This document shows, piece by piece, positions 1-64,000 of a DNA stretch of 64,000 nucleotides. The notes under the pieces are model-generated. The model worked only from the letters and a program-made list of their open reading frames with translations. It searched no databases and had not been told where the DNA came from. Source of the DNA: a virus; IMG/VR virus record IMGVR_UViG_3300028563_000012, positions 1 to 64,000 of that record; one strand, given 5' to 3'. Numbering within the stretch: the first letter of the stretch is position 1; every line of letters begins with the position of its first letter. The translations under genes were made by a program, and so were the position numbers.

Positions 1-1282
1 TTGGTGGCGTTTGCGCATATGAAATGAAATTCCGTGGGTTGACGGTGGTGGGATGTGTGCTGTGGCTGGGTGTTCCAAGGGACCCAACTGCCACCAGGCC
101 ACACGCAGGTTTGCCAGCCAGTGGGGGATCCCGAGCGCCCCATCACCAGCCATCCACGTGGCAATAATAGCCAGGCATTGTGCCCATCTCAACCATCCAC
201 GCTTTTTGATTTGATGGAAATGGCCGGTGTTTCCGAGCGCCTGTTGGCCCATCAATCGTGGGTGGCGGCGGCAGCATACCAAAGTCCATCAATCTCAACA
301 CTATGCTAGGTGGTGGTCTAGTAACTACTGGTAATCGTTGAATAGTGTAGTTAATTTTAATGCCTGGCGTCCCATGCGATGCGCGCCGATGTGGATTTGC
401 TGGCATTGTGTGTGCCGAACACCACCAATCACCACAGCCGTTTTCTCCACCAACACACCACACACACCGGGCATGTTGCCATCACTACTTCCGGGGGTAT
501 ATGCTTGCGGGTTTGACCACATCCATTGTGGATATGGCAAAACAACCAACATTCACCTAGGCAGGCAACCAACATTCACCGGGTTGGGTTCCACCTTATG
601 GGGTGTCTTGTGGGTTTGGCCACACATTCAGTCCTATACAGCAACCAACATTCACCTAGGCAGGCATTGGGCTTTCACCGGGTTGGGTTCCGCCTTATGG
701 GGTGTCTTTGCGGGTTTGGCCATGGTCCCTAATAGGGGTGGGCGCTTCTCGGGCAAACATGGGGTGAAGTCTACTAGGGGTGTTTCTAGGGTCTCCTCTA
801 GGGCTGTCGGATGCGGGACACACGTGGGTTGGGAGCACATGGCCAACAGGGTGTGGGTTTGTGGTGTCCAAGGGCCATGTGATTCGTGGCTGTGGTCTAA
901 GGAGGCCACTTCACCATGGCATTTCCGGGCTGGTTGGTGATGCGGATTGGCCCACTGATTCGTGGGCTGTGATCCCACTTTCTGGCTGTTCAGGGTTGGT
1001 GTGTTTTTCTGCCAAGATTGATGGTGGATTCAACACACCACTTATTGATGGCTGGTTTCTGTGGGTGATTCACTTTACATCTCGTCATCACACCGCTTTG
1101 TGCTTGTTCTTACTAGCTCGCCTAGGGTGTTTCGGAGTCGGGCACACGTGGGGTTGGAAATGGTTACCGCTGGTTTGTGGTGGGAATGGCCAATTTTGAT
1201 GTGGTGTTGCTGTGCGGCGGTAACTGGTGTGGCTTTTGGTTACCGCGCTTTTCCATCTGTGATTGGCGCTACGATCCGGGAC
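1..1282. other. Region without a convincing gene
   Basis: About 1.28 kb in which no reading frame on either strand looks like a real phage protein: the open frames are short, Trp/Cys/His-rich and mutually overlapping, and none has a good ribosome binding site. The plus strand is rich in G and T and holds a 99-bp tandem repeat (543-740), with a degenerate echo of the repeat just upstream near 490-535. It precedes the only plus-strand gene of the window, so it may hold a promoter, an origin or a packaging or termination signal. None of these is demonstrated. Confidence 0.6.
543..740. repeat. 99-bp tandem duplication
   Basis: Two adjacent copies of a roughly 99-bp unit, 543-641 and 642-740. The first 25 bases are identical in both copies (543-567 and 642-666). 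A second conserved stretch of about 47 bases (575-622 and 674-722) differs by two substitutions and one inserted base. Nothing in it looks coding. Non-coding tandem repeats in phages are often origins, packaging sites or regulatory regions; which applies here is unknown. Confidence 0.85.
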
Positions 1283-1573
1283 ATGGCTGACGAGAATGAG
1301 GATGGTGAAGACATCGGGCACGGCGTCCGGATCCGCTATGCTGAGTACAAGGGTGAGCGCTGCGCCATCCATGAGACCCATCTCAAACCAAGCGGGCAAA
1401 AGTGCCGCGGCTTCGTCCCATTCCGGGGTGGTGCTTGGGATCGGGATTTCAACAGCTCAATCGCTTCATGGGAAGTGATCAACCGTGACCCGCTAACCCT
1501 GGCGCCCTCGATTCTCTGCCGTGCCTGCGGTAATCACGGGTTCATTCAGAACGGCCGCTGGGTTCCTGCGTAG
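1283..1573 (+). CDS. Small protein resembling the DUF6527 type (only plus-strand gene)
   Basis: A 96-residue protein, the only believable plus-strand gene here. The frame is open further upstream, but the protein-like composition begins at the ATG at 1283 (MADENED). The C-terminal part has a Pro-Ser-Ile-Leu-Cys segment, a Cys-x2-Cys pair and the ending GFIQNGRWVPA. This recalls the C-terminal layout of the uncharacterised DUF6527 family found in phages (recognised from memory). It converges with the minus-strand gene ending at 1581, leaving 7 bases between them. No clear Shine-Dalgarno precedes the start. Function unknown. Confidence 0.65.
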   Translation: MADENEDGEDIGHGVRIRYAEYKGERCAIHETHLKPSGQKCRGFVPFRGGAWDRDFNSSIASWEVINRDPLTLAPSILCRACGNHGFIQNGRWVPA

Positions 1574-1580
1574 CTTTGAT

Positions 1581-1778
1581 TCAACTCCACCCGTATCCTG
1601 GTGACCGCGGATCCTTCTCATCCATGTGCTGGGAGCATCTCACGGTTTCGAGCTTGCCAAGCTTGTAGTAATGCCCGTCAATACACTTGTAGTCCAAGTC
1701 AACGGCTAAGTGGCTTTGGGTGGTTGGGACTGCTGCGCCACACACGCTGCAGATGCCATGTTTTGGCTTGCGTTTCAT
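1581..1778 (-). CDS. Small zinc-finger-like hypothetical protein
   Basis: A 65-residue basic protein. Cys-x2-Cys near the N-terminus (CSVCGAAV) with later His and Cys residues (CIDGHYY, RCSQH) suggests a small zinc-binding fold. The ATG at 1778 is preceded by an AGAGGTGA-like ribosome binding site. It is the last minus-strand gene before the strand switch, and abuts the gene ending at 1785. Function unknown. Confidence 0.65.
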   Translation of the reverse strand: MKRKPKHGICSVCGAAVPTTQSHLAVDLDYKCIDGHYYKLGKLETVRCSQHMDEKDPRSPGYGWS

Positions 1779-1784
1779 GATCCA

Positions 1785-1997
1785 TCACCTCTTGAATCCA
1801 AACCACCAATGCGTCTTCTTCTTTGGCCTATCAGGGATCGCGATCAACGTCCCGCCGAAAGCTTCTGTCCACAGCTGTTGGGCTCCTGTGAATCCCAACA
1901 CATCATTGTTGACAAGCGCTTCCAAGCGCCGCCGGACGCGAGCCGGGCCCGCAGCCCTGAGTTCTTCCAGCGCGATTGACTTGATGAAGGAATCCAT
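1785..1997 (-). CDS. Hypothetical protein, 70 aa
   Basis: A short basic protein starting MDSFIKSIALEEL, with an Arg-rich middle and an aromatic C-terminus (KKKTHWWFGFKR). It packs between neighbours with gaps of 3-6 bases, as expected for a phage early operon. No family recognised. Confidence 0.6.
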   Translation of the reverse strand: MDSFIKSIALEELRAAGPARVRRRLEALVNNDVLGFTGAQQLWTEAFGGTLIAIPDRPKKKTHWWFGFKR

Positions 1998-2000
1998 GAT

Positions 2001-2249
2001 TCACCCACGGTGCGTGCGACCGTCAAGGATGCCATCCACCCATTTGCCATTTGGCCAATTCAACATGTATCTTGTGGTGAATCTATCTTCATCGCCATCG
2101 TAGATCGGCGAATGAACAGAAACGGCTGTGACGGCATCGCCATTGACTTCATTGAACCAGCGATATTCCTCCCATTTCCACACCCATCGTCCGGCCGGGA
2201 AAAGTCGACGCAACTGGTTGATGATGCGATTGTTGGTTGCGGGTGGCAT
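2001..2249 (-). CDS. Hypothetical protein, 82 aa
   Basis: The start is taken at the ATG at 2249 (MPPATNN), whose A overlaps the TGA of the upstream gene (TGATG), a pattern of translational coupling repeated across this region. The frame is open 12 codons further upstream, but that would overlap the previous gene. The protein is Trp- and Arg-rich. No family recognised. Confidence 0.6.
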   Translation of the reverse strand: MPPATNNRIINQLRRLFPAGRWVWKWEEYRWFNEVNGDAVTAVSVHSPIYDGDEDRFTTRYMLNWPNGKWVDGILDGRTHRG

Positions 2250-2632
2250 CACACGTTGCACTCCTCGCAATCGGGATCGCAACAAACATCATCCTCGCCA
2301 TCATCCGTGTGCCAATATGGTATTTCTTCTCCATCACACATGACGTGTCCGGGGTGGCCGCAATTCGCACAATGGCCGCCATCACCATCCCAAAACATGC
2401 CGGTTTTACTCTCGATGGCCGAGCTGCCGCAATGGTCACAGTCGAGGGTGGTGGTCAAGGCAACAGCCTGACCGGGCGACTGGTGCTTGGCCTTGTATTC
2501 CTCCAAGTGTTTCAGAAATTCTTGGATGTCGTCACCGTACGCTTCAGCGATGACGCGAATGCTCCCATCAGCCAAGCGCTCAAACGCACAGCAAACAGTT
2601 TGTTCGATCCCAAGGTCGCATGTGATTTTCAT
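2249..2632 (-). CDS. Cys-rich zinc-ribbon-like protein
   Basis: A 127-residue acidic protein. The N-terminal half looks like a small alpha/beta domain. The C-terminal half has several Cys pairs (CDHCGSS, CANCGHPGH, CCDPDCEEC) spaced like zinc ribbons. The ATG at 2632 overlaps the upstream stop (ATGA). It probably binds metal, and may bind nucleic acid or protein. Role unknown. Confidence 0.65.
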   Translation of the reverse strand: MKITCDLGIEQTVCCAFERLADGSIRVIAEAYGDDIQEFLKHLEEYKAKHQSPGQAVALTTTLDCDHCGSSAIESKTGMFWDGDGGHCANCGHPGHVMCDGEEIPYWHTDDGEDDVCCDPDCEECNV

Positions 2633-2853
2633 CTTTGCCCCAACAACCCATTGGCCTGCAAGACAGCGATCACAACCTCGTAAGGCGCGATGCCTGTTGA
2701 AATCGTGACGCTCCCATGGTCGATGTACACAAAGCAATCGATGTCGGTCGTCAACACCCCGGCCGCGTGGCGCAACCGCGTTCTCCCGGACTCATCACGC
2801 GATTCCTTTGCGAACCATCTCCAACCGTCTAACAACCTCGGCAGCCCAGCCAT
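2629..2853 (-). CDS. Hypothetical protein, 74 aa
   Basis: The ATG at 2853 overlaps the upstream TGA (TGATG). A GTG one codon earlier is also possible. It contains a beta-strand-like stretch (DCFVYIDHGSVTIS) and a helical C-terminus. Overlaps at both ends place it in a translationally coupled series of small genes. No family recognised. Confidence 0.55.
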   Translation of the reverse strand: MAGLPRLLDGWRWFAKESRDESGRTRLRHAAGVLTTDIDCFVYIDHGSVTISTGIAPYEVVIAVLQANGLLGQR

Positions 2854-3065
2854 CACTTAACCATCTTTCCAATTGGCCAATCCAAAATGCAAAATCCACA
2901 ACGTTGGACCGCGGACTCAATCGCCAAACGGAGCGCACGATCCTTCACCATGATCAGCATGGCTGTGGTGCCTTCCGAGTCGATGTTCTTCGCCATGCTC
3001 ACTTGAATGTCGCCGTCGGTGATGGCGTGCTCCAACTCGGATTGAAGTTGCGAATCCGACGCCAT
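2853..3065 (-). CDS. Hypothetical protein, 70 aa
   Basis: The start at 3065 (MASDSQLQ) avoids overlap with the gene ending at 3070, although the frame is open further upstream. There is no strong Shine-Dalgarno. It is a predicted alpha/beta miniprotein with a hydrophobic C-terminus (CGFCILDWPIG). Function unknown. Confidence 0.5.
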   Translation of the reverse strand: MASDSQLQSELEHAITDGDIQVSMAKNIDSEGTTAMLIMVKDRALRLAIESAVQRCGFCILDWPIGKMVK

Positions 3066-3069
3066 GAGG

Positions 3070-3549
3070 CTAGACAACGCCAACGGAGTTTTCTTGAGCT
3101 CCGTTGATGGCCCTGACCATGGCCTCAAGGCCGTATTCCTCATCAATGACCATGGCAAAATACTCGTGATCATCGTTGTGGATTTTGATTGGGAAAAAGC
3201 GAAACGTCACAGCCGAGTAAACCATGCACGTTTGGTTGCAGAACCGCTTCGCCTTTGGATGGCAGCATTTTCCGACCAACGACAACGTCACGCTGGAGCC
3301 CGTGAACGGCCGTTCGTTCAACAAAACGCCAATGCCGGGATGGTACAACAAAACATCCAAACCGCCATTCCCACCAGCGCGCAGCCAATCGGCAAGGGCT
3401 GCAGCGCGCTTTGCTGCTTCTTTCCGTGCAGACTTGACATGGTTGGCGCACTCCGCAATGACGCGCGCATAGCTCAGCCTGATCCAAAGCACTGCAACGA
3501 TGAGCGCTGTTATGCGCAACACATATCCAACTATCTTCCAAGTTTCCAT
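3070..3549 (-). CDS. Membrane-anchored hypothetical protein
   Basis: A 159-residue protein with one N-terminal membrane segment (residues about 5-24, GYVLRITALIVAVLWIRL), then a short basic helix and a soluble alpha/beta domain with three Cys residues. The ATG at 3549 has an AGGAG site six bases upstream. It is likely an inner-membrane protein with a cytoplasmic or periplasmic domain. Family and role unknown. Confidence 0.65.
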   Translation of the reverse strand: METWKIVGYVLRITALIVAVLWIRLSYARVIAECANHVKSARKEAAKRAAALADWLRAGGNGGLDVLLYHPGIGVLLNERPFTGSSVTLSLVGKCCHPKAKRFCNQTCMVYSAVTFRFFPIKIHNDDHEYFAMVIDEEYGLEAMVRAINGAQENSVGVV

Positions 3550-3565
3550 CACAACTCCTGTCCAG

Positions 3566-3823
3566 TTACGCAGACCACCCACCACGCAGGGTGAGCCAAG
3601 CGTTGAAGTACGTCAGCAACACCGAGCAATCCGGGTGTGCTGCCTGCAAATGCGGCGAACGAACCATGCCCATCGTCATCTCAACAGCAACGCGGATCTC
3701 TTTTGATTCCGCGCTTATCTTTTTGCAAAGATCGTTGCATGACATCAAGTCAGATGTGGCCTTGTAGGCTCTGCTCAACCTGTCATATTCATCACAATGA
3801 CCAACAAATTCTGATATTCCCAT
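3566..3823 (-). CDS. Hypothetical protein, 85 aa
   Basis: A mainly helical protein starting MGISEFVGHCDEYDRL. The ATG at 3823 has an AGAGG sequence about nine bases upstream. It has a Cys pair near the middle and a hydrophobic C-terminus. No family recognised. Confidence 0.6.
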   Translation of the reverse strand: MGISEFVGHCDEYDRLSRAYKATSDLMSCNDLCKKISAESKEIRVAVEMTMGMVRSPHLQAAHPDCSVLLTYFNAWLTLRGGWSA

Positions 3824-3843
3824 GGCAATGGCCTCTTTGTGAT

Positions 3844-4098
3844 TCACCGTTTTGGCTTGTTTTTCTCGTGCGGTGGGCAAAAGTCCAAGTTGGGGAATTC
3901 CGGACCTTGGTTGGTGGCGCAACGAGCGCAGATCTCACGCCCGCATGTTGCAGCCTTCCCGCCCCTCAAAACAGGAAAGTCACAACGCTTGCGGGCGATT
4001 ATCCCGCAACCTGGCGTCTTGCACAACGGCACAGCGTCGTGGTTCCGCCCGCAGATGAAAACGGTCAACTTGGGTTCGTCTAATCGTGGATACGACAT
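3844..4098 (-). CDS. Small Cys-rich protein (zinc-binding)
   Basis: An 84-residue basic protein with about seven Cys residues (CKTPGCG, CGREICARC, DFCPPHEK) in zinc-finger-like spacing. It starts 19 bases inside the end of the DHH gene. Function unknown; a nucleic-acid or protein adaptor role is possible. Confidence 0.6.
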   Translation of the reverse strand: MSYPRLDEPKLTVFICGRNHDAVPLCKTPGCGIIARKRCDFPVLRGGKAATCGREICARCATNQGPEFPNLDFCPPHEKNKPKR

Positions 4099-5006
4099 TG
4101 CAACACCTTTTCATCTTCCCACGCCAACCCAGCACCCCAAACATGGACCGGAACGGGTGACTCAAATCCGGCTGCGTTCTTGTGCCCGCCTCCGCCCATC
4201 TTCTTAGCCAAATCAGACACGTCAAAATCACCGACGGAGCGCATGCTGTACACCAACATCCCATCTTGGCGCTGCCACCAACCAACCGAAAATGGGCATT
4301 GATGACCTGGAAGCGGGTTCACCAACAAGTCTTCCAGCAATTCAGAGATGTCGACTTGCGACGCATTGACAACCGGGACCGAATGCCCCATGAAACGGCA
4401 GATCAACGCGTTCTTGCGCACCACAGCGACGTACTGATCGACCTTCGCCAGCACGGCCGCACCCTCACGCAACGGCAGCCTATGCTCCTCGTCCAAGTAT
4501 CTCTCATATTCATCATCCCAAGCTTTGAATGTGAATGGGAGCGATCCGATGTAGGCATTGATCGTTTTGGACTCGGGCAACCGGTGGCGCCACAGATCGC
4601 GATCTTCGATGTACGGCACCAAGTACGGGGAAACTGTGTTGCATGCGAAAGCATCCCAGGCCATTTGGGCGCCGCTCTTGTCCATGTCGAAGATGATGCG
4701 CACACGACTCAATGCTGGATCCAAGACGCTCTGCAGAGGCCTCAAAGCTTCCATGGCTGTCTTGTGATGATCCAAGACAAGCAAGGTCCGGCATTGGCGT
4801 ATGATCCGTTCCATCTCAGCCAGCGGATATGAAAAGTCCACCATGATGACGTCAAGATCCCAGCAATCTGGCGGTGATTGTCCATAGTAACCAGCAAAGA
4901 AATCGCACTCTTGCTTCTTTCGCTTCATGAACCTGTTGACGATCCACGCCGCGCAAAAGCCGTCACGACAGCCGCCGTGATAGATGACAATCGTTTCGTT
5001 CTTCAT
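4080..5006 (-). CDS. DHH-family phosphoesterase
   Basis: A 308-residue protein of the DHH/DHHA1 superfamily (RecJ, NrnA and oligoribonuclease-like enzymes), which hydrolyse phosphodiester bonds with divalent metals. Motifs in order: YHGGCRDGFCAAW near the N-terminus, MVDFSYP, the signature VLDHHKT, then the DHHA1-type GGGGHKNAAGF near the C-terminus. The ATG at 5006 has an AAAGG site six bases upstream. Its size fits a nanoRNase or small exonuclease rather than full-length RecJ. It may recycle oligonucleotides or trim DNA ends during replication (inference). Confidence 0.85.
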   Translation of the reverse strand: MKNETIVIYHGGCRDGFCAAWIVNRFMKRKKQECDFFAGYYGQSPPDCWDLDVIMVDFSYPLAEMERIIRQCRTLLVLDHHKTAMEALRPLQSVLDPALSRVRIIFDMDKSGAQMAWDAFACNTVSPYLVPYIEDRDLWRHRLPESKTINAYIGSLPFTFKAWDDEYERYLDEEHRLPLREGAAVLAKVDQYVAVVRKNALICRFMGHSVPVVNASQVDISELLEDLLVNPLPGHQCPFSVGWWQRQDGMLVYSMRSVGDFDVSDLAKKMGGGGHKNAAGFESPVPVHVWGAGLAWEDEKVLQCRIHD

Positions 5007-5008
5007 GC

Positions 5009-5488
5009 TTACCTTTCGCTGATCAGGGTGACAGCTGATAACGTGCTGATGCCGAGCAAGACAGCCAACGGTGCGGAGATGTCTGCGCAGCCACGCCATT
5101 TGCCCGGCCTGCCAAGTTCCTTCGCTCCATTGAACCACGTACCATCAGCCGCCAACTTGCCGTAGGGGCCACGATCAATCACGCTCGCATCGAGGCAGAC
5201 ACCATTGCTGTGAACGCACACTTGAACCGGAGTGTTGAGCTTCAGCGTGCGATGAGCGATGCCTGGTGTGAGCGTCGGATCTGCGCCCGTAGCGGTCTTG
5301 GTCTTGGAGTTGACGTCATCGGGCGTCGCATACACCCCAGCCAAGCAAGTCTCGATGCGCTTGCCTGCATGCTTCGCTGCTGCGATGATGGGCCAAAGCA
5401 CGTGGCCTTGTTTGATCGGCTTTGGCTTTGTGCGGTGGTGGTGTCCGGCCGTTGCGCTGGCCAACAACATGAGCAACAAGAAACGCAT
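5009..5488 (-). CDS. Secreted RlpA-like double-psi beta-barrel protein
   Basis: A 159-residue protein with an N-terminal signal peptide (MRFLLLMLLASATAG). The central to C-terminal part resembles the RlpA/expansin double-psi beta-barrel: VIDRGPYG followed by a CADIS segment and a hydrophobic LAVLLGI. RlpA proteins of Gram-negative bacteria cleave naked glycan strands of peptidoglycan as lytic transglycosylases. Two further Cys residues could form a periplasmic disulfide. The ATG overlaps the upstream TGA. A role in wall degradation is plausible, but the gene is far from the main lysis cassette. Confidence 0.65.
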   Translation of the reverse strand: MRFLLLMLLASATAGHHHRTKPKPIKQGHVLWPIIAAAKHAGKRIETCLAGVYATPDDVNSKTKTATGADPTLTPGIAHRTLKLNTPVQVCVHSNGVCLDASVIDRGPYGKLAADGTWFNGAKELGRPGKWRGCADISAPLAVLLGISTLSAVTLISER

Positions 5489-5880
5489 CAGGACACAGTA
5501 TTGAGCGGTGTATCCAGTCCGGCCTTGTTGGGCTTGTCTGACATCTTCCGGCCGGACTCGAAGCCGTTGTGATAGGCTCCAGCCTCGACACCAACCACCA
5601 AGTCGTTGATCTTCCTGACTGTTCCCGCGTTATCGCCATCAAGGCGGTAATCATCGATCAACTTCCACAGCTCCGTCAGGGCAGCATAACTTCCAGAACG
5701 AAACGGCAACTCACGCGTCAAGATGTTGTTGATTTCAACGGCCACAGAACGATGGTGAGGGCAAGGATCAGAATGAAAACACAACATGCCAGCAACTTTC
5801 ATCACGCCGCTGGTGAGCTCTTCGCGCGTTTCATCAGCTTCCCTGAATTTCCCCTTCAACCATGCCAGCATGCGACTCAT
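5488..5880 (-). CDS. Hypothetical protein, 130 aa
   Basis: The start is taken at the ATG at 5880 because an AGGAGG lies five bases upstream; a GTG two codons earlier would leave no spacing. It is mostly helical, with His/Cys in the middle (CFHSDPCPHH) and a Gly-rich segment near the C-terminus. No family recognised. Confidence 0.6.
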   Translation of the reverse strand: MSRMLAWLKGKFREADETREELTSGVMKVAGMLCFHSDPCPHHRSVAVEINNILTRELPFRSGSYAALTELWKLIDDYRLDGDNAGTVRKINDLVVGVEAGAYHNGFESGRKMSDKPNKAGLDTPLNTVS

Positions 5881-5889
5881 GGACACCTC

Positions 5890-6054
5890 CTACATGATTG
5901 TTGCTGAGTCCAATCCTGCCTGGCGCCAACCGGCAGACCATCGCCGCCGGTGCCATGTGTTCGTCTTGTGCGGATTGGATGTGATCGGCTTGCCCTTTTC
6001 ACGGGCAGAATAGCCATCCCCGTATGGATCGCCCTTCCTATCCTGCGGTTTCAC
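5890..6054 (-). CDS. Short protein with ribosome-modulation-factor-like tail
   Basis: The start is uncertain: a GTG at 6054 gives 54 residues with little overlap, while an ATG at 6111 would overlap the coiled-coil gene by 74 bases. The C-terminal half (NPHKTNTWHRRRWSAGW) has the Asn-Pro, basic and Trp-x-x-Gly-Trp pattern of small phage proteins that resemble ribosome modulation factor. That resemblance is from memory and weak. Confidence 0.45.
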   Translation of the reverse strand: MKPQDRKGDPYGDGYSAREKGKPITSNPHKTNTWHRRRWSAGWRQAGLDSATIM

Positions 6055-6835
6055 TTTGAGTGGCAACTGGCGGTGCCTGTTCTGCTGCTCTCTCCATGGG
6101 AGCTTGAGCAACTTCGGGTGTCTCTTTCACTTCGATCATGGCACGCAACTTCGTCATCAGCGTGCCAAGTTTAGCATCCCAAGCAACCTTGCCTTCACCG
6201 CTCTGGAATTCCTGGCGTTGCTCGCACCAAACCAAGCCGGAGTAAATGCCGACGATGATCTGGTCACGCTGCTTGATGGCCTTCAGCACGCTTTCCTCTT
6301 TCTCAGGATTGCGCATTGAACGTTCCATCTGGGCCACAATCCGCAAGCGCGCGATCTCGTTGTTCTTGTCCAACATGCGCTTGCGCCATTCCGGATGCAT
6401 CTCGCGCACCATCTGCGTCGCCTTGATCTTGGCCTTGCGGTCTGTGTCTGTGTTGGCCCGCTCCAGTTGCGTGCGCAACTCGGCCATGGCACCTTCAAGC
6501 TGCCTGGCGTGAATTGTGGATTGCTCCAACGTTTGACGCAAATCATCGATGGTCGCGTTGCGCTTGGTCAACAAGCCGTCAAGGCCGTGGTTGGACGCTA
6601 TCAGATCTCCCACCTTGTCTTCAAGGCCTTTGCAGACTTCACGTGCGCCGTTCAGGCGTTCCAGCAGCTCTGCCTTGTCAGCTTGAGCGTCATCCGCGGC
6701 CGCGGCCGCGCTTTCCGCCTTTGCTTTTGCTGACTCCACCAAGGCTTTTGCTTCGCGCCCCAGCTTGATCAGTTCGGCTTGCTTTGCCTTGCGCTTGCGG
6801 CGTCGGATCTGGTTGGATGACAGTTGCTTTGCCAT
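6038..6835 (-). CDS. Coiled-coil protein
   Basis: A 265-residue protein. The very basic N-terminus (NQIRRRKRKAKQ) is followed by a long Ala/Glu/Lys/Gln helix (residues about 20-190) with heptad character, then a more globular segment and a Pro/Glu-rich tail. It could be a structural scaffold or a DNA-associated coiled coil. No known family recognised. Confidence 0.65.
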   Translation of the reverse strand: MAKQLSSNQIRRRKRKAKQAELIKLGREAKALVESAKAKAESAAAAADDAQADKAELLERLNGAREVCKGLEDKVGDLIASNHGLDGLLTKRNATIDDLRQTLEQSTIHARQLEGAMAELRTQLERANTDTDRKAKIKATQMVREMHPEWRKRMLDKNNEIARLRIVAQMERSMRNPEKEESVLKAIKQRDQIIVGIYSGLVWCEQRQEFQSGEGKVAWDAKLGTLMTKLRAMIEVKETPEVAQAPMERAAEQAPPVATQSETAG

Positions 6836-7337
6836 CGCTTACTCCGCCGCCCCGTGCTTCCGGCTGATGCTCTTGATCAACTCCCACTGGATGAAGTCCG
6901 ACTGATCGTTGTTGATGATCAGAGTCGCCGGTGTCCTCACCTCTTGACCATACAACAGCTGGGTGGTGAACGTCACTTCCGTGATTTTGCCTTCGCGGCG
7001 CGCGCCCTCCTTGGTTTCCACCACGTGGGTGCCGTGTTTCAAATCTTCCAGGTTGATTGTCCAACGAATTGCCATGTGACGTTCCTCCGATTGTAACGCT
7101 ATTTTGTGACGCCGTTTTCGCCGCCGCTGTTGCTTGTGCCTTGTGGCAAGAAGCGCTGCAGATTTCAAAGCCCTTGGGCATCACGTTTTTGCAGACGGGG
7201 CATGTGGCACAGCGGAACCATGTCACGCTGCCAATCTTTCGCTGGAGTCTGAATTCCTCCAGCATGATCTTGTCAGGATAACCACCGGCCGGCGGATCCG
7301 GGATGATATCCTCATCGTCTTCCAGCACGTCGCTCAT
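6690..7337 (-). CDS. Cys-rich small protein whose frame lacks a stop (3-prime end uncertain)
   Basis: The first roughly 80 residues look genuine: an acidic N-terminus, then CATCPVCKNVMPKGFEIC and SCHK in zinc-finger spacing, and an Ala-rich helix. The ATG at 7337 overlaps the upstream TGA. The frame does not stop before the next gene (start 7075). It runs on as Gly/Arg/Gln-rich sequence antiparallel in character to its neighbours, through the whole of 6839-7075 and into the coiled-coil gene. Either the stop was lost by an indel near 7080-7110, by mutation or sequencing error, or a read-through product exists. The N-terminal part is the reliable annotation. Confidence 0.45.
   Translation of the reverse strand: MSDVLEDDEDIIPDPPAGGYPDKIMLEEFRLQRKIGSVTWFRCATCPVCKNVMPKGFEICSASCHKAQATAAAKTASQNSVTIGGTSHGNSLDNQPGRFETRHPRGGNQGGRAPRRQNHGSDVHHPAVVWSRGEDTGDSDHQQRSVGLHPVGVDQEHQPEARGGGVSDGKATVIQPDPTPQAQGKASRTDQAGARSKSLGGVSKSKGGKRGRGRG
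6839..7075 (-). CDS. Hypothetical protein, 78 aa
   Basis: Starts MAIRWTINLEDL at the ATG at 7075, with GGAGGA eight bases upstream. It is a beta-rich small protein ending in a basic helix. Function unknown. Its whole length is covered in another frame by the extension of the preceding gene. Confidence 0.65.
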   Translation of the reverse strand: MAIRWTINLEDLKHGTHVVETKEGARREGKITEVTFTTQLLYGQEVRTPATLIINNDQSDFIQWELIKSISRKHGAAE

Positions 7338-7570
7338 CAGTTGGCCACCTTAGCAATGTCTGGGTTGACGCACAGGGTGTCGCGGATGGCCTTGGCGAGA
7401 TGTTCAGCCGCCTGGATGGCGTCGGCGCGCTCGGGATACTTGCGATTGCTCAGAATCGTGATGGCGTCCGCGACGCTGAACGAGATCTTCCAACCGTCAA
7501 CATGATTCCCAATGACAGCCAATGTGACGGCAGCGTTCTCAGTCGGAGTGGGTGTTTGCTCTTGATCCAT
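7337..7570 (-). CDS. Hypothetical protein, 77 aa
   Basis: A short protein with an acidic Pro/Thr N-terminus, a beta segment and a C-terminal helix (ADAIQAAEHLAKAIRDTL). It starts inside the 3-prime end of the glycosylase gene (overlap 32 bases), and its stop overlaps the start of the next gene. No family recognised. Confidence 0.6.
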   Translation of the reverse strand: MDQEQTPTPTENAAVTLAVIGNHVDGWKISFSVADAITILSNRKYPERADAIQAAEHLAKAIRDTLCVNPDIAKVAN

Positions 7571-8138
7571 GCGCGAGTTCAGATGCTAGTTTCATGTCCT
7601 TGATGAACTCTTCTTTGCGCTTTGGGTCAGCGACGCGTAAAAGGTATGCCGGATGATAGGTGGGAATGGCTGGAATGATTGATCTTTTACCCTTCCACGT
7701 CCAACCAGTTTCCATCTCGGTCCCGCGCATTCGAGTGATGGGAGCATTGCCGCCCGTCAAAGCCCGAAAGGCTGTCGAGCCGAGCAGCAACACCGCTTTG
7801 GGTTGTACGGCTTGTAGCAGCGCATCGAGCCGCGGCGAGCATGCAACCATCTCGCTGTCATGCGGCTGCCGGTTCTGCGGCGGGCGGCAGCCGCAGACGT
7901 TCGTGATGTAGGCGTCCATGGACATGTCCAAGCCTGCCTCAGTGCCAAGCTCGCGCATGAGGCGGCCAGCCTTCCCGATGAACGGGATCCCGCGCTCGTC
8001 TTCTTCAGCACCAGGTGCTTCGCCGATGAGCATCAGGTCACAAGGCACGGGCCCGGTGCCGATCACAACACGTTGGCGAAGTGCGTGGAGCGGGCAACGT
8101 TGGCAATCAGCCCAAAGTGATTCGATACGTTCAATCAT
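7539..8138 (-). CDS. Uracil-DNA glycosylase, family 4 type (Fe-S)
   Basis: A 199-residue protein. The active-site motif GEAPGAEEDERG (residues about 39-50) is followed by PFIGKAG and TNVCGCRPPQNRQP, and the C-terminal HPAYLLR supplies the second active-site motif. Cys12, Cys15, Cys84 and Cys100 match the four cysteines that hold the 4Fe-4S cluster in family 4 enzymes. These enzymes excise uracil from DNA, starting base-excision repair. The ATG at 8138 overlaps the upstream stop. It lies beside replication nucleases. Whether it acts on uracil or another pyrimidine in this phage is unknown. Confidence 0.88.
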   Translation of the reverse strand: MIERIESLWADCQRCPLHALRQRVVIGTGPVPCDLMLIGEAPGAEEDERGIPFIGKAGRLMRELGTEAGLDMSMDAYITNVCGCRPPQNRQPHDSEMVACSPRLDALLQAVQPKAVLLLGSTAFRALTGGNAPITRMRGTEMETGWTWKGKRSIIPAIPTYHPAYLLRVADPKRKEEFIKDMKLASELAHGSRANTHSD

Positions 8139-8380
8139 CACCGATCCATGACGTCAAAAACATCAGGCGGCAACCCATCGTACTCATCGCCCGCATCTTG
8201 ACGTTCAGCACGCATGAGCTGGCGCACCACCTTATGGTTGTTTGACTTGGGAAAGAACTTCATGCGCAACAACTTGTGTTGCACCAGCAGACTCTTGTAA
8301 CGATGTTCCCAGTAGCAATCCAAGCAAATATGTGGGCAAAATGTCGATTTGATCCTGATGATTACAGGATTTTCAAGCAT
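8138..8380 (-). CDS. Hypothetical protein, 80 aa
   Basis: A small basic protein with a Cys/His cluster (STFCPHICLDCYWEH) suggesting zinc binding, then a basic helix and an acidic tail. It overlaps the exonuclease gene by eight bases. Function unknown. Confidence 0.6.
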   Translation of the reverse strand: MLENPVIIRIKSTFCPHICLDCYWEHRYKSLLVQHKLLRMKFFPKSNNHKVVRQLMRAERQDAGDEYDGLPPDVFDVMDR

Positions 8381-9374
8381 TTTGGCACCCCATGTTCAAC
8401 AACTCCCTGAATCGCCCATCGGCCAACAGTGATTTGAACTGATACTTGGCCATCTGCAAGAATGCTGCTTGGCTGTCTGCCTTCGCCGGGATGAACTGAA
8501 GTGGCGCATGGCAATTCAACGCTGCCAGCTTGGCTGACATCACGACGTCGTTGTAGCAGTCGATCAGCGCGTGGTGCCAGGCCTTTGTCGGCTCGTTCGC
8601 AATCGCCCAATCCAAAACATCTTGCCATCGGCCGTGTTGCGCCAGCAGCTTCGCCGCTGTCTTAGGACCGATGCCCATGGCACCTGGGATGTTGTCGCCT
8701 GTATCGCCGGCCAAGGCCTTGAAGTCGCACACGTGGTCCGGCGCAACCCCGTAAGCAGCCATGACGCCAGCATCGTCAACAACGTCAAATTTGCCCTCCT
8801 TCAGCGGCCGGATCAACTTGACATTGCAGCCGACCAAGCGCATCAGATCGCGGTCGCCGCTCAATATCCCAATGCTGTTGCCATTTCTGTAATACTGCGT
8901 CAGTGTGGCAACGACGTCATCAGCCTCCCAGCCAGGTGCCTCGGCTTGTCGGATCCCCAGGTGGACGAATAACTCTTGCAGCACCCGTTGGCCATCGAAG
9001 ATCATTTTCATCATCTCACGGCGCTGGGATGCGTCCCCACCGTCTTGGGGAGCAGCAAGGCGCTCAGCATGGTGCTTGTAGTTGTCGAAGATCTTGAAAC
9101 GTTCGGTTGGTCCTTGACGACCATCCCACGCGATGAAAGGCACGCCGCCAAACTGTTTCCATGTGGCGTGAAGGATGCAGAGAAAACCGTACACCCCGCC
9201 CGTCATCACCTTTGATCCATCAGGCATCGTAGCAGACAACGGTTCGAAGGGCTTGCCGTTGTTGCGAACCTTCGCGGACGGGGCAGCCAGAACGCTTGTG
9301 GAGCGCCACAGCAGGTGGCGAGCGTCAACGATCAACAAATCGAAGCGCTCAGCCTCCATCCCTAGATGCCCCAT
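8373..9374 (-). CDS. 5-prime to 3-prime exonuclease (FEN / Pol I N-terminal type)
   Basis: A roughly 333-residue metal-dependent nuclease of the flap-endonuclease superfamily. Motifs in order: an N-terminal Asp (LLIVDARHLLWR), the acidic cluster EADDVVATL, ILSGDRDLMRLV, and the helix-hairpin-helix region LAGDTGDNIPG with GIGPKTAAKLL. Such phage enzymes (T5 D15, T4 RNase H) remove RNA primers and flaps. The ATG at 9374 is preferred; a TTG just upstream and an ATG at 9359 are alternatives. It sits at the downstream end of the replication and recombination genes. Confidence 0.9.
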   Translation of the reverse strand: MGHLGMEAERFDLLIVDARHLLWRSTSVLAAPSAKVRNNGKPFEPLSATMPDGSKVMTGGVYGFLCILHATWKQFGGVPFIAWDGRQGPTERFKIFDNYKHHAERLAAPQDGGDASQRREMMKMIFDGQRVLQELFVHLGIRQAEAPGWEADDVVATLTQYYRNGNSIGILSGDRDLMRLVGCNVKLIRPLKEGKFDVVDDAGVMAAYGVAPDHVCDFKALAGDTGDNIPGAMGIGPKTAAKLLAQHGRWQDVLDWAIANEPTKAWHHALIDCYNDVVMSAKLAALNCHAPLQFIPAKADSQAAFLQMAKYQFKSLLADGRFRELLNMGCQNA

Positions 9375-9531
9375 CAAAAATGGAATAGCACCTTGAGCAG
9401 ATCTTCACGTTTTTCAGTGTTTTGTGAGCAACCCCGGAATGCGGGAAGAAAAGGCAGACCATCCTACGCCAAGCAAGGTTTTTCACTTCCAAGCGCAGCG
9501 GGCGAATCCATGTGCTTTTTCTGATTTTCAT
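9349..9531 (-). CDS. Hypothetical protein, 60 aa
   Basis: The ATG at 9531 overlaps the TGA of the NYN gene (TGATG). The product is basic with one Cys pair (KICSRCYSIF). It overlaps the start of the exonuclease gene by 26 bases. Supported mainly by position and coupling; no family recognised. Confidence 0.5.
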   Translation of the reverse strand: MKIRKSTWIRPLRLEVKNLAWRRMVCLFFPHSGVAHKTLKNVKICSRCYSIFDGASRDGG

Positions 9532-10022
9532 CATTGCCAAGATCTGTTGTGCGTCATCAACACGTCATCTTTGAGGTTGACTATGTTGACGCCGGGCTCT
9601 TTGGGAATCAATATGGACGCATCATTTTGATCAAAGTTGTGAACTTCAATGCGCTTTCCCATGGCCACCAATCTGGACAATAGGTCTGTGTAGTCACCCT
9701 CACGTGACACCAAGCAAGCCACGTCATAGCTGTCTGCGGTGCGCTCCATGTCCTCCTTGATGGCTGTGTGAGCATCGCCGGGCAGGCTGCGGGTTGTGTA
9801 GCCCATGTGGAGCAAGGCCGTCTCAAACTTGGCCAGGTCGTTGACTTGGCGCAAGTACACCATGGACATGGCACAACGGCGGTTGCCGATCAGCAGCTTG
9901 CGCAGGTGGTTGTAGTTGATGCGTGACCCTTGCATCTCGTGTGCTTCGCCGTAGCGACGCGCATCAATCCACATGGACGCAGCGTCAACGAATATGGCGA
10001 CGCGTTCATTGTTGGGCTTCAT
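9531..10022 (-). CDS. NYN-domain (PIN-like) nuclease candidate
   Basis: A 163-residue protein. VAIFVDAASMWIDARR near the N-terminus carries the first catalytic Asp. A later VSREGDYTDLLSRL supplies the conserved Asp of NYN/LabA-type domains, followed by GKRIEVHNF. These PIN-fold domains are usually metal-dependent RNases. The start at 10022 (MKPNNERV) overlaps the RuvC-like gene by 17 bases; the longer open frame upstream is a shadow. RNA processing or host RNA decay is plausible but not shown. Confidence 0.75.
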   Translation of the reverse strand: MKPNNERVAIFVDAASMWIDARRYGEAHEMQGSRINYNHLRKLLIGNRRCAMSMVYLRQVNDLAKFETALLHMGYTTRSLPGDAHTAIKEDMERTADSYDVACLVSREGDYTDLLSRLVAMGKRIEVHNFDQNDASILIPKEPGVNIVNLKDDVLMTHNRSWQ

Positions 10023-10686
10023 AGTTGATGAATTCCCTTCCGAGCAAGTTGACCGGGTTGGATTTTGTGACGCGCATGAATGCCTGTATTTCTTTGGGGT
10101 CAAGGGTATCCAAACGCAGCTTGCCTGAACGCAGGTTGATTTCGTCCAGCAGCACGCGACACAACGCGTACCCAACAACCAAATCCAAACGTGCCTCGGT
10201 CGGAAGTTGGGACCAGATCTTGGTCTTTGGCCACCGTTTGTACACTGACTCTTCCATCTCTTCTGGCTTCGCTGCTCCGTTGTGCGCCACATACATCTTC
10301 AAAGTCACCGGGTCGTGGAGCCGAAGTTTAGCGCCACTCATCACCGACGCGATCCGCGCCACCCCGCCCAACTCACCAATGTGGTGGACCATGCCTTTGC
10401 CCGATAATGCGTAGTCTTCTATGCATATATGCGTGGGATTGCGTTCCGCGATCACATTTAACAGGTAGTGCGACCACCAGAGCAAGCGATCAATCATGTG
10501 TTGGTGACGATCGGTCTTGTTCTTGGGTTTGATGCTGAGATGGACGCCGCCCCATGCTGCTTTGGCTTGCGTGGGTTTGCTTGTGACGTACTTGAACCAT
10601 GTCACCCGGCCTTCACCGTCCATTTCAACCAGTCCGGAATGGTTCAATGCAAGATCCCAACCGTGAATACGAATCGGGTGATTCAT
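10006..10686 (-). CDS. RuvC-like Holliday-junction resolvase
   Basis: A 226-residue RNase H-fold nuclease. The first acidic residue is in IHGWDLALNHSG, the second in ICIEDYALSGKG, and the C-terminal Asp region is ARLDLVVGYAL. A Lys/Glu-rich helix between them matches the RuvC arrangement. It would cut four-way junctions formed by the RecA/SbcCD recombination system encoded just upstream. It is somewhat longer than cellular RuvC (about 170-190 residues), with a C-terminal extension. Confidence 0.8.
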   Translation of the reverse strand: MNHPIRIHGWDLALNHSGLVEMDGEGRVTWFKYVTSKPTQAKAAWGGVHLSIKPKNKTDRHQHMIDRLLWWSHYLLNVIAERNPTHICIEDYALSGKGMVHHIGELGGVARIASVMSGAKLRLHDPVTLKMYVAHNGAAKPEEMEESVYKRWPKTKIWSQLPTEARLDLVVGYALCRVLLDEINLRSGKLRLDTLDPKEIQAFMRVTKSNPVNLLGREFINYEAQQ

Positions 10687-11069
10687 CGCGCCCTCGATGT
10701 ATTGATGGCAGTTGGGTTGTCGGCAGCCAATTTGGCCAATATTGCTTGCTTTTCTTGACTTGATGCCTTGCTTCTACAACAACCTTCTCTGCCAGGCTCG
10801 GCCATCTGGCAAGTCGATGACAAGTAGATGTAATGGGGGTGCTCACGATTGTCATCCGAGTCTTTGGTGCGAGCGCGGAATGGGCTGATAACGCTGCGGC
10901 ATCTAACGCAAGGCATCCTAACTGCAATTAACTTTGCCACCAACCAATCAGGAGCACCATTAACATAAACTGCATCGCACACAGGTCCGTACTTGCCATT
11001 GTTGTATCGCATGTTGACCCTGATGAACGGTACAACATCTTGCCAAATTCTGTGCGTGGTGATACTCAA
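10683..11069 (-). CDS. Cys-containing hypothetical protein with TTG start
   Basis: The protein-like sequence extends upstream of the first ATG (11012) to a TTG at 11069 that overlaps the upstream TGA as TTGA, so the TTG start (128 residues) is preferred. It has a Cys-x2-Cys (MPCVRCRS) and two later Cys residues in possible zinc spacing, and a helical basic C-terminus. Its end overlaps the resolvase start by four bases. Family unknown. Confidence 0.55.
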   Translation of the reverse strand: MSITTHRIWQDVVPFIRVNMRYNNGKYGPVCDAVYVNGAPDWLVAKLIAVRMPCVRCRSVISPFRARTKDSDDNREHPHYIYLSSTCQMAEPGREGCCRSKASSQEKQAILAKLAADNPTAINTSRAR

Positions 11070-11566
11070 TCGTCGAATTCCTTCATGATAGCCTGGTAGT
11101 GGCTCCAAACGTTTTCGTTGCACACAACAGGCTGAACGATCGTGTCTCCTGACTCTTCTTTGCCGGCCTCGACCAGCTGCCACCCGGTATCAACCATCAT
11201 CTGATTGATGATCGGCAGCAAGCCGGAGTCGATGAGCCTGCGCCAAGGATCCGCGCGCTGGAAGTCGTTGGTGTGGTCGTCCAACAACTCAATGCTCATG
11301 GCTGTCGTGCCGCAAATTTCCATGTCATCGCTGATCGAGCGACGTTTCTGAATCAGCAAATTGACCATGGCGACTGCTTGTGTCAACTCCTCACATCTAA
11401 CATAGTGCGCCTCGCCGTTCTCCAAGTCCTCATCCAGCGGCTCCAGCCCTACTTGGCGCAACACATTGCGAATCAGGTCGATGGTCTTGGCCCAAACAGG
11501 TGCATCAAACCTGGCATCTTGAACAATCTTCAGATACTTCCCTGTCCATGCGCATGTCAGTTTCAT
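11066..11566 (-). CDS. Hypothetical protein, 166 aa
   Basis: A mixed alpha/beta acidic protein (MKLTCAWTGKYLKIV...). The first strand-rich part is followed by long helices (ELTQAVAMVNLLIQKRR). It overlaps both neighbours by four bases and is clearly part of the recombination operon. No family recognised. Confidence 0.65.
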   Translation of the reverse strand: MKLTCAWTGKYLKIVQDARFDAPVWAKTIDLIRNVLRQVGLEPLDEDLENGEAHYVRCEELTQAVAMVNLLIQKRRSISDDMEICGTTAMSIELLDDHTNDFQRADPWRRLIDSGLLPIINQMMVDTGWQLVEAGKEESGDTIVQPVVCNENVWSHYQAIMKEFDD

Positions 11567-12072
11567 TGTCGTTTCTCCGTCTTCAAGGCCGCCATGCTTC
11601 TGTATTTGTTGCCCTTAATGGCAGAGCAATGTGAGCATCCGATTGGGTGTTTTATGCCTCTGCGTTTAGCGGCTGATGCCTCGACAGCACATCTTGGCCG
11701 CGGAACTCCGGTTTTTGATGCGATCACCTTCAGCCTCCAAGACTCTGCCATCTTCTTTCCTTTGTTCCAATTTGGCGCCCACCGCCCTTTGGACATGGCA
11801 TCCTGTGTGTTGTCTGCATACGTCCCTTCGAACAAATGATCATCATTCACACACAATTGAGCATCACACTTGTGACAGCAACAAGGTTTGGGCCACCGGC
11901 CGTGTTTCAGAAAGAATGCGAAGCGGTGCGCGCCAACATTCACCCCGTGATACGAAAATACACCATAATGCGGATCTGCCCCAGCAGCACAAAGCCAACA
12001 GCATGTGCCTAAGACCGGATGAATTGGGCCGTTCTTGTTGACCTTAGACCAAAAGCGCTCTGCGTCCGTCAA
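11563..12072 (-). CDS. HNH homing endonuclease (free-standing)
   Basis: A 169-residue protein with the layout of phage HNH homing endonucleases: RFWSKVNKNGP at the N-terminus, then YGVFSYHGVNVGAHRFAF, CHKCDAQLCVNDDHLF carrying His and Asn of the HNH site, and GTYADNTQDAMSKGR. The C-terminal portion is basic with CSHC. Such genes are mobile, cutting cognate alleles and spreading by recombination. It lies just downstream of the SbcC-like gene with a four-base overlap, and no intron or intein is evident there. Confidence 0.85.
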   Translation of the reverse strand: MTDAERFWSKVNKNGPIHPVLGTCCWLCAAGADPHYGVFSYHGVNVGAHRFAFFLKHGRWPKPCCCHKCDAQLCVNDDHLFEGTYADNTQDAMSKGRWAPNWNKGKKMAESWRLKVIASKTGVPRPRCAVEASAAKRRGIKHPIGCSHCSAIKGNKYRSMAALKTEKRQ

Positions 12073-13874
12073 CCATCAACCTCCACGCGCGCAACACCAC
12101 CCTCTTTGACAATTGTGATCTGGCTCTCAAATAATTCCGCCAACCCTGAATCGTGTGAAACCACATATATTGATGATTTTGTCTCGCGCAGCTTGCGCAA
12201 CAAGTCCATAACCCGAGACTTCCCCGCGGCGTCAAGCCCATCCAGGACTTCATCCATCCCCAAGAAGTCGATGGCCGAATGCTCACGCGACGCCACCAAG
12301 TCCATCAACGCGAGATCAACCGCGATGCTGATTTTGCGCTTCTGGCCGCCACTCGGCCGGGAACCTTGAACACCTTCGATGCAAAGTTCCATGGCCAATT
12401 TGTCCCTGGATTCACCCGACTTCAGCTTGGACTGAGTGTCGAAGGTGACCTTGATATCACCGTCAGCCAACGTCTCCAGGTACTTGTTGGCACTGGTCGA
12501 GATCTGCGGCACGATGGCGTCCATCATCAACGAGGGCAAGCCAGCGTTGCCGAATCCCTTCACCCAATAGCGTGACAGCTCTGCTGCTCGCTCTTGCTCG
12601 GACAAATCCTGTCGCAAGACACCCAGCCTGTCGCGATATGCGCCCAACTTGATGGCATGCTCAGCCTTGCGAGCAACAACGCCGTTCCTATCGGCTTTCA
12701 AGCGATCCATCTCATCACCAGCGGATTCCGCGCGTTGAAGCTCGGATTGCAGTTGGCCGCGTTTCTCGCGCCAAGCCCGGTCTTGCTCCAGTTGCGCTTC
12801 CAGTGTCTCGATGCCGGCCTGTGCCTCGGTGATGGTTTGGACGTACTGCTCACGCGATTCCAACAGGGTGTTTACCTTTTCAGCATAGCCAGCAAGCTCT
12901 TGCTTCATCGCTGTGACGCGCTTTTTGGCCTCCGGCGTGTTGCTTGTCTTGGCACCGCAAGTCGGGCAGATCCCGCGCTCCAGCTGTTGGATTTGCTTGT
13001 CCAAGCTTTTAGCCGCTGATGCGGCCACGGCGCCGTTGCGGTCGCACGAGGAAACGTGTTGTTCCAGCGTGCGGATGTCGGCACGCGCCTTGGCCATCTG
13101 CACATTAAGCGCCTCGAAATCTTTGATGCGCTGGTTCAGCAAGTCGAGCACATGCTTGATCTTGGGTGCTTTGGCAACCTCGACTCTCTGAGTCGCCAAG
13201 TCTGCATCGATGCGGGCAAGTTCCGCATCCAGCCCATCTGTGGTCCCAAGGCCAGCAATGAACGCTTCGCCCTTGCCGATGTTGGCTTGTGTTGCTGCGA
13301 TGGCCTTGTCCGCGGTTTCGACTTCCTTGCGTGCGAGCTTCAGAGCAGCATCCAGCACGTCCAAGCGCAGGATGCGCTTCAGGATGGATTTGCGCTCGCC
13401 ATCTGTGGTCTTTGGATCCGCGAAGCGTGCGAGATCGCCTTGGCCATAGACCACCGTATTGCGCCAGGTCTTCACGTCCATGGCAAGGATGCGCTCGACT
13501 TCAGCTTGAGTCAACTCCGGAGTGGCCATAGAGATTGCTTGTTCATCGCATGCCAGCTGAAGCCCAACAGCCTTGCCTCGACGTTTTTGCCGCTCTAACT
13601 TGTAGGCATGGCCATCATCACTCCATTCGATCAGCACGTCCATCTCGGGTTGGCCGATACGAATGAGCTCATCACCACGAGCGCCATCATTGGTCTCACC
13701 AAACAGGCCCCACTGGATGGCATCGAACAAGTGGCTTTTCCCGGATCCGTTGGAGTCGGCTGCGTCCGTATCGCGGTTGTCACCCTTGATCAACCACAGG
13801 CCGTTCTCAAACACCAAGTTGATCATGCCGAGCGGCCCAAAGTCCTTGATGCCTATGCTGTTGAACTTGATCAT
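12069..13874 (-). CDS. sbcC: SbcC/Rad50-like recombination endonuclease subunit (T4 gp46 type)
   Basis: A 601-residue SMC-like ATPase. The N-terminal Walker A is in ADSNGSGKSHLFDA. Two coiled-coil arms flank the zinc hook CPTCGAKT. The C-terminal half carries the ABC signature SGGQKRKISIAVDL and Walker B FLGMDEVLDGLD. With the SbcD-like nuclease two genes upstream it should form a Mre11-Rad50 type complex that processes DNA ends for recombination-dependent replication. The start is at ATG 13874, overlapping the upstream stop (ATGA). It is shorter than cellular SbcC (about 1000 residues), as in T4. Confidence 0.93.
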   Translation of the reverse strand: MIKFNSIGIKDFGPLGMINLVFENGLWLIKGDNRDTDAADSNGSGKSHLFDAIQWGLFGETNDGARGDELIRIGQPEMDVLIEWSDDGHAYKLERQKRRGKAVGLQLACDEQAISMATPELTQAEVERILAMDVKTWRNTVVYGQGDLARFADPKTTDGERKSILKRILRLDVLDAALKLARKEVETADKAIAATQANIGKGEAFIAGLGTTDGLDAELARIDADLATQRVEVAKAPKIKHVLDLLNQRIKDFEALNVQMAKARADIRTLEQHVSSCDRNGAVAASAAKSLDKQIQQLERGICPTCGAKTSNTPEAKKRVTAMKQELAGYAEKVNTLLESREQYVQTITEAQAGIETLEAQLEQDRAWREKRGQLQSELQRAESAGDEMDRLKADRNGVVARKAEHAIKLGAYRDRLGVLRQDLSEQERAAELSRYWVKGFGNAGLPSLMMDAIVPQISTSANKYLETLADGDIKVTFDTQSKLKSGESRDKLAMELCIEGVQGSRPSGGQKRKISIAVDLALMDLVASREHSAIDFLGMDEVLDGLDAAGKSRVMDLLRKLRETKSSIYVVSHDSGLAELFESQITIVKEGGVARVEVDG

Positions 13875-14125
13875 CTTCGCACCACCGCTTTCTCGCCAAG
13901 AAACTGGGATGCCAAATTCCAGCATGCGCTTGATCGCGATTCCGGCGTTGTGGGCAAACGCTCACCCAACACGAAAACCACTTCATCCAAAATCATATCA
14001 CACAGTTCCTCTGTCAGCGAATAAGACAGACCGTGAGCCTGACAATGAAACCTGATGTTCACCATTGGGCGCTCTGCAAAATCAGCCAAAGCAAACGCTG
14101 CTCGCCTGAAATGACGAACATTCAT
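13871..14125 (-). CDS. Hypothetical protein between sbcC and sbcD
   Basis: An 84-residue protein with His/Cys near the N-terminal third (FHCQAHGLSY) and a helical middle (LTEELCDMILDEVVFVL). It overlaps both nuclease subunit genes by four bases, so it is co-translated with them. T4 also keeps small genes between 47 and 46, but no homology is claimed. Confidence 0.6.
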   Translation of the reverse strand: MNVRHFRRAAFALADFAERPMVNIRFHCQAHGLSYSLTEELCDMILDEVVFVLGERLPTTPESRSSACWNLASQFLGEKAVVRR

Positions 14126-15249
14126 TTCACACCGCCTTCCGCCGCGGCGATGAAGTCCAACCCCTTCTGAAGCAGAGCAGCACGGTCAAGCTCCGTCGTC
14201 ACCATCTTGGTGTAGCCATCAAGCGCCACATTCCATGTCATGGCGGACGGGGCAACACCCGAGTCGTCAACCAGTCTGTTCTTGGCCTGTTGTTCCTTCG
14301 GAATCAGGACTGGCTTAGCCATGGCGGCTTTTCCGTCATCGATCAACGATTCACACAATTTTTTGGCGTCTTCCAGATTGGCAGATCTGACGGTGACGTA
14401 GTCACCAGCGCTTCCCGTTGACCAATAGTCGGCGTAATCCGGCCGTTGCTGTGAATCCAGCGTTATTGTGTGGAACTTCGGCGCCTTGGCGGGGCATAGC
14501 GCGGCCTTGACGTTCTTGTAGTCGCATCCCAAGAGCGTCCATCCGCGAACCTCACCCTCATCACCGAAGTTGTGTTGTAGCGGTGCGCCAATGTACATGA
14601 TGTTGTTCTTGGGACCGAGCGTTTGGCGCGTGTGAAAATGACCTGAAAGTGTGAACCTGAATTGGGCCAGCAGTTCGGATGACACGCCGTCCGGGCAAAC
14701 CCAATTTCCCATCTTACCACCGGTGATGGACTGGTGGATCAGCGGGATGCCCTTGCCCTTCCATGCTGGCAACCAACTTTCGATGATTTCCGTGGCACGT
14801 TTCTCGGGTTGATAGGGCAGCGGCAAGAACACTGGATCACCGGTTGAGGCGCCTGTCGTGAATGGTTCACCGAGCGGAGCAGACACCCCAGCAACCCAGC
14901 AACCGATGTCGGTGAAGGCATCCAAAATGAAGTGCTTGCCTGCGCCGTCCGCGGCTTCGTGATTGCCGGGAACGAGCAACACCCGGCGGAACGTCCCTTG
15001 CGATGCGAACATGCGGCGGAGCGCCGACGATACCGCTTTCAATGTGATGGCGTCGGCAAGCCGCTTGTCGAGGAGATCCCCAAGTATCCAAATGTCTGGA
15101 ATCTCTTGCTTGTTGGCGTACTCACGCGCCTGATCCAAGACACTGATGGTGTCCAAAAGCCGATCAGTGTACATGGTATCCGGGTTGCGCTTGGAATGCG
15201 GCAGCGCGTTGCTGCAATGGATGTCAGATATGAGGATCGCTCGGTACAT
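14122..15249 (-). CDS. sbcD: SbcD/Mre11-like nuclease subunit (T4 gp47 type)
   Basis: A 375-residue calcineurin-like metallophosphoesterase. Metal-binding motifs in order: ISDIHCSN, ILGDLLDKR, LVPGNHEAAD and, further on, LSGHFHTRQT. It is the nuclease partner of the SbcC-like ATPase. Together they trim double-strand ends and open hairpins, feeding RecA/UvsX. The ATG is at 15249. The C-terminal capping region is diverged. Confidence 0.93.
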   Translation of the reverse strand: MYRAILISDIHCSNALPHSKRNPDTMYTDRLLDTISVLDQAREYANKQEIPDIWILGDLLDKRLADAITLKAVSSALRRMFASQGTFRRVLLVPGNHEAADGAGKHFILDAFTDIGCWVAGVSAPLGEPFTTGASTGDPVFLPLPYQPEKRATEIIESWLPAWKGKGIPLIHQSITGGKMGNWVCPDGVSSELLAQFRFTLSGHFHTRQTLGPKNNIMYIGAPLQHNFGDEGEVRGWTLLGCDYKNVKAALCPAKAPKFHTITLDSQQRPDYADYWSTGSAGDYVTVRSANLEDAKKLCESLIDDGKAAMAKPVLIPKEQQAKNRLVDDSGVAPSAMTWNVALDGYTKMVTTELDRAALLQKGLDFIAAAEGGVK

Positions 15250-15427
15250 TGTTCAGTCCAGTTCCTGTGTGCTGGTCGAGGATGTGGGATCGCATCTCTT
15301 CACGCGCCCTATCCAAGTTGCCGTGGTCCTTGCAGTATCCTATGTCAAGCGCGCAAACGTGGCACTGGTGCCAGTGGCTGATCAGCGCTGCGCACTCGTT
15401 GCATGGGATTTGGACGCGGCCGCTCAT
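15224..15427 (-). CDS. Small Cys/His-rich protein
   Basis: A 67-residue protein with IPCNECAAL, HQCHVCALDIGYC and a later His, in zinc-finger-like order. The ATG at 15427 lies four bases after the RecA stop, and the end overlaps the SbcD start by 26 bases. Function unknown. Confidence 0.6.
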   Translation of the reverse strand: MSGRVQIPCNECAALISHWHQCHVCALDIGYCKDHGNLDRAREEMRSHILDQHTGTGLNNVPSDPHI

Positions 15428-15431
15428 GGTT

Positions 15432-16625
15432 TTATGGTGGTAGTTTGTACGTCTCGCGATCGATTTCGATCAAACGTGCCATGAATTCAGGATGATCCTT
15501 CATGATCCTCTGAATCCCCTTTGTCCCTTGCCATTTCAATGGTTCTCCTGTTGGAGCATCGAAGGGATACGGGCACTCATAGATGCCCTTCGAGTAAGAC
15601 ATCATCCCCAAGTCGCAGCCGCGTTGGAGTTGGGCGTCAACCAAGTCGATCCCTTGTCCCCAAACCATCGAAAACTTGCCAACCTTGAAAGGCGGCGCAA
15701 CCTGGTTCTTGATGACCTTGGCCTTCACTTTAGAGCCGATGTCTGTGTCACCGCGCTTCAGGAAGCCGTCACGCTCCAACGATACGATGACCGCGGCGTA
15801 CATCTTTGGCGCCTTCCCACAAGCAACCAATTCAGTCCAACTCGCTGTGCCGCCCATTGACGTCCGGGGTTGGCTGATGAACATGATCGTCACCTTCGTG
15901 CCAGCGATAGCGCGCACCAACTTAGGCAACTTTGATGACATAACGCGGGCTTGAGGGCCAACAAACAGTTTGGTTGGATCTTCTTCTTCAAATTCAGCAA
16001 TGGTACGAGCAGCATTCATGCTGTCCAAGACGATAAGCAGCGGCTTGTCCGGCGCTTTCGCGGTCATGATCTTCACGGCGCTCTCCATCAACGGAAAGCA
16101 ATTCTCCAAGCCAAAAGGCTGAGAGAGCAACATGTCATCGAGATTCACACCAATCGATTTGGCGTAATCGAGATCAAGCTTGTGCTCCTGATCCAGATAA
16201 ACGATCTTGCCTCCCATTTCTTGGACTGAAAGGCATGCGTGGAGGGCGATTGTGGTCTTGCCTCCGCCTTCCGGGCCCGTGACGATGACCAACCTTGCCA
16301 TCGGCCAACCGCCACGACCAAGAGCAGCATCCAACGTTGGAACACGCGACGGAATCACCCCAGGCAATTTCACCCGTAGCTTGGGCGATGTGCTGACATC
16401 GGTCGGAGACAATTTTGACAACTCATCAGCAAGATGATCCGTCAAGTTGAAAGCAACAACGGCTTTGACTTTCGGGACCGGCGGCGCTTTGCTGATTGGA
16501 TTGTGAGATTTGGCAACGGCAACCACTGGCTTCGCCACTTTCGGAACCGCCACACTCTTTTGCGGTATTGGCGACTTCGGCGTTGCGGCGGTTTTGCCCG
16601 CCGCTATTGTGGCTGCCGTTGCCAT
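15432..16625 (-). CDS. recA: RecA/UvsX-like recombinase
   Basis: A 397-residue strand-exchange ATPase. Walker A GPEGGGKTT is at residues 117-125, followed by IVYLDQEHKLD and Walker B LLIVLDSMNA. Loop regions after FISQPRTSMGG fit the DNA-binding loops. It polymerises on ssDNA for homologous pairing. Unusual is the N-terminal tail of about 60 residues rich in Ala, Pro, Lys and Val, absent from E. coli RecA, which looks like a flexible linker. The neighbours (SSB candidate upstream, SbcD downstream) fit one recombination operon. Confidence 0.92.
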   Translation of the reverse strand: MATAATIAAGKTAATPKSPIPQKSVAVPKVAKPVVAVAKSHNPISKAPPVPKVKAVVAFNLTDHLADELSKLSPTDVSTSPKLRVKLPGVIPSRVPTLDAALGRGGWPMARLVIVTGPEGGGKTTIALHACLSVQEMGGKIVYLDQEHKLDLDYAKSIGVNLDDMLLSQPFGLENCFPLMESAVKIMTAKAPDKPLLIVLDSMNAARTIAEFEEEDPTKLFVGPQARVMSSKLPKLVRAIAGTKVTIMFISQPRTSMGGTASWTELVACGKAPKMYAAVIVSLERDGFLKRGDTDIGSKVKAKVIKNQVAPPFKVGKFSMVWGQGIDLVDAQLQRGCDLGMMSYSKGIYECPYPFDAPTGEPLKWQGTKGIQRIMKDHPEFMARLIEIDRETYKLPP

Positions 16626-16628
16626 GTG

Positions 16629-18104
16629 CTACTTCGTTTTCTTCGCAGGAGCAGGCTTGGGACTGGTCTTCAGCAGTTCGGCCTCCAGTTTCCTCAGCTC
16701 ATCATCCGCTTCGGCGCTGGTTGCATCGGCAGCAGCGCCGTCCGGTTCTACCGCGGCCTCTTCAGCCGTGACCATCTGCTTCACCGCATCGGCCGCTTCC
16801 AGCTTCAGCAGGGTGTTGGTGTTGTTCTGCACGAACAAGTGCTTGCCCTTGGCCGGGCCCTTGTAGGTGGCTTCGACGTCATCGGCGCCAACGGTGACCA
16901 GGTAAACCTGACCGGCAGTGCATTCAGACGCGCTGAGGTGAGCGACTTCATCGGCCACCGTTTCATCGCTGACACTCACCTCGGATGCCTCCGCAGCGGC
17001 AGCCCCGGCACCGGGAAGATCCACGCCGCACTTGTCGAAGCATTCCTTGTTCACCGGGCAGTCCTGGCAGATTTTCTCGCCAGCGTCCGGGTCCAACCCG
17101 AAACATGCGGGTTTTTCCAGCTCTGCCTTGGGCAAGGACTTGAGAGCAACCTTGGCAGGCGCAGGCTTGGATGCAGGGGCAGGCTTCGCAGGTGCGGCCG
17201 CGGGTTTGGAGTTGGTCGGCGGTGCTTTGGCAGCTGGCTTAGCCGCGGTCGCAGCCTTCGCCCCAGGAGCAGCATGAGTCCCAGCAGCAGGCTCAGATGC
17301 CACGCTTTGACCAGGATCCTGCTCATAGTCGTCACCTTCAGGCGTCCCGGCCATCATCTTTTCGACATCTTCAGGCGTACGCAATTTGGTCGCGATCACC
17401 TTGTAAGGATCGCACTTCTCACCAGGCGCCATGTCGGATGCAAGCGCATCCCGCAAAGATTGCGACAAGGCAATCGGCGTCTTGAAGCTTTCCATGTGCG
17501 GCTGGATGTTGTACTTGGTATCAGTCTGGCCCTTGCCCTCACGCATGATGCGCACCAGGCTAGCGCCATCCGGGTTGGTGATGTCTCCGCCGGCCGCGAA
17601 TTGATCGACAAATCCGGTCCAAACCGTGAAACTGCTGAAATAGGGCATGATGGCGTTAACATCAGGCCATGGCGAGAATGGCTTGCGAGCATCCGCACGC
17701 GTGAGCAACGGCACGACGATCCAGAGCCACTGACGCTTTGCCTTCTGGCGATCCGACAGCGCGCCCTCATCGAGTTTTCTGCAGACAGCGCAACCGCCAG
17801 CAACTGCGTCCTTGGAATCCTTTCCGATCTTGACCTTTTCGATGGCCAAACCGCGTTCCTTTGCCAAAGCCACGAGATACTTGTTATACATGAGCGGCTG
17901 GTTCAACGGATCCTGGCAGATGGCCATCTGTCCGCTCTTGCCGAGACCCCAGTGGCACATCACTTCCAGGTAAGGAAGATCATCATCATCACGTGCCGGC
18001 GGTGCGATGTACACCGCTGTGTCGCCGACTGGCGCCTTGAACTCGTCTGCACTTTTCTGTGCCTTGGCGCGATCTTGCGCCATTCTGTCCAGATTGATAC
18101 CCAT
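16629..18104 (-). CDS. Putative single-stranded DNA-binding protein (gp32-like)
   Basis: A 491-residue protein immediately upstream of RecA. The N-terminal half has a basic start, a Cys/His-containing region (MCHWGLGKSG, CAVCRKLDEG) and an OB-like core, resembling phage gp32-type SSBs. A long Ala/Pro/Lys linker follows. A second Cys cluster (ACFGLDPDAG, ICQDCPVNKECFDKC) starts a C-terminal domain that ends in an acidic then Lys-rich tail. It is larger than T4 gp32 (301 residues). The SSB assignment rests on position plus zinc-motif layout and is moderate. Confidence 0.6.
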   Translation of the reverse strand: MGINLDRMAQDRAKAQKSADEFKAPVGDTAVYIAPPARDDDDLPYLEVMCHWGLGKSGQMAICQDPLNQPLMYNKYLVALAKERGLAIEKVKIGKDSKDAVAGGCAVCRKLDEGALSDRQKAKRQWLWIVVPLLTRADARKPFSPWPDVNAIMPYFSSFTVWTGFVDQFAAGGDITNPDGASLVRIMREGKGQTDTKYNIQPHMESFKTPIALSQSLRDALASDMAPGEKCDPYKVIATKLRTPEDVEKMMAGTPEGDDYEQDPGQSVASEPAAGTHAAPGAKAATAAKPAAKAPPTNSKPAAAPAKPAPASKPAPAKVALKSLPKAELEKPACFGLDPDAGEKICQDCPVNKECFDKCGVDLPGAGAAAAEASEVSVSDETVADEVAHLSASECTAGQVYLVTVGADDVEATYKGPAKGKHLFVQNNTNTLLKLEAADAVKQMVTAEEAAVEPDGAAADATSAEADDELRKLEAELLKTSPKPAPAKKTK

Positions 18105-18110
18105 GGTGCT

Positions 18111-18614
18111 TTACTCTCCAGTTTCAGTTGATTGATTGCGGCGTTGTTGGCGCGCGTGCCTGAACTTTTCCATCCGATTGTCATCGGTCCTGCCGAGATC
18201 TGCAGCCCGCGCTCCGTCGATTCCTGCTGAATTCGTCATCGCCTTCAACATATCATGTTGCTTTTGAAATCCGAGCAGCACGGCCTTGGCTTTGGCGACG
18301 GTGTTGCGTTGCTTCGCAAGCTTTTTGTCCCAAGACAGGCAATCGGCCTGAGCAGCGATGGCGGCCTTGATCTTCCATTCGGCAGATCCGGAATCGGGCG
18401 ACTTCAATATGATGGAGACAGCCCTGCCGTTCCAATTGGACTTTTCAGCCTCCATGATGTCCATCTCTTCCTCGGCATTGGCGACAACGGTCGACCAATA
18501 GGCGATGTTGGACGCTGATTTGGAGCGCAAATCGTCTGTGTCAATGATGTCCAGTTCAGAGAAATCAAATGTGAAATTTTCACCATTGACACAGAATGTT
18601 ACGATTTGCGGCAT
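18111..18614 (-). CDS. Helical protein associated with the SSB gene
   Basis: A 167-residue protein. A short beta N-terminus (VTFCVNGENFTFDFSELD) precedes a long helical region with Ala/Lys/Glu, ending in a basic tail with RHARQQRRNQ. Proteins of this kind commonly lie beside phage SSB and recombination genes; function unknown. Confidence 0.65.
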   Translation of the reverse strand: MPQIVTFCVNGENFTFDFSELDIIDTDDLRSKSASNIAYWSTVVANAEEEMDIMEAEKSNWNGRAVSIILKSPDSGSAEWKIKAAIAAQADCLSWDKKLAKQRNTVAKAKAVLLGFQKQHDMLKAMTNSAGIDGARAADLGRTDDNRMEKFRHARQQRRNQSTETGE

Positions 18615-18620
18615 GTGCTC

Positions 18621-19067
18621 TTACTCCTTGGTTGGCGCCTTCTTTGCGGCAGCAAGCTTGACCGCATTCTTGGCAGGCGCAGTTGCCTTGGCTGGCGATG
18701 TCGGCTTGGTGACCTTCTCAGGCTTGGTGACTTCGGCCGCGGCTTCCGTCTCAACAACGGCTTCCTCTTCTTCGTTTTCTTCGCCCTCCGTGACTTCGCC
18801 CTCAGCCACGCCGCCATTGAGGAAGCGTTTCACGTAGGGTGCCGGTTGGAACTTCAGCATCACGCGTGCTGGGATGTCCATCTTGCCGCCTGGAATCTGC
18901 GGGCTGGTGATGGAACGAGCAGCCGCATGCTTCAGCCTGAAGGTGCCGAAGTCCTTGACCATCACGGGTTCGCCATCTGCTACGCTCGACAAGATGGCTG
19001 CGAACATTGACTTTGCCTGCATGTCGTTGATGCCGGCCGCTCGTGCTGCTTTGTGAATACCTGCCAT
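18621..19067 (-). CDS. HU/IHF-like DNA-bending protein with extended tail
   Basis: A 148-residue protein. Residues 1-80 fit the HU fold: helical N-terminus, VMVKDFGTFRL, a beta-arm segment with the conserved Pro region (IPARVMLKF) and a final helix (PYVKRFLNG). The roughly 65-residue C-terminal extension is first Glu-rich, then Ala/Lys/Pro-rich, like a histone tail. It could help compact phage DNA or shape the origin. It sits between the polymerase and the SSB operon. Confidence 0.82.
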   Translation of the reverse strand: MAGIHKAARAAGINDMQAKSMFAAILSSVADGEPVMVKDFGTFRLKHAAARSITSPQIPGGKMDIPARVMLKFQPAPYVKRFLNGGVAEGEVTEGEENEEEEAVVETEAAAEVTKPEKVTKPTSPAKATAPAKNAVKLAAAKKAPTKE

Positions 19068-19094
19068 GTTGGAATCTCCTGCTTTGATTGGTTG

Positions 19095-22000
19095 CTACGG
19101 TTCGATCACGGTCACAGCCGCTTCGATCTTGTTGTCCAGGAAATATGTGCGTTTTTCCTTGGTCAACTTGAACTTGGCAATGACACCACGATGTAGTATT
19201 TGTTGAAAGGACTCCCAGCTGCTGGCAAAACACAAACATTCGCGGTGCAGCCCGTCTGATCCGATCAACCCCAAAAACCCCATTTCATTGCCCTTCTTGT
19301 CAGTTTTTTGCATCACCCGAACCACAAGCGCTGACATCTTCCATATCCTGTCTTCGCAAATGGGCAACACATGCTTCCCGCCCGGACGCCATCCGTCCCA
19401 CAAGCATAACTCAAGCGGATCAAAACCTGGGCTGGTTGCGCCTTGATCCTCGGCACCAATCTTGGCCTTCAACTCGTCAAGGTCCACAAGAAAGCTGGCA
19501 CGCATGGAGTGGTACTGCTTGTTGATCACGACGTGTCCAGCAACAACGGTGCCAGCGCCGCGCTCCAGCAACGGCCTGTAGATTTCATAATCACTCACAT
19601 CAATCTTCACACGCTGGTTACGCCCGGACATGTCTTCAACATTTATGTTGGCATAACGCTTGCCCCACCCCATCTTGGCTTTGTCTTCATCGCTTGGTTC
19701 CTCACCAGAATGGAAATCGCCAACCTGATTTTGACGCACCTCGATGATCCTGCCCCACATCCAAGCGTCCGGGTTGTCCCAAATCGCCTCATCGTCCATC
19801 TTCATCCAAACGGTGCGCATGCCTTCGATCATGGGCACATACGGGGCCAGCGGATCCTCGCCGCATGCCATCGGGTTGATGCGCTTGGCAATGTCTTCCG
19901 CTACGTCAGCAGGCCACTTCGGAGCAGCCGCAGATGCTCGAATGATGGCACGCAACTTGTCTTGCCAACCTTTGTTGGCTTTGCCGACATGGACCCACAA
20001 CTTTTCCAGGTTCTCATAGAGCCATTTGGTGTTGGGGACCATGCGATCGAATGCGCCACCCTGGATGAGGGCGTTGACCACGCCCTTATGGCAACGGCGG
20101 CGATCGACGCGCTCTGCAAAATCAACGAAGTCCTTGTATGGGCCGGCTGCTGCGATGGCTCGCACTGCGGCCTCGCCAACGCCCTTGATGTTGGATACTG
20201 CTCCGACGATGGCCCCGCCTTCGATGGTCCAGTTGCATGGATCCTTGGAATTGATGTCAGGCATGAGAACATCGATGCCCATACGCTTGCAGGCGCGCAC
20301 CATCCGGATGACCTTGTCGGTATCGGGCTCGACTTTCAACAGAGCCCACATGAACTCCATTGGATAATGGGTCTTCAAGTACATCTCGCGATAGGCAATC
20401 AAGCCGTATGCGACGCTGTGGGCCTTGTTGAATCCGTATGAGCCGAAGAACTTGATTTGTTCGATCAGCTTGGATGCCAACTCGGGCGTCAGCCCATGTT
20501 CGATGGCACCCTTGACGAAGTTCTCGCGCTCCTTGGCTATTGCGTCATCACCGTACTTTTTGGCAATCTTGCGGCGCAAGCTATCAGACGTTGCCGGGCT
20601 GAAACCTGCGACGTCCGTGAAAATCTTCATCACGTGCTCTTGGTAGACGATGACCCCCAACGTGTCCTTGCATATTTCATCCACGAGCGGGTGGATTGAC
20701 ACAATCTTCTTGGGATCCTTCTTGCGCTTCAGGTATTCTGTGGCAAGACCTGAGCGAGCAGTCCCAGGGCGATCCAAGGCGACCATGGCAGACACGTCAT
20801 CAAAACTGGTGAACTCAACACCATCACAAATCTTGTCTGCTGACACCGTGTCGAATTGGAAGATGCCGATGTAGTGGTGGTTGGTGAAGTTGGCCAAAGT
20901 TGGCTTGTCATCGAGTGGCAGTTTAAGCCAATCAATTTCAACCCCATGTCTCTCTGCCACAGCCTCACGGCAAAAACGCATCGCTGACAGGTTGCGAATG
21001 CCTAGTATGTCCATCTTCACCAGGCCAAGGTCGGACACGCCATACATGTCGACCGCAGTCACCACTTTGGGAGTGCCATCCCCTTTCTGGCTGCGAATCT
21101 CCAGCGGCACGACATCGATGAGCGGCACTGGGCTCACCACAACGCCCGCGGCGTGAACCCCGAGTGCTTTGACCTGGCCCTCCAACTTCTTGGCGTACTC
21201 CAAAACCTCTGGATAACGCTCGTTGAAACGCTGGCACACTGGGAATTCCTTGAACGAGTCCTCGATGGTCATGCTGGCGCGTTCATCACCGCTGCTTCGC
21301 TCAACAACGGCATCCACCACAGGTTGGATCTCACGCAGTGGGATGTCCATGATTCGAGCAATATCACGCAAACACCCCTTGCCCGTCAACTTGTTGTTGG
21401 TGCCTATCTGCGATGCGTTGTCTTCACCATAGCGCTTGTGCAGAAACGTGATCACCTCATCCCGGCGGGCATCCTCGAAATCCATGTCAACGTCAGGAAG
21501 ATCAATGCGGTCAGGGCTGAGAAAACGTTCAAACAACAAGCCAAACATGATTGGATCCAAGTCCGTGATGCCGAGCAAGAATGAGACCAAACTACCACCA
21601 GCGGACCCACGAGCTGGGCCGCACTCGATTTTGGCCGCGCGGGCCCATTTGTAAACGTCCCACACCACCAACATGTAACGCGTTACCTTCTGCGCCTCCA
21701 TGCGTTCAAGCTCATAACGCAGCCGGTCCATGTAGATCTTGCGACAATCACCAATGGAGATCCTGCGGCGAGCAGCCTCAGCCACAATCAACCTGTCAAT
21801 GTCGCGCTCTTTCCACCCACGAAGGCAAAGCGAGCGAATGTACTTGTTCTCATCATCCGAGAATTCAGGCGGGATGGACACCTTGGGAACCAGCGCCTTG
21901 AACCTATCGACTTCCAACTTGGCTTGGAGCTTGGATTCCAACTCCATGGTGGTGTCGAGCGCGCCTTGGACCTGCGCGTCGGTCATATAGGGGTGGAACT

Positions 22001-22868
22001 GCCGGAAGCTTTCGGCCATTGCTGCTCTTGGCTTGAGCCAAAAGTCGTGCGTGGTGAACGTCCAACGGTTCGGATCGCTCAAGGTCGTGTGGCTGTGGAG
22101 GCACAGCATTGCCTCTTGGTATTTCCAATCATCCTCTGCGATGTAGTGTGCATCCTGAGTTGCGATCAGTGACATGCCGAAGCGCTTGGACAACGCAATC
22201 GTCGCCTTGTTGACTCTGACTTGGTCTGGCATGTTGTGAGGCATCACCTCGCCATAAAAATCATCGCCAAATGTTTCACGCAAACGCGTAACCTTGTCGA
22301 TGGCACCGCCAGGCTTGCCATCAAGGTAATCACTGCCAATTGAGCCGATCTGGCAACCCGACAACACCACCAATCCCTCGTGATTTGCGAGCAAGCAATC
22401 GAGATCCACGCGTGGCCGCCGATAAAACCCCTTGACCCATCCCAGCGTTGTGACGCGCATCAGGTTCTTCAAACCCACAGAATCTTTGGCCAAGACGGTC
22501 AAGTGATAACGGCCGGTGATGCCCTCGTCATGCTCGAATTTCTTGATGGCCTCCTTGTGAAGCGACTTGGGAAGGTTGTCTGTGACACGGGCCTTCTCTT
22601 CCGGCGTCATGCCGCGGCGCGCCATATCCTTACACAAATACAGCTCAACCCCGTAGATGGGTCGCACAACATCATCCGGGTTTTCTTCGATTTCCTTGTG
22701 CAACCTTGTGAGCTGTCGAACAGTCCCGTGCTCCGTGAAAGCAATGGCTGGTTGCCCCATGGCTTTGGCAGCCGTCATGAAATCATGCATCTTTCCACAG
22801 CCGTCTAGCGTGGAATATTCGCTATGCGTATGGAAATGACAAAAGTCATCAGATTTGACATCGCTCAT
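19095..22868 (-). CDS. dnaE: DNA polymerase III alpha subunit (DnaE type)
   Basis: A 1257-residue C-family replicative polymerase. The N-terminal PHP domain has FCHFHTHSEYSTLDG and FTEHGTV (Glu in place of the usual Asp). The palm has GPARGSAGGS (residues 417-426) and the catalytic LPDVDMDFED with Asp459, Asp461 and Asp463. A finger region with FGSYGFNKAHSVAYG follows, then a helix-hairpin-helix segment (IKGVGEAAVRAI) and a C-terminal OB fold. Length is close to bacterial DnaE and no intein is visible. Many large phages use family A or B polymerases instead, so a DnaE is distinctive. The ATG overlaps the upstream TGA. Confidence 0.95.
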   Translation of the reverse strand: MSDVKSDDFCHFHTHSEYSTLDGCGKMHDFMTAAKAMGQPAIAFTEHGTVRQLTRLHKEIEENPDDVVRPIYGVELYLCKDMARRGMTPEEKARVTDNLPKSLHKEAIKKFEHDEGITGRYHLTVLAKDSVGLKNLMRVTTLGWVKGFYRRPRVDLDCLLANHEGLVVLSGCQIGSIGSDYLDGKPGGAIDKVTRLRETFGDDFYGEVMPHNMPDQVRVNKATIALSKRFGMSLIATQDAHYIAEDDWKYQEAMLCLHSHTTLSDPNRWTFTTHDFWLKPRAAMAESFRQFHPYMTDAQVQGALDTTMELESKLQAKLEVDRFKALVPKVSIPPEFSDDENKYIRSLCLRGWKERDIDRLIVAEAARRRISIGDCRKIYMDRLRYELERMEAQKVTRYMLVVWDVYKWARAAKIECGPARGSAGGSLVSFLLGITDLDPIMFGLLFERFLSPDRIDLPDVDMDFEDARRDEVITFLHKRYGEDNASQIGTNNKLTGKGCLRDIARIMDIPLREIQPVVDAVVERSSGDERASMTIEDSFKEFPVCQRFNERYPEVLEYAKKLEGQVKALGVHAAGVVVSPVPLIDVVPLEIRSQKGDGTPKVVTAVDMYGVSDLGLVKMDILGIRNLSAMRFCREAVAERHGVEIDWLKLPLDDKPTLANFTNHHYIGIFQFDTVSADKICDGVEFTSFDDVSAMVALDRPGTARSGLATEYLKRKKDPKKIVSIHPLVDEICKDTLGVIVYQEHVMKIFTDVAGFSPATSDSLRRKIAKKYGDDAIAKERENFVKGAIEHGLTPELASKLIEQIKFFGSYGFNKAHSVAYGLIAYREMYLKTHYPMEFMWALLKVEPDTDKVIRMVRACKRMGIDVLMPDINSKDPCNWTIEGGAIVGAVSNIKGVGEAAVRAIAAAGPYKDFVDFAERVDRRRCHKGVVNALIQGGAFDRMVPNTKWLYENLEKLWVHVGKANKGWQDKLRAIIRASAAAPKWPADVAEDIAKRINPMACGEDPLAPYVPMIEGMRTVWMKMDDEAIWDNPDAWMWGRIIEVRQNQVGDFHSGEEPSDEDKAKMGWGKRYANINVEDMSGRNQRVKIDVSDYEIYRPLLERGAGTVVAGHVVINKQYHSMRASFLVDLDELKAKIGAEDQGATSPGFDPLELCLWDGWRPGGKHVLPICEDRIWKMSALVVRVMQKTDKKGNEMGFLGLIGSDGLHRECLCFASSWESFQQILHRGVIAKFKLTKEKRTYFLDNKIEAAVTVIEP

Positions 22869-23326
22869 CGTCTTGACATTGCCCTTCGATGGCGCCGGGC
22901 TCGCGCCTTACCGTGCCAAGCCCCATCAAAGCCGTTGCATTCGTTGCAGCTCAACTTGATCAGACCACGCTTGTGGTCACGTTCGTACATGCGCATGCGG
23001 TGCATCATGTTCATCTTGCGCGGCTCCCAATCACGAACGTTATCGCCATGATCGAAACAGAGCAGCACAGGTGCGCCCTTGCTGTCCATGTCACCAATCC
23101 TGGCACCGCACTCGCCACATTCATTCCCAAGCTCAGCACGCAATCGATCGCGGCGCTCACAAGCCTGCAAGTAAACACGATGTTTCCGCCTTCTCCAATG
23201 GAGCTTGTGATCACGCTTTGGCTTGGTTTTTTCATTGTGGCCGAATTCGAAATCAAGCCCGACACCGCCGAACGTCGAGATGCCGCTGTCATCCGAATCA
23301 GAAACTGGCTGCACGTGTTTCGCCAT
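22865..23326 (-). CDS. HNH / endonuclease VII-like zinc protein
   Basis: A 153-residue very basic protein. CGECGARIG, FDHGDNVRDW and LSCNECNGFDG give the Cys-x2-Cys, Asp-His, Cys-x2-Cys order of HNH-type nucleases related to phage recombination endonuclease VII. The first 65 residues are charged and probably disordered. It could resolve junctions or nick DNA. It overlaps the polymerase start by four bases and the kinase end by 29. Confidence 0.65.
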   Translation of the reverse strand: MAKHVQPVSDSDDSGISTFGGVGLDFEFGHNEKTKPKRDHKLHWRRRKHRVYLQACERRDRLRAELGNECGECGARIGDMDSKGAPVLLCFDHGDNVRDWEPRKMNMMHRMRMYERDHKRGLIKLSCNECNGFDGAWHGKARARRHRRAMSRR

Positions 23327-23900
23327 GAATCATCACCCGTTCGATTATCTCTTCAGGGCTTTGCCCATTCGCAATAATCACCCGGATGTTGCCCGTGGGG
23401 ATGTGGCAAACGACATGATCAATGGCTTTAGCCTCCCAATCACCGACGCGTCCACCGCGTGCCCTGCGCACCTCGTATGGTTGTCGCATCAACACCAAAA
23501 TGGTATGGTTCCCGGACAACAGCTTCACCCAAAGTCGCAGAGCAGCCAAGCCATTCTTGCTCAGCCTTGTCGTGCTCAACCATGGCTCGTTGCCGTAGGA
23601 GCTTGGCGGCATCCCGTCCCACATATCATCATCGTAAGCCAACCCTGAGATCAGCGACCTGTCAAGGATGACGTCGGTGCAATGAGTTGCCCCCAGCAAA
23701 TCGGCAACAACAAGATCCTCGCGCCAGGTATTGACCCGCATGGGGATGTCTTTCAACTCGGGGTATGCGTCGCCGGGCTGGTGGCTGTCGGGTGCGCGCC
23801 TGAATGGGCGGTACACGGGCGCATGGATGAAATTCGCCAAACTCTTGGCGACTGTTCCCTTGCCAACGCCTGATGCGCCTTCGAAAATCACCACTGCCAT
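23298..23900 (-). CDS. P-loop nucleotide kinase, thymidylate-kinase-like
   Basis: A 200-residue P-loop kinase. Walker A GASGVGKGT is at residues 8-16. A central ILDRSLISGLAYDDD matches the DR-x-x-S-x-x-AY signature of dTMP kinases. A later LMRQPYEVRRARGGR fits the lid region. Expected reaction: phosphorylation of a dNMP or a modified dUMP derivative. In phages with hypermodified thymine a distant P-loop kinase acts on 5-hydroxymethyluracil in DNA; this sequence looks closer to TMK, so either is possible. First gene downstream of the aminotransferase. Confidence 0.75.
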   Translation of the reverse strand: MAVVIFEGASGVGKGTVAKSLANFIHAPVYRPFRRAPDSHQPGDAYPELKDIPMRVNTWREDLVVADLLGATHCTDVILDRSLISGLAYDDDMWDGMPPSSYGNEPWLSTTRLSKNGLAALRLWVKLLSGNHTILVLMRQPYEVRRARGGRVGDWEAKAIDHVVCHIPTGNIRVIIANGQSPEEIIERVMIHGETRAASF

Positions 23901-23904
23901 TGGG

Positions 23905-25101
23905 CTAAAACTCCAAGCAACGTTTGTAGGCGCGCGACAATGATTCCATGGCCATGGCCATGGTTGGCATGCCGATATTCAACGGCGGCGTGATTTTGAT
24001 GGTGCCCGGCCCATCTCTGAACGTTGGGAGCAGCAGGCCCTCGGCCAATGCCTCGCGCTCCAACATGCGACGGTCAACAGGCACATCACAAGCAATCATC
24101 ATGCCGACTGCTCGCACTTGCCCCATGTCTGGGAATGAGTCGCGAGTTTCCAATGCAAACTTGGTGAAGGATCCGACCGAGATCACGCTGTCCAAGTTGC
24201 TTTGATTCTCCAACCAAGAGCACATCACGTTCACGAACGCATTGGACATTGGGTTGCCTCCGAATGTGCTGAAATGGGTGCCGGGCGTGAACGCGTTGCC
24301 CGCGTTGCCACGCGCCAAGGCCAGCCCCACAGGGAAGCCCATGCCGATGCCCTTGGCCAGACAGGTGATGTCGGGCTCAAGCCCAACGCGTTGTGCGTAA
24401 GTCGGTGCGCCAGTGCGTCCCGAGCCCGTCTGAACCTCATCGAAGATGAGCAAGCTGCCAACGCTGTGGGCCATGGCTTGGATGCTCTGCAACACTTCGG
24501 TTTCGTACGGCACGACATCATTGTTACCCATCACAGGTGCCATGATCACCGCGGCCAACGATGGTCCAAGGCTGATGATCATGTCACACATGCGCTCGAT
24601 GGGCGCGTGGATGAAGCCGCCTGGATAGGGGCCCATGCCTTCATAGTGATAAGATGGCCCATCACCCGCAGCAATGGCACCGTACGTCCGGCCGTGAAAG
24701 CCGCCCGACACGGACAAAATGTTGTTCCTTGGCGGGTTTGACAACTTTGCCTGCTTGTAATGGTACAAGCGCGCCATCTTGATGGCAGCTTCCACGGCCT
24801 CGGTTCCGCTATTGCACCAAAACACACGACTCGCGCCCATGAGCTTGCAGACCCGCTCGCTGACATAATTGCGCAATGGGTTGGTGTACAAGTTTGGAGC
24901 ATGGGCACCAAAATGGAAATCGGCCAGACATGACATGGCTTCGTTGATGCTTGCCCAAGACGTTCCCAAAGATGCTGTGCCTGTATCCGTGAACAAGTCG
25001 AGCAGCTTACGGCCGTCTGCGCGTACCAAGTACGGCCCATCAGCCCCAACGATGTTGAAATTTCTGAACTCAACTGTATCCATTAGATGGTTGGCCGTCA
25101 T
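23905..25101 (-). CDS. Class III PLP-dependent aminotransferase (ArgD/GSAM-like)
   Basis: A 398-residue fold-type I enzyme. FWCNSGTEAVEAAIKMAR (residues 94-111), GGFHGRTYGAIAA, IFDEVQTGSGRTG with Asp221 that holds the PLP ring nitrogen, and LAKGIGMG with the Schiff-base Lys250 are all present. The HFSTFGGNPMSNAF segment is typical of acetylornithine or ornithine aminotransferases. The usual Glu-Pro-x-Gln-Gly-Glu loop is replaced by APVMGNNDVV, implying changed substrate use. An AGAGGG site precedes the ATG. Candidate amine donors or acceptors are ornithine-like compounds or an aminoalkyl base adduct (inference). Confidence 0.88.
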   Translation of the reverse strand: MTANHLMDTVEFRNFNIVGADGPYLVRADGRKLLDLFTDTGTASLGTSWASINEAMSCLADFHFGAHAPNLYTNPLRNYVSERVCKLMGASRVFWCNSGTEAVEAAIKMARLYHYKQAKLSNPPRNNILSVSGGFHGRTYGAIAAGDGPSYHYEGMGPYPGGFIHAPIERMCDMIISLGPSLAAVIMAPVMGNNDVVPYETEVLQSIQAMAHSVGSLLIFDEVQTGSGRTGAPTYAQRVGLEPDITCLAKGIGMGFPVGLALARGNAGNAFTPGTHFSTFGGNPMSNAFVNVMCSWLENQSNLDSVISVGSFTKFALETRDSFPDMGQVRAVGMMIACDVPVDRRMLEREALAEGLLLPTFRDGPGTIKITPPLNIGMPTMAMAMESLSRAYKRCLEF

Positions 25102-25103
25102 TG

Positions 25104-25278
25104 TTACCCTCTTTGCGCTTCCTTCAAATCATGTTCCCAAATGCGAACAACACCCCAGCCAGCAGTGATGGCGCGCTGATCATGTTTTGCATCCGCCTGT
25201 CGTCTCTCTGTGTTCTCGTTCGGATGGTGGATGGGACAGACTCCCGCCAGCAGCGGTCAGCCTGCCACGTCTAGCCAT
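25104..25278 (-). pseudogene. Vsr-like endonuclease remnant, frame-disrupted
   Basis: A stop-free frame at 25107-25256 encodes 50 residues including CPIHHPNENTERRQADAKHD and TAGWGVVRIWEHDLKEAQ. These match the pattern of the last third of Vsr-type nucleases (Cys-Pro, His, Asn, Arg/Asp, Leu...Gly-Trp-x-Val-x-x-Ile-Trp-Glu). No usual start codon follows its upstream TGA (25257-25259). The nearest start (MARRGR at 25278) is in another frame, so a one-base indel would be needed to join them. It is far shorter than Vsr (about 130-150 residues), lacking the catalytic Asp region. Probably a decayed homing or patch-repair-type nuclease gene. Confidence 0.5.
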
Positions 25279-25304
25279 CTCTGATGAATCGTACGTCCGA
25301 AGCA

Positions 25305-26291
25305 TCACTTCCACAGATACGGATCACAGCCCCACAACGCACGATACTCTTCAGCTCTTTCCAACATCTCATCCTGACGAGGGATGATGTTGCGAGTCTT
25401 GCGAAGCGCAACAAGCCGATCATCAGGAGTCGCACCAGGCACATGCTTCGAACCTTCTTCATCGGAGCACAGATACAAGGGGCAAGGGCTGTGTGCGTCG
25501 GATCCGTCCACGCGCCTGGAATTCTCCAGTCGGTAAAGGCAACTGCTGAATTTTCCATCATTCCCCACGCAAGGCGGGTGAACGATTTTGCGAAACATCG
25601 GGTGCACCTTTTCGGCAAGCTCGTTCACGATGCCGGTAATGATCGGGCCCCAAAGCCCCATCTGAAGGATGTAGCAACCGCGCTTCCCCAAGATGTGGAG
25701 CAAGGCTTGAAGCGTCAACTTCCAGCTGATGCGGTGTTGGGCGCCGAGCGGGATGAGGTCACGCGCATCTTCCATGGGCACCCCGGCTGCCACCAAATCC
25801 TTGTAGGCATCTTGGATAAGGTGCATGGTTGACACGAATCGATTCACAGCAAGGAATGAATCACCATCCGGACGCTTGCATGTTTTCCCCTTCAGCGTCT
25901 CGGGCACGCGATACATCCCGCGATCCGCAAACGTGCTCATGTCCTGGATGCGCATCGATTGCGACCACCAGGTTGACGTGGCAATGTCCGGAATGGTATC
26001 CACGCCATAGTTGTCGCCAGCGCGGGCGCCAATTCGATGTCGTACCATTTGCTCCCGGAACGAGACACTGACGCCCTCCAGCATGAAGGTGAACTCAATG
26101 TCTTCTCCCACGGGGATTTGCTGCCGGATGACTTGCCAAAACAGCTCTTCCAGCTTGGAATGCGGCACGGTGTCGCGGACTTCCTTGATGGACAACGGCA
26201 CCGGGCCGTCAACTTTGCTGGCTTCCCAGAGCAGCCAGACGGTTGCCAACGGATCGGGCGTAGACGAAACAAGCGTGACTTTCGGTTTCAT
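25305..26291 (-). CDS. thyX: Divergent ThyX-like flavin-dependent thymidylate synthase
   Basis: A 328-residue protein. REQMVRHRIGAR (Arg84-His-Arg86) matches the start of the ThyX signature RHR-x-x-S; the following Ser-x-Arg part (WWSQSMRIQDM) comes about 18 residues late, so the signature loop carries an insertion. A later PLGAQHRISWKLTLQALLHI and LGKRGCYILQMGLW fit the ThyX flavin and dUMP-binding helices, but the usual Glu-Ile-Arg is changed. The last 90 residues add Cys residues (HPPCVGNDGKFSSC, HSPCPLYLC), resembling a metal site. ThyX methylates dUMP using FAD and methylene-folate; the changes suggest a different one-carbon product or substrate. Confidence 0.72.
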   Translation of the reverse strand: MKPKVTLVSSTPDPLATVWLLWEASKVDGPVPLSIKEVRDTVPHSKLEELFWQVIRQQIPVGEDIEFTFMLEGVSVSFREQMVRHRIGARAGDNYGVDTIPDIATSTWWSQSMRIQDMSTFADRGMYRVPETLKGKTCKRPDGDSFLAVNRFVSTMHLIQDAYKDLVAAGVPMEDARDLIPLGAQHRISWKLTLQALLHILGKRGCYILQMGLWGPIITGIVNELAEKVHPMFRKIVHPPCVGNDGKFSSCLYRLENSRRVDGSDAHSPCPLYLCSDEEGSKHVPGATPDDRLVALRKTRNIIPRQDEMLERAEEYRALWGCDPYLWK

Positions 26292-26309
26292 GGCATTGGA
26301 CCTTTCAGT

Positions 26310-27239
26310 TCATATATTTGCCAACGCTGCTTTGATGTCGTCCCAATTGCGACACCCAAGTACGTTGGCATGTTTGAAGTTCTCTATGTCATCCCACCCC
26401 GGCAGTTTCAACACCTTCACACCGATGGCTGCCAATTCGGATGCATATTTGTGCCGATCCTCGATCATCGCGATGATTCGAGCAGGTTGCATCTGACGGA
26501 CGGCATCGGCCTTGTCGTTGGTGAAAATGATATGATCTTGACCCAATCCTACCTTGTCACACCATTCCATGGTGTCTGCGTACACGCGGGTGTGCCGGCG
26601 GTACGGTCTTGACGTCACCATGATGAGGCGCCGATCCCTAACAGCATGGGCGCAATATTCATGAGTTCGGCCGCGCCATCTCGAAAGCGTGTTGACGGCA
26701 CCAGAAATGGTCCCAAGCGTCAGGAATCCACCCTCAGCATAGAAGCGCTCTTTGGCCTTTTCTTGTTCCAAGGAGCCTTCGGGCGCGCCGTTGATGTCGA
26801 TGCCGCGAGCAGCAGTCCAAGCCGGAAAGCCATGCGCCCAATCAGCCACGCAATCGTCCAAGTCGCAGAGCAACACGTCAACATCGCGCAAGCTGTCACA
26901 TTGCGCCTTCCATTTGGCGTCAACCACCATGGTCTTGCGATTGAACTCAACCAACATCATCTCGGGTGTCACCCCGTGCAATGCCATCAGCGCAACGAGG
27001 TATTTCATCACGTCAATGCCGTCTTCCGCAACGGCGGCAGGGTGACGCTTGACAGCCTTCATGATGATGTGATACTTGTCGATGTCCAAGCGCTTTTGAA
27101 GCTCGCCAAGCTCCTCATACATCCCAAGGATCAGTTCCTTGGTCAGCGCGCTCTTATCATCGTCTGACAATCCTTCCCATGAATGCCAGAGAGATTGCTG
27201 CTCAATTTGCCGCCGCCATATTTTTTCCAAGTCTCCCAC
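26310..27239 (-). CDS. MazG-like dNTP pyrophosphatase fused to HAD phosphatase
   Basis: A 309-residue two-domain protein. Residues about 1-105 are helical with YEELGELQKRL and EDGIDVMKYLVAL, the metal-binding Glu/Asp pattern of MazG/dUTPase-like pyrophosphohydrolases. Residues about 118-309 have HAD motifs: LLCDLDDCVADW (nucleophile Asp), MVTSRPYRR and IEDRHKYASELAAIGVKVL, like 5-prime nucleotidases. A fused enzyme could convert a dNTP to dNMP and then to nucleoside. GTG at 27239 is the only start before the MazG helix. Removal of a canonical dNTP from the pool is a plausible job. Confidence 0.75.
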   Translation of the reverse strand: MGDLEKIWRRQIEQQSLWHSWEGLSDDDKSALTKELILGMYEELGELQKRLDIDKYHIIMKAVKRHPAAVAEDGIDVMKYLVALMALHGVTPEMMLVEFNRKTMVVDAKWKAQCDSLRDVDVLLCDLDDCVADWAHGFPAWTAARGIDINGAPEGSLEQEKAKERFYAEGGFLTLGTISGAVNTLSRWRGRTHEYCAHAVRDRRLIMVTSRPYRRHTRVYADTMEWCDKVGLGQDHIIFTNDKADAVRQMQPARIIAMIEDRHKYASELAAIGVKVLKLPGWDDIENFKHANVLGCRNWDDIKAALANI

Positions 27240-27327
27240 GTCTTACGACTCCATTTCTATTGCCTTTCAACGCGTCACTTAGCGCTCGACGGTGCTCATC
27301 ATAGAACTTGTCAGAAGCGTTGATCAT
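27202..27327 (-). CDS. Possible 41-aa protein bridging two genes
   Basis: A short ORF (MINASDKFYDEHRRALSDAL...) beginning inside the end of the FAD-protein gene and ending inside the start of the MazG-HAD gene. It fills what would otherwise be a 71-base gap. The N-terminal half looks like a charged helix. There is no clear ribosome binding site, so support is positional only. Confidence 0.35.
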   Translation of the reverse strand: MINASDKFYDEHRRALSDALKGNRNGVVRRGRLGKNMAAAN

Positions 27328-28312
27328 GTGCCCACTGAATCATCTTTGTCAATGACTTTTCGGCAGTGGAGCGCGGATCCCATTCGGCGAAGCGTCCAAG
27401 CATGAGCCAGTTCTTCGGCAACACCAATGGGCCGGGCAACGGTTTGAGGTGCCCATTCAACACCCTTGGCTCTGACAATGTCTCCTGTACAAACATGTCG
27501 CGATCGGAACGATGCGAAAGCAGCGGCATCAAATCATCGGTGTCGAGTGGCTTGGGCGCATCGGGCTTGCCCCAAGGGATCTCAAGTTGGGCCGTGGTCG
27601 GACTCGTCTTGGTGATCCGTGACACGGTCGAAGCCAGCGGCGTGTACAGGTAATCCCACCACATGTCGGTTTGGATGCCGCTAACGTCCACAATGCTGAG
27701 CTTGTTGCAAGACGTGTCCGGGATGCCCGATTGGACGGTGAAAGGCACAATCTTCCTGAGAACGGGCAGCGGCAGCGTGTTGATCAAGAAATCATAAGGC
27801 ACATTTCGATCATGGACCGTGACGCTTTTGGCATCAACCCGTCGCACCCGAGCGAAGGTGTGAACCTTGCAAGACTCCTCGGCTTGTTTTGCCAGAGCAG
27901 CAACCACGACCGCATTATCACACCGAGCCGACCAATTGTGCTTCGACCCAGGATCATTCATGCAGTCGGCACGAAACCCTTCCAGTGATTTCCTCGTTTT
28001 CTTCCAGTGTGCCGTCTGAATCTGCAACCGATCCAAGGTGCTCATCCCCATGAGACACTCCGGATGGCTCTTTGCAACTCCGTCAATGTAAATGGCCCCA
28101 CGCGGCAGATGGAAACTGTAATGGATCCCCAAAGCGTCCAACATGTCTGACGCGTCCTTGGTCGCCCGCAGGTACTTCAGACCACCAGCCGCGAACGTTC
28201 CGCCCAATTTGTCGCCGGCCTCAATCAGCGTGACATCGACTCCGCCCTTGTTTTTCAAGACATGGGCCGCAATCAAGCCCGAGATCCCGCCACCCAAAAT
28301 TACAACTCTCAT
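27311..28312 (-). CDS. FAD-dependent amine-oxidase-like oxidoreductase
   Basis: A 333-residue flavoprotein. The start is set at the ATG 28312 because MRVVILGGGISGLIAA begins the Rossmann dinucleotide-binding motif and this ATG overlaps the upstream stop (ATGA). An Ala/Gly loop (GGTFAAGGLKYLRAT) follows. The C-terminal WLMLGRFAEWDPR resembles the second FAD-contact motif of amine oxidase/UDP-galactopyranose mutase-type proteins. Expected chemistry is oxidation of an amine or rearrangement using FAD; the substrate is unknown. Flavin amine oxidases occur in known thymine-hypermodification clusters, which makes its place next to the PLP enzyme and ThyX notable. Confidence 0.75.
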   Translation of the reverse strand: MRVVILGGGISGLIAAHVLKNKGGVDVTLIEAGDKLGGTFAAGGLKYLRATKDASDMLDALGIHYSFHLPRGAIYIDGVAKSHPECLMGMSTLDRLQIQTAHWKKTRKSLEGFRADCMNDPGSKHNWSARCDNAVVVAALAKQAEESCKVHTFARVRRVDAKSVTVHDRNVPYDFLINTLPLPVLRKIVPFTVQSGIPDTSCNKLSIVDVSGIQTDMWWDYLYTPLASTVSRITKTSPTTAQLEIPWGKPDAPKPLDTDDLMPLLSHRSDRDMFVQETLSEPRVLNGHLKPLPGPLVLPKNWLMLGRFAEWDPRSTAEKSLTKMIQWAHDQRF

Positions 28313-29349
28313 CGTGGCGCCTTTGCCAAATGACACATGATGGCGCGAATGTTGTCCATGCGAAGTTGCCCCGGAATGACATCGTTGACGCAACACTTGA
28401 ATGCCCCGTCGTTCCAAACGACGATGTCTGCCTTGACAATGCTTTGCAGCAAAGGATCTTCCTTCAGCATCGGCAATTGCACACGAAATCCCGGATCCCG
28501 AGTCCTGATGCGCCAGGATGCAAGCGGGCGACGCTTGGCGCCCGCGGCGATGGATTGATACACAGTCACGTAATCGGACTTGGTGGTGCGATCAATCATG
28601 TACAACTCACCGGGCGATGCTGAGTTTGCATCATGCGCAACCCCAACGTCGCAGAGCTTGGCCACCTCGACCATGATTGTTGCGACTTGTTTCACGGCAT
28701 CCGGGAAGCGGCCTGATGTGTGCTCGACTTTCAGTGTCACCGGCACTGCTTTGGCCTTCGTCTTTGGCGTTTGCTTGGCCGTCTTTTGCGCCAATAAGCG
28801 CTCTGTGAGTTGAACGATTTGCTCGGGTGACTTGCTCTTCAACATGTCTTGTTGGTTGCGATTGGTTGCCTCTGCGACCATTCGCAAAGCCGAGCAGCGT
28901 GAAAGCCAAGCGCAAGCAGGCTCCGTCAATTTCGTAGTCGGATTCACCCCGCCGATGCAAACATGATCAGGCTCGTTGAACCCGAGGCAAGGCGGAATAT
29001 CAACGTTGCTAGGCTGTTGCGCCTCAGACAACCCGGCAACCAAATCCAGGTACCAAGGAACGATCTTGGATAGATGCCCCACGGATGACGTGCTTTGCTT
29101 TAGCTTGCCAGTCGTTGCGTCGAATTGCCCCAAGATCACGACTGTGAAGTGCTGGCCACGCTTCAAATCCGACAAAAACACAACACTTCCCCAATCGTAC
29201 TCCTCAATGCATCTGCGCCATTCGATGGACTGCTGCCAATACAACGGGCTGGCATGAAACCCGTGTTTTGGAGAAGGATCCAAGCTGTGTTGCGCTATCA
29301 CATTGCGGACAAACGCCGCATCCATCTCATTCGGGTTGCTGTATACCAT
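28309..29349 (-). CDS. Unknown protein with central Cys cluster
   Basis: A 346-residue alpha/beta protein not recognised. A central block (CLGFNEPDHVC ... ACAWLSRC) has four Cys residues in an order like the C-terminal Cys cluster of the putative SSB (CFG...D...C...C). Flanking regions are beta-rich (DWGSVVFLSDLKRG, HFTVVILGQF), and the second half has helices then strands (GELYMIDRTTKSDYVTVYQS). It is translationally coupled to the FAD gene, so a linked role is likely. It does not look like a known DNA glycosylase or transferase. Confidence 0.6.
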   Translation of the reverse strand: MVYSNPNEMDAAFVRNVIAQHSLDPSPKHGFHASPLYWQQSIEWRRCIEEYDWGSVVFLSDLKRGQHFTVVILGQFDATTGKLKQSTSSVGHLSKIVPWYLDLVAGLSEAQQPSNVDIPPCLGFNEPDHVCIGGVNPTTKLTEPACAWLSRCSALRMVAEATNRNQQDMLKSKSPEQIVQLTERLLAQKTAKQTPKTKAKAVPVTLKVEHTSGRFPDAVKQVATIMVEVAKLCDVGVAHDANSASPGELYMIDRTTKSDYVTVYQSIAAGAKRRPLASWRIRTRDPGFRVQLPMLKEDPLLQSIVKADIVVWNDGAFKCCVNDVIPGQLRMDNIRAIMCHLAKAPR

Positions 29350-30085
29350 GGGTGTCTTCAGCGGATTTATTTGCGTTTTGCGTTTTGGTGAATTGCTTCA
29401 GCTCAAGCAATGCCGCGTTGGCCCGCTTATTTGTCCATTCTTGGTGTCGAGCTATGGCTGTGTGGGTAATCCTTCCCCATTGGCCTGTGAGATTGCGCGC
29501 AAGCACAGCCAGTTGCGGCGGCTTGGAAAGCATCAGCTGCGCAACAACTTTGCCATCCGGGGAAAGCGTGGCCTTATTCATGGCACGACGCATCGCGATC
29601 TCAGACAGCTGTGAGCCTCTGTGTGTTCCGTCCTCAGCCTCCAGCATGGCAATTTCTGGATTCTCGTTCTCCCAACTGGTGGACTCCTCCACACGGTTGT
29701 CCATTTCCACATGCATGCACGGTCGTTTCACCCACCGTTCATTAATGTGCGTAATCTTGCCGCAATCGTATTGAGCAACTTTCTCAATGACTTCGATGTG
29801 CGGGGTGCGACGCTGGGCCAAACATTCGGCCGCAACCATCGCCAACGCGTTGTACACCAAGTGGTGCACGTATCCCATGAGACTACCGCGGCCGCTGTTG
29901 TAAGTATCCACCGCGTAAGCAGCAGCCAGCCGGGCCTCCTGTGCTAAGTCATCCGGCGGCATCGATTGCAGTCTGAACTTGCGCACGTGACGCTGGACCA
30001 CAACCTCAATTTCTGCCACTTTTTGTGAGTACAAAAGCTTGCCTTGCGGCGATGATTGCCAACCCTGTGGGATGTAATTTGCCAT
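29327..30085 (-). CDS. Sigma-factor-like protein
   Basis: A 252-residue protein. Residues about 44-90 (PDDLAQEARLAAAYAVDTYN, RGSLMGYVHHLVYNAL) fit region 2 of sigma-70-type factors (DL-x-Q-E...A...Y/D...G...F-x-Y). Region 4 is not obvious, although a helical C-terminal part (QLAVLARNLTGQWGRITHTA) could be a helix-turn-helix. Phages such as SPO1 and T4 use encoded sigma factors to redirect host RNA polymerase to middle or late genes. It overlaps the next gene by 23 bases. Confidence 0.6.
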   Translation of the reverse strand: MANYIPQGWQSSPQGKLLYSQKVAEIEVVVQRHVRKFRLQSMPPDDLAQEARLAAAYAVDTYNSGRGSLMGYVHHLVYNALAMVAAECLAQRRTPHIEVIEKVAQYDCGKITHINERWVKRPCMHVEMDNRVEESTSWENENPEIAMLEAEDGTHRGSQLSEIAMRRAMNKATLSPDGKVVAQLMLSKPPQLAVLARNLTGQWGRITHTAIARHQEWTNKRANAALLELKQFTKTQNANKSAEDTHGIQQPE

Positions 30086-30094
30086 GATTGCCTG

Positions 30095-30853
30095 CTATTC
30101 TCCTTGCGGTTTTGCAGCCGCCTTGCGGGTGTCTGATTTGCATTTCGAACAAAGGTTGCGCCATTTCACCTCACCAGTCTTGGCGAAGCGGCGGTGCTCA
30201 CGCAGCTGGCGCTCGTAACCGTCCCGAGCGCATTTCATCGAAGTCTTGCACCCGTCGCAGAACGTCTCAAACAAACCACCGATCGGGTTGCCAGCCGTGA
30301 ATGCTTGTGACTCCTCGGCTGTGAGCGCTTTCATGCCGCGAAAATGGCGCCCAACGTAGCCTGCGCCCTTTGGGGTAAGCACCAATGGAGACTCGGCCTT
30401 GTCCACTACGATATAGGTGCCACCCGCCTTGCGATAGCCGCAACCGCGTTGCCCCTCGCCTGCCACGGATCCGACGGCCTTGGTATCAGGACGCAACTCC
30501 AATTCTGCCAGCAAATCAGCCTGGAATTCAGCAGTCCCTGGTGGCACGATGTATTCGATGCGTGACGGTACAAAGTAGCCAAAAACCGGTGATGCCGAGT
30601 CGCCGCCCTTCGTTCCGCTGTGCGCCAAAAACACCCGCGACTTGCCCGTCACCAGGCCAACCGGAACTTGGTGCGATGGCATGCGACGGCTGATCCCGAG
30701 TCGCGCTGCCTCATCGATGAAGTCTTGCGGCGTTGGGTAGAAATTCGACCCGATGAAGATCAGGTAGTCAACAACGGCCACCCTTTCAAAGGCAAATTCC
30801 TGTTGATTCAGAGCAACTTGACCAGCGGGCTTGGGGTTTACCGCGCTATCCAT
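30095..30853 (-). CDS. Conserved phage-type protein with C-terminal Cys pairs
   Basis: A 252-residue protein. VVDYLIFIGSNFYPTPQDFI followed by EAARLGISRRMP is a pattern seen in uncharacterised phage proteins (from memory). The middle is Gly-rich (EGQRGCGYRKAGG). The end has FCDGCKTSMKC and LCSKCKSDTRK, giving likely zinc sites. GGAGAG precedes the ATG, and a sigma-70-like promoter lies about 40 bases upstream. Function unknown. Confidence 0.65.
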   Translation of the reverse strand: MDSAVNPKPAGQVALNQQEFAFERVAVVDYLIFIGSNFYPTPQDFIDEAARLGISRRMPSHQVPVGLVTGKSRVFLAHSGTKGGDSASPVFGYFVPSRIEYIVPPGTAEFQADLLAELELRPDTKAVGSVAGEGQRGCGYRKAGGTYIVVDKAESPLVLTPKGAGYVGRHFRGMKALTAEESQAFTAGNPIGGLFETFCDGCKTSMKCARDGYERQLREHRRFAKTGEVKWRNLCSKCKSDTRKAAAKPQGE

Positions 30854-30889
30854 GGCACTCTCCAGTTCAGTTGTGTGTTGGGGTTTCGT

Positions 30890-30918
30890 ATTATCGGGGT
30901 GTGAAACGTTCCCGGCAA
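30890..30918 (-). promoter_or_regulatory. Putative sigma-70-like promoter
   Basis: On the minus strand: -35 TTGCCG (30913-30918), spacer of 17 bases, -10 GATAAT (30890-30895), followed by the ATG of the gene at 30853. It matches the consensus at 4 of 6 and 5 of 6 positions with optimal spacing. It would start transcription of the sigma-like and nucleotide-metabolism block. It lies just after a hairpin that separates it from the upstream gene. Confidence 0.5.
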
Positions 30919-30969
30919 GTAACTTTTATTGCGGCGCGTATTTACGTATATCCACCTATATCAACCTAC

Positions 30970-30995
30970 CTTGGGTTACCAGTTGGAAACCCAAG
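30970..30995 (-). terminator. Intergenic hairpin, terminator-like
   Basis: A perfect 8-bp stem, CTTGGGTT (30970-30977) with AACCCAAG (30988-30995), around a 10-base loop that can itself pair CC with GG. It sits nine bases after the stop of the gene ending at 31005 in the direction of transcription, just before the promoter at 30890-30918. There is no T-run, so it may be weak or act as an mRNA end stabiliser. Confidence 0.45.
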
Positions 30996-31004
30996 ACCTT
31001 GCTC

Positions 31005-31436
31005 CTAATCGATCAAACGGTCGATCAATCGGCCCATGGCCCTGCGGGCAGCCTGGATGCCTGATTGCACATCGCCAACGTCGGCGATGCGATGAAGCTC
31101 CTTGATCGGCGCATCCTGGATGAGCGCCGTGTCAATATTCTCAATGGCGCCCATGGCCTCGTCCAATGCCAAACGAAGCGCCTGGATGCTGAGTTCAACT
31201 TTGGTGGATGCCGGTTCTTCGACAATGACCTTGCTTTCGCGGTAGTTCATGCGCGCCGTGATGCCCTTGCCCTTGAGAAAACGGATGTAATCCGCATCCT
31301 CGCGATCCGAGTCCAAGGGGTGCTTGCGCGGGATGAAACCAAGCTCTTTGCACCCTTGCGACAAGTCGGAGTAGAGCATGGTGTAAACCTTGACTGATTT
31401 CTTGGATTGCGATGTCGTTGCCATGTTATTGCTCAC
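31005..31436 (-). CDS. Hypothetical protein, 143 aa
   Basis: A helical protein with a basic N-terminus and a C-terminal repeat-like helix (AARRAMGRLIDRLID). The GTG at 31436 overlaps the upstream TGA (GTGA); an ATG at 31424 is an alternative. The upstream neighbour is a similarly small helical protein. No family recognised. Confidence 0.6.
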   Translation of the reverse strand: MSNNMATTSQSKKSVKVYTMLYSDLSQGCKELGFIPRKHPLDSDREDADYIRFLKGKGITARMNYRESKVIVEEPASTKVELSIQALRLALDEAMGAIENIDTALIQDAPIKELHRIADVGDVQSGIQAARRAMGRLIDRLID

Positions 31437-31621
31437 CCGTGCAACAAGCGTTCCCGAAGCGTTTCCAATTCAACCGCCAACGCGAGTGCGTGGGTGCGCG
31501 CTTCCCTGAAAGCCTCCTCGAACTGCCCGCGGGTCTGTGCCGCGAACAACTCGGTGCGAGCTTGCCCGAGAGACGTCAATGCGCTTTCAACAGCCTGAAG
31601 TTGTTCCGTTTGCGTTGCCAT
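31433..31621 (-). CDS. Small helical protein, 62 aa
   Basis: Almost entirely helical with heptad-like spacing (MATQTEQLQAVESAL... LALAVELETLRERLL). It is the first gene after the 201-bp repeat copy at 31631-31831 in the direction of transcription. Possibly an oligomeric structural or regulatory miniprotein. Function unknown. Confidence 0.55.
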   Translation of the reverse strand: MATQTEQLQAVESALTSLGQARTELFAAQTRGQFEEAFREARTHALALAVELETLRERLLHG

Positions 31622-31630
31622 GTAGAGACT

Positions 31631-31831
31631 CTTATGCGAGAATCAGGCCGAAATGATGAAGTGGGATTTATGGCACTTAGCATGGCAATAATGCTATCAG
31701 CTACGAAAACTTTACGTGGCTGTTTGCCATCAGTGTTGGCAAAGATGCGCTTCGCGCATGAAATGCCAAAGGAATTGGCAAAGCGCCGTAAAACGTCGCC
31801 ATCTCGTCAAAGCGACGAAAAACGGCGGTCA
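31631..31831 (-). repeat. 201-bp duplicated structured block, copy A
   Basis: Matches 33632-33832 at 199 of 201 positions. Read on the minus strand it begins exactly at the TGA stop of the gene at 31829 and ends ten bases before the next gene. It can fold: nested stems 31784-31789 with 31822-31827 and 31794-31799 with 31812-31817, and a separate stem 31745-31750 with 31754-31759. One minus-strand frame is open for about 58 codons but has no good start. A structured 3-prime UTR RNA, a mobile fragment or a recombination scar are all possible. Confidence 0.9.
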
Positions 31832-32227
31832 AGGCGATTGCGGCGGAGCGTCTGCCCCATCTGGATACCTGCTGATCAGGTAACGTGACAAGTAGTCGAG
31901 GATCGACTTGGCAATGGGGTGATCCGGATTGCCGGTCATGCCACTCGGCTCAAACTTCATGTTGAGCAAGTGCCTTGCAAGCTCGTAAAGCGGCACCCCG
32001 TGTTGAAGTGAAACGCTCATGGTTATCCCGAGCGCGTCAAGTGTCCCACGCAGCGTTGACCCAACCGAGTCGCACCGCAAGAACACTTCAGCCAACCGTT
32101 TTGGATTATCAGGAAACCCTGATGTGTGGACGTAACAACGCATCACGCCACCAGTTGTGTGTATTTTCAACAACTTGCACAACGACTCGCGCTCTTCACT
32201 GAGCTTCACCTTTTTCGGAGCATCCAT
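31829..32227 (-). CDS. Free-standing TSCPD-like domain of ribonucleotide reductase
   Basis: A 132-residue protein. FLRCDSVGSTLRGTLDALGI, then QHGVPLYELARHLL and FEPSGMTGN, plus SILDYLSRYL match the TSCPD domain found at the C-terminus of B12-dependent ribonucleotide reductases (NrdJ) and as stand-alone phage proteins. The catalytic reductase core is not in this window. The domain function is poorly known. Its stop is the first base of the 201-bp block. Confidence 0.75.
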   Translation of the reverse strand: MDAPKKVKLSEERESLCKLLKIHTTGGVMRCYVHTSGFPDNPKRLAEVFLRCDSVGSTLRGTLDALGITMSVSLQHGVPLYELARHLLNMKFEPSGMTGNPDHPIAKSILDYLSRYLISRYPDGADAPPQSP

Positions 32228-32247
32228 CAACGTGATCTATGCGATCA

Positions 32248-33009
32248 TCACCTGAGCTGTTTTGCTGCTGTTCCGAGCGCCTGGTTGCCTCCCAAATTGA
32301 CCTGGCTTCCGGCCTCCTTGCCCTTTTCGTAGGCATCTGCGTGCCATTTGGGGTGCGATGATGCAGATGATCGCAAGCCGAGTTTCTTGGACACGTTCGT
32401 GAACAAATTGTCCACCTCCGTTTGGCCTTGCTGGACGCGGATCAAGGCTGTCGAATTCCCAGCGCCCTCCAAGCCGTGGGCGATGAAATCGGTGCGTTGC
32501 TCCCGCAAGCGGTCAGAGATCACGCGGCCGGCCCCGAGCATGAAGCTGTTGCGCCAGCGCGTGGCGGCGGCTGCCAGCGGCCGCGGTATCTCGACGGCCC
32601 AACCCTCCATTGCCAAGCGCTGAACCTCGCGCTCCAAATACGCAAACATGTAGCGGAAAGTGTCAACGTTGGCTCTGCGACCGAGCACAATCAAGCGCAC
32701 AACGCGTTGCCCGGACGCCATGTCAAGCTCTTGCTGCCACCAAGAGTAACAACCAAACCCGTCCCCAACTCCGACGGCAAGCCGACCACGCCAGGCTGAT
32801 GCTTGCTTGTAGCTGAATTGGGTGTCCTCACCTTGAAGGATCTCACCGAGTCCTTGCTTGCCATCCACGCTTTCGACGTCTGCCATGGACAACTCGTGCT
32901 CTTCCATGAGACGAGCGGCCGCACTTGCGGCATTGGCAGCCTCGTTGACATTGTTAGACTTCGAAAGCGCCAACAGTTTCTTGATGCGGTCAACAATCTT
33001 GGATTCCAT
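32248..33009 (-). CDS. DUF2786-like protein
   Basis: A 253-residue protein. The N-terminal KIVDRIKKLLALSKSNNVNE followed by an Ala-rich helix and LMEEHELSMADV is characteristic of DUF2786, a family common in phages and plasmids and of unknown function. A Trp/Gly-rich middle and a C-terminal basic Gly-rich tail follow. It overlaps the upstream small gene by 20 bases. Confidence 0.75.
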   Translation of the reverse strand: MESKIVDRIKKLLALSKSNNVNEAANAASAAARLMEEHELSMADVESVDGKQGLGEILQGEDTQFSYKQASAWRGRLAVGVGDGFGCYSWWQQELDMASGQRVVRLIVLGRRANVDTFRYMFAYLEREVQRLAMEGWAVEIPRPLAAAATRWRNSFMLGAGRVISDRLREQRTDFIAHGLEGAGNSTALIRVQQGQTEVDNLFTNVSKKLGLRSSASSHPKWHADAYEKGKEAGSQVNLGGNQALGTAAKQLR

Positions 33010-33214
33010 TGCTGACTTTCTCCAAGGTGATCTTTGCTGTGTTCAAAGCTTCCAGCAATCTTGGCATGTTGACAGCGTTCAACTGCACGCCTTCGTGAAG
33101 CACCAAAACGGCCCGGCCGTCGAACAACAGCGCCTTGTTGAATTCACCTTCAGCAGTCCAACGATCTGCCGGCTTGGCTCCATGGCGCCGTGGCTTGATT
33201 GTGTGATTTTTCAT
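32990..33214 (-). CDS. Hypothetical protein, 74 aa
   Basis: A basic N-terminus (MKNHTIKPRRHGAK), then strands (FNKALLFDGRAVLVLHEG) and a C-terminal helix. The start at 33214 fits just after the upstream gene. No family recognised. Confidence 0.55.
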   Translation of the reverse strand: MKNHTIKPRRHGAKPADRWTAEGEFNKALLFDGRAVLVLHEGVQLNAVNMPRLLEALNTAKITLEKVSNGIQDC

Positions 33215-33218
33215 ACCA

Positions 33219-33611
33219 TTACTCGAAATTGTCAAGCTCTTCAACCATTTCGGCAATCGCTACAAGACGGCATTGCCGGATATGGTTGGCCGACCGTGAC
33301 GTGGAGCTGGAGCTGCTGGATGCCTGGCGCTTCAGCTCACCAAGCCAACCAGCTCTTATGTCCTCGAATGCGAGGCCGCGCTTGATTTGCTCCTTGATAC
33401 GCTTGAATGATTCCATGTAGGCCGCAGCAGCAAACACATCCTCTGACCACTCCAGCGCATCAGCAGGATTGTTGGCGAAACGCTCAACGAAAGCATTAAG
33501 ACGCACTTTGAATGCTTCAATCCTGCGATCCGCGAACGCATCAAAGTTGGATTCGAAGTTGGCGGGTGCGGACTTGGTTGCCATGGAATCTCCTTTGTGA
33601 AATGTGCCCAT
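33219..33611 (-). CDS. Hypothetical helical protein with Ser-rich stretch
   Basis: An AGGAGG five bases before the ATG at 33611 supports this start, but an internal ATG at 33584 also has AAGGAG, so two forms may be made. The protein is helical with a run of Ser (QASSSSSSTSRS) between two helices. It lies between repeat copy B and other small genes. Function unknown. Confidence 0.6.
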   Translation of the reverse strand: MGTFHKGDSMATKSAPANFESNFDAFADRRIEAFKVRLNAFVERFANNPADALEWSEDVFAAAAYMESFKRIKEQIKRGLAFEDIRAGWLGELKRQASSSSSSTSRSANHIRQCRLVAIAEMVEELDNFE

Positions 33612-33631
33612 CATGTCCTCCTGACTAAGGG

Positions 33632-33832
33632 CTTATGCGAGAATCAGGCCGAAATGGTGAAATGGGATTTATGGCACTTAGCATGGCAATAATGCTATCA
33701 GCTACGAAAACTTTACGTGGCTGTTTGCCATCAGTGTTGGCAAAGATGCGCTTCGCGCATGAAATGCCAAAGGAATTGGCAAAGCGCCGTAAAACGTCGC
33801 CATCTCGTCAAAGCGACGAAAAACGGCGGTCA
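33632..33832 (-). repeat. 201-bp duplicated structured block, copy B
   Basis: Nearly identical to 31631-31831, exactly 2001 bases away, differing only by two substitutions close together near 33657-33661. It begins at the TGA stop of the primase gene (33830-33832) on the minus strand and ends about ten bases before the AGGAGG of the next gene. The same hairpins as in copy A are present. Confidence 0.9.
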
Positions 33833-34852
33833 CCAAGCAATGGCCCGCATACGCATGCCGAGCGTGCAGATCGGGCGTTGGGATCGTTCCTCTTCTACGG
33901 CTGCCAAGGCCGCCAAGCGCGCCTCATCGGCCGGAACCGAGTTGGCATAGGACGCACGCAACTCCTCGGCCGTACTCTCACCCGGATCCTTGCGGCCGGC
34001 GGGGCAGTAAGCAACGCGGGTGCCAGGCAGCTTGCGAGCGATGCGAGCCGCGGACGTCAGTGCGTCGGCGGATCCGTCCAACATGACGGTCCATTTGGTC
34101 TTGCTGCTCGCCAGCATATCAAGTTGCTCGTCACGCAGGCGGAGGCCCATCAAGGCAACGGACGGGATCCCGGCTTGGTATGCCGCAAGGCAGTCAAATG
34201 GGCCTTCGACGATCAAGCCATCCTTGGTCCCGTCGAGCCCTTGCCACCCGTACAACAACCTGCCGGCATTGGGCCCGGCCTTGTAGCGCAAGTAGGCATC
34301 AGGTTTGATCGAGCGCGCTGTGAAGCTGCTCCCATTGGGGCAGACGATTGGCATGATGACTCGGTCCACGTACTCACCCGAGCGGCAGACTCCAAGGCCC
34401 ATGCGGCACGCAAGATCCCGGTCAAGCCCACGGCGCGTCAGGTACTTGGGCCACAGCCATTTCGTTCCGTCCCATAGCGGTTCGAATTCGGGTGGCAACG
34501 TTCCGTCGCGCTCGGGTTTCGTCTCGGCAACCGTGGCTTTCGTCGCGCTCGGGTTGATGCGCTTGAACTCGATGTGGCCGACGCGCCAAGCCCAGAGCAG
34601 TTTGCGCGCCTCATGCCACTCGATGCCGTCAACCTCGACCACCAGCTTCAGGATGGACAGCGACTTTTCATCGCAGGAAAAACAGATGAACCTTCCAGCT
34701 GGAAGGTCATTGCCATCAGAATCAACACCAGGTTCAGAATTGATGTACAAATGTTGACGTTTCATACACCATGGGCATTTCATGATGTACTCTGATCCCG
34801 AGCTGCGGCGGGCGCCCGCACCTTCCAGCCAATCAACCATGCCTTCGCTCAT
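33830..34852 (-). CDS. dnaG: DnaG-type DNA primase
   Basis: A 340-residue primase. The N-terminal zinc ribbon has Cys26/Cys29 (CPWC) and Cys57/Cys60 (CFSC). A TOPRIM domain has GLIVEGPFDCLAAY (Glu216, Asp220) and VMLDGSADAL. It synthesises RNA primers for the DnaE polymerase. The usual C-terminal helicase-interaction domain is not evident, so it is compact. The upstream gene is the DnaB-like helicase (four-base overlap), a normal phage pairing. Confidence 0.88.
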   Translation of the reverse strand: MSEGMVDWLEGAGARRSSGSEYIMKCPWCMKRQHLYINSEPGVDSDGNDLPAGRFICFSCDEKSLSILKLVVEVDGIEWHEARKLLWAWRVGHIEFKRINPSATKATVAETKPERDGTLPPEFEPLWDGTKWLWPKYLTRRGLDRDLACRMGLGVCRSGEYVDRVIMPIVCPNGSSFTARSIKPDAYLRYKAGPNAGRLLYGWQGLDGTKDGLIVEGPFDCLAAYQAGIPSVALMGLRLRDEQLDMLASSKTKWTVMLDGSADALTSAARIARKLPGTRVAYCPAGRKDPGESTAEELRASYANSVPADEARLAALAAVEEERSQRPICTLGMRMRAIAW

Positions 34853-36186
34853 GATGCCTCTGCTTGTGATTCGTCCGCTTCCGGTGATGTTTCTTGTGTG
34901 ATTTTGGCCACGGTGAAGTTGGTGGCAACACGAACCATGAAGCGGCTTGCTGATGAGCGTGCCTTGGCCACAAATAGGCTGCGCTTGTTGCCCATCTTCA
35001 CCTCAGCCACCGGTTGGCCGCGGTCGTTCAGCGGTGGATTTATGGAAATGATGGTGTCTGCGATACGTGCCTTGTCATAGCCCCAAGCTGCATTTTTGGA
35101 CGTCGCGATCTTGCCTTCTGACTCCTTGCCGGCTTGGATCACGGCCACGAGGAACACATTGGCATTTTTGGGATCGATCCAACCCTTCAACTGCTCGTAC
35201 AGCATCTTGTTGTACAGCGCAATGTTGTCCATGTTGGATGGCACTGCCAATTGGTCGGGCGAATCAAACACGATTTCATCGGGCACAAACCCTTCGCGCT
35301 TCAATCGCTCCACTTCCTTTTGTATTTCTGGCAACGTCGTGCTGGATACGCCGACATGGAGGATGCGCAGGTGTTTGTCCAGGTCAGTCTTGCGGCGCAT
35401 TGCCCAACTTTCCATGCCGGGTTGGAGACGTCGCCGCTGCAAGGATTTGGTCGGCTTGCCGCTGAAGCGGGCAACATAGCGCCAGCGGGTTGCGTCCTCA
35501 CCGTTTTCACTGTCGATGTGCAGAACGCGGTGCCCATGCTTCACAGCCGCATGACCGAAGTTCACTGCCAAAATGGACTTACCCATGTTGGTGTTGCCCA
35601 TGATGAGGCACATCTCACCCTTGGATCCACCGCCTTGAAGCTCTTCATCCAGCAACTCGAATCCGGTGGGGATGCCGCGCACCATCTCAGGGCCCTTTTG
35701 CCAATCATCCCAGTCAATCAAGCTCTTTGAGCGGATCCGCGGTGAGTTAGACACGGACTCGGCCGTGGCCCGGTTCATGACTTGGACGGCGCCCTCCAGG
35801 TTGCCCTTTTCCAGGTGCTTGTTGGCATGCTCGATGCCCGTAATCACCACGTCATGATGGAAACAGCGCAGCAGGAATTCACAGTCAGTTTTGAGTGATT
35901 CCGATGGCTCAATGTTGTATACAACCCGCAACACATCAGCCAGCGGAGCCTGCTGCTTCACAGGTTGCATGCGGATCATTCCCACCAGCGTTGAGACTGA
36001 TGGAGTCTCTGCCTTTTCATGGAATGATTTGAACTTTTCCCATATCCATGTCAAGCTTTCATCTGTCCATTGGTACGTGTCGAGCCATGACACCGCATCC
36101 ACCAACGCATCTCGGCTCTGCTTCGCCGCAGCGAGAACTTTCACCTCAACAGCACGTTGAGGATTGTCAATTTGTGTGATATCCAT
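34849..36186 (-). CDS. dnaB: DnaB-like replicative helicase
   Basis: A 445-residue RecA-fold helicase. The helical N-terminal domain (residues 1-150) is followed by GIPTGFELLDEEL, Walker A GNTNMGKS (197-204), and Walker B-like EIVFDSPDQLAV. A conserved region with AWGYDKARIADTI follows and the Glu/Ala tail ends the protein. It should unwind the fork as a hexamer with the primase next to it. Lies downstream of the putative initiator gene. Confidence 0.85.
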   Translation of the reverse strand: MDITQIDNPQRAVEVKVLAAAKQSRDALVDAVSWLDTYQWTDESLTWIWEKFKSFHEKAETPSVSTLVGMIRMQPVKQQAPLADVLRVVYNIEPSESLKTDCEFLLRCFHHDVVITGIEHANKHLEKGNLEGAVQVMNRATAESVSNSPRIRSKSLIDWDDWQKGPEMVRGIPTGFELLDEELQGGGSKGEMCLIMGNTNMGKSILAVNFGHAAVKHGHRVLHIDSENGEDATRWRYVARFSGKPTKSLQRRRLQPGMESWAMRRKTDLDKHLRILHVGVSSTTLPEIQKEVERLKREGFVPDEIVFDSPDQLAVPSNMDNIALYNKMLYEQLKGWIDPKNANVFLVAVIQAGKESEGKIATSKNAAWGYDKARIADTIISINPPLNDRGQPVAEVKMGNKRSLFVAKARSSASRFMVRVATNFTVAKITQETSPEADESQAEAS

Positions 36187-36195
36187 GGCTTGGGG

Positions 36196-37593
36196 CTAAA
36201 AAATCCTGACAGCTTCACCTTCCCACATGCACCACTCCTGCCCGTTAGCATCTTTCCACAGCCCTGTCGGCATGTTGGGGTTGGGACGGTCTTTGGGGTG
36301 GACGTAATCGCGCACTGCCACCCCAAAGGCGCCAGCCAAACTTGAAAGCTGAATGAATTTCAGATGTTTCGGCTTGGACTCATTGGCTCTGTGGATGAAT
36401 TCCTCTTGCGTCACAGCCTGATCTTCAAGCCAGCATGCCAGCCAATTTTTCACAGCTAGTTTGGCATGCTCGGTGGTTGATGTGTTGTTGGCCAAGTCGT
36501 ATTCAGACGTTGTCTTGCCGGTAGTCTCAGACCACAGCTTGCGGTAAGCAGCCATGAAGCTCTTGGCCATGGTGGAAAACATCGCCTCTTTCAGGCGCTT
36601 GTACATCGGCGTCCGGAGTAGCTTGCGCACGTCTTCCGGCGGTAGGAGCATCGCTTTGGCGGAGATGTGCATGGTGTTCGCGATTGTGCCGTCGCTCAGC
36701 CGGGCCGTGATCTTGCCTTCGCCGTCTTCCGGCGGAGGAAGCGAGCCGGTGACGAGTCCGGGGTGCCTTGTTGTGCGTTGGATGCGGCCGCGCTCTGCCT
36801 TGGTCTTGCGTTCGACTGCTTCAGCCAGTGTGTGTGCATCCGACTTCGGCGCTGCTGCCGCTGCGCTGACGAGATCCGAGCGAAGCGAGGATCGAGGAAC
36901 AAGAGGAAGGCTTGAAGGATCTTTCTGCTTTTTCTTACTTTCTGCAGAGTTAGCTTTACTTAGCGTCGGGGAAACAGCGCGGCGCGGCGTGAAAGAAACT
37001 CTTTCGTCACTTGGCTTTGTTGGCAATTGCGGCTTGGAAACTCTTTCGTCACTGGAAACTCTTTCGTCACTGGGACGAAACTCTTTCGTCACTTGGCTTT
37101 GTTGGCGAATGTGACTTGGAAACTCTTTCGTCACTGGAAACTCTTTCGTCACTTGGCTTTGTTGGAGAATGTGACTTGGAAACTCTTTCGTCACTGGAAA
37201 CTCTTTCGTCACTTGGCTTTGTTGGAGAATGTGACTTGGAAACTCTTTCGTCACTGGAAATTGTTGGAGAATGCGACTTGGAAACTCTTTCGTCACTGGA
37301 AACTCTTTCGTCACTGGAAATTGTTGGAGAATGTACGTCCTAAAGACAACCCCGGCCGTGACTGACATCGTCCAGCTTTTTTGGAATCCTGTTGGGCGCA
37401 CGGCTTTGATGCTCACAGCGCCAGCATCTGTCCATTTGTCCATGAGTTTACGTAAAGTCACATGGCTGATCCCGAGCGCTGACGCTTGCTGCTCTTGGGT
37501 GGTTTCCTTGTGATTCATCCGCATCCACTTGCGAATAATAGGCACATCATTGATGGGTTTTGGTCCGCGCTTCGTCATGTGGTCGTTTTCCAT
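36196..37593 (-). CDS. Putative replication initiator (HTH plus repeat linker)
   Basis: A 465-residue protein. Residues about 1-75 hold a helix-turn-helix (EQQASALGISHVTLRKLMDK). Then comes a repetitive linker in which VTKEFP recurs, coded by the 15-bp DNA repeats, then a basic low-complexity stretch and a C-terminal helical domain (residues about 270-465). The layout, with origin-like repeats inside the gene followed by helicase and primase genes, recalls lambda O and similar phage initiators, but no sequence similarity is claimed. ATG 37593 is used; ATG 37578 is possible. Confidence 0.55.
   Translation of the reverse strand: MENDHMTKRGPKPINDVPIIRKWMRMNHKETTQEQQASALGISHVTLRKLMDKWTDAGAVSIKAVRPTGFQKSWTMSVTAGVVFRTYILQQFPVTKEFPVTKEFPSRILQQFPVTKEFPSHILQQSQVTKEFPVTKEFPSHILQQSQVTKEFPVTKEFPSHIRQQSQVTKEFRPSDERVSSDERVSKPQLPTKPSDERVSFTPRRAVSPTLSKANSAESKKKQKDPSSLPLVPRSSLRSDLVSAAAAAPKSDAHTLAEAVERKTKAERGRIQRTTRHPGLVTGSLPPPEDGEGKITARLSDGTIANTMHISAKAMLLPPEDVRKLLRTPMYKRLKEAMFSTMAKSFMAAYRKLWSETTGKTTSEYDLANNTSTTEHAKLAVKNWLACWLEDQAVTQEEFIHRANESKPKHLKFIQLSSLAGAFGVAVRDYVHPKDRPNPNMPTGLWKDANGQEWCMWEGEAVRIF
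36996..37314. repeat. Eleven iteron-like 15-bp repeats (candidate origin)
   Basis: Eleven copies of AAACTCTTTCGTCAC start at 36996, 37038, 37056, 37078, 37120, 37138, 37180, 37198, 37240, 37282 and 37300. Several come as pairs 18 bp apart, and blocks repeat at 60 bp (37120, 37180, 37240). All copies have the same orientation. They lie inside the putative initiator gene and code its VTKEF linker. Direct iterons of this kind are initiator-binding sites in many phage and plasmid origins. Confidence 0.85.
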
Positions 37594-37607
37594 AAATTGT
37601 GTGGCTC

Positions 37608-38042
37608 TCAATTCCAGTACAAGCCCAACTTTTTCTCTTCTTGGCGCCAACGTTTCATCTTCTCAGCATTGTACTGGGCTGACTGCCTTGCTGCTCTTTG
37701 CATCTCGCGATGTCGAGTCTCAGGGCTGCGAAGATCCTCCATCAGGCCGATGTTGATGTAAAGCAATTCGCCGAAATTCGGGAACTCAGCGACAACCCGC
37801 GTTAGATGGAGGTGAGGGATCCCCTCGACCATCTTGATGAGCCCGCGGCGCTTCCATCCAGATACGAGCTTGGCGAGATGGTGGAGCGAGATGCGCAAGG
37901 CATGGGCTTGCTCAAGCTGGTTCAACCGGGCATGGTCCAGGAACATGTAGGCATGGAACCATCCGTGGTTGTCCTTGTCCTTCGGTGTCCTGGTTTTGCG
38001 TCGTCTCATGGCATTGAGGTAAAAGCGGGGAGTGTGACTCAA
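37608..38042 (-). CDS. HTH-type DNA-binding protein, paralogue-like
   Basis: A 144-residue basic protein. QLEQAHALRISLHHLAKL followed by GWKRRGLIKM has the same helix-turn-helix spacing as the N-terminus of the next gene (EQQASALGISHVTLRKLMDK). This suggests a related winged-helix domain. The TTG at 38042 overlaps an upstream TGA (TTGA); ATG 38009 is an alternative. It may regulate or assist the initiator. Confidence 0.6.
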   Translation of the reverse strand: MSHTPRFYLNAMRRRKTRTPKDKDNHGWFHAYMFLDHARLNQLEQAHALRISLHHLAKLVSGWKRRGLIKMVEGIPHLHLTRVVAEFPNFGELLYINIGLMEDLRSPETRHREMQRAARQSAQYNAEKMKRWRQEEKKLGLYWN

Positions 38043-38110
38043 CCCCCATCTGTGGCAGCTCGCCTCCGCATGACAGAGCTGTTTATCGATTCCACAAAGT
38101 CACACTCCCC
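38027..38110. promoter_or_regulatory. 13-bp inverted repeat, operator-like
   Basis: Arms GGGGAGTGTGACT (38027-38039) and AGTCACACTCCCC (38098-38110) are perfect inverted copies 58 bases apart. They lie around the start of the HTH gene. Such spaced inverted repeats are typical of repressor or initiator sites. A long-loop RNA hairpin is also possible. Confidence 0.55.
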
Positions 38111-38158
38111 TGGAAAGTTGTCGCTGCTATGTAAAATCGTGGGCAGGTGAATCGTCAT
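38039..38158 (-). CDS. Possible 39-aa protein
   Basis: A short ORF (MTIHLPTILHSSDNFPGE...) whose TGA overlaps the TTG start of the next gene. It spans most of the otherwise empty 160-base interval downstream of the UvsW-like gene. No ribosome binding site is evident, and the inverted repeat arms fall inside it. Support is weak. Confidence 0.35.
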   Translation of the reverse strand: MTIHLPTILHSSDNFPGECDFVESINSSVMRRRAATDGG

Positions 38159-38204
38159 GCGGGGTATCTATTTTGCGGCTGCGACGGCGATGAGGGCAAG
38201 ATAT

Positions 38205-39623
38205 TCAGATCACGTTGACTGTAAAGCCTCGTAATCCTTTGTATAATCGCAGCTTGTTCAACGAGTGTGCCGCAAGATGACGTTGCCCGATGTCCATCAC
38301 ATCATAGAATTTCACACTAGTCTTGCCATGATGTGGGGTAAGGTTGCGCATGCGCTGGATGGCCGCAACCTCACTTTTCTGGCCTTCTGCGTTGATAACA
38401 ACTTCAATCTCGGGGATGTCAATGCCTTCGCCGAACACGGTGCCAATCAACACTTGGATATCACCTGCCTGGAATGCTTCAATCAACTTCCATCTCTTTG
38501 CAGATGGTGTTTTGCCGTGAACAACTTCGGCTTCCACGCCCATCGCGCTGATGTATCCGTACAGCTCCTTCATCTGGTCCAAGCGGCCGGTGTCTATTAG
38601 CACCCGCGTGCCTTCCCTGGCATGTTTCACGGCGACATCAGCCAAGAGCTTGTTGCGTGGCCTGCACGTGGCAACGCAGTCACGTACGACACGCTGCCAT
38701 GACCACCCTTTTACGCTTTGAGGGTGCTGAAAGCGTAGGAATGTGATATTGGGCGCCATGATCATCCCGGCCTTGATCAGGCGGCCCATCGATACACGGT
38801 ACAAGATCCCGCCGGTAACCGCCTTCATCCAGATGTTGGCGCTCTGATTCTCACGCAAGCGAGACACGAACACCGTGGCAGATAGGCCGATCTTGAACCA
38901 GGCATCACATTGCATGGCGATGTTGCGCCAAGCGGGCCCTTCCATGTGGTGATTTTCATCCACGAATAGCAAGTCAACGTTGGCCAATAGCCAAATGATA
39001 TCGGACTTGTGCTTGGATGAACCCAGGCCTGCCAAGAGCGATTGGATGGTGGCCACGGTCACCATCTCTTTCGTGTCGTATTCACCTTCACCAACCATCC
39101 CAATTTGGAATTCTTGGCCAAAGCACTCCTTGAATGCATTGATGGTCTGCCCGAGCAACAAATCAGATGGAACCACGAACAATGTGCGGCAACCCAAAGC
39201 CCGAGCGAGCGCGGCCGCGGTGCGTGTTTTGCCCGAGCGGATCGGCAGGTTGAGAATGCCTTTGCCTGAAAACACCCCACGATTCTTGAGAGCAGCCTTC
39301 ACCGCGGCTGATTGGTAGTCACGCAGTGGTTGGACGAGCCAAGGTGCCGTCCAAAGTCCCAAGGTTGGCTTGCGCCGCATGTCAACCATTTCGGCGCCGG
39401 GAAACTCAGCGCACACCTCGGACATCACACCCGTCGGAGCGATGTGATAATCGCCCTTGCGTGATTTTCGCAACAAATGCTCTCGCCCGTCCCAATATCC
39501 GTTGCGATATGCGTCACTGAATTCAGCACCGGCAACAGGATACGATGTCAGATCGTCAACCTGTTTCATCTCATCTTCGGTGCCCCAAACACGGCTCAAC
39601 GTGTTGGTTACTTCGACTTTCAT
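38205..39623 (-). CDS. UvsW-like SF2 helicase
   Basis: A 472-residue superfamily 2 helicase. Walker A LPIRSGKTRTAAALA, motif II FVDENHHMEG (DENH), motif III GLSATVFVS, and in the second RecA domain VLIGTVFGEGIDIPE and AAIQRMRNLTPH for motifs V and VI. The N-terminal region before the ATPase resembles the DNA-clasp part of T4 UvsW. Expected work: branch migration and annealing in recombination-dependent replication. The start at ATG 39623 lies just beyond the terminator. Confidence 0.85.
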   Translation of the reverse strand: MKVEVTNTLSRVWGTEDEMKQVDDLTSYPVAGAEFSDAYRNGYWDGREHLLRKSRKGDYHIAPTGVMSEVCAEFPGAEMVDMRRKPTLGLWTAPWLVQPLRDYQSAAVKAALKNRGVFSGKGILNLPIRSGKTRTAAALARALGCRTLFVVPSDLLLGQTINAFKECFGQEFQIGMVGEGEYDTKEMVTVATIQSLLAGLGSSKHKSDIIWLLANVDLLFVDENHHMEGPAWRNIAMQCDAWFKIGLSATVFVSRLRENQSANIWMKAVTGGILYRVSMGRLIKAGMIMAPNITFLRFQHPQSVKGWSWQRVVRDCVATCRPRNKLLADVAVKHAREGTRVLIDTGRLDQMKELYGYISAMGVEAEVVHGKTPSAKRWKLIEAFQAGDIQVLIGTVFGEGIDIPEIEVVINAEGQKSEVAAIQRMRNLTPHHGKTSVKFYDVMDIGQRHLAAHSLNKLRLYKGLRGFTVNVI

Positions 39624-39638
39624 CTTGGATATTCTTTG

Positions 39639-39694
39639 CCAAAAGAAAACGCCGTCCAAGAGTCCGGTTGCCCGATGGTGCTCTCTTGGACGGC
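39639..39694 (-). terminator. Rho-independent terminator of the structural operon
   Basis: A perfect 12-bp stem, GCCGTCCAAGAG (39651-39662) with CTCTTGGACGGC (39683-39694), and a 20-base loop. On the minus strand it is followed by GTTTTCTTTT (39639-39650 region). It is placed 46 bases after the last structural gene (stop at 39741) and is the clearest transcription end in the window. Confidence 0.85.
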
Positions 39695-39740
39695 GCCCCA
39701 ATGCCGATTACTTATTTGCGAAGCTGCGAATGCTAATTGG

Positions 39741-42005
39741 TCAAATGGATAGGCGTTTCACGTTCATGTTGAAGCCTTCGGCTGACATGAAGATGATGTC
39801 CCCGCTAACAGCATTCAGCTGGCTGAAGGTGAAGTTTGCTGGGATGAATGTTCTTTTCCTGAAGTGCATGTTGATTCTGGTTTGCGTTGACATGCCAATC
39901 GCGCCATCTCTTGCAAATGTGCCAACGATGTAGTTGGCGCTGTCGTATTGGCTTGCGACATTGCAAGCGAAAACAGGCACCAGACGCGGGTTGGTGTCGC
40001 ACGGGATGTAATGAGCATCCAACTCCATCATGGTCGACGGGGCAGGCGCGCCAACCATTGGGATGACTTCTGGCGAGCCTGAAACTGTGTCCGCGGTGTG
40101 GCAAAAGCCACTCGTGCCGTATATTGACACACCACCACCAAATTTTTGCGCATTGCAAGAATAAACCCAATCACCCTCAATGATGCAGCTGCGGTAGGAA
40201 AGCGTGGCTGCCGCCCGATACCCAATCCCGATGTACAGCGTTGCTGCTCTTGGAATGGTGTTGCCGCCGCTGTCAGTGATGTCGTTTACGGCGCGGCCGC
40301 GTGATGGCGCGACGCTGCAAGCAACGACTTTCAATGGGGCTGAGTTGGCTCTGTATGGCGTTGCGTACGCGTTTGCGAGTTGGCAGTGTCTTCCTCCGCA
40401 AAGGTAGATGTAGAATGGCACATCAGTCCCGGCGGGGGTGCCAGGTTGCAACGTCGATGAGATCTCTGCCGTGATCCCTTGGTCATTTGGAAAGTATTCA
40501 ATGCGCTCGCCATCAATCAACGGGATGTGCTCGACTCCAGCAGGCAACTTGATTACGGAATCCGTGGCGCTATTGACAAGCGACCAAACAGGCGTGCAGC
40601 CTGTCAGAATGCCGTGGAAGCTGCTGAATGGACCTTCGATCCTGCGATGGAGCAAGCGCACAAATCCAAAATCATAGGCAGTGGTGCCGCCGCCTGGAGG
40701 GACGGTGACTGCAAACAGCCCGATCTTGTTGCTTGGAACGGTTGGCAGAACAGGGGCACCGCTCGCTGTTCCGGTGATGATTGACAACGTGCACAAAGTT
40801 CCGGGCATGGCGGCAGCATTGACTGCCACAATGTCGTAACGCGTGTTCATAGCATCCGCAGCAGCGTGGAGCAAAGTGGCGGCAGCCCATGCTATTTCGC
40901 TGAAATCAGACATTCCAGGGCCCGTGCCACCAATTGGCGCATTTGCACTTCCAGCGTCGTAAATGACATGCAATCCAGTTCCTGCTGTTGCACCTGGGAC
41001 CTTCTGCAAAGCGGGTATTGGGGTCGAATCTCCGGCCATTCCTGAGATGATGGATCCATTCGCATCCAAAATATTGGAACGCTTGCCGCTATCACGCATG
41101 AAATTGTGCGTGTACGATTCAACCAGAGCAGCCTGGTCTGCGATCCCGTAAGGGGCCACTGATTGGCCGATGTTGTCGATGTTTCCGGTGGGGATGGGAG
41201 TGCTGGCGCTCACAGACAAAACATGCCCCAAGAACAAGATGCCAGAGCCTCCAAGCAACGGATGGACTGCGTGATCTGTGACCAACGGGCCCATGAGCAT
41301 GACTTGGTAGTCTGAGGCCGTAGTTGACGGAACGGTTTGACCACACCCGTTGGCGATGGTGACATAGTTACCGCCGCCATCATGGGCAATGGTGCCAATT
41401 TGGAACGCATTCTCAACCAAGACGCCACGGACAGCACCGGGACCGCCATCGGATGTCGACTTCAGCCAAACTCGAACACTGCGACCTGAATGGTCATCAG
41501 CGGAGGCCATCATGAATGCCGTGTTGACGTACATCTTGATCGATGTTCCGGCAGCAGTTACGCTGTCAGGATTGGCCAAATAACCCAACAACTCTATGTA
41601 GTTGGTGTACTCAGCATCGCCTGTTCGTGGGTTGGTCTCGATGCCGTTGTCCACTTCTACTTGGGTTGTTGCAATGTCATACGTCTTCGTGCCTGGTGGG
41701 ATTGGGACGTTTTGCAAGTCGGAGTGAGAACGATCACCAGCCGGACCGGAAAGCAATGACTGGATGATTCTGCCCAAGCCATCAGTGCCAATGAAATCAT
41801 CGACGGCTGCGATGTTGACATGGTTGTTTCCAGTCGGAACGATGCCGCCGTTGGTCAGATTCACAAACAAGCAGCTACGATTCCACAACCTTTTGGTCGC
41901 TGCTCTTTGCGATCCGATCAGGTAGTCCAAAATCCCCTGCTTCAAGGTGTCAAGCGGCAGGATCTTCTTGTTGTAGATTCTCGCATATTGATCAGTGGTT
42001 GGCAT
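39741..42005 (-). CDS. Putative tail fibre / baseplate-associated structural protein
   Basis: A 754-residue protein at the distal end of the structural operon. The N-terminus (MPTTDQYARIYNKKILPLD) precedes long beta-rich sequence with many Gly, Ser, Thr and Asn, typical of fibre or wedge proteins. No enzymatic motif is seen. Position right after the I-like wedge gene suggests a tail fibre or a baseplate attachment protein for host adsorption. Confidence 0.55.
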   Translation of the reverse strand: MPTTDQYARIYNKKILPLDTLKQGILDYLIGSQRAATKRLWNRSCLFVNLTNGGIVPTGNNHVNIAAVDDFIGTDGLGRIIQSLLSGPAGDRSHSDLQNVPIPPGTKTYDIATTQVEVDNGIETNPRTGDAEYTNYIELLGYLANPDSVTAAGTSIKMYVNTAFMMASADDHSGRSVRVWLKSTSDGGPGAVRGVLVENAFQIGTIAHDGGGNYVTIANGCGQTVPSTTASDYQVMLMGPLVTDHAVHPLLGGSGILFLGHVLSVSASTPIPTGNIDNIGQSVAPYGIADQAALVESYTHNFMRDSGKRSNILDANGSIISGMAGDSTPIPALQKVPGATAGTGLHVIYDAGSANAPIGGTGPGMSDFSEIAWAAATLLHAAADAMNTRYDIVAVNAAAMPGTLCTLSIITGTASGAPVLPTVPSNKIGLFAVTVPPGGGTTAYDFGFVRLLHRRIEGPFSSFHGILTGCTPVWSLVNSATDSVIKLPAGVEHIPLIDGERIEYFPNDQGITAEISSTLQPGTPAGTDVPFYIYLCGGRHCQLANAYATPYRANSAPLKVVACSVAPSRGRAVNDITDSGGNTIPRAATLYIGIGYRAAATLSYRSCIIEGDWVYSCNAQKFGGGVSIYGTSGFCHTADTVSGSPEVIPMVGAPAPSTMMELDAHYIPCDTNPRLVPVFACNVASQYDSANYIVGTFARDGAIGMSTQTRINMHFRKRTFIPANFTFSQLNAVSGDIIFMSAEGFNMNVKRLSI

Positions 42006-42016
42006 CGTCGAACACC

Positions 42017-43300
42017 TCAGAAGTTGGCTGTTTTGTCAATCGTACCGCGGCGGCTGGTCCCGCTGCTCAGCTGAACAACCGCGTACCTCAATGGTAGTAT
42101 ATGGACTTCAGACATCCGAACCATTGCCGAATCACCAGAGAAGCTGAAGTTGATGCCACCTTGCTGGTTGGCCCCGGTCACCGTGACGCGATCACCGCTG
42201 GTGGGCAATATCAGGTTCCCATCGAGGTAGATTCGGGTGCCAGTGTTCGAGCCGTCGATCACGAACGACTCGATGCGGATGTTGAACCAAACTCCGGCCA
42301 TCAACTCGATGCGCGTGGCGTCATCTTGAGCGACCGTGACCCAGCTGCCGCCGGAATGAGACTGCAACATCACCCGTGTGCTGTTGGTTGATAGCACCAA
42401 GCGCATAGCTCCGACGGCGCCTGAGTTGGGCAGATACCATTGGAAGATGATGGCAGATGTCGAGCTGTTGAATTGGAAATCCGTCGAGATCTCGACATTC
42501 CCCAAGCCGGCCGGGGTTGTGCATGTGATGCGCGGCGTCAGCGTGACCCCGGCAGCGACTGTCATGACGTTGTTTGCAACAACGGGATCGGGGCCTGTCA
42601 CAACCCAAAGAGGCGCGCCTGTTCCTGACAAACTCATGTCATCCAAGAATTCCAACAATTGCACTTCGATTTTTTCACATATTGGTCGCTGGATCGCGAT
42701 CATGTCAAGCAACAACTCCTTGTCTGTGTTGCCCGTGTCCATGATTTTCAGCAGTGACCATGTGCTGGCATAACGGTCGATTGGTTGGATGTGAGTCGCC
42801 AAATACGTGCAATCGCCAGCAACGTCAACATTGTATGGCCCGCCAATTGCGTATGGCAGCGATGCGTCGCTGCTATTGTCTAATTCCAAACTGGTCTCAC
42901 CGCACACCCAGCGGTACTTGAACCAATCCAAATACACAGCAGAGCGCCCGGTGAGTGTGCGAATGGCCGAAAACAAGCCGGGAAGTGTTCCAAGCTGTTT
43001 CCAAAGCGACGGAGCGAGCTTCACGAGTTGGCGCAACTTCGCAGTGCTCAACCTTGACACAATATCATACAAGTCAGGCCCGAGTCCCACCAGATCCTTG
43101 TAATACCATAGCAAGTCATCCCGGACGCGATCCGGTGATATTTGGTCAAACAGGGCGATGATCTTCCCTTCGATCAGTTGGTGCTGGGCTTGGTTGCCGA
43201 GCATGAAGCGCTTTAGCAACTGCTTTGCGGCATCATCATCACGTAGCGGTTTGGCAATATTGCTGTATGCGTCAAATTGCCCTTGCCATTCAATTCCCAT
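42017..43300 (-). CDS. Tail protein I-like baseplate wedge protein with C-terminal LamG-like domain
   Basis: A 427-residue protein. The N-terminal half (residues 1-215) resembles P2 gpI / tail protein I-type wedge proteins: LLWYYKDLVGLG, ALFDQISPD, and a terminal FLDDMSLSGTG. It follows the J/gp6-like gene as in other contractile tails. The C-terminal half (about 230-420) is a beta-sandwich-like sequence (FQWYLPNSGAVGAMRLVLS, GVWFNIRIESFVIDG) like LamG/concanavalin A folds, which could bind glycans. The fused domain is unusual for this gene. Confidence 0.65.
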   Translation of the reverse strand: MGIEWQGQFDAYSNIAKPLRDDDAAKQLLKRFMLGNQAQHQLIEGKIIALFDQISPDRVRDDLLWYYKDLVGLGPDLYDIVSRLSTAKLRQLVKLAPSLWKQLGTLPGLFSAIRTLTGRSAVYLDWFKYRWVCGETSLELDNSSDASLPYAIGGPYNVDVAGDCTYLATHIQPIDRYASTWSLLKIMDTGNTDKELLLDMIAIQRPICEKIEVQLLEFLDDMSLSGTGAPLWVVTGPDPVVANNVMTVAAGVTLTPRITCTTPAGLGNVEISTDFQFNSSTSAIIFQWYLPNSGAVGAMRLVLSTNSTRVMLQSHSGGSWVTVAQDDATRIELMAGVWFNIRIESFVIDGSNTGTRIYLDGNLILPTSGDRVTVTGANQQGGINFSFSGDSAMVRMSEVHILPLRYAVVQLSSGTSRRGTIDKTANF

Positions 43301-43312
43301 GTTGGCTGCCTA

Positions 43313-45514
43313 TCATTTTGCCGTTGTCGTGATGTTGATGGTGACGGATCCCAGCACAGGCAACTCGCGCGGGCTGAGCAAGACGTTGGACGCCGGGGAT
43401 GTCAAGATCATGTCAGTCGGCCTTGGGATGCTCTCCATGATGATGTCGGTCAACTTGGCAGTTGCCACCTTGCTGCCAAACGACCAAAGCCAATTGCCGT
43501 CCGGATCCTTGGCCAACGGGTGCAAGAAGCCAGCCAACGCTGTTAGCACCGCAGACGTTTCGCCATTCTCCACAGTCACAACAACATCAATCGTGCGGGG
43601 CACAAAGTTGGTGGCATAAACCTTGTTGTTGAACACGCAGTTCATCTTGGTCTTGGTGCGGGCGTTGAACTGCGTGTCCAAATCATCCAAAACACCAGAC
43701 ACCACAGGATCGCCACCGGTGCCCACCACTACAACTTCAAGCGTCTTTGGGCCAAACGACTCCTCAACAGCAATCGAACGAGCAACAGGCCGAGAACCGT
43801 CTGCGGCCACGTAGGCAGTTGCCAAGTATTCAGCATCAACAGCGGTCACCACGCGCTCATTGGAACGTAAGGCAATGGGAGCAGCAGCCTTCAAACGCAT
43901 CAAGTCTGCGTCAGTGGATCCTTCCATGTTCGACCAACCAGATGCTGCTCTTGGGTTGGTTACGGTGGCAAACCAAGCAATTCCGGACATGTTGACTGTG
44001 ACCGTGTTGGCGCCCACGTTCCCATCTTGATCCGCGACCAATGTACGGTACAAGGAGCGTATGCTGTCCGTGCCAACATCGGGCACCTTGCCGTTGTTCC
44101 CGTCTCCAAAGTAGATGTCGCAAATGCCATCATCGTCAAACGCTTTGGTGTAGTGTTTGTCGGTTGGTGTGCTATTCAGAAAGTTGGGCACATTGACCCA
44201 CGTCGATTCGATGCCGCCCTCAGTCACCAAAATGGACAAAATGCTGTCATCTATGACAGGGAAATTGGACAACTGGAAGTGTTGATTTGGCGTGCCATCG
44301 CTGGAACCCAACGGATCATCTTCGTACGATTTGCCTTGGGTAGCCGTGAACATCTGGTATTGGTTCCCGTCACTGATGGATGCGCTGCCAAATGTGAAAG
44401 TTGGCGTCCCATCGGTCGATACCACCCGCCAACGCATCCAATGCATGTTGTCACCACCGGCTGGCATCCCGATCGTGGTGCGAGTCCAACCTGCCGTGAC
44501 AGACCAAGGAAGGTTGAGCGCGACATCAACCGGATCCGCGCTGGCGGTCGACAGCCCGTTGGTGCCATCAGCCGTTATGGATAGAGCGCGCCATGCACTA
44601 CCAACTGTGTAGTCATTGGTGGAAAGCGATGGCTGGGCTTGGCCTAGCAACGCGGTCAACCCGGACGTTGAAGCGATGTTGATTCCACCTTGATACGTTG
44701 ATGTCACGTCTTGGAAAGCGCCGGTCAGGTTGCAACGCACGCGAACAATCGCGCCTGCCATATTTGTGGAACCTAGGATGGTGGTCAAGTCGAACACCAG
44801 CGCTGCTGCTCCGGAAACTTGCTGGAGTGTCACGCCCTTTGGGACACTTTGATCCAAGTTGCCATCGTAGTATTCCCAAACACCCGCCATCACACCAGCG
44901 GTACGGGCACTGAGGATGATGCGCAACAAATCCCACATCACACCAGTGTGCCCAAAATATATGGCATTATTTGCCGATGTTGTAGTCCAAGGCGTCCAAG
45001 GGTTGTTTGCCAAGACATCAGCTGTGTGATCTGTGAAATTCGAGCCGTTCCAAGATGCCACCATGCCAACCTGATCAGTCCGCGCGGTGATCACATCTGC
45101 CAAGACTTCGTATTCAACAGACGGATTCCCACGAGCAGCCATGGTGGAGAACCTTGACCCATTCGGAACCGTCGTGGTTGTGGATTCGAATATCTGGGTC
45201 AATTTGCCAAGCACACCAACAGCGGCCGGGGTTGCCTGTTCTAGTTGCTGGCCAATGGCCGCAAGCAGATCCACGTGGCTGCTCCGCAATTTGGCCGTCG
45301 GCAAAAACATCTCGTTGGCAACCATGTCCAACATGACCATGTTGTGGTGCCCGGATGCGGCACTGGCACGTGCCAGTTGGATATGTGGTTCAAGCGCATC
45401 CTCGTCCGTGAGCTCAGGGCAATTCACCCGCATGTATGCGATCAAGTCTTCCAGCAGTTCTGGATAAAAATGACTTGAATAATTCAATGATGGGACGTTG
45501 ACTGTGGTTGCCAT
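43313..45514 (-). CDS. Baseplate J / gp6-like wedge protein
   Basis: A 733-residue protein. The N-terminal YPELLEDLIAYMRVNCPELT and a helical start, followed by PNGSRFSTMAARG, fit the baseplate J/T4 gp6 family. The end has a repeated beta fold with VVVTVENGETSAVLTALAG. It should form the wedge ring joined to the gp25 protein upstream and the I-like protein downstream. Size fits T4 gp6 (660) more than P2 J (302). Confidence 0.75.
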   Translation of the reverse strand: MATTVNVPSLNYSSHFYPELLEDLIAYMRVNCPELTDEDALEPHIQLARASAASGHHNMVMLDMVANEMFLPTAKLRSSHVDLLAAIGQQLEQATPAAVGVLGKLTQIFESTTTTVPNGSRFSTMAARGNPSVEYEVLADVITARTDQVGMVASWNGSNFTDHTADVLANNPWTPWTTTSANNAIYFGHTGVMWDLLRIILSARTAGVMAGVWEYYDGNLDQSVPKGVTLQQVSGAAALVFDLTTILGSTNMAGAIVRVRCNLTGAFQDVTSTYQGGINIASTSGLTALLGQAQPSLSTNDYTVGSAWRALSITADGTNGLSTASADPVDVALNLPWSVTAGWTRTTIGMPAGGDNMHWMRWRVVSTDGTPTFTFGSASISDGNQYQMFTATQGKSYEDDPLGSSDGTPNQHFQLSNFPVIDDSILSILVTEGGIESTWVNVPNFLNSTPTDKHYTKAFDDDGICDIYFGDGNNGKVPDVGTDSIRSLYRTLVADQDGNVGANTVTVNMSGIAWFATVTNPRAASGWSNMEGSTDADLMRLKAAAPIALRSNERVVTAVDAEYLATAYVAADGSRPVARSIAVEESFGPKTLEVVVVGTGGDPVVSGVLDDLDTQFNARTKTKMNCVFNNKVYATNFVPRTIDVVVTVENGETSAVLTALAGFLHPLAKDPDGNWLWSFGSKVATAKLTDIIMESIPRPTDMILTSPASNVLLSPRELPVLGSVTINITTTAK

Positions 45515-45517
45515 GAT

Positions 45518-45928
45518 TTACCTGACGGTGAAAGAGCCACCAGCGGAGCGAGAGATGGTGAGGTTGTCTGGCTTGTTTTCCTCAAGGTTGATATATGACA
45601 CATCTGCTGTCATCTCGCCATCAACAGAAGTGAAAGTGATGGGGCCGTCTAGCGATGCTCGATTCTCCAATGACAACCGTTTGAATAACGCCTTGATTCT
45701 GACACGCAGATCAGATTGCGCATCTTCATTGTTCAACTCAAAAATGTGCTGGCTTCCCAACCCCAGATCGTCTTGGAATGGATTTTCACTGTCACAGTCC
45801 TGAAGGTTGTTGCGAATCAGCTTTTTCAATTGGTCCAAGCCGGTGGACCGCTTCAAACCGCCACGGCCGTCAGAGTCCATCGGCGAGTCGATGCCAACCT
45901 TGCCTGTCCCTGTTGGCAATTTAGGCAA
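45518..45928 (-). CDS. GpW/gp25-like baseplate wedge protein
   Basis: A 136-residue protein. Sequence DQLKKLIRNNLQDCDSENPF and LRVRIKALFKRL matches the small conserved gp25/GpW wedge protein, which starts sheath assembly in contractile injection systems. It precedes the J/gp6-like gene, the usual order. The start overlaps the muramidase end by eight bases. Confidence 0.75.
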   Translation of the reverse strand: MPKLPTGTGKVGIDSPMDSDGRGGLKRSTGLDQLKKLIRNNLQDCDSENPFQDDLGLGSQHIFELNNEDAQSDLRVRIKALFKRLSLENRASLDGPITFTSVDGEMTADVSYINLEENKPDNLTISRSAGGSFTVR

Positions 45929-46613
45929 TTGGTTGCTCCGCTACGAAGTTCACATCACAACACCCTATTCCAGGAACATTGTGGTAGATCCCGGTCCCAC
46001 GTGGTGGTTCCCCGCCATCAGTCCACTGGAACACCTTCCAATTGGCCCACGGAGCTGGAAGCTTGTCAGGCGGCATCGGATTTGGCATGTGATATCTGGG
46101 AACCCAAAGGTCAACGAACTTTGCTCGCTCCCAAGTAGGGTTGCCAATCACCAGCCAATGCCGATAGCTGGTGTACAACAGCGGCCGCGAACCATTGAGG
46201 ATCCCGGAAGCGTCCAGGTGGGCATAGAACTGATCCAGATACTCCAGGCCGTGGCGCTTCACGACATCAGGATCAACGTTCTCATAGCTTTTGGTTTCAA
46301 AATCAGCACATAGACGTTCGCGCGGTTCCAAATCGCCCACTGCTTTGATCAGCAGATCCGCTTGGTCTTTGGGCGATTTCTCGATGTGCAAGAATGCGTA
46401 ATACACCCCAATCGTGAAGTTGGGGCTTTGTCGAAATCCCAACTTGTTTGCCTTGAACGTGGGATCTGTGTATGATGTGCCTTCCGTGGCCTTAGCGCCG
46501 AAAAAGCGCGCGCCTGAAGCTGCCAGAGCACCCCAATCCTTTACGGGATCCCACTTGGAGATGTCAGGGCCCCAAATCTTTCCATCTGTTGTGACGGTGT
46601 TGGTTTGGGTCAC
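45921..46613 (-). CDS. GH25-type muramidase endolysin
   Basis: A 230-residue lysozyme. WGPDISKWDP near the N-terminus carries the first catalytic-region Asp. AKATEGTSYTDPTF, a central CADFETKS for the acidic Asp/Glu pair, and the C-terminal FQWTDGG and DVNFVAEQP all match glycoside hydrolase family 25 (cellosyl/LytC type), which cleaves the MurNAc-GlcNAc bond. GTG 46613 overlaps the upstream TGA (GTGA); a GTG at 46640 is the alternative. It is flanked by a membrane protein and a lipoprotein as in lysis cassettes. Confidence 0.88.
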   Translation of the reverse strand: MTQTNTVTTDGKIWGPDISKWDPVKDWGALAASGARFFGAKATEGTSYTDPTFKANKLGFRQSPNFTIGVYYAFLHIEKSPKDQADLLIKAVGDLEPRERLCADFETKSYENVDPDVVKRHGLEYLDQFYAHLDASGILNGSRPLLYTSYRHWLVIGNPTWERAKFVDLWVPRYHMPNPMPPDKLPAPWANWKVFQWTDGGEPPRGTGIYHNVPGIGCCDVNFVAEQPIA

Positions 46614-47182
46614 GGCTGTGACTCCCCATAGGTTGCCCACGGCGATGGCACTTGTGGCAGGTTTGGCCTTGCGCTTTGCAAACGTGGCGGGATCAATTGA
46701 TATTGGTGAGACGTGATGATGACTTGTTCGTCGATGTACCGTCGCAGGAGAGGGATTTGCTTGTCCATAGTGTTGGACACTGCTTTGGTGATTGCGTTCT
46801 CAAAGGAGCCAGGCGCCAACCAAAGGAAAAGACCCAAAAACGAGCCAATCACCGTCGTGCAGATGATGATGGCTGTTTTGAGTTGCTTGTATCCTTTGGC
46901 TGCAGGGCATGCGCGTTCATGTTCCAGTATCGCTATGTCCATGGCGTCCTTGGAGACGGATGTCGGTGGTGGAGTTATCTGTTGCGCTGCTGCGATTTGA
47001 TCTGCAGCATCCTTCATGACTTCTGCAGCATTTTGCAAATTGTCAAGGGTGTCGTCCAGCGCCCGCTGCTTTCCGGTATCAGTGAGTGACTGGACAACAC
47101 CATTCGCGTCATCATCGCTTTGTTGCGATCTGGATGTTTTTGGCTTTTCACCATTCACGGGGCGCATGCCACGGTGCCGCAT
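46610..47182 (-). CDS. Single-pass membrane protein, holin or spanin candidate
   Basis: A 190-residue protein. A helical, charged N-terminal half (DDTLDNLQNAAEVMKDAADQ) precedes one strong membrane segment (TAIIICTTVIGSFLGLFLWL, residues about 104-123) and a soluble C-terminal tail of about 60 residues. Just upstream of the muramidase, it could be a holin-like or inner-membrane spanin. ATG 47182 overlaps the lipoprotein gene; ATG 47167 is also possible. Confidence 0.6.
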   Translation of the reverse strand: MRHRGMRPVNGEKPKTSRSQQSDDDANGVVQSLTDTGKQRALDDTLDNLQNAAEVMKDAADQIAAAQQITPPPTSVSKDAMDIAILEHERACPAAKGYKQLKTAIIICTTVIGSFLGLFLWLAPGSFENAITKAVSNTMDKQIPLLRRYIDEQVIITSHQYQLIPPRLQSARPNLPQVPSPWATYGESQP

Positions 47183-47685
47183 TTTCTGATGCTCACTTGT
47201 GTTTTTGCAGCCGCCAAACAGTCCAACTTCATGTCTACGACTGTTGACGACTTGTTTTTATTGCAAGCTTCCAAACAACTAGTGGCTTCGCGGCATTTTA
47301 GGCGTTTGACGTTGTTGCATGCGGCCGTGCACTTATCAGCTTGGGCACTTGGGAGCAAGGCGCATTCGACCGTGCCGCACTGCCTAACTTGGTCCACGGT
47401 CTGAGCGCTGTTCAAGCACCCAACCTTCAAGTCGGTCACAGTGCTTCCGTTTTCATCGTTGTACACGAAAGCATGAATGCAGTCGGGATCCGCGCCTTCT
47501 GTGCAATGGAGCTTGTATAGCTTGTCGCAGAGCGCCTGATAGGTGATTGATTGGACGTCCGTCTTTGACGGTGCGTCGGATGTCACGGCAGCATCCGGAA
47601 GTGGGAACGGCGTTGGGGGCATTGGATGCGGGCAGGCCGTGAAAAGCAACGCCATGCCGAGCGCTATGATTGCAGGTTTCAACAT
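47155..47685 (-). CDS. Cys-rich lipoprotein, spanin-like candidate
   Basis: A 176-residue protein with a lipoprotein signal (MLKPAIIALGMALLFTAC, lipobox Leu-Phe-Thr-Ala-Cys), then a Pro-rich linker. Two related Cys-rich halves end similarly (RQCGTVECALL and RKCGTVACAP), indicating an internal duplication. It has a GGAGT site nine bases upstream. An outer-membrane lipoprotein in a lysis cassette often acts as an o-spanin, but this one is longer and Cys-rich, so surface exclusion or wall binding is possible. Confidence 0.65.
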   Translation of the reverse strand: MLKPAIIALGMALLFTACPHPMPPTPFPLPDAAVTSDAPSKTDVQSITYQALCDKLYKLHCTEGADPDCIHAFVYNDENGSTVTDLKVGCLNSAQTVDQVRQCGTVECALLPSAQADKCTAACNNVKRLKCREATSCLEACNKNKSSTVVDMKLDCLAAAKTQVSIRKCGTVACAP

Positions 47686-47689
47686 GAGG

Positions 47690-48517
47690 TCACACTCCAA
47701 GATTGGCAACGATCAGGTTGCTGGTGCCCTGCAAGATGAACTTCTGCGAAACCCAAGCCAGGCCGTTCCATCCCCAGCGCTTGCTCCATGAGTTGCCAAC
47801 CAGGCCTTCCACTTCACCTTTGGCATTGGTACGATAGCCAAGGCTGTAAATCCAGTGATCGAAGTCGGTGCCGCAGAAGTCAAGGACTTTGGATCCATTT
47901 GGATCGGAGAATCCTTGGAACGTGTTGCCGCTGGCCGCGACTGCATGCATGACCGTGTGACCACTCGAAAGCGCTTGCTTGTATTGGGTGAGCTTGTTTT
48001 GCCCCTCATCGATGGCGTTGAAACCGAGCAATGGGATTTTGAGACAAGACTCTAACTCGCCCAACTTCAGCTCATCGTTGACGTGTGCGTCAAGATGGCT
48101 GCTGTAATCAGGTGAATCGGCTGTCCGGCCGCCATCAACATCGCCTTCTAGCGCAATGCCCCAAAGTCCAAGCGAGCGTGTGACTGAGTTGGGCATCGCT
48201 CCGTCATCTTGCAACGGGACGTCAGGGTTAATGCGGTCAATGGCGCGCCCGAGCGCGTAGATGATGCGTGGAGCAGGAGGCTTGGCAAGCGGTTTGTCGT
48301 GCGCGGACATGGTGATGTCAACGCCGCCAGCAGTCCCGTGCCCCGTACACGAGCCTGTTTGATCTTGGTCCCAAATCGACCGCAGAAACTTCAGCAGGTT
48401 CGCTGCAGCAGGAGCCGACAATCTGGCAGCAGCCAGCAGATGGAACCCATTGTACTTGTGACCAATTGGATCCGGGATGTAGCCTCGACCTTTGAGAGGG
48501 GTTGCTTGTGGGCTCAT
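47690..48517 (-). CDS. Papain-like (C1 family) cysteine peptidase
   Basis: A 275-residue protein. DQDQTGSCTGHGTAGGV includes the oxyanion Gln53 and nucleophile Cys57. A later DFDHWIYSLGYRT carries the His, and GLVGNSWSKRWGWNG the Asn, giving the papain order Cys-His-Asn. It has no signal peptide. Such peptidases occur in some large phages, where they may digest host surface or wall peptides or process virion proteins. The lysis-region position favours an envelope role. Confidence 0.8.
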   Translation of the reverse strand: MSPQATPLKGRGYIPDPIGHKYNGFHLLAAARLSAPAAANLLKFLRSIWDQDQTGSCTGHGTAGGVDITMSAHDKPLAKPPAPRIIYALGRAIDRINPDVPLQDDGAMPNSVTRSLGLWGIALEGDVDGGRTADSPDYSSHLDAHVNDELKLGELESCLKIPLLGFNAIDEGQNKLTQYKQALSSGHTVMHAVAASGNTFQGFSDPNGSKVLDFCGTDFDHWIYSLGYRTNAKGEVEGLVGNSWSKRWGWNGLAWVSQKFILQGTSNLIVANLGV

Positions 48518-48562
48518 ATTCGTGACTCCTGTGCAGTTGGTTGATTGTGATCAAAGCCAAGC

Positions 48563-49309
48563 TTATTGAAGCTTGTCCTTGTATTCTGCGTTCACGGCTT
48601 GTCGCAATTTTTCTTTCGCATCGGCCGATAGCGCTGTGGCACCAAGTTGGGCATGTTCCGCGGCGGGACAACTTGCCAATCCTGCCTGGGCTGCAGCGAA
48701 GCATGTGATCACGTCATCAGGCCAAGTCGAACCAGCGGCCGCGTGGATGCACGGCAAGACATTGGTCCAAGCCGCAGCAATGGTGCTGCATTGGCTGACG
48801 ATTTGGATCAGCTGTCCTGAGTCCTTGACTGTGGTGATTGATGCGCAAGCGATTTGGGCCTCATGCTTTTGCCACCAAGCACACCCGCCAAGCGTCGATA
48901 CCGACACCCCCAATATCAACATGGTGGTTATTTTGGTGATTGTGTCGGTCTGCAGGGTGCCACCCATGTTAAGTCCAACCTTCATCAAGATGCTGAGAAG
49001 CACAACGATGCCGCCAGTTTGTGCCCAATGTATGTGGCCCGCAACAGCAAGGCCGAAGTTGGCAAAGCTGACCATCACGCAGCTCCAAAATTCAGTCGTC
49101 TTGAAGACGCTCTTAGGATCCGCGCCTTGCAGATACTTGGTCAACGTCCGTGCCGCCAAGTAGATCACGGCAATTCCCGCACCGGCAAGCCCTGCCCAGG
49201 TTGGTGAGATGGAGCCTGACATGGCAGAATAGGTGTCGATGATGTAGCCAAGAATGGCAAGGATGATGGCGGCGGCTTTTGGCCCTTGTGATGTTTTGAC
49301 TGCGTCCAT
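48563..49309 (-). CDS. Multi-pass membrane protein with embedded lipobox
   Basis: A 248-residue protein. Hydrophobic segments lie at about residues 13-28, 40-58, 78-92, 100-112 and 130-142. The last is MLILGVSVSTLGGCAWW, a good lipoprotein signal with Cys143, starting at internal Met130. The rest is a helical soluble domain with Cys residues. This suggests either a holin fused to a lipoprotein, or a second product starting at Met130, like overlapping spanin genes. GGAGG seven bases before the ATG at 49309. Confidence 0.6.
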   Translation of the reverse strand: MDAVKTSQGPKAAAIILAILGYIIDTYSAMSGSISPTWAGLAGAGIAVIYLAARTLTKYLQGADPKSVFKTTEFWSCVMVSFANFGLAVAGHIHWAQTGGIVVLLSILMKVGLNMGGTLQTDTITKITTMLILGVSVSTLGGCAWWQKHEAQIACASITTVKDSGQLIQIVSQCSTIAAAWTNVLPCIHAAAGSTWPDDVITCFAAAQAGLASCPAAEHAQLGATALSADAKEKLRQAVNAEYKDKLQ

Positions 49310-49362
49310 GGGAAACCTCCTGTTGGCCTATTCTAAGTCTTTCGTTGTTTGTTCCATCTCTG

Positions 49363-50181
49363 CTAGTGCCTTTTGGCGCCCATCCTCCACAATTCTTGCA
49401 GGTATGCTTGCGAGCGTGCAACTTGCTCAATCCAAACAGGCCCGTAGCACAGATCAATACCCTCATTCCAAAGCGGATCTGGAAGGCCAAAAACCCATGG
49501 GCAAGCATTGGCGCCCGTTTGCCATGGGATGGCCCCGGTAAGCGTGTTGTTGCCCAATTCGACACCATTAACGTACAACCGTATGTGCGATCCATCGTAC
49601 GTAAGTGACAAAAGCGCCCATTCACAAAATGGGACACGATTGTGATCAACTTTGACAAATATTGGTGCCACTGTCCCATCGAACGTCATGTTGGCGCCTC
49701 GTTGGGCGATGCTCATGTGCACAACTTGATACGGGGATACCCAAGTTGACGGACGAAACGGTTTGGAAATTATGCGCCCATCATTGTCGCCTGGACGAAA
49801 GTACGTTTGGACAAATACCCAAACAGATAATGTCAAATAGTTTGGCGGTTCGAATGCCCCAACAGCTGTCAGCATTCGCAAATTCTGCGTCGTTCCTGGT
49901 GAGTAGATGCCGCCGCTGAATTGTTGCTCTCCAAACGGACCAACAACGCCAGGAATCGGCGTCCCCAAGTTGATCGTCAGGTCATTGGTCCCTGTGATTT
50001 CGTTTTTGAAAGATGTTGCTGTTGATGGCTCTTTGAACAAGAACAACGCAAGTGTGTCTGAGTCATGCGGTGCAGGGATGTCGTAAAGCTTCACAAGCGC
50101 CGTAGAAGGGCCAGGGCCACGCAGGCTCCCAATGGATGTTCCCCAAGCAGATGAGCCTTTTCTGTAAACATCACCTTTCAT
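49363..50181 (-). CDS. LamG/ConA-like receptor-binding module, paralogue 1
   Basis: A 272-residue protein. A short N-terminal linker (MKGDVYRKGSSAWGTSIGSL) precedes a concanavalin A/LamG-like beta sandwich: YLTLSVWVFVQTYF, LLSLTYDGSHIRLYVNGVEL and a C-terminal YGPVWIEQVARS. Such domains bind glycans. It is about half identical in layout to the following gene, so the pair arose by tandem duplication. It is coupled to its neighbour by a stop/start overlap. Confidence 0.7.
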   Translation of the reverse strand: MKGDVYRKGSSAWGTSIGSLRGPGPSTALVKLYDIPAPHDSDTLALFLFKEPSTATSFKNEITGTNDLTINLGTPIPGVVGPFGEQQFSGGIYSPGTTQNLRMLTAVGAFEPPNYLTLSVWVFVQTYFRPGDNDGRIISKPFRPSTWVSPYQVVHMSIAQRGANMTFDGTVAPIFVKVDHNRVPFCEWALLSLTYDGSHIRLYVNGVELGNNTLTGAIPWQTGANACPWVFGLPDPLWNEGIDLCYGPVWIEQVARSQAYLQELWRMGAKRH

Positions 50182-51005
50182 CAGAACCTTTTCGCGGCCC
50201 GTTTGTAACAGGTCCCAAGATCACTGACGCTGCGTGCAACTTGTTCGATCCAAACAGGCCCGATGCGTGCATCCAAGCCTGCGCTTGCCACACCAACGGG
50301 TTCACCAATAACCCATGGGCAAGCATTGACACCCGAAGACCAAGGGATAACCCCGGTGCGGCTGGCTGTGCTGACCTGTTGACCGTTCACGTAAAGCTTC
50401 ACACTTGCCCCATCGTACGTGAGCGACAACATGGCCCATTCAAACAAAGGCACCAAACGCTCATTCACAGACACTGCGGTCGATCCAATTTGGGCTTTCA
50501 ACACCCCGGTGGAATCAAACCAGATTGCGACCACACGATATGGTGATGCCCATGCTGATGGGTGGTATGGTTTGGTGAGCAGATTCCCATCACCAGTTGC
50601 TCGCCGATAGTTGTGCAAAAACACCCACAAGTTCAACGTTATGCTTGTTGGAGGCTCGAATGCGCCCACTGATGTTGTGACTATGGCAACGTCTTCCAAA
50701 TAGCCATTGGTGAAAATGGCGCCGCTTGGGCTTGAAGGGCTTGATGGGTATCCAAACGGGCCAACGCACCCCAAGTGGAGTGTTCCAGCTGTCTGGTGCA
50801 AGTCGTTCGCTGATGTGATGGCATTTTGGAAGGAGCTTCCAGATGTCTCGTTGAACAAGTAAAGCGCAAGCGTATCACTGTCTGATGGCGTCGGCTGGTT
50901 CGCGCCGTAAAGCGGCACATATATTGTGGCAGGCGGAGGGCTGGCAATGTTTTCCAACGGGCTGCCCCATCCAGCCTCCGTTTTTCTGTAGAGATCGCCA
51001 CGCAT
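50181..51005 (-). CDS. LamG/ConA-like receptor-binding module, paralogue 2
   Basis: A 274-residue paralogue of the downstream gene. It has the same linker (MRGDLYRKTEAGWGSPL), the same LSLTYDGASVKLYVNGQQV and the same YIGPVWIEQ-like end (IGPVWIEQVARSVSDLG). Divergence between the two is strongest in surface loops, consistent with changed glycan specificity. It may be secreted as part of a tail tip complex with the collagen-like protein upstream. Confidence 0.7.
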   Translation of the reverse strand: MRGDLYRKTEAGWGSPLENIASPPPATIYVPLYGANQPTPSDSDTLALYLFNETSGSSFQNAITSANDLHQTAGTLHLGCVGPFGYPSSPSSPSGAIFTNGYLEDVAIVTTSVGAFEPPTSITLNLWVFLHNYRRATGDGNLLTKPYHPSAWASPYRVVAIWFDSTGVLKAQIGSTAVSVNERLVPLFEWAMLSLTYDGASVKLYVNGQQVSTASRTGVIPWSSGVNACPWVIGEPVGVASAGLDARIGPVWIEQVARSVSDLGTCYKRAAKRF

Positions 51006-51017
51006 CTTGCAACCTAA

Positions 51018-52769
51018 TCACAGCGAATGGCAAGCAGATGTGACCAATGATGACACCGTTGCGCCCGAGTACACTGTGGAATCTATGCGCACATCCTCAA
51101 TCAGACCATACCATTGACGGGTGGTGGTTCCGTAGTCAGCACCGATGACGTATGCCCCGTGTGTGCTCCAATAGAGCGCTGTGTTTGCTGCCGTCGTGCC
51201 TGTGCTCACGGCATAACCATCGACGTAGCCAACAATTGCGCCAGTTGAGTATTTATATGTGAATCCGATATGGTGCCAAGTTCCAACAAACAAATTCTCA
51301 GTCACCCCAAGGCTGACACCCGTTTCAACTCCTGATGGTTGCGTCCAAAAGTCGAAATACCACTGATTGGTGTTGTTGCCGTTGCCGTTGAAGCGCATAC
51401 ACCAAGCATAAGAACCTCCAGATGAGTTTTGCTCTTTCCCTAGCAGAATCGCCCACTGTGCGCTGAAGACAACTTTGACCCAAGCGAAAACGCTGAGATC
51501 GTTGGATTCGCCAAGAGACGTCGTGGTTGTCCGAAGCAATCCCTTGTTGTCAGATGAAACAGCCTCAAGAGCAGCAGCCGTGCCGTATGCGCCATTGCGG
51601 CGCGTAACGTTGGCTGTGCTGTATACGCTGAGGGCGAGCGTCCCGGCTGTACCGATGTTAGCAAAAGGTGGACCGCTGGTGAAATCCCAATAGATTGGAA
51701 CACTGCTGTAACTTGGCCTTGTTGGTGTGCAACCACCCCCGCTTCCCGCGGGCGTGGCCCATGCTCCCGAGCCGTTCAGAAAGTGCGCAGCGTTGCCGTC
51801 GCCCTGTGGAGCAAAACCTGGCAGACTTGTCGTCATGTTTTGGCCCGTGGCTGTCGTGATGCTCAGCAGAGATGCAGGGACGTTGGCCAATACGGCCTTG
51901 GGGCTGTTTGATGTCGAGACGCTGGTTGCTGTCGTGGTGACGGTGCCTGAACTCCAAGCCACGTTGCCATCAGCGTACAATGTCACAGCAGGCCCGGCTG
52001 GCCCTGTTGGGCCCTGGATGTTGCCGTTCAACGTCCAACTTCCGCCCGCGCCGCCCGCGCCGAGCGAGTAGACATTCCCAACGGCTCCACCGCCCGCGCT
52101 GGTTTCGAGATAGTAGTCACCAGAGACAGAACCACCAACGCTCGATGGAGGGTTGGCGCCCGTCCACCACTTCGCGCCAGGCGTCCCGTTTGTGCCATTG
52201 GTTCCGTTAGTTCCGTTTGTGCCAGTTGTCCCTGTGGCACCCTTGATGTTGCCGACGGAGCTGCCCCAACTTCCGCCCGTTCCGGTCATCGTGTAGACAT
52301 CGCCAGTCGTGGTGTTGAGATAGTAGTCGCCCGAGATCGATCCGCCCACGCCGCTGGGCACCCCTGCAGCTTCCCACCACTTCGATCCAGGTGCGCCATT
52401 CGTTCCATTGGCCCCATTGGTCCCGTTTGTGCCATTGGTTCCAGGCGATCCATTGGTTCCGTTTGTGCCGTTAGTTCCCGATGGCCCTTTGATGTTGGCT
52501 ATGGCGCCGCCGCCCCACGTGCCGCTGGCATGCTGCCAAACATTCCCAGTTGCTGTATCAAGGTACAGGTCACCATCATTTGCGCTCACCGCTGGTGCCC
52601 CGCTGCCGGTGAACCAGTGATTTGCTGTCCCACCAGGGATGAGCGACGGGTCAATGGTTCCAGCCGGGCACGACGTCCGCACAAATTGCTGATAGCACGT
52701 GGCGTGTGAAAATGAATCCACAAGCAGAGACAACAATACTCCACCCAATACGGCAAACGTCTTTTTCAT
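51018..52769 (-). CDS. Secreted collagen-like protein with C-terminal LamG domain
   Basis: A 583-residue protein. It starts MKKTFAVLGGVLLSLLVDSF, a signal peptide, overlapping the upstream stop. Repeated linkers like GDYYLNTTTGDVY and WGSSVGNIKG alternate with GTNGTNG-type collagen-like repeats. The C-terminal third (residues about 370-583) is LamG-like (FAWVKVVFSAQWAILL, GTWHHIGFTYKYSTGAIVGY). The signal peptide is odd for a virion protein and suggests export to the envelope or an altered start. A GGAGG site precedes the ATG. Confidence 0.7.
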   Translation of the reverse strand: MKKTFAVLGGVLLSLLVDSFSHATCYQQFVRTSCPAGTIDPSLIPGGTANHWFTGSGAPAVSANDGDLYLDTATGNVWQHASGTWGGGAIANIKGPSGTNGTNGTNGSPGTNGTNGTNGANGTNGAPGSKWWEAAGVPSGVGGSISGDYYLNTTTGDVYTMTGTGGSWGSSVGNIKGATGTTGTNGTNGTNGTNGTPGAKWWTGANPPSSVGGSVSGDYYLETSAGGGAVGNVYSLGAGGAGGSWTLNGNIQGPTGPAGPAVTLYADGNVAWSSGTVTTTATSVSTSNSPKAVLANVPASLLSITTATGQNMTTSLPGFAPQGDGNAAHFLNGSGAWATPAGSGGGCTPTRPSYSSVPIYWDFTSGPPFANIGTAGTLALSVYSTANVTRRNGAYGTAAALEAVSSDNKGLLRTTTTSLGESNDLSVFAWVKVVFSAQWAILLGKEQNSSGGSYAWCMRFNGNGNNTNQWYFDFWTQPSGVETGVSLGVTENLFVGTWHHIGFTYKYSTGAIVGYVDGYAVSTGTTAANTALYWSTHGAYVIGADYGTTTRQWYGLIEDVRIDSTVYSGATVSSLVTSACHSL

Positions 52770-53746
52770 CCTGCAGATCCTCCAATGTACTTCCAATAAG
52801 GTGATCCCGTTCCTGTCAAAAAGGCGCGCAGGTGAATCTCCTCACCGGCCGGGACTTCCCATGATGGGTAACTTCCTCCAACAAATGCCCCTTTGATTGG
52901 AGCAAGACTCGTTGTCCCCAAACTTGTCACAGCCATATCAGCAGTGAATGTCAGAGATATGTCTGTTCCATCATGGACACTAGATGGGACTTCGACGCCA
53001 ATCAACGGGCCTGTCCCTGAAACTTTCAGTTTTCGGGCTGTTGCAAATCCAGAAATGCCGCCACTTGAAATGCTGACAGCTGTGAAAGCTTCATCCGCGC
53101 CGCCAGATCCAGACATGCCTGCAGGGCCTTGGATGTTCCCAACCGGTGATCCCCAAGTCGATGGGCCTTTTTGGTAAACATCACCATTCGACATGTCCAG
53201 ATAGAAATCATCACGCACACCAAGCGTGCCGGCGGGAACGCCGGTGCCTTCGTACCATGCGGTGGGAGCAACCCGGTCACCAGGATCTGTCGTTCCCAAG
53301 TCAAGATAGAAATCTCCAACAGAGCCAAGCATCCCAGACGGAACGCCATCACCAGTCAACCAATTGCTGCCATCAGAAAATGTTATCCAATCTGTGGTGG
53401 CTGGCCCTGATTTGCCCCAAAAAGCAACATGCAATCCGGAAATTGGATCCAATTGCTGAGCAACAGATGGCATCGGGCGATCCAAGCCAACTCTTGGAGG
53501 ATCTACGGTCGAATCTGTGGTTGTTGGATCAAAGATGATTGCTTCCCAAACCAAGGCATGTTTTGCGATCTTGAAGCCGGCAATCTCGGCCACCAGCTTT
53601 GTGAAAGCGGATGTGATGATTTTTTGCTGCTCAAGCGGCAATTGCATGTAATCGGCAGGCAATCCAGACAGAAATGCCACACCAGCATCAGACTGCGCGT
53701 CACAAGTCTCATCGCCAATCAGCTTGCCTATTGGGTTGTCTGCCAT
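52766..53746 (-). CDS. Tail fibre-like protein with shared linker repeats
   Basis: A 326-residue protein. The N-terminal helical part (LPLEQQKIITSAFTKLVAEI) may bind the baseplate. The middle has the same GDFYLD...NGDVYQKG...WGSPVGNIQGPAG linkers as the next gene. The C-terminal beta-rich domain has GTDISLTFTADMAVTSLGTT. It follows the gp5-like spike gene, so a central or side tail fibre is likely. Confidence 0.6.
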   Translation of the reverse strand: MADNPIGKLIGDETCDAQSDAGVAFLSGLPADYMQLPLEQQKIITSAFTKLVAEIAGFKIAKHALVWEAIIFDPTTTDSTVDPPRVGLDRPMPSVAQQLDPISGLHVAFWGKSGPATTDWITFSDGSNWLTGDGVPSGMLGSVGDFYLDLGTTDPGDRVAPTAWYEGTGVPAGTLGVRDDFYLDMSNGDVYQKGPSTWGSPVGNIQGPAGMSGSGGADEAFTAVSISSGGISGFATARKLKVSGTGPLIGVEVPSSVHDGTDISLTFTADMAVTSLGTTSLAPIKGAFVGGSYPSWEVPAGEEIHLRAFLTGTGSPYWKYIGGSAG

Positions 53747-53747
53747 G

Positions 53748-54503
53748 CTACTTCAACCATCCTAGCAGCGAGAGGAATGCCTCATCAGCACCCTCTGTGA
53801 GCAGCTCGTTGATATCAACCACAGCTTGGGCAAGACCGGGCTGCAACCCGGACAATGGCCCTTGGGCCGCTGCTTGCATGGACGTCAAATCCATGGAAAG
53901 TTTCTGAAGCAACGTGCTGAGCTTGTCCCAAAATAACGTGCCTTTTACCATCTTTTGATCAGCCTGGTCGCCGCCAACCCGGATCTTGCCATCAATCACA
54001 TCCAAGATGGTGTTGTTGAGATCAAACTTGATTTTGTCTGGTGTGATTGTTATGGTGTCTTTGGATTCTTGGCGCCCGAGTGTGATGGACTGCGCCTTCT
54101 CATCGAGGATGAGCATCAACCCGCCCTTGGACACGAAGCCACGGCGCTGAGGGTAGTTGGTCAGAAGCGCTTTGGGCAGCGGCATCCCGTTCTGCTGGCC
54201 TGTTGGAGGCGCATGCCGCCATCGCAACCCTGGATTCAGCATGAAGCGCTCGCCCTTGTACTGATCCAACCCAACGTCGGTCACATCTACCATGACTTCA
54301 ACGGTTGAGCCGACGTCTGGCATGAAGAGCATTGCTGCTCCGCCGAGGCTGCTGAAGGCATTCGAATCGGGCACAGCCCAATGCGGCAACTCCGTGGCTG
54401 CTCCCACCAGTGATTGGCAACGCACTTTGAGCCGTCCGCGTTTTTCGGGATCCGTGATGTTGGTCACGATGGCATAATGCGACTCTGTGATCGTGCCGCT
54501 CAA
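53748..54503 (-). CDS. gp5/VgrG-type baseplate spike OB-fold protein
   Basis: A 251-residue protein. The N-terminal OB fold has HYAIVTNITDPEKRGRLKVR and GAATELPHWAVP, the sequence pattern of T4 gp5/P2 gpV/VgrG OB domains. It lacks a lysozyme domain. The C-terminal region is a beta-helix-like then helical segment (SKDTITITPDKIKFDLN, LSTLLQKLSMDLTSM). It should cap the tube tip with the hub protein upstream. Four-base overlap with the hub gene. Confidence 0.82.
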   Translation of the reverse strand: MSGTITESHYAIVTNITDPEKRGRLKVRCQSLVGAATELPHWAVPDSNAFSSLGGAAMLFMPDVGSTVEVMVDVTDVGLDQYKGERFMLNPGLRWRHAPPTGQQNGMPLPKALLTNYPQRRGFVSKGGLMLILDEKAQSITLGRQESKDTITITPDKIKFDLNNTILDVIDGKIRVGGDQADQKMVKGTLFWDKLSTLLQKLSMDLTSMQAAAQGPLSGLQPGLAQAVVDINELLTEGADEAFLSLLGWLK

Positions 54504-55924
54504 AACCGCATCACCTTGTTGGCTGTGAATTCACACGTGTACGGTGCTGGAGCGACCATGTGGCGCACACGTGTGAAGAAATACTCTCCATCAAGTTGGT
54601 CGCCAAGCCCGAGCAGCGTGTGTGTTTGGCGCGCTCGCAAGGTTTCGGTGCCGATGACGGATCCTTGTACGGTGATGAAATTGTCTTGGCGCTTCTTGAA
54701 CCATTGCCAAAGGAATGCTGAGGCCTCATCCAGGTCGTTGAAGCGTCGGTTGGGAGGCACCGTCACGTCGATGGCGAAGCCGCCGGCCGCAATGCGCCAA
54801 CGTGCTGCATTTTCGAATGCGTGGACCATCGCATCCTTGGCCTTGCGCTTTAGCACATGCGAGGGTGATTCTCTGCGTGGCCGGTTGCTGTTGCGACGCA
54901 CTGATGGGGGGTTCTCTGTGGCAGATGCCTTCGCCAGCAGGCCGCCACCGCGCGTGAAAAATGGGCTTTCAGCGCTGTCTTCATCACCGATGCTGTGCGA
55001 TTCCCGAACTGACACCCATTGCTGGGCCTTGCCGTCCCAAATTAGAATGGTGGCCGCGGTGACGTTCTCATGCAACCCGTACTCAGGCATGGCATCGAGC
55101 AAGGTGCCCGTACCATTCACGCCGTACCTGAACACATACATCGGCTTTTGGTCGTGCTGGACAGCTTTCCAATGAAGCACCCAAACGTTGCGTTGGGTGT
55201 CGTAATCCACCCAGGCATCACGGTCGTTCAGGTTGGCCAAGCCCTTGACGATTTCCCAATGGTTTTGGTTCTTCTTGAGGATCACATCCTCGTGTCTGTC
55301 TGTGTGATCAATATCAAGATGGAACGCATGTTGCTCGGCGATGGCAACAACGACATCACTGTGCCTGGCTTGGCTGAAGACTTGTCCAAGATTATCAGCA
55401 CCACCGACGGGTTGCGAGACGATCGCCTTGGACTTTAGCCTGCTGCTCTTGATTGGGCTGGTGGCATGCGACATCTTCACGCTGGCATCATAACCCTTGA
55501 CTTCCAACACCGGCATGCCTTCACGTGGAAAGCGTGGTAAGTGTTTCTGCCAGCACACCCGGCCGACAAAATTCCACTTGTGGCCAAGTTGTCCATATCC
55601 AACACTGAGTTGGGCCTCATTTTGATAACTTGGCTGGAATACCTTGTGCGTATTCCAATCAGGCCAATCAGGATCCACCAGCCCTGGGTTGGTGATGTTG
55701 ATGCGCAACATGTCAGCCATGCCGATTGCGCTTTCATACTCGACTGATTCAATGTATTGGCTGATGTCTTGGCTGACAGTTATGCCGTTCACGTCCAAGC
55801 GGAAATTGGGCGCCAGGTCATCGCCGTCAACACGATTCCCTGGCGCGCCCAAGTCTGGTTTGTCCAGTGATGTGCGTGCGGCCAACATGTTGGCCATTAT
55901 CGGGGTGAATGAGAGAGGTGGCAT
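54500..55924 (-). CDS. gp27/VgrG-like baseplate hub protein
   Basis: A 474-residue protein. NFRLDVNGITVSQDISQYI then VEYESAIGMADMLRINITN fit the beta-barrel tube-like domains of hub proteins (P2 gpD, T4 gp27, VgrG N-terminus). A helical region and repeated tube-like domain follow. It would link the tail tube to the spike. Spacing fits the order LysM-type protein, hub, spike in contractile tails. Confidence 0.78.
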   Translation of the reverse strand: MPPLSFTPIMANMLAARTSLDKPDLGAPGNRVDGDDLAPNFRLDVNGITVSQDISQYIESVEYESAIGMADMLRINITNPGLVDPDWPDWNTHKVFQPSYQNEAQLSVGYGQLGHKWNFVGRVCWQKHLPRFPREGMPVLEVKGYDASVKMSHATSPIKSSRLKSKAIVSQPVGGADNLGQVFSQARHSDVVVAIAEQHAFHLDIDHTDRHEDVILKKNQNHWEIVKGLANLNDRDAWVDYDTQRNVWVLHWKAVQHDQKPMYVFRYGVNGTGTLLDAMPEYGLHENVTAATILIWDGKAQQWVSVRESHSIGDEDSAESPFFTRGGGLLAKASATENPPSVRRNSNRPRRESPSHVLKRKAKDAMVHAFENAARWRIAAGGFAIDVTVPPNRRFNDLDEASAFLWQWFKKRQDNFITVQGSVIGTETLRARQTHTLLGLGDQLDGEYFFTRVRHMVAPAPYTCEFTANKVMRF

Positions 55925-55925
55925 G

Positions 55926-56732
55926 TTAGGACGTGAGGATCAGCGATTGGCGAGGCTGCGATCGGAGCTGGTACATTTTGGAACGCAAGGCAAGGCCTGC
56001 CGGCGTCCTCACCAAGACCCTGGACATTGGTTCAACGATTCGATCAGCAATGGTCTGGTAGGGCGCCAACGGGATCACGGTGCCTGGCGAAGTCCCTGGA
56101 TGTGGTAGCGTCGGGTTGTCAAAACGGAGCAACGATCCAAGCATAGGATCGCCGTACTCAGTGAGGGCAATTTGCTCCCACGTATCACCATATTTGGTGG
56201 TGTAATAGTAGGTATGCGGCTTGGGCTGGTCTATCAGACCATAGCTCACGGGGTCATAGATGGCCAGGACGATGCCGAGAGTGACGCCGCGTAGCGTGCC
56301 ATCATTACGCAGCGAATCCCAACGCGGCTCGCCAAGCGACTTTACCACCACAGTTTCGTTGATGGTGTTGCCCCAAAGGAACGCGAAGCGAGGCGGCCGC
56401 GCCAGGCCGATGTCTTTCACAACGCTGCGTTTCAGATTGTCGTACAACTCTTGGATGTCTTGTGTGGAGTCATCGGCCCAAAGCTTCATGGTGAACTTGA
56501 AGCCTTTTTCCTTGCCATTGCTGTACTGGATGACGGGTTGGTCTTGCCCCATGGTGGCGATCTCGGTCCATTCACCTTCCCAACCTGTGTCCTGCATGTC
56601 AAGTGGCAGATACTGGAATTGGATCGCCTTGACCGTTTCGCCATCCTTGGTGCCTTTCAGGCGCCGTTGGTCAGACCAAACCGGGATGAGCTGTGGAAGC
56701 GGAGCCTGTGGTGTTACGCGTGTGGTGCTCAT
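55926..56732 (-). CDS. LysM-like hub-connecting protein
   Basis: A 268-residue protein. The body is a beta-rich tail domain (KAIQFQYLPLDMQDTGWEGE and FKFTMKLWADDSTQDI). The C-terminal YYTTKYGDTWEQIALTEYGD matches LysM-type domains found in contractile-tail connector proteins such as gp53 and PVC proteins. ATG 56732 overlaps the tape measure stop (ATGA) and has CGGAG six bases before it. Confidence 0.75.
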   Translation of the reverse strand: MSTTRVTPQAPLPQLIPVWSDQRRLKGTKDGETVKAIQFQYLPLDMQDTGWEGEWTEIATMGQDQPVIQYSNGKEKGFKFTMKLWADDSTQDIQELYDNLKRSVVKDIGLARPPRFAFLWGNTINETVVVKSLGEPRWDSLRNDGTLRGVTLGIVLAIYDPVSYGLIDQPKPHTYYYTTKYGDTWEQIALTEYGDPMLGSLLRFDNPTLPHPGTSPGTVIPLAPYQTIADRIVEPMSRVLVRTPAGLALRSKMYQLRSQPRQSLILTS

Positions 56733-59083
56733 GTTTGCTCCGTCGAAGTGATGGCAATGAACTGACGCTGCCAAGGCGTCTGCGTGAATCCTGCGCGCTC
56801 ACCAATCTCTGCCTTGTGACGCGCGGTTGCGCCGGCTGTCTTTCGTCCATCCGTGTTGAGAGCAGCAGACAACTTGATGTCCAGCTTGTTTTCAACTTTC
56901 AAGTTCTTCTTCAGGTCGGAGATGTCCTTGGGCGACATCCGGGACATGTTGTCGCCGCTGGTCGATGTGGCTTGCTGTGCGAGCGACATGCCGCCTGAGT
57001 CACCGGTGCCGGACGCTCCGCCGTTGTCTGCCATCTTGGGGTTGCTTTTGCCCTCGGAAAAATCGTGAATCTTTTGGGCAGTAGCGATAAGGTTGTCATT
57101 TCCGACGCCGAGCCATGATGTGATGGCATTGAAACCATCAAGCAATGTCGCCAGCATGCCAGCCGCGGATCTGATAGCACCCACAACCCAATGCTCGATG
57201 GCGTTGCCGAGGACTTGTGCGACCACCACGATGCCGTCCCACATTGGCTTGAATTGCTCCCAAATCCATGCGCCAACAGATTTGAGAATTCCAAACCAAT
57301 GCGTGACTTCCCACACCAAGACATCCCATATGGGCATGAGTTGATCGAGGAGCCAGCTGCCAACAGCCTTCAGGACGCCCCAAGCGGCACCGAATATGAC
57401 CCCAAGAGCAGCGCCAACTGTGCTGATGTAATCCCATATGAATGTTGCCACGGGCATGATGTAACCCATGATTGTGTTCCAAAACCCTTCGATGGTGCTG
57501 CCCAAGCCCATGACCCAATCGACGGCACCGCCCAACCACTTGAACACTGCTCCGAGTGTCGTCATGATGGTTCCGAGCCATGATACCGCAGTGCTGAGCA
57601 ACCAACTTCCAATGGGCTCAATCCACTCGAGCACCTTGCTGATGAGCGGGAAGATGACACCCTTGAAGAACGTCACAAGGCCGCGGCCGACAGCCGTGAG
57701 GAACGTCCAGATGCCTTCGCCCAACGCCATCAGAGGCGCGCCTAGTTGCTTCAACCCTTCCCAAATGGGTTGGATGTATTGCCAAAGCATCATTGCTGCT
57801 CGTTTGATGGTGTCGAATGTTGACTCACCATCTTCACGGAACGCGAGGAATGCAAGCGCCAAACCGCCAACAACAAGGCCGATGGGCAATAAGAACGGCA
57901 TCAAGAATGATGCGGCGCTGATCAGGGCGCTGCCGATGGTCATGGCAATTTGGACCAATGCCCAGATCTTCGACGTGATGCTGGTGATGATGCCGATAAT
58001 TGGAACAGCAACTGTCATAATCAATGCAATTTGGGTCGCAATAGATGCGATTGTGCCGGCGGCCTTGCCGAAGTCGATGCCAAGAGATCCGGCCCAAGCC
58101 CGTGTCTTGTCGATGGCCCCGCTCAACCATTCATATGCGGTCTTGAGGTGGCCGTAGAATGTGATTACCTGTTCGACCAAAAAATCCCAAACAGGAACAA
58201 GCTTTGCGCTGATCGTCTCAGAAACACCATTAAGAGAATCGCTCCATGAGAAACCAACATCCACCAGACGCTTGATGGTCTTTTCGATGGACTCGAACAA
58301 ACCACCAAAAGCGCCACGCAGTGTCTTCATGATGATGGACTGCAGCGTTGTCCATGTTGCTCCAAACGACTCTCCAACCTTGTCGCCGTACTTGCCAAAC
58401 TGTTGGCTGATTTCCAGCACGCGTTTCAACCTGTCTTCAGGCTTCAGCGCCGCCCATTCCTGGTTGGTCTCCTTCAAAAGGCCCATGCTCTTGATCATGC
58501 CAACAAACGGATCGCGGTTGTTCATCATGCCGCGGGCCATGCGCTGGAGTGAGCCAGCAACATCGTCAAAGGACAACCCGGCTGACTTCAGTGCGCCAGC
58601 CATGATCATGGCGCCCTTAGTCACAGCGATCATTTGATTTGACGTAGCGCCAAGGCCGATCAATCCGGGTGACACCTTTTGGAAGACGCGCACCGCATCC
58701 TCCGTGGTGCCCATGGTGTCAGCTGCGACTTTGGCCAAGCGTGGCATGATTTGGTCGGCCAACTCGTACATCTCATCATAGGAGCGATGGGATGCAGCAC
58801 TGAAAACGATGGCAAGGCCCATTTTTGCCTGGGCAACTTGTTCGTTGGCTTCGAGTCCCTTGTGGACCAATTGCTCCAAGCCAACACCCAAGCCAAGGCC
58901 TGTGACCAAACTCATAGCGCTGAACTTGGACATCGAACCTTGAAGGTGCCCGATGTGTCCGCTTAACCCCTCCGCAGCATGGTCAACTCGATGAAAGCCT
59001 TCTTCAGCGACACGCATCTTGTTGACTGCTTGATCAGCATCAAACTTCAACACACCGCCGAGTCCCAAGGATTCAAATGCCAT
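56729..59083 (-). CDS. Tape measure protein
   Basis: A 784-residue protein, MAFESLGLGGVLKFDADQAV, with a long helical N-terminus, a central hydrophobic region (about residues 350-420: IASIATQIALIMTVAVPIIG), several amphipathic Trp-rich segments, and a charged helical tail ending in ATARHKAEIGERAGF. Tape measure proteins set tail length, and this one would give a fairly short tail, although no length is computed. It follows the tail-assembly genes, in the expected order. Confidence 0.88.
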   Translation of the reverse strand: MAFESLGLGGVLKFDADQAVNKMRVAEEGFHRVDHAAEGLSGHIGHLQGSMSKFSAMSLVTGLGLGVGLEQLVHKGLEANEQVAQAKMGLAIVFSAASHRSYDEMYELADQIMPRLAKVAADTMGTTEDAVRVFQKVSPGLIGLGATSNQMIAVTKGAMIMAGALKSAGLSFDDVAGSLQRMARGMMNNRDPFVGMIKSMGLLKETNQEWAALKPEDRLKRVLEISQQFGKYGDKVGESFGATWTTLQSIIMKTLRGAFGGLFESIEKTIKRLVDVGFSWSDSLNGVSETISAKLVPVWDFLVEQVITFYGHLKTAYEWLSGAIDKTRAWAGSLGIDFGKAAGTIASIATQIALIMTVAVPIIGIITSITSKIWALVQIAMTIGSALISAASFLMPFLLPIGLVVGGLALAFLAFREDGESTFDTIKRAAMMLWQYIQPIWEGLKQLGAPLMALGEGIWTFLTAVGRGLVTFFKGVIFPLISKVLEWIEPIGSWLLSTAVSWLGTIMTTLGAVFKWLGGAVDWVMGLGSTIEGFWNTIMGYIMPVATFIWDYISTVGAALGVIFGAAWGVLKAVGSWLLDQLMPIWDVLVWEVTHWFGILKSVGAWIWEQFKPMWDGIVVVAQVLGNAIEHWVVGAIRSAAGMLATLLDGFNAITSWLGVGNDNLIATAQKIHDFSEGKSNPKMADNGGASGTGDSGGMSLAQQATSTSGDNMSRMSPKDISDLKKNLKVENKLDIKLSAALNTDGRKTAGATARHKAEIGERAGFTQTPWQRQFIAITSTEQT

Positions 59084-59092
59084 TGGCTTGTC

Positions 59093-59260
59093 CTATTTCA
59101 CTGTTGGCGCCGTCTGCGCGTTGGCTATCTTTTCAGCCTCCTGCCGTTTTGTCTCGTTCAACTTCTTGAGCAGCCAGACGCGTTCGCGCTGTGTACGTTG
59201 CCACAAGCCCACATCCGTGATGCCTGGAATGCTGTACAACAGCGCGAATTCTTGCTCCAT
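59093..59260 (-). CDS. Small tail assembly chaperone-like protein
   Basis: A 55-residue protein, MEQEFALLYSIPGITDVGLW, then a charged helix, with stop at 59093-59095. It sits between the tape measure and the zinc-containing tail assembly gene where contractile phages often carry a short chaperone frame. A GTG at 59269 overlapping the upstream stop would extend it by three residues. No classic slippery frameshift is visible between it and the upstream gene, but one was not excluded. Confidence 0.6.
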   Translation of the reverse strand: MEQEFALLYSIPGITDVGLWQRTQRERVWLLKKLNETKRQEAEKIANAQTAPTVK

Positions 59261-59265
59261 GAGAC

Positions 59266-60120
59266 TCACCCAGGTGTCGCCTGGACACCACGAGAGAAAA
59301 AACGGTCATACACCCAGTTGATTGGTTGTATGAACTTGTGGTTGCAACCTTTTCTGTCGCATTGCAGATCAAGCGACATCTTCGGGCCTGCGGCGGCATC
59401 TTCGATCCAGCGTTTGCAGGTCTCCAAGTCATACTTGGACATCTCATCCAGGTCCTCATTGTTGAGGACAAAAGGCTCGGATGGGTCGCCTTCAGCTTTC
59501 ACGATGGACGTGCGGATCACCAAGCTGTCGCGCTCAGCCTCATTGGTTGAGGCGAAGTCCTGATTGGACGCGACGTCCCATTTCAAGGGCATGATCTTGA
59601 AGATGTTGAGGGTTTTACCACGGATTTGAAGGCCATCACGCAACGGCATCATGGCCGACAGATCCGTGATGGCGTCCGGGATGACTTTGACTTCCATGGT
59701 CCCGAGCAATGCGTTGATCTTCATGTGATTGGAACAACGTGGACACGATGGCTCCATTTTCACGGGCTCGTCAGGGCCCATGGCCTCGTAACGTGCCATG
59801 ACGTACATGTACATCACGTCTGCCATGTTCATTTGCGTCAGAAACAACTCACGCTCGCCATCCTTCATGTTGTCAAATGACTTTGAGCCAATGGAGTGCG
59901 CCATGATGGACATGGCGCGCGTCACGAATTCGCCGAACGTGGCACCGCGCAGTTTTTCCTTGGCTTCGCTGATTTGACGCTCCAGCTTGAACTTGAAGGG
60001 GCGGAGCTTGAAGTTGCGTTGGCGCGGGGTGTTTGGGGCTGCTGCAATGCCGATAGGCAGGTTGCAACCCAGCTCTTGCAGGGTCTTGATCTCAAGTCGG
60101 TTTGGTTTTTTGCTGTCCAT
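59266..60120 (-). CDS. Tail/baseplate assembly protein with zinc-like Cys sites
   Basis: A 284-residue protein. It has EPSCPRCSNHMKINALLG and QCDRKGCNHKFIQPINW, two Cys-x2-4-Cys pairs as in T4 gp26-like hub assembly and phage tail chaperone proteins. The ATG at 60120 has GGAG nine bases upstream. Between tube and tape measure genes, a chaperone or baseplate hub role is most likely. Confidence 0.65.
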   Translation of the reverse strand: MDSKKPNRLEIKTLQELGCNLPIGIAAAPNTPRQRNFKLRPFKFKLERQISEAKEKLRGATFGEFVTRAMSIMAHSIGSKSFDNMKDGERELFLTQMNMADVMYMYVMARYEAMGPDEPVKMEPSCPRCSNHMKINALLGTMEVKVIPDAITDLSAMMPLRDGLQIRGKTLNIFKIMPLKWDVASNQDFASTNEAERDSLVIRTSIVKAEGDPSEPFVLNNEDLDEMSKYDLETCKRWIEDAAAGPKMSLDLQCDRKGCNHKFIQPINWVYDRFFSRGVQATPG

Positions 60121-60135
60121 CTTCCATCTCCAATT

Positions 60136-60185
60136 CACGCAAAAGCGTGTTGTGAGTTGGATGGGCGGAGCGCGGCCGCTCCGCC
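60136..60185 (-). terminator. Hairpins between tube and assembly genes
   Basis: GGCGGAG (60164-60170) pairs with CTCCGCC (60179-60185) around a GC-rich 8-base loop that is itself partly palindromic. A second short stem CACGC/GCGTG (60136-60149) follows on the minus strand. No T-run is seen, so attenuation or mRNA stabilisation is as likely as full termination. It could lower expression after the abundant sheath and tube genes. Confidence 0.5.
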
Positions 60186-60199
60186 ATCACAGGTTGTTG

Positions 60200-60640
60200 T
60201 TACGTCAGCGGCTTGATGTCGTCAACCGACATCTTCCAGGTGTCAACCGCCATGTCGCCTTCGTTCTTCATCTCCAGGTCCGAATTCTTGCGACCGGATG
60301 TGAACACGCCAATCAGCTGGAACTGGCGTGGCACACCAGCGCCGATCCGTTTCATGATGAGCACGGCCGCCTTCTTGTAGCCGGGTTGAACAGGATCCTT
60401 GCCCTGTTGGAACCAGGTTTCCATGGCCTGAACTTCGATGGCATGGTGGCTGGGAATTTCCATGGTGAACTCGGTCGCTTTGGTGTTGCCGCCGCTGGCA
60501 CGTGTCCTATCAGGAAGTTCCACAGTCTCCAACACCTCATCGAGTCCGCTCACCTTCACAGGGGTGAGCGGCGGCATCCCGACAACGATCAGGTTGTATT
60601 TGTTGACAGCAACGTGATTTTCTTGAATAACGCCTTTCAT
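60200..60640 (-). CDS. Tail tube protein
   Basis: A 146-residue protein. KYNLIVVGMPPLTPVKVSGL, PDRTRASGG and WFQQGKDPVQPGYKKAAVLI fit the gp19/Hcp-like tube fold with a beta-strand-rich core. It directly follows the sheath gene as in other contractile tails. It would stack as hexameric rings. Confidence 0.8.
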   Translation of the reverse strand: MKGVIQENHVAVNKYNLIVVGMPPLTPVKVSGLDEVLETVELPDRTRASGGNTKATEFTMEIPSHHAIEVQAMETWFQQGKDPVQPGYKKAAVLIMKRIGAGVPRQFQLIGVFTSGRKNSDLEMKNEGDMAVDTWKMSVDDIKPLT

Positions 60641-60654
60641 TTGAACCCCTCCGA

Positions 60655-63075
60655 TTAGGACGATGACGATGTGGACTCGAAGATGCCGGCATTGCCGATG
60701 CGGATGATGAACCGCTCGATGGTGTCGGCCAGCTTCAAGCTGATGTCAGCATAGGCATCACCATCAGCCTGTGTGGCGTCGGTGTTGTTCTCGCTGTCAA
60801 TCTTGATGGAACAAGCGTCATCGAACGTCTTGCCCTTCAATGCTCGCTTGGGTTGGTACTCAGGCAAGAACATGCCTGTGATGCTGCTCTTCAGCAGAGC
60901 GTAGTTGTCGGGATCATTGAGCGCGAAGGTGATCCAGTCAAACGACGTGCGGAGCCAGTTCTCATAGTGGCTCATCATCTCGCGCTTGTGAACAAACTTC
61001 CATGAAGGATCAACAGAGATTGACCTGTCACCCCACAGGACGTAGTTGCCCTTGTTCTTCTTGATCAGGTTGATGCCCTGCGGATTGGTCATCTCCTCAT
61101 TCAAGACCGTGGTAAAGGGCAAGCGGACAACCCGGCCCAAGATGACATCGGTTCCAGCGGCAGGCTTGTGGTATCCGCCGTAATTCTTGGCAACCAGCGC
61201 CTCCTTGCCATGAATCATGCCCGTGGCAGGGGTGCGCTTCAGCTGTCCAGGCTTCTCAGGATCCGAAACATCCACGTAAGACGGGAAGCTGACTTTGCCC
61301 ATATCACTCCTGCCCAACGTATCGTTGATGTAGGAGATGGCACCTGCTTCGTCCACGACATCCACCGGGATCTCCGGACGGTATTGCCAGTTGAACGCCT
61401 CAGCAAGGGCAAATCCAGCTTTCTGGATGGACGTACTGGTCCTGTCGGGCGTTGCCAACTTGATCAAGCCCTTATTCTCTGACAGCAACTCACGCGCCGG
61501 GGTGAGTTGGCTGTTGAGTGCCACGGCAGTGTAATCGGTGTCGGACAAGCCAGACAGGCCGTCATAACCGTTGGTTGGAGTGGCATCGGTGTTGTCCGAG
61601 CCGCCCATGCGTTGCCGGTAGAACACCATGAAACGGTCACCAGCGGTCCCGCCGCCGTCGGTGATCAAATCGCCCGACTGCACCGTGATGGTGTTTTGGG
61701 TGTTCGAAACGATGTTGAAGCGCGCCCGCGGCTTGTTAACCAAGTCAGCGCACAACGTCCCGCCAACCAAGCTGTTGGGCTCGAATGGTGTGTAATCGAC
61801 TTCGATGACGTCGCCATCCTTGAACACCACGCTGCCGACCGTGATCGTGATCGGGGGCAACAACGGGCTGTAAGGTGCCGTGAATGCGAAAGCCTGGGCC
61901 GTCGTGTTGACATGCGTCAAAGCATCATGGACAACAGCTCCGCCTGCCAGGCGCTTGGACTTCATCGTGATGGTTGCGTTGCCAGCAGACACAGCGATTT
62001 CAAAGCGCAGAACATCTTTGTAGATGTGCTTTGTCGTGGTGGTTCCCAACGTGTAGGCCGGATTGGGCTGCGGTGAGACGCTGAGGTTGCGTGGCTGGAT
62101 GCAAACGCTGGTCAAGGTCGTGGAAGTTACGGCCGAAATCAAGCTTTGCTCGTTGGCCGGGCGTCGATCCGATGGCGTCGGGTTGGACGGCGACAACAGG
62201 TCAGAAACAACAATGTCATCGTTGCTCTGATCGTCGTTGATGATGCGCACGAAATAGCGCGGCGACGTCGGATCCATGGAGAGATCTGGCCAACGGTTCA
62301 TCTTTTGCCCATCGATGTAATAGGCCATGCTGAATTCGCTGGATGGGTTTTGCTCGCCATCATCGTACACAACTTGCATGCAACGCTCGGTGTTGTTGTT
62401 GTCGATGAAATTGGTCAGCACCAGCGTGTAGCCAAGATTGGTAGGGTCAGATCCGCCAGACAAATCAGCTGACATGTTGTCGTCAGCAGACACCGCAACG
62501 ACACCAACCGTGCTGTTGCCAGTGATGGCGTACTGCTTGGTTGGAACACCATCCAGTTGGATGTAGCCACCGGCCCACTCGTCCAAGAGCATGGTCAGAG
62601 CAGTGGTGAGCGCGTTGGCAGCGACAGCACCCGTGTTGGCCATCCGGCGCCAAATGACGCGTCGCCGGCCGGCCCAGCGGCCGCCATTGCCTGCGGTGAT
62701 ACGCATGATTGGACGGCTACGGCCGCCCGTAAGAGATTGAACGGTATCGCTCATCTCACGGCTGTAGACGTCGAAGGTGGCAGCGCGGATCGTTGCCGCG
62801 GCGATGCGCAACAGGTTCAACTCGCCGGCACCCTGCGACTCGGTCCAAAAGTCACGAGCACAGTCAGGACCATCAAAGCCGGAGATCAGATTCCCGGTCT
62901 TGCTCATCAATGAGCGCAGCGATGACGTCCGGATGAGTTTGTTGGTTGGGCCGCGGTCCAGGGGTGTTGCGTACACCGTCACGCCAAGCGGCGCAGGATC
63001 GATGTTTTTCTGGCCATCTGTTTCTTCGATGACCGTTCCAGCTCCAAGGGTTGGTCCGAATCGCCTTTGGCTCAT
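60655..63075 (-). CDS. Tail sheath protein
   Basis: An 806-residue protein. MSQRRFGPTLGAGTVIEETD at the N-terminus, a Gly-rich beta core with long variable domains, and the C-terminal MSHYENWLRTSFDWITFALN and FGKSIT-like DIKINDLIE-type segments fit the contractile sheath family. It is longer than T4 gp18 (659). The ATG at 63075 has GAGGAG upstream, with a GTG two codons earlier. It is the most highly expressed type of tail gene, next to the tube. Confidence 0.8.
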   Translation of the reverse strand: MSQRRFGPTLGAGTVIEETDGQKNIDPAPLGVTVYATPLDRGPTNKLIRTSSLRSLMSKTGNLISGFDGPDCARDFWTESQGAGELNLLRIAAATIRAATFDVYSREMSDTVQSLTGGRSRPIMRITAGNGGRWAGRRRVIWRRMANTGAVAANALTTALTMLLDEWAGGYIQLDGVPTKQYAITGNSTVGVVAVSADDNMSADLSGGSDPTNLGYTLVLTNFIDNNNTERCMQVVYDDGEQNPSSEFSMAYYIDGQKMNRWPDLSMDPTSPRYFVRIINDDQSNDDIVVSDLLSPSNPTPSDRRPANEQSLISAVTSTTLTSVCIQPRNLSVSPQPNPAYTLGTTTTKHIYKDVLRFEIAVSAGNATITMKSKRLAGGAVVHDALTHVNTTAQAFAFTAPYSPLLPPITITVGSVVFKDGDVIEVDYTPFEPNSLVGGTLCADLVNKPRARFNIVSNTQNTITVQSGDLITDGGGTAGDRFMVFYRQRMGGSDNTDATPTNGYDGLSGLSDTDYTAVALNSQLTPARELLSENKGLIKLATPDRTSTSIQKAGFALAEAFNWQYRPEIPVDVVDEAGAISYINDTLGRSDMGKVSFPSYVDVSDPEKPGQLKRTPATGMIHGKEALVAKNYGGYHKPAAGTDVILGRVVRLPFTTVLNEEMTNPQGINLIKKNKGNYVLWGDRSISVDPSWKFVHKREMMSHYENWLRTSFDWITFALNDPDNYALLKSSITGMFLPEYQPKRALKGKTFDDACSIKIDSENNTDATQADGDAYADISLKLADTIERFIIRIGNAGIFESTSSSS

Positions 63076-63091
63076 ATGCACTCCTCGACTT

Positions 63092-64000
63092 TCATGGTTG
63101 ACTGTTTACGGGCGGTGACGGCGCGACACGCGGGTTGAAGCGCATGATGGCTGTCCCCGCTCGTGCCGGCTTGCGGTATGAGCAGACGTCATAGATCATG
63201 AACGTGCCTGAACTTTGGGTCACATCGTTCAGGTTTGGGTTCGTCCCTGTCTTGAATTCATCAATCATCTGCAAGCGGTAAGATTTGTCCAGCGCGCCCG
63301 ATTTCAACAGTTGGTTTTTGTCCATGAATTCCACCACTGCTTCAGTAAGTCTGATGAGATCCTGTGTTCCTGGCGCTATCATTAGCATATTGAATCTCAC
63401 ATCAAAACGATAGGGCGGTGGCACGACGATGGCCGCACCCGTATCACGGTTGGCAACGTGATCATCATTGGCTAACGGCTGAGAATCCACAGCCTCGAAG
63501 TCTGTGATGATCACAGCAGGCACCTTGTCGATTTCGATGAAATCAGGGCTCGTCTCGTGCAATGCAATCATGGGCTCAACGATGGCCTTGATGAAGGCCT
63601 GATTTCCTACCGGGATTGGGGCTGTCAGTGTTGCGATTCCTGTGGTGGCGTTGAAGCTTGATAGCAAATCAGCGTCGTGGCCGGGATCCGCTGTGTGGTT
63701 GAAGATGCTGTCACAACCCTGAAGGTTGAACGGAGCAACATCTTGTTTCACAGCCTTGCCGACGTCCAAATTGTAACCGCCAGGGATTGGGACTTTGTAT
63801 GCAAAATCGGCAATATAACCAACACCACGCAGGCTGGGAACCAACGTCCTGATCATCAAGTCTTCAAGGAAGTCAGTGACACGCGAGGCCCAACACAACT
63901 TCAATTCTGCCACCTTTGGTGTCACGCGTGCGTCGCTTGTTGACAACTGAATCAAAAAGCCGATGGCCTTTGCCACAGGGTTGAGGCTGGCGATGTGATT
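63092..64000 (-). CDS. Tail-neck region structural protein, 5-prime end beyond the window
   Basis: At least 302 residues; the frame stays open to the right edge, so the start is not in view. The first visible residues are NHIASLNPVAKAIGFLIQLS, giving no clear start. A GTG at 63976 is internal. The protein is mixed alpha/beta, ending KPARAGTAIMRFNPRVAPSP. Immediately upstream of the sheath, it may be a tail terminator or neck protein, but no family is recognised. Confidence 0.6.
   Translation of the reverse strand, partial: NHIASLNPVAKAIGFLIQLSTSDARVTPKVAELKLCWASRVTDFLEDLMIRTLVPSLRGVGYIADFAYKVPIPGGYNLDVGKAVKQDVAPFNLQGCDSIFNHTADPGHDADLLSSFNATTGIATLTAPIPVGNQAFIKAIVEPMIALHETSPDFIEIDKVPAVIITDFEAVDSQPLANDDHVANRDTGAAIVVPPPYRFDVRFNMLMIAPGTQDLIRLTEAVVEFMDKNQLLKSGALDKSYRLQMIDEFKTGTNPNLNDVTQSSGTFMIYDVCSYRKPARAGTAIMRFNPRVAPSPPVNSQP

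What the first reader, a model, noticed from the sequence alone, without database searches (positions are those of the whole stretch)
23298..29349. Candidate nucleotide-remodelling or DNA base hypermodification cluster
Seen: TMK-like P-loop kinase, class III PLP aminotransferase with an altered substrate loop, divergent ThyX with insertion and Cys-rich tail, MazG-HAD fusion, FAD amine-oxidase-like protein and an unknown Cys-motif protein, on one strand and mostly coupled. Known: thymine hypermodification in phages such as SP10, ViI and phiW-14 uses a thymidylate-synthase-like enzyme, a P-loop kinase, PLP and flavin enzymes. Inference: this block may make and decorate a modified pyrimidine, or remodel the dNTP pool, using a different enzyme set. 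The pyrophosphorylase/transferase expected in the known pathway is not recognised here.
Basis: partly seen in the sequence, partly recalled or inferred. Interest (0 to 1): 0.8.

Follow-up and report, generated by a model that had tools for sequence, protein, structure and literature searches.

The report
ThyX-centred phage pyrimidine-modification gene module
Uncultured phages carry a conserved five-gene set, built around an altered version of the enzyme that normally makes DNA's letter T, that probably makes a chemically changed T building block for the phage's own DNA, by a route different from the known phage pathways.

Summary
The cluster is real: a TMK-like kinase, class III aminotransferase (AT), altered ThyX, MazG/dUTPase-NT5C fusion and FAD amine-oxidase-like protein on one strand beside a DnaE polymerase. 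It lies in a 102.5-kb phage genome with 150-b terminal repeats. The "Cys-motif protein" belongs to a neighbouring sigma-like gene family, not the pathway.

The same genes recur in 19 non-redundant uncultured phage contigs (ThyX about 40-57% identical to the window's) in three relative orders, once on a different phage backbone, so they form a functional module. None was found in cultured phages (FAD search) or bacterial genomes (ThyX search).

The ThyX has Trp at canonical N/S85 and loses E/Q86. Variant ThyX proteins of SP-15 and YerA41, phages with proven modified thymidine, share these changes. One relative and SP-15 also encode a canonical ThyX. No ThyA, hmdU-DNA kinase or amino-acid:DNA transferase was found, although ViI controls rang.

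Best explanation (0.6): ThyX makes a 5-substituted dUMP; FAD enzyme and AT supply or aminate the side chain; the kinase activates it; MazG-NT5C destroys dUTP/dTTP. Chemistry is inferred.

The parts
27311..28312 (-). FAD-dependent oxidoreductase of the amine-oxidase / protoporphyrinogen oxidase / UGM superfamily, 333 aa
   Evidence: Pfam Amino_oxidase 39 bits; AlphaFold model (mean pLDDT 68) matched by Foldseek to L-amino-acid oxidase, nicotine oxidoreductase, PPO and UGM folds; conserved N-terminal GGG.SGL and C-terminal LGRFA.W.PR motif
26310..27239 (-). Fusion of a MazG/dUTPase_2-like NTP pyrophosphohydrolase and an NT5C-like deoxypyrimidine 5'-nucleotidase (HAD), 309 aa
   Evidence: No Pfam hit in the window copy; relatives hit PF06941 NT5C (E=4e-11), MazG, and PF08761 dUTPase_2 (E=2.5e-5); profile matches human 5'(3')-deoxyribonucleotidase; invariant E43/E46/D76 and D126xD128
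25305..26291 (-). Variant ThyX ('ThyX-W'), 328 aa: 18-residue insertion inside the ThyX motif, Trp109 at canonical position 85, Ser110 at 86, Ile115 at 91, Cys-containing tail
   Evidence: PF02511 65 bits; Foldseek to T. maritima ThyX; alignments
23905..25101 (-). Class III PLP aminotransferase, 398 aa, acetylornithine-transaminase-like, with the ExxQGE switch motif replaced by APVMGNN
   Evidence: PF00202 E=4.7e-67; argD models 259-265 bits, below their cut-offs; alignment to 2eh6; motif survey in 19 relatives; PLP Lys250 conserved
23298..23900 (-). TMK-like P-loop (deoxy)nucleotide kinase, 200 aa
   Evidence: PHROG thymidylate kinase E=2.5e-6; profile of 7 relatives hits Aquifex thymidylate kinase E=4.8e-8; invariant GxxGxGK and DR motif
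19095..22868 (-). DnaE-type DNA polymerase III alpha, 1257 aa, downstream partner in most relatives; expected to polymerise the product
   Evidence: PF07733/PF17657/PF02811; family 3 beside the module in most group A contigs
28309..29349 (-). Sigma-like-C-terminal / Cys-motif protein: regulatory neighbour, probably not part of the pathway
   Evidence: Same similarity family as upstream sigma70-like and Cys-motif genes in relatives

Best explanation
The five genes (FAD enzyme, MazG/dUTPase-NT5C, ThyX-W, class III aminotransferase, TMK-like kinase) form a nucleotide-level pathway that makes a 5-substituted, probably amino-bearing, deoxyuridine triphosphate to replace thymine in phage DNA. ThyX-W attaches a carbon substituent to C5 of dUMP but does not simply make dTMP. 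The FAD enzyme and the aminotransferase act around it in one of two ways: they oxidise and aminate the new group (for example hydroxymethyl to formyl to aminomethyl), or they make an aldehyde donor that the ThyX flavin captures and transfers. The kinase phosphorylates the modified monophosphate. The MazG/dUTPase-NT5C fusion hydrolyses dUTP/dTTP and the canonical monophosphates, so that the polymerase is given the modified triphosphate. Shown: gene content, conservation as a module, residue changes, absence of the known pathway's enzymes. Inferred: all reactions, their order, and the presence of a modified base.
For: Module: five genes in 19 non-redundant contigs in three relative orders; L052/L053 carry it on another backbone (SNF2 helicase/primase families shared with group B). 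ThyX changes: W85 in 43 of 43 variant sequences and 0 of 10 canonical ones, E/Q86 lost, mostly aromatic then hydrophobic at 177-178, new Trp near 184; the same in SP-15 gp130, LIS04, YerA41 and phiXF1. SP-15 DNA carries dihydroxypentyl-dU and its authors guessed gp130 as modified-base synthase (PMC5977210); YerA41 carries a ~1-kDa thymidine substitution (PMC9023294). N85 and Y91 of T. maritima ThyX hold the folate-gating His53 (PMC11940539), and both are replaced here. A relative (G007, L092:3188-3901) and SP-15 (gp9) encode a canonical ThyX as well, so the variant is not needed for dTMP there. ThyX can take a carbon from free formaldehyde via a flavin carbinolamine (PMC8316439), and a ThyX homologue, PolB, has moved to another uridine nucleotide (PMC5003785). 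NT5C/dUTPase_2/MazG domains. No ThyA or trimeric dUTPase in a genome that is probably complete (150-b direct terminal repeat).
Against: No nucleoside analysis exists and the phage is uncultured. A maximum-likelihood tree with the motif columns masked puts canonical ThyX on one side (99/95), but an AU test does not reject grouping the SP-15/YerA41 proteins with canonical ThyX (p=0.46), so their link to this ThyX rests mainly on shared motifs. Some ordinary phage ThyX proteins (PB1, VA-RY-3) also lack Y91. The relatives' module copies were found by ThyX similarity and most share a phage backbone. AT, kinase and FAD substrates cannot be read from sequence; the FAD model has a low-confidence substrate domain. 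The known modified-T phages with this kind of ThyX were not seen to have the AT/FAD/kinase set near it.
Confidence: 0.6

Rival explanations
1. Ordinary dTTP supply: the divergent ThyX still makes dTMP, the kinase makes dTDP, and MazG-NT5C trims dUTP. The AT and FAD enzyme feed the carbon donor (for example formaldehyde or one-carbon units from amines) to a ThyX that lost folate binding.
For: Thy1 family score above cut-off and S88/R90/R174 equivalents retained; ThyX can use free formaldehyde; this genome has no other thymidylate synthase.
Against: A relative with the full module (G007) and SP-15 also encode a fully canonical ThyX; the TIGR02170 thyX equivalog cut-off is missed (54 of 88 bits); the N85/E86/Y91 and 177-178 changes are unneeded for dTMP synthesis; an aminotransferase has no obvious role.
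Confidence: 0.2
2. Two unrelated sets side by side: a nucleotide set (ThyX, kinase, MazG-NT5C) and an amino-acid, polyamine or cofactor set (AT, FAD enzyme).
For: AT is closest to acetylornithine aminotransferases and the FAD fold to amino-acid/amine oxidases, both common in cell metabolism.
Against: The five genes are interleaved (FAD, MazG-NT5C, then ThyX/AT/kinase in three orders) and kept together in 19 contigs, including a different backbone; the AT lacks the glutamate switch of acetylornithine/ornithine enzymes.
Confidence: 0.12
3. Modification of cytosine rather than thymine: ThyX-W acts on dCMP and the product replaces dC.
For: ThyX-W substrate is unknown; phage hydroxymethylation of dCMP is well known for ThyA-type enzymes (general knowledge).
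Against: The arginine that activates N3 of dUMP (R174 equivalent, R204) is invariant in the aligned relatives; NT5C and dUTPase_2 domains point to the T/U branch.
Confidence: 0.06

Closest known systems
Bacillus phage SP-15 gp130 (and relatives in Carin-5, vB_SagM-GXN1, Va2, 1.031.O, phiXF1, YerA41)
   Same: Phage ThyX homologue with Trp at position 85, E/Q86 lost, aromatic-hydrophobic at 177-178 and a Trp after the Q180 region; SP-15 and YerA41 DNA carry proven hypermodified thymidine; SP-15 has a second, canonical ThyX (gp9)
   Different: The gp130 group lacks the RHR triplet and the motif insertion, has a large internal insertion, and no AT/FAD/TMK/MazG-NT5C set was seen beside it in the annotated neighbourhoods; products there are dihydroxypentyl- or oligosaccharide-type
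Listeria phage LIS04 gp124 (SP-15-like phage)
   Same: Best isolate hit of the window ThyX (28% identity over residues 1-275, E=7e-20) with SYWTQTSR and SWIAQATLW motifs
   Different: Canonical motif spacing, no insertion; no AT/FAD/kinase beside it; its DNA chemistry is unknown to me
Thymidine hypermodification of ViI, SP10, phiW-14, M6 (HMUDK + ADDT)
   Same: TS-like enzyme, P-loop kinase, PLP and flavin enzymes in one phage
   Different: Known route uses a ThyA-like hydroxymethylase and post-replicative HMUDK and ADDT; none is present here
Canonical flavin-dependent thymidylate synthase ThyX (T. maritima TM0449)
   Same: Fold, S88, R90 and R174 equivalents, RHR triplet
   Different: 18-residue insertion in the ThyX motif, N85 to W, E86 to S, Y91 to I, H178 to I, extra Cys-containing C-terminal tail
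PolB, UMP C5 methylase of polyoxin biosynthesis
   Same: ThyX homologue recruited to another pyrimidine-modification task
   Different: Still methylates with CH2-THF; W85 signature not tested in it

Membership tests
HMUDK/ADDT thymidine hypermodification (ViI, SP10, phiW-14, M6) | ThyA-like dUMP hydroxymethylase (PF00303) | tested here: not met
   No match in G000 or 9 relatives; ViI control matches
HMUDK/ADDT thymidine hypermodification (ViI, SP10, phiW-14, M6) | 5-hmdU DNA kinase (PF18723) | tested here: not met
   No match in G000 or 6 relatives; ViI E=1.3e-84
HMUDK/ADDT thymidine hypermodification (ViI, SP10, phiW-14, M6) | Amino-acid/amine:DNA transferase (PF18724 ADDT) | tested here: not met
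   No match in G000 or 6 relatives; ViI E=4.9e-60
HMUDK/ADDT thymidine hypermodification (ViI, SP10, phiW-14, M6) | Modified thymidine in virion DNA | not testable with these tools
   Uncultured phage, no nucleoside data
ThyX / flavin-dependent thymidylate synthase | Thy1 homology and fold | tested here: met
   PF02511 65 bits, cut-off 24.8; Foldseek to TM0449 prob 1.00
ThyX / flavin-dependent thymidylate synthase | ThyX motif RHRX7S with N/S/Q/A85, E/Q86, Y91 | tested here: not met
   RHR kept, but 25 residues instead of 7 before the S88 equivalent; W109, S110, I115
ThyX / flavin-dependent thymidylate synthase | Curated thyX equivalog cut-off (TIGR02170) | tested here: not met
   54.3 bits, cut-off 87.9
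ThyX-W variant with SP-15 gp130 and YerA41 | W85 and non-E/Q at 86 | tested here: met
   All 43 variant sequences, window included
ThyX-W variant with SP-15 gp130 and YerA41 | Single clade apart from canonical ThyX | tested here: inconclusive
   Split 99/95 in the tree, 100/99 without the longest branches, but the AU test does not reject the alternative, p=0.458
Class III aminotransferase (acetylornithine/ornithine type) | PF00202 fold with PLP lysine and aspartate | tested here: met
   E=4.7e-67; invariant K250 and D221
Class III aminotransferase (acetylornithine/ornithine type) | Glutamate switch motif ExxQGE and argD cut-off | tested here: not met
   APVMGNN in the window, GN or GH in most relatives; argD subfamily 259 of 410 bits
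dTMP kinase (TIGR00041) | Curated equivalog cut-off | tested here: not met
   17.5 of 83.25 bits; P-loop and DR motif present
MazG/dUTPase_2 + NT5C fusion | Pfam domain hits in the family | tested here: met
   In relatives L008, L009, L062 (NT5C and MazG-type) and L052 (dUTPase_2); the window copy itself has no Pfam hit but aligns over its length

The most novel reading that the evidence does not exclude
ThyX-W is a C5-alkyl transferase that loads an aldehyde other than formaldehyde onto its flavin and couples it to dUMP. In this module the aminotransferase and FAD oxidase make that aldehyde (or aminate the product), giving a new class of amino-alkyl thymine analogue that fully replaces T, and the same enzyme family underlies the still unexplained five-carbon side chain of SP-15 DNA.
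Probability: 0.2. Interest if true: 0.93.

Novelty: new variant of a known kind. Interest (0 to 1): 0.72.

Why it matters
Known phage thymine hypermodification starts with a ThyA-type hydroxymethylase and finishes on DNA. A ThyX-based, nucleotide-level route with an aminotransferase would be a separate solution. It would also make the decades-old question of how SP-15 makes dihydroxypentyluracil directly testable, because the W85 signature marks gp130-type proteins as candidate C5-alkylating ThyX enzymes. It gives a simple sequence marker for phages likely to carry modified T, and candidate enzymes for making C5-aminated dU nucleotides.

Tried and rejected
FAD protein against the cultured-phage collection: no match, for both the window and L008 copies. 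ThyX profile in 84,980 bacterial and archaeal genomes: 71 pattern matches, none a relative. Profile comparison of A1 with SP-15 gp130: only the C-terminal LTGE..PPCPL stretch aligned, not significant as a family call. Tree placement of the SP-15/YerA41 proteins: not decisive. FAD structure model: core good, substrate domain below pLDDT 50, so no substrate inference. Literature searches for a ThyX-based DNA hypermodification pathway: only the SP-15 and YerA41 papers bear on it. Considered and rejected: the Cys-motif protein as a pathway member; glycosylation as the likely decoration here, because no glycosyltransferase was recognised among the roughly 30 proteins of this genome scanned with Pfam, which is not all of its genes.
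Full report
OBSERVATION. The window is the first 64 kb of a 102,534-base IMG/VR virus record with 150-base direct terminal repeats (1-150 against 102,386-102,534, 99.3%), so the genome is probably complete. Domain searches confirm the class III aminotransferase and Thy1 clearly, the FAD protein moderately, and the kinase weakly but consistently. The MazG-HAD assignment has no Pfam hit in the window copy but is firm in relatives, where the HAD part is NT5C (deoxypyrimidine 5'-nucleotidase) and the N-terminal part is MazG/dUTPase_2-like. The FAD gene should start at 28312. The Cys-motif protein belongs to the sigma-like/Cys-motif genes upstream of the module in relatives.

A CONSERVED MODULE. 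Searching viral contigs with the ThyX alignment gave 44 loci. Profiles of the five proteins find FAD, MazG-NT5C, ThyX and AT together in 19 non-redundant contigs, with the kinase in all but one that ends first (L080). Three relative orders of the five occur: FAD-MazGNT5C-ThyX-AT-kinase, FAD-MazGNT5C-AT-ThyX-kinase and FAD-MazGNT5C-AT-kinase-ThyX; a methyltransferase-like gene joins in five of the contigs. ThyX identities to the window are about 40-57%, while FAD, kinase and MazG-NT5C are 21-37% identical in the seven aligned representatives, so conservation of the set is not recent copying. L052/L053 carry the module on a backbone with a helicase and primase shared with a second phage group (B) and no DnaE beside it, yet their ThyX groups with the window's (96/87; again the nearest row). 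These facts point to a functional unit that moves between phages. Caveats: the loci were found through ThyX, and most of group A shares a DnaE backbone.

THE THYX IS ALTERED IN A TELLING WAY. In T. maritima numbering the motif runs from RHR (78-80) through N85, E86, S88, R90 to Y91. The canonical comparison sequences have N, S, Q or A at 85 and E or Q at 86 (V in one plasmid ThyX). All 43 variant sequences have W at 85 and not E/Q at 86; at 177-178 they have mostly W or F (sometimes Q, Y or T) and then I, L, F or V where the canonical set is mostly polar or basic; and a Trp follows at about 184. The environmental group also has an insertion of 18 or more residues inside the motif and a Cys-containing tail. 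S88, R90 and R174 equivalents are kept. In T. maritima ThyX, N85 and Y91 hold His53, which stacks on the folate (PMC11940539). Their replacement suggests a changed carbon-donor site (inference). Y91 is also missing in PB1-type phage ThyX, so that change alone is not diagnostic.

LINK TO PHAGES WITH KNOWN MODIFIED T. The best isolate hit is Listeria phage LIS04 gp124, from an SP-15-like phage. SP-15 gp130 and its relatives in YerA41, phiXF1, Carin-5, GXN1, Va2 and 1.031.O carry the same W85 and 177-178 changes. About half of SP-15 thymine is replaced by dihydroxypentyl-uracil, and the genome paper guessed gp130 as the modified-base synthase and gp9 as the real thymidylate synthase (PMC5977210). 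YerA41 thymidine bears a ~1-kDa, apparently oligosaccharide, substitution (PMC9023294). A tree with the diagnostic columns masked separates canonical ThyX from all variants (99/95; 100/99 without the longest branches), but an AU test does not reject placing the SP-15/YerA41 group with canonical ThyX (p=0.458). The link therefore rests on shared active-site changes, which could be convergent; convergence would still point to a shared function.

CANONICAL THYX COEXISTS. The 80-kb record of L058 (G007), which has the full module, also encodes a ThyX with a canonical motif (RHRLASYAQESTRY; 119 bits; L092:3188-3901), as SP-15 has gp9 beside gp130. The window genome and eight other relatives have only the variant and no ThyA.

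NOT THE KNOWN PATHWAY. PF18723 (HMUDK), PF18724 (ADDT) and PF00303 (ThyA) find nothing here or in relatives, while Salmonella phage ViI rings for all three. The expected 'pyrophosphorylase/transferase' is thus absent, not overlooked. A TMK-like kinase and a dUTPase/MazG-NT5C fusion fit synthesis at the nucleotide level, as in T4 or SPO1 (general knowledge), rather than on DNA.

AMINOTRANSFERASE AND FAD ENZYME. PLP lysine, the aspartate and the FHGRT arginine remain. The FAD model (pLDDT 68, substrate domain poor) matches the amine oxidase/PPO/UGM fold.

MECHANISM. Best supported: ThyX-W makes a 5-substituted dUMP; FAD enzyme and AT either convert hydroxymethyl to formyl to aminomethyl, or make an aldehyde that ThyX-W couples through its flavin; kinase and host NDK give the triphosphate; MazG-NT5C removes dUTP/dTTP and dUMP/dTMP; DnaE polymerises. 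Precedents: canonical ThyX uses free formaldehyde via a flavin N5-carbinolamine (PMC8316439); the ThyX homologue PolB methylates UMP (PMC5003785). Gene content, conservation and residue changes are shown; every reaction is inferred.

GROUP B. A second set of phages has ThyX-W beside PolA, an HD 5'-deoxynucleotidase, a nucleoside deoxyribosyltransferase and, in several, a radical SAM-SPASM enzyme and a second ThyX with F at 85 and Q for R90. This suggests ThyX-W is a shared first step with different tailoring enzymes.

VERDICT. Real, conserved and probably a new ThyX-based pyrimidine-modification route; chemistry unproven.

Noticed in passing
window 31602-31834, 33632-33832; record 84057-84265, 89995-90203, 95931-96163: Dispersed ~200-base repeat, five copies, 83-99% identical, same orientation. 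No Rfam match; the minus strand of one copy folds better than shuffles (z -3.3).
   Followed up: partly
window 1-150 and record 102386-102534: 150-base direct terminal repeat, 99.3% identical: the genome is probably complete.
   Followed up: yes
L063, L073, L078, L079, L083 (group B): A second, degenerate ThyX paralogue (SFFSE/QSHQ, no R90) a few kb upstream of ThyX-W, with a radical SAM-SPASM gene between them in several; possibly a heteromeric ThyX.
   Followed up: partly
L092:3188-3901 (G007, record of L058): Canonical ThyX near a probable dCMP deaminase in a phage that also has the module.
   Followed up: yes
L057:8765-10180: NAD-dependent epimerase/dehydratase inserted between ThyX-W and AT in one module.
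   Followed up: no
L037 and L036 (Vibrio phages 1.031.O and Va2): ThyX-W relatives lie near acyl-carrier-like, MazG, cytidylyltransferase and glycosyltransferase genes (1.031.O) or a TPP-binding protein and PEP mutase (Va2): candidate modification clusters.
   Followed up: no
window 7539-8141; L016:16978-17529: Uracil-DNA-glycosylase-superfamily protein and an MT-A70 adenine methyltransferase in the same genome.
   Followed up: no
L078:2624-3082: NADAR-domain gene beside the group B ThyX paralogue.
   Followed up: no

Follow-up and report, generated by a model that had tools for sequence, protein, structure and literature searches.

The window analysed here, a stretch of 64,000 nucleotides from a soil phage (positions 1 to 64,000 of IMG/VR record IMGVR_UViG_3300028563_000012), contains two blocks of 201 bp each, at 31631-31831 and 33632-33832, which are 99.0% identical with 2 mismatches, as the original prediction, made from the sequence alone, had described. 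The two copies have the same orientation and lie 2001 bp apart. The full virus record has 102,534 bp, and its ends overlap by ~150 bp across a join that is crossed by another contig, so the genome is effectively complete. It holds three more copies, at 84068-84265 (83% identity), 90006-90203 (98%) and 95959-96160 (96%), all on the minus strand, which brings the total in the phage genome to five. All five are intergenic and co-directional, in a genome that is 91% coding, and since the called genes are almost wholly on the minus strand, all the copies run with transcription. A 35-mer from the element gave 0 matches in shuffles, and the repeat is therefore not due to chance. The genes and features around the two window copies are the following:

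31631 to 31831, minus strand: element copy 1, 201-bp core; the shared sequence continues to the ATG at 31621
31829 to 32230, minus strand: TSCPD-domain gene upstream of copy 1 (PF12637, E 1.2e-7); its TGA is the element's first codon
31784 to 31827, minus strand: 5' hairpin of copy 1, nested stems CGCCGT/ACGGCG and CGTCGC/GCGACG, 1 nt past the stop codon
31717 to 31783, minus strand: central hairpin of copy 1, 67 nt, one long irregular hairpin, z -3.73
31631 to 31716, minus strand: 3' domain of copy 1, 86 nt, nearly invariant, 42% GC against 55% for the genome
31678 to 31696, no strand assigned: operator-like 6-7-6 palindrome of copy 1, TAGCAT-N7-ATGCTA
31627 to 31644, minus strand: small hairpin GATTCT-CGCATA-AGAGTC directly ahead of the start codon, shared by four of the five copies
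31433 to 31621, minus strand: gene started by copy 1, 62 aa, without family
33632 to 33832, minus strand: element copy 2, 201-bp core; differing 3' flank with its own AGGAGG ribosome-binding site ahead of the next gene
33830 to 34852, minus strand: primase gene upstream of copy 2 (phrog_47, E 1.5e-35); its TGA is the element's first codon
33785 to 33828, minus strand: 5' hairpin of copy 2, same sequence as in copy 1
33632 to 33717, minus strand: 3' domain of copy 2
33679 to 33697, no strand assigned: palindrome of copy 2
33219 to 33614, minus strand: gene started by copy 2 (phrog_11723, function unknown)

On the minus strand each window copy opens with the TGA of the preceding gene, so that the fusion of the blocks to gene stop codons, which had also been predicted, holds for the genes at 31829-32230 and 33830-34852; in all five copies the distance between the 5' edge and the stop codon is 0-9 nt. 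At the other end, the common sequence of four of the five copies passes the 201 bp as AGTCTCTACAT and reaches the ATG of the downstream gene. The start codons are preceded by CGCATAAGAGTCTCTAC, and in copy 2 by AGTCAGGAGGAC. The original prediction thus had both window copies right, and missed the three further ones and the 3' edge defined by the start codon. No paralogy was found among the genes that flank the copies, which indicates a duplication of the intergenic block without its neighbours. None of the five copies is in the virion region: those at 31.6 and 33.6 kb are beside replication genes, and the remaining three sit in the accessory region, at 84-96 kb.

The block is bipartite, with a hairpinned 5' half and an invariant, unstructured, AT-rich 3' half. 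The nested hairpins predicted at 31784-31827 (CGCCGTTTTTCGTCGC...GCGACGTTTTACGGCG) are present, with an RNA fold of -21.3 kcal/mol and z -4.05, and consist of nested GC stems around T-rich internal loops, the stems being invariant and the apical loop variable across the five copies. The inner stem (-9.4 kcal/mol) is followed by TTTTACGG, where a terminator pattern scan made no call; with only TTTT after the inner stem, this hairpin is at best terminator-like. In copy 84068 the central part has been replaced, since only 38 of 68 positions (56%) match copy 1, by a sequence that folds into a long hairpin of its own (z -4.17). The 3' domain is less structured than its shuffles (z +1.18), and is a candidate promoter/operator or unstructured leader. 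The palindrome TAGCAT-N7-ATGCTA occurs exactly five times in the genome, once per element and nowhere else. The antisense strand of the element folds as well as the sense strand, and for this reason the data do not separate an RNA from a DNA function. The suggestion of a structured RNA is partly borne out, by the strongly hairpinned 5' half, but the antisense strand folds equally and no Rfam family matches: an Rfam search at both thresholds gave no match in the window at gathering score, the best weak hit on the element having E 4.4. In a covariation test of 60 pairs, only 2 had any both-sided change, the copies being too alike.

A start-less minus-strand frame of 58 codons, taken in the original prediction for a possible coding remnant, does exist in both window copies, but is not conserved, as two of the others have only 42 and 33 codons of it; the element is therefore not coding. 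On the plus strand, an antisense ATG frame (MRESGRNGEM...) from 31634 is open for at least 58 codons in all five copies, but the central residues that it encodes are not conserved, being almost entirely different in copies 84068 and 90006.

The near-identity of the copies, and the fact that several contigs end within an element, could suggest an assembly artefact or a contaminant, both named beforehand as possible refutations. Short-read assemblies break at repeats. An artefact is contradicted by IMG/VR contig 3300028800_000100, from another sample, where identical versions of the two window copies occupy their places between identical flanks. The other IMG/VR contigs are consistent with this, being fragments of the same phage that are 99.98-100% identical. 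The element is absent from 50,697 phage records and 72,556 plasmid records, and an exact 23-mer of it is absent from 84,980 bacterial/archaeal species, so that a vector contaminant is not supported either, and an origin of the blocks in either way is scarcely credible. Four more IMG/VR pattern scans, with patterns from both halves, found this phage only. An 18-mer of the 5' hairpin matches 15 bacterial contigs, about the chance level for 257 Gb, and none of these 15 matches extends into the element. These searches also give no support to the proposal of homing or mobile DNA, in particular of a miniature (MITE-like) mobile element without coding capacity that inserts after stop codons, with which five near-identical copies, sharp bounds and a hairpin at the 5' end would agree. 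Such an element is very improbable, given that other phages, plasmids and bacteria have no copies and the IMG/VR matches are to the same phage only, that no presence/absence polymorphism was seen, that the intergenic, co-oriented copies are never within a gene and have their 3' edge at start codons, and that the element ends, TGACCGCC and CGCATAAG, form no terminal inverted repeats. Integron attC sites and homing elements were set aside, as no such genes were seen beside the copies.

Other repeats and signals were observed in this genome. A strong intrinsic terminator, GGCGCCGTCCAAGAG...CTCTTGGACGGCGTTTTCTTTT, is found at 39624-39740, between a 754-aa gene (39741-42005) and a helicase gene. 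A second start-associated repeat, an exact 28-bp sequence around TAGGCAACCAAAGGATTCGAAGCATGT, runs from stop codon to start codon at 96406-96433 and 96901-96928 of the genome (L013:12406-12433 and L013:12901-12928). Degenerate GGAAACTCTTTCGTCACT repeats occur at 36993-37334 within a 465-aa gene (36196-37593) that has no PHROG or Pfam family match, and two imperfect direct repeats of 67-81 bp lie at 543-722, near the record end.

A polymerase search retrieved three syntenic relatives, G009 (104 kb), G007 (116 kb) and G008 (53.5 kb), the polymerases of which are 51%, 43% and 46% identical, respectively, to that of this phage. The element is absent from all three, the best chance match being 15-19 nt, and a covariance-model search of the relatives returned only the five known copies and their own antisense strands. 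When stop-to-start gaps were compared, each relative proved to have its own multicopy family, unrelated in sequence to the element, with start-associated repeats both directly past primase and in the accessory region. The post-primase junction holds a start-associated motif or repeat in all four phages, a comparison made after looking and in which the G007 member is a shorter and weaker match. In the accessory region of G007, AAAAAAGTTCTCGACTTGTGGAAGCA is repeated ahead of gene starts. In G008 there are two pairs, one AT-rich and promoter-like and the other with two hairpins; in both cases one member is close to the primase and the second is in the accessory region. G009 has a short start-associated repeat, and two junctions that carry AAAAAAGTTCTTGCC 17 nt ahead of TATGGT, or 18 nt-spaced equivalents such as TTGCCT-17-TATATT. 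Several of the relatives' junctions have sigma70-like promoters (G008 22523-22634, p 0.02; G009 71758-71865, p 0.01).

Two of these families have further features. Between 75.6 and 98.3 kb of G007 (IMGVR_UViG_3300012984_000014) the junctions hold at least eight start-associated repeats with AAAAAAGTTCTCGACTTGTGGAAGCA, several of which carry an inverted TTCCACAA/TTGTGGAA pair resembling DnaA boxes. The two-hairpin leader of G008 (IMGVR_UViG_3300028840_003032, 22977-23050 and 50076-50142) has stems GGGGG..CCCCC and GCCC..GGGC directly 5' of AAGGAG-ATG, with constant stems, variable loops and no promoter-like score.

On the sense strand of the element, a sigma70-type promoter does not score above background (p 0.18-0.61). 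On the reverse strand, each copy gives a sigma70 score in the range p 0.06-0.10, but the copies are not independent of each other. A motif model trained on the G007 and G009 promoters does not pick out the element, and a promoter claim based on the similarity of its AAAGTTTTCG to the relatives' motif AAAAAAGTTCTCGAC was dropped because this model did not rank it. Since no sigma70 promoter was found, the 3' half, if it is a promoter, would be of another type or dependent on a phage factor, and otherwise would be a leader. A single-copy junction of this phage, 30854-31004, contains AAAAGTTAC-TTGCCG-17-GATAAT, with a good sigma70-like promoter score and a resemblance to the G007 and G009 promoter motif.

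In our view, the 201-bp block is probably a reusable regulatory cassette placed at the border between two transcription/translation units. The 5' half, with two hairpins right after the stop codon, would serve to terminate the upstream message, to protect it or to process it. Expression of the downstream genes would be started and controlled by the invariant 3' half, which would probably combine a promoter and an operator, for which TAGCAT-N7-ATGCTA is the putative site, with a short leader up to the start codon. The five copies would in this way place separate non-virion gene groups under one signal. They may have spread by recombination within the phage, and recent origin, gene conversion or selection may account for their continued similarity; the expectation that near-identity implies recent duplication or selection agrees with what was found, as recent duplication or homogenisation plus constraint. 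A border cassette is supported by the copies being intergenic and co-directional in five of five cases, with stop- and start-codon edges and an element-only palindrome, all outside the virion block, by the contrast between the hairpin halves (z ~-4, with the hairpin rebuilt in copy 84068) and the unstructured AT-rich 3' half, and by the relatives' repeats at the same places together with the same order of parts in Adephagia (see below). It is weakened by the lack of a sigma70 promoter, by there being only TTTT after the inner stem and by the equally strong antisense fold.

The main rival, which we consider rather unlikely, is a post-transcriptional element of polycistronic messages, whose hairpins would be cut (e.g., by RNase III, as between the early genes of phage T7) or would shield RNA ends, while translation of the next gene would be controlled by the 3' half as a leader. 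The strong irregular hairpins that follow the stop codons, the second refolded in one copy, the small hairpin ahead of the start codon in four of five copies and the failure to find a sigma70 promoter are all consistent with it, as are the repeated two-hairpin leaders of G008, which end in AAGGAG-ATG and combine variable loops with no promoter-like score. However, the most conserved part of the element is the unstructured 3' half and not the hairpins, and the antisense structure is equal. A multicopy site acting at the DNA level, in replication, priming or partition, for which the intergenic position would be merely free space, could explain the symmetry of the structure on both strands, the element-specific palindrome and the copy next to the primase gene; it is improbable, since it would need neither the gene orientation of all five copies nor a 3' edge at the start codon in four of them.

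If the cassette reading is right, five groups of genes in this phage are governed by a single signal, and in the relatives one sees signals swapped as whole families while the positions stay. As a tentative and less likely extension, this clade of ~100-kb phages may keep its cassette places, post-primase and accessory, with each phage replacing the sequence wholesale by its own multicopy family and with regulator and sites turning over together. The 201-bp element, a non-sigma70, phage-specific signal, would then be the most elaborate known case. The phages would provide a natural series for studying how phages rewire a gene-expression programme, and the element a ready-made oriented part, with hairpins followed by a start region.

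Several known systems share parts of this arrangement. RNase III processing hairpins lie between the early genes of phage T7, and resemble the element as irregular hairpins repeated at the gene borders of one phage, cleavage of the element being putative. Unlike the hairpins of the element, those of T7 have no invariant 86-nt domain attached to them that reaches to a start codon. Cluster A mycobacteriophages have stoperators (mentioned in PMC3203893), regulatory sites that are likewise repeated, oriented and intergenic in one phage. Stoperators are 13-bp asymmetric sites bound by a repressor, whereas the element is a long, hairpin-bearing block.

The nearest known systems are the SAS/ESAS repeats of cluster K mycobacteriophages, which are oriented, abut gene starts and lie in the non-structural region, and whose inverted repeats have a different consensus in different subclusters (PMC3203893). 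A SAS has 13 bp and lies around the ribosome-binding site; an ESAS, of ~50 bp, has a 17-bp inverted-repeat pair and contains putative SigA promoters (PMC3203893, PMC11373665), which were recognised later, one junction also having an upstream stem-loop (PMC11373665). The element resembles them in being multicopy, intergenic, in one orientation, start-abutting, outside structural genes (all five copies) and provided with an inverted repeat, and the repeat families differ between the relatives of this phage as they do between subclusters. In contrast, its unit is ~210 bp, with two large hairpins and nearly identical copies, it shares no sequence with SAS, whose defining 13-bp GGGATAGGAGCCC by the start codon is absent, and it has a 6-7-6 palindrome instead of the 17-bp imperfect inverted repeat of ESAS and no sigma70-like promoter above background. 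Lacking both the defining 13-bp sequence and the promoter hexamers, the element is not a member of SAS/ESAS, but judging from its sequence it appears to work like them. A comparable arrangement of parts is that of the intergenic region between genes 90 and 91 of mycobacteriophage Adephagia, described as a toxin-antitoxin junction, with a stem-loop, an ESAS (inverted repeat plus putative promoter) and a SAS (PMC11373665). Both regions have, between two genes, a stem-loop, an inverted repeat and a start signal in the same order, with a putative promoter in the case of Adephagia; there the arrangement occupies a single place, whereas here the whole block is repeated five times.

Follow-up and report, generated by a model that had tools for sequence, protein, structure and literature searches.

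Eleven identical copies of a 17-bp iteron were found inside one open reading frame next to the replicative helicase gene of this phage. The array is probably the phage replication origin, carried within the gene of its own initiator, with the iterons bound by the HTH domain that the same gene encodes. The window analysed here covers the first 64 kb of a virus record 102,534 bp long; the remaining 38.5 kb were read too. Most genes of the window, the replication block included, are on the minus strand. Coordinates of the features are collected in Table 1.

Table 1. Features of the iteron locus, in window coordinates, with the evidence for each.
Feature	Position	Strand	Evidence
Array of 11 identical 17-bp iterons GAAACTCTTTCGTCACT	36995..37315	+	exact-copy and tandem-repeat searches
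Iteron-bearing ORF (candidate replication initiator, 460 aa), with an N-terminal HTH, a linker encoded by the repeats and a C-terminal domain	36196..37578	-	single open frame, HTH_Crp_2, position
N-terminal HTH domain, candidate iteron reader	37390..37578	-	HTH_Crp_2 match, paralogue
C-terminal domain, candidate helicase-loading/oligomerisation part	36196..36900	-	weak resemblance to the Rep core in phages with this gene order
Helically unstable stretch, 66% AT, candidate DNA unwinding element	36912..36962	.	33 bp beyond array, C-terminal-domain side
133-aa HTH protein, paralogous to the HTH domain of the ORF	37608..38009	-	Smith-Waterman, identical columns
UvsW-like helicase	38205..39626	-	phrog_16 E 4e-59; ResIII/Helicase_C
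DnaB-like replicative helicase	34849..36186	-	phrog_19 E 4e-36; DnaB_C
DNA primase (TOPRIM)	33830..34852	-	phrog_47 E 1.5e-35; Toprim_2

Layout and uniqueness of the iteron array

All eleven copies of GAAACTCTTTCGTCACT are exact, with no differences among them. An earlier note on this DNA had described eleven identical 15-bp direct repeats, set in pairs 18 bp apart within a 60-bp super-period. The copy number stands, while the invariant unit measures 17 bp rather than 15, and a G at position 19 is likewise invariant. Copies start on the plus strand at 36995, 37037, 37055, 37077, 37119, 37137, 37179, 37197, 37239, 37281 and 37299, giving successive spacings of 42, 18, 22, 42, 18, 42, 18, 42, 42 and 18 bp. 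Pairing at 18 bp describes four pairs but not the three single copies, and the 60-bp period is confined to the middle of the array (approximately 37053-37260; 3.4 copies by TRF).

No iteron with one to three mismatches and no reverse iteron was found elsewhere in the window, and the exact 17-mer has no occurrence outside the array in the whole 102,534-bp record. Over the same 102.5 kb a repeat detector returned this array as the sole strong one, together with one weak coding repeat (52386-52478). The detector gave no array between 64 and 102 kb, where further scans yielded just a 25-bp minor repeat. Separately, a 99-bp tandem repeat of 1.8 copies lies at 543-722, near the record end. Four other IMG/VR contigs, from other samples, carry the identical array, which argues against an assembly error.

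The iterons were also inspected for dyad symmetry. GAAA/TTTC arms of 4 bp are present in every copy; this level of four out of ten pairs is also reached by 22% of random sites, and eight out of ten is reached by the copy at 37077 only. For most copies the dyad is no better than chance.

Gene order around the array

The genes run in the order UvsW-like helicase, 133-aa HTH protein, iteron-bearing ORF, DnaB-like helicase and primase. Both of the last two were identified downstream by PHROG and Pfam profiles, in agreement with the position directly upstream of helicase and primase that the note had given. No Rfam family was found in 30-42 kb. Two further repeats were seen in this region. A perfect 13-bp inverted repeat, GGGGAGTGTGACT / AGTCACACTCCCC (38027-38039 and 38098-38110, 58 bp apart), lies between the UvsW-like and 133-aa HTH genes. 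A 200-bp direct repeat, 99% identical (31631-31831 and 33632-33832), flanks two genes, and two IMG/VR contigs from this phage terminate beside its 33632-33832 copy.

Iteron-bearing ORF and its HTH paralogue

The array lies, as had been claimed, inside coding sequence: one minus-strand ORF (37578-36196) stays open through its whole length. The first 63 residues of this ORF resemble an HTH domain (Pfam HTH_Crp_2, E 0.0046, under the curated cut-off). Alignment of this domain with the adjoining 133-aa protein gave a Smith-Waterman z of 7.9, with none of 200 shuffles scoring as high, and 19 identical columns. The sub-threshold profile match and the clear paralogue together bear out the description of the product as HTH-bearing. 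The stand-alone protein (37608-38009) and the HTH domain of the ORF (37390-37578) are tandem paralogues.

Searches of phages, IMG/VR, bacterial genomes, PDB, PHROGs and Pfam returned homologues of the ORF from the same phage only; it matched no PHROG, no Pfam replication family and no solved relative, and PHROG and Pfam searches with the C-terminal domain gave no family match. Its position suggests that the ORF encodes the initiator.

Two related HTH proteins encoded side by side could also serve an array of operators, through which the HTH domain of the ORF or the 133-aa protein would control transcription of the replication operon, with no origin there. Identical sites in many copies fit cooperative repression, and helicase and primase are encoded downstream of the array. 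An operator normally overlaps a promoter, however, and a promoter-like scan gave no site within the array or immediately downstream of it; minus-strand promoter candidates were placed at 38198-38329, with promoter matches near chance. Eleven sites within coding sequence are also many for operators, and this explanation is considered unlikely.

Comparison with other phage loci

The slot between the UvsW-like and DnaB-like helicase genes holds an HTH/Rep gene in SPO1 (gp20.1), Goe26, Exiguobacterium phage EalM-132 and CM1, and likewise in Moonbeam (where one small ORF intervenes), A511, EF24C, Twort, G1 and Remus. The same holds for IMG/VR contigs L046, L077 and L144, and for L057, which has an extra small ORF. 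The Herelleviridae Rep or 'HTH DNA binding protein' (phrog_1098, phrog_14232) thus occupies the slot of the iteron-bearing ORF, and its HTH is N-terminal in most members. The order UvsW-like helicase, Rep, DnaB-like helicase is shared, and the window adds one gene to it, that of the 133-aa HTH protein. In L057 (1109-3616) the UvsW-like helicase itself is apparently interrupted by an intein (CLSPTTRVQTATGW... to ...VLVSN).

Comparison of the ORF with Herelleviridae Rep profiles gave an hhalign probability below 1% and no significant sequence similarity. A motif shared with Rep had been noticed by eye, and on testing it proved marginal: core scores of the C-terminal domain against Rep ranked 12 and 6 among 2000 shuffled controls, the rank from the second profile being generous because that profile was picked after inspection. 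This weak resemblance of the ORF core to Herelleviridae Rep is suggestive only.

The Rep genes of the syntenic phages contain no repeat arrays, so the array is not general to this slot. Nor was a comparable array found upstream of helicase or primase in 95 comparison loci or in 39 further loci fetched with the primase (about 130 in all). Arrays flagged in L143 and L166 were rejected as coding repeats in other genes, and those flagged in L139 and L140 are separated from the primase match by thousands of bases.

Other genes of the record drew attention in passing. An 806-aa protein (L116:5933-8353; record 69933-72353) matches head maturation protease profiles at residues 685-804 and RNA ligase profiles at 123-287, matches that possibly reflect a shared inserted domain. 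A 556-aa head protein (L116:8596-10266) has an ADP-ribosyltransferase profile match at its C-terminus. ORFs 23905-25101 and 27311-28417 of the window resemble, by reading, a class III aminotransferase and an FAD/NAD-dependent oxidoreductase, which would be unusual cargo amid phage nucleotide-metabolism genes.

Conservation of the iteron as DNA

The iteron is read as VTKEFP in eight of the eleven copies and, after the 22-bp step, in another frame as SDERVS in the other three. The note's VTKEFP linker, shaped by the repeat, is accordingly correct for the eight and incorrect for the three. Since the copies are read in two frames, the identity of the DNA cannot be due to either peptide. The 17-mer is constant in every copy, synonymous positions included, and the spacers vary: no differences were counted at 187 iteron positions, against 11 differences from consensus at 130 positions of five long spacers (Fisher p 4e-5; a hand calculation that treats the clustered changes in the fifth spacer as a single event gives a weaker contrast, about 0.002). 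If recent amplification were the whole cause, spacers should match one another as closely as iterons do, and the contrast therefore points to selection on the DNA word. The 17-mer looks selected as DNA, not as peptide.

These observations bear on the possibility that the array is a coding minisatellite, a flexible linker grown by slippage or unequal recombination in which the DNA itself has no role. Several properties favour such a linker. All spacings except one are divisible by three, the array contains near-identical blocks (60 and 102 bp) of the kind that recent duplication produces, and similar coding repeats occur in other phage genes (those of L143 and L166, and 52386-52478 in the window). 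Against it, the 17-mer is invariant although the spacers vary, and three copies in another frame encode a different peptide; there is no array-wide peptide conservation. The frame switch and the iteron/spacer contrast oppose a minisatellite most directly, and there is little probability that one accounts for the array.

Iteron centromeres are bound by small HTH or RHH adaptors, and a small HTH protein is encoded beside this array, but a partition or counting site of that type, read by the 133-aa protein, is very improbable, as no ParA/TubZ-type motor was recognised by PHROG or Pfam in the gene block examined and the neighbours are replication enzymes.

Unstable stretch and GC skew

The helically unstable stretch beside the array ranks in the top 0.03% of 50-bp windows for instability and as the fifth least stable locus of the 102.5-kb record. 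Read in the coding direction, the HTH domain comes first, followed by the iterons, the unstable stretch and the C-terminal domain. Three unstable stretches of similar depth are present in 36.0-38.2 kb, the other two at most 1.3 kb from this one, so that the instability is supporting and not decisive.

GC skew was calculated in two ways. With all positions a shift was located near 33-37 kb (block permutation p 0.01); at fourfold-degenerate sites the strongest shift was at 55 kb. Change points of GC skew were rejected as an origin marker, the outcome depending on the sites used. Because the fourfold sites point to 55 kb, skew lends the origin no independent support.

Comparison with lambda and SPP1

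The origin of lambda lies in the middle of gene O, where four iterons, or six in Stx phages, precede an AT-rich region of 39 bp; this origin separates the DNA-binding N-terminus of O from the P-binding C-terminus, and extra iterons in gene O add residues to the protein (PMC7466680, PMC6022878). The locus described here is similar in that iterons lie in the coding sequence of the candidate initiator, between its N- and C-terminal parts and beside an AT-rich stretch, in the same order. It differs in that the iterons of lambda (four) and Stx phages (six) are non-identical 18-bp sequences with hyphenated dyad symmetry, whereas here there are eleven identical 17-mers, in two frames, with just the 4-bp GAAA/TTTC dyad in most copies. 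The iteron-bearing ORF gave no family match to lambda O (PHROG, Pfam). The earlier comparison with lambda O, as a protein whose gene likewise holds its own origin, applies to domain order and anatomy and does not extend to protein family, copy number, copy identity or the use of two frames.

In SPP1, oriL consists of direct repeats and an AT-rich unwinding element within initiator gene 38, and the initiator acts together with a helicase of the DnaB family (PMC6316719). The direct repeats and easily unwound stretch inside the gene of the candidate initiator, together with the encoded DnaB-like helicase, resemble this arrangement. Unlike SPP1, in which gp39 serves as a separate loader and oriR as a second origin, this phage has no loader gene between ORF and helicase, and its record contains no second array. 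No family match links the ORF to gp38.

Proposed mechanism and implications

Direct repeats within an ORF, an adjacent easily unwound stretch and an adjoining replicative helicase gene are the marks of an iteron origin embedded in an initiator gene, and all three are present here. Such an origin is favoured by where the array lies, by the conservation of its DNA irrespective of frame, by the unstable stretch next to it and by a domain order like that of lambda. The proposal that the repeats could be the phage origin is to that extent supported, though in part, skew being silent and the protein having no homologue of known function.

Binding, strand opening, helicase recruitment and origin firing are steps that we infer. 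The N-terminal HTH domain would bind the eleven 17-bp iterons, perhaps aided by the paralogous 133-aa HTH protein. The assembled complex would strain and then open the unstable stretch. The C-terminal domain would then recruit the DnaB-like helicase encoded next, and primase would follow.

More tentatively, with somewhat less than an even chance, the ORF may represent an undescribed initiator family, a positional equivalent of Herelleviridae Rep without detectable homology to it. In such a family the origin would have been internalised as eleven invariant two-frame iterons, and may be regulated by the duplicated HTH domain next door.

To our knowledge, the replication start sites of large environmental phages are mostly unknown. 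Origins embedded in initiator genes are already known from lambda and SPP1, and the best reading of this locus is that one is present in an unrelated protein and phage. If this is right, an origin can be seen in the sequence of a phage with a Herelleviridae-like replication block, and the initiator-embedded origin extends past the protein families of lambda O and SPP1 gp38, which would point to the arrangement having arisen repeatedly.
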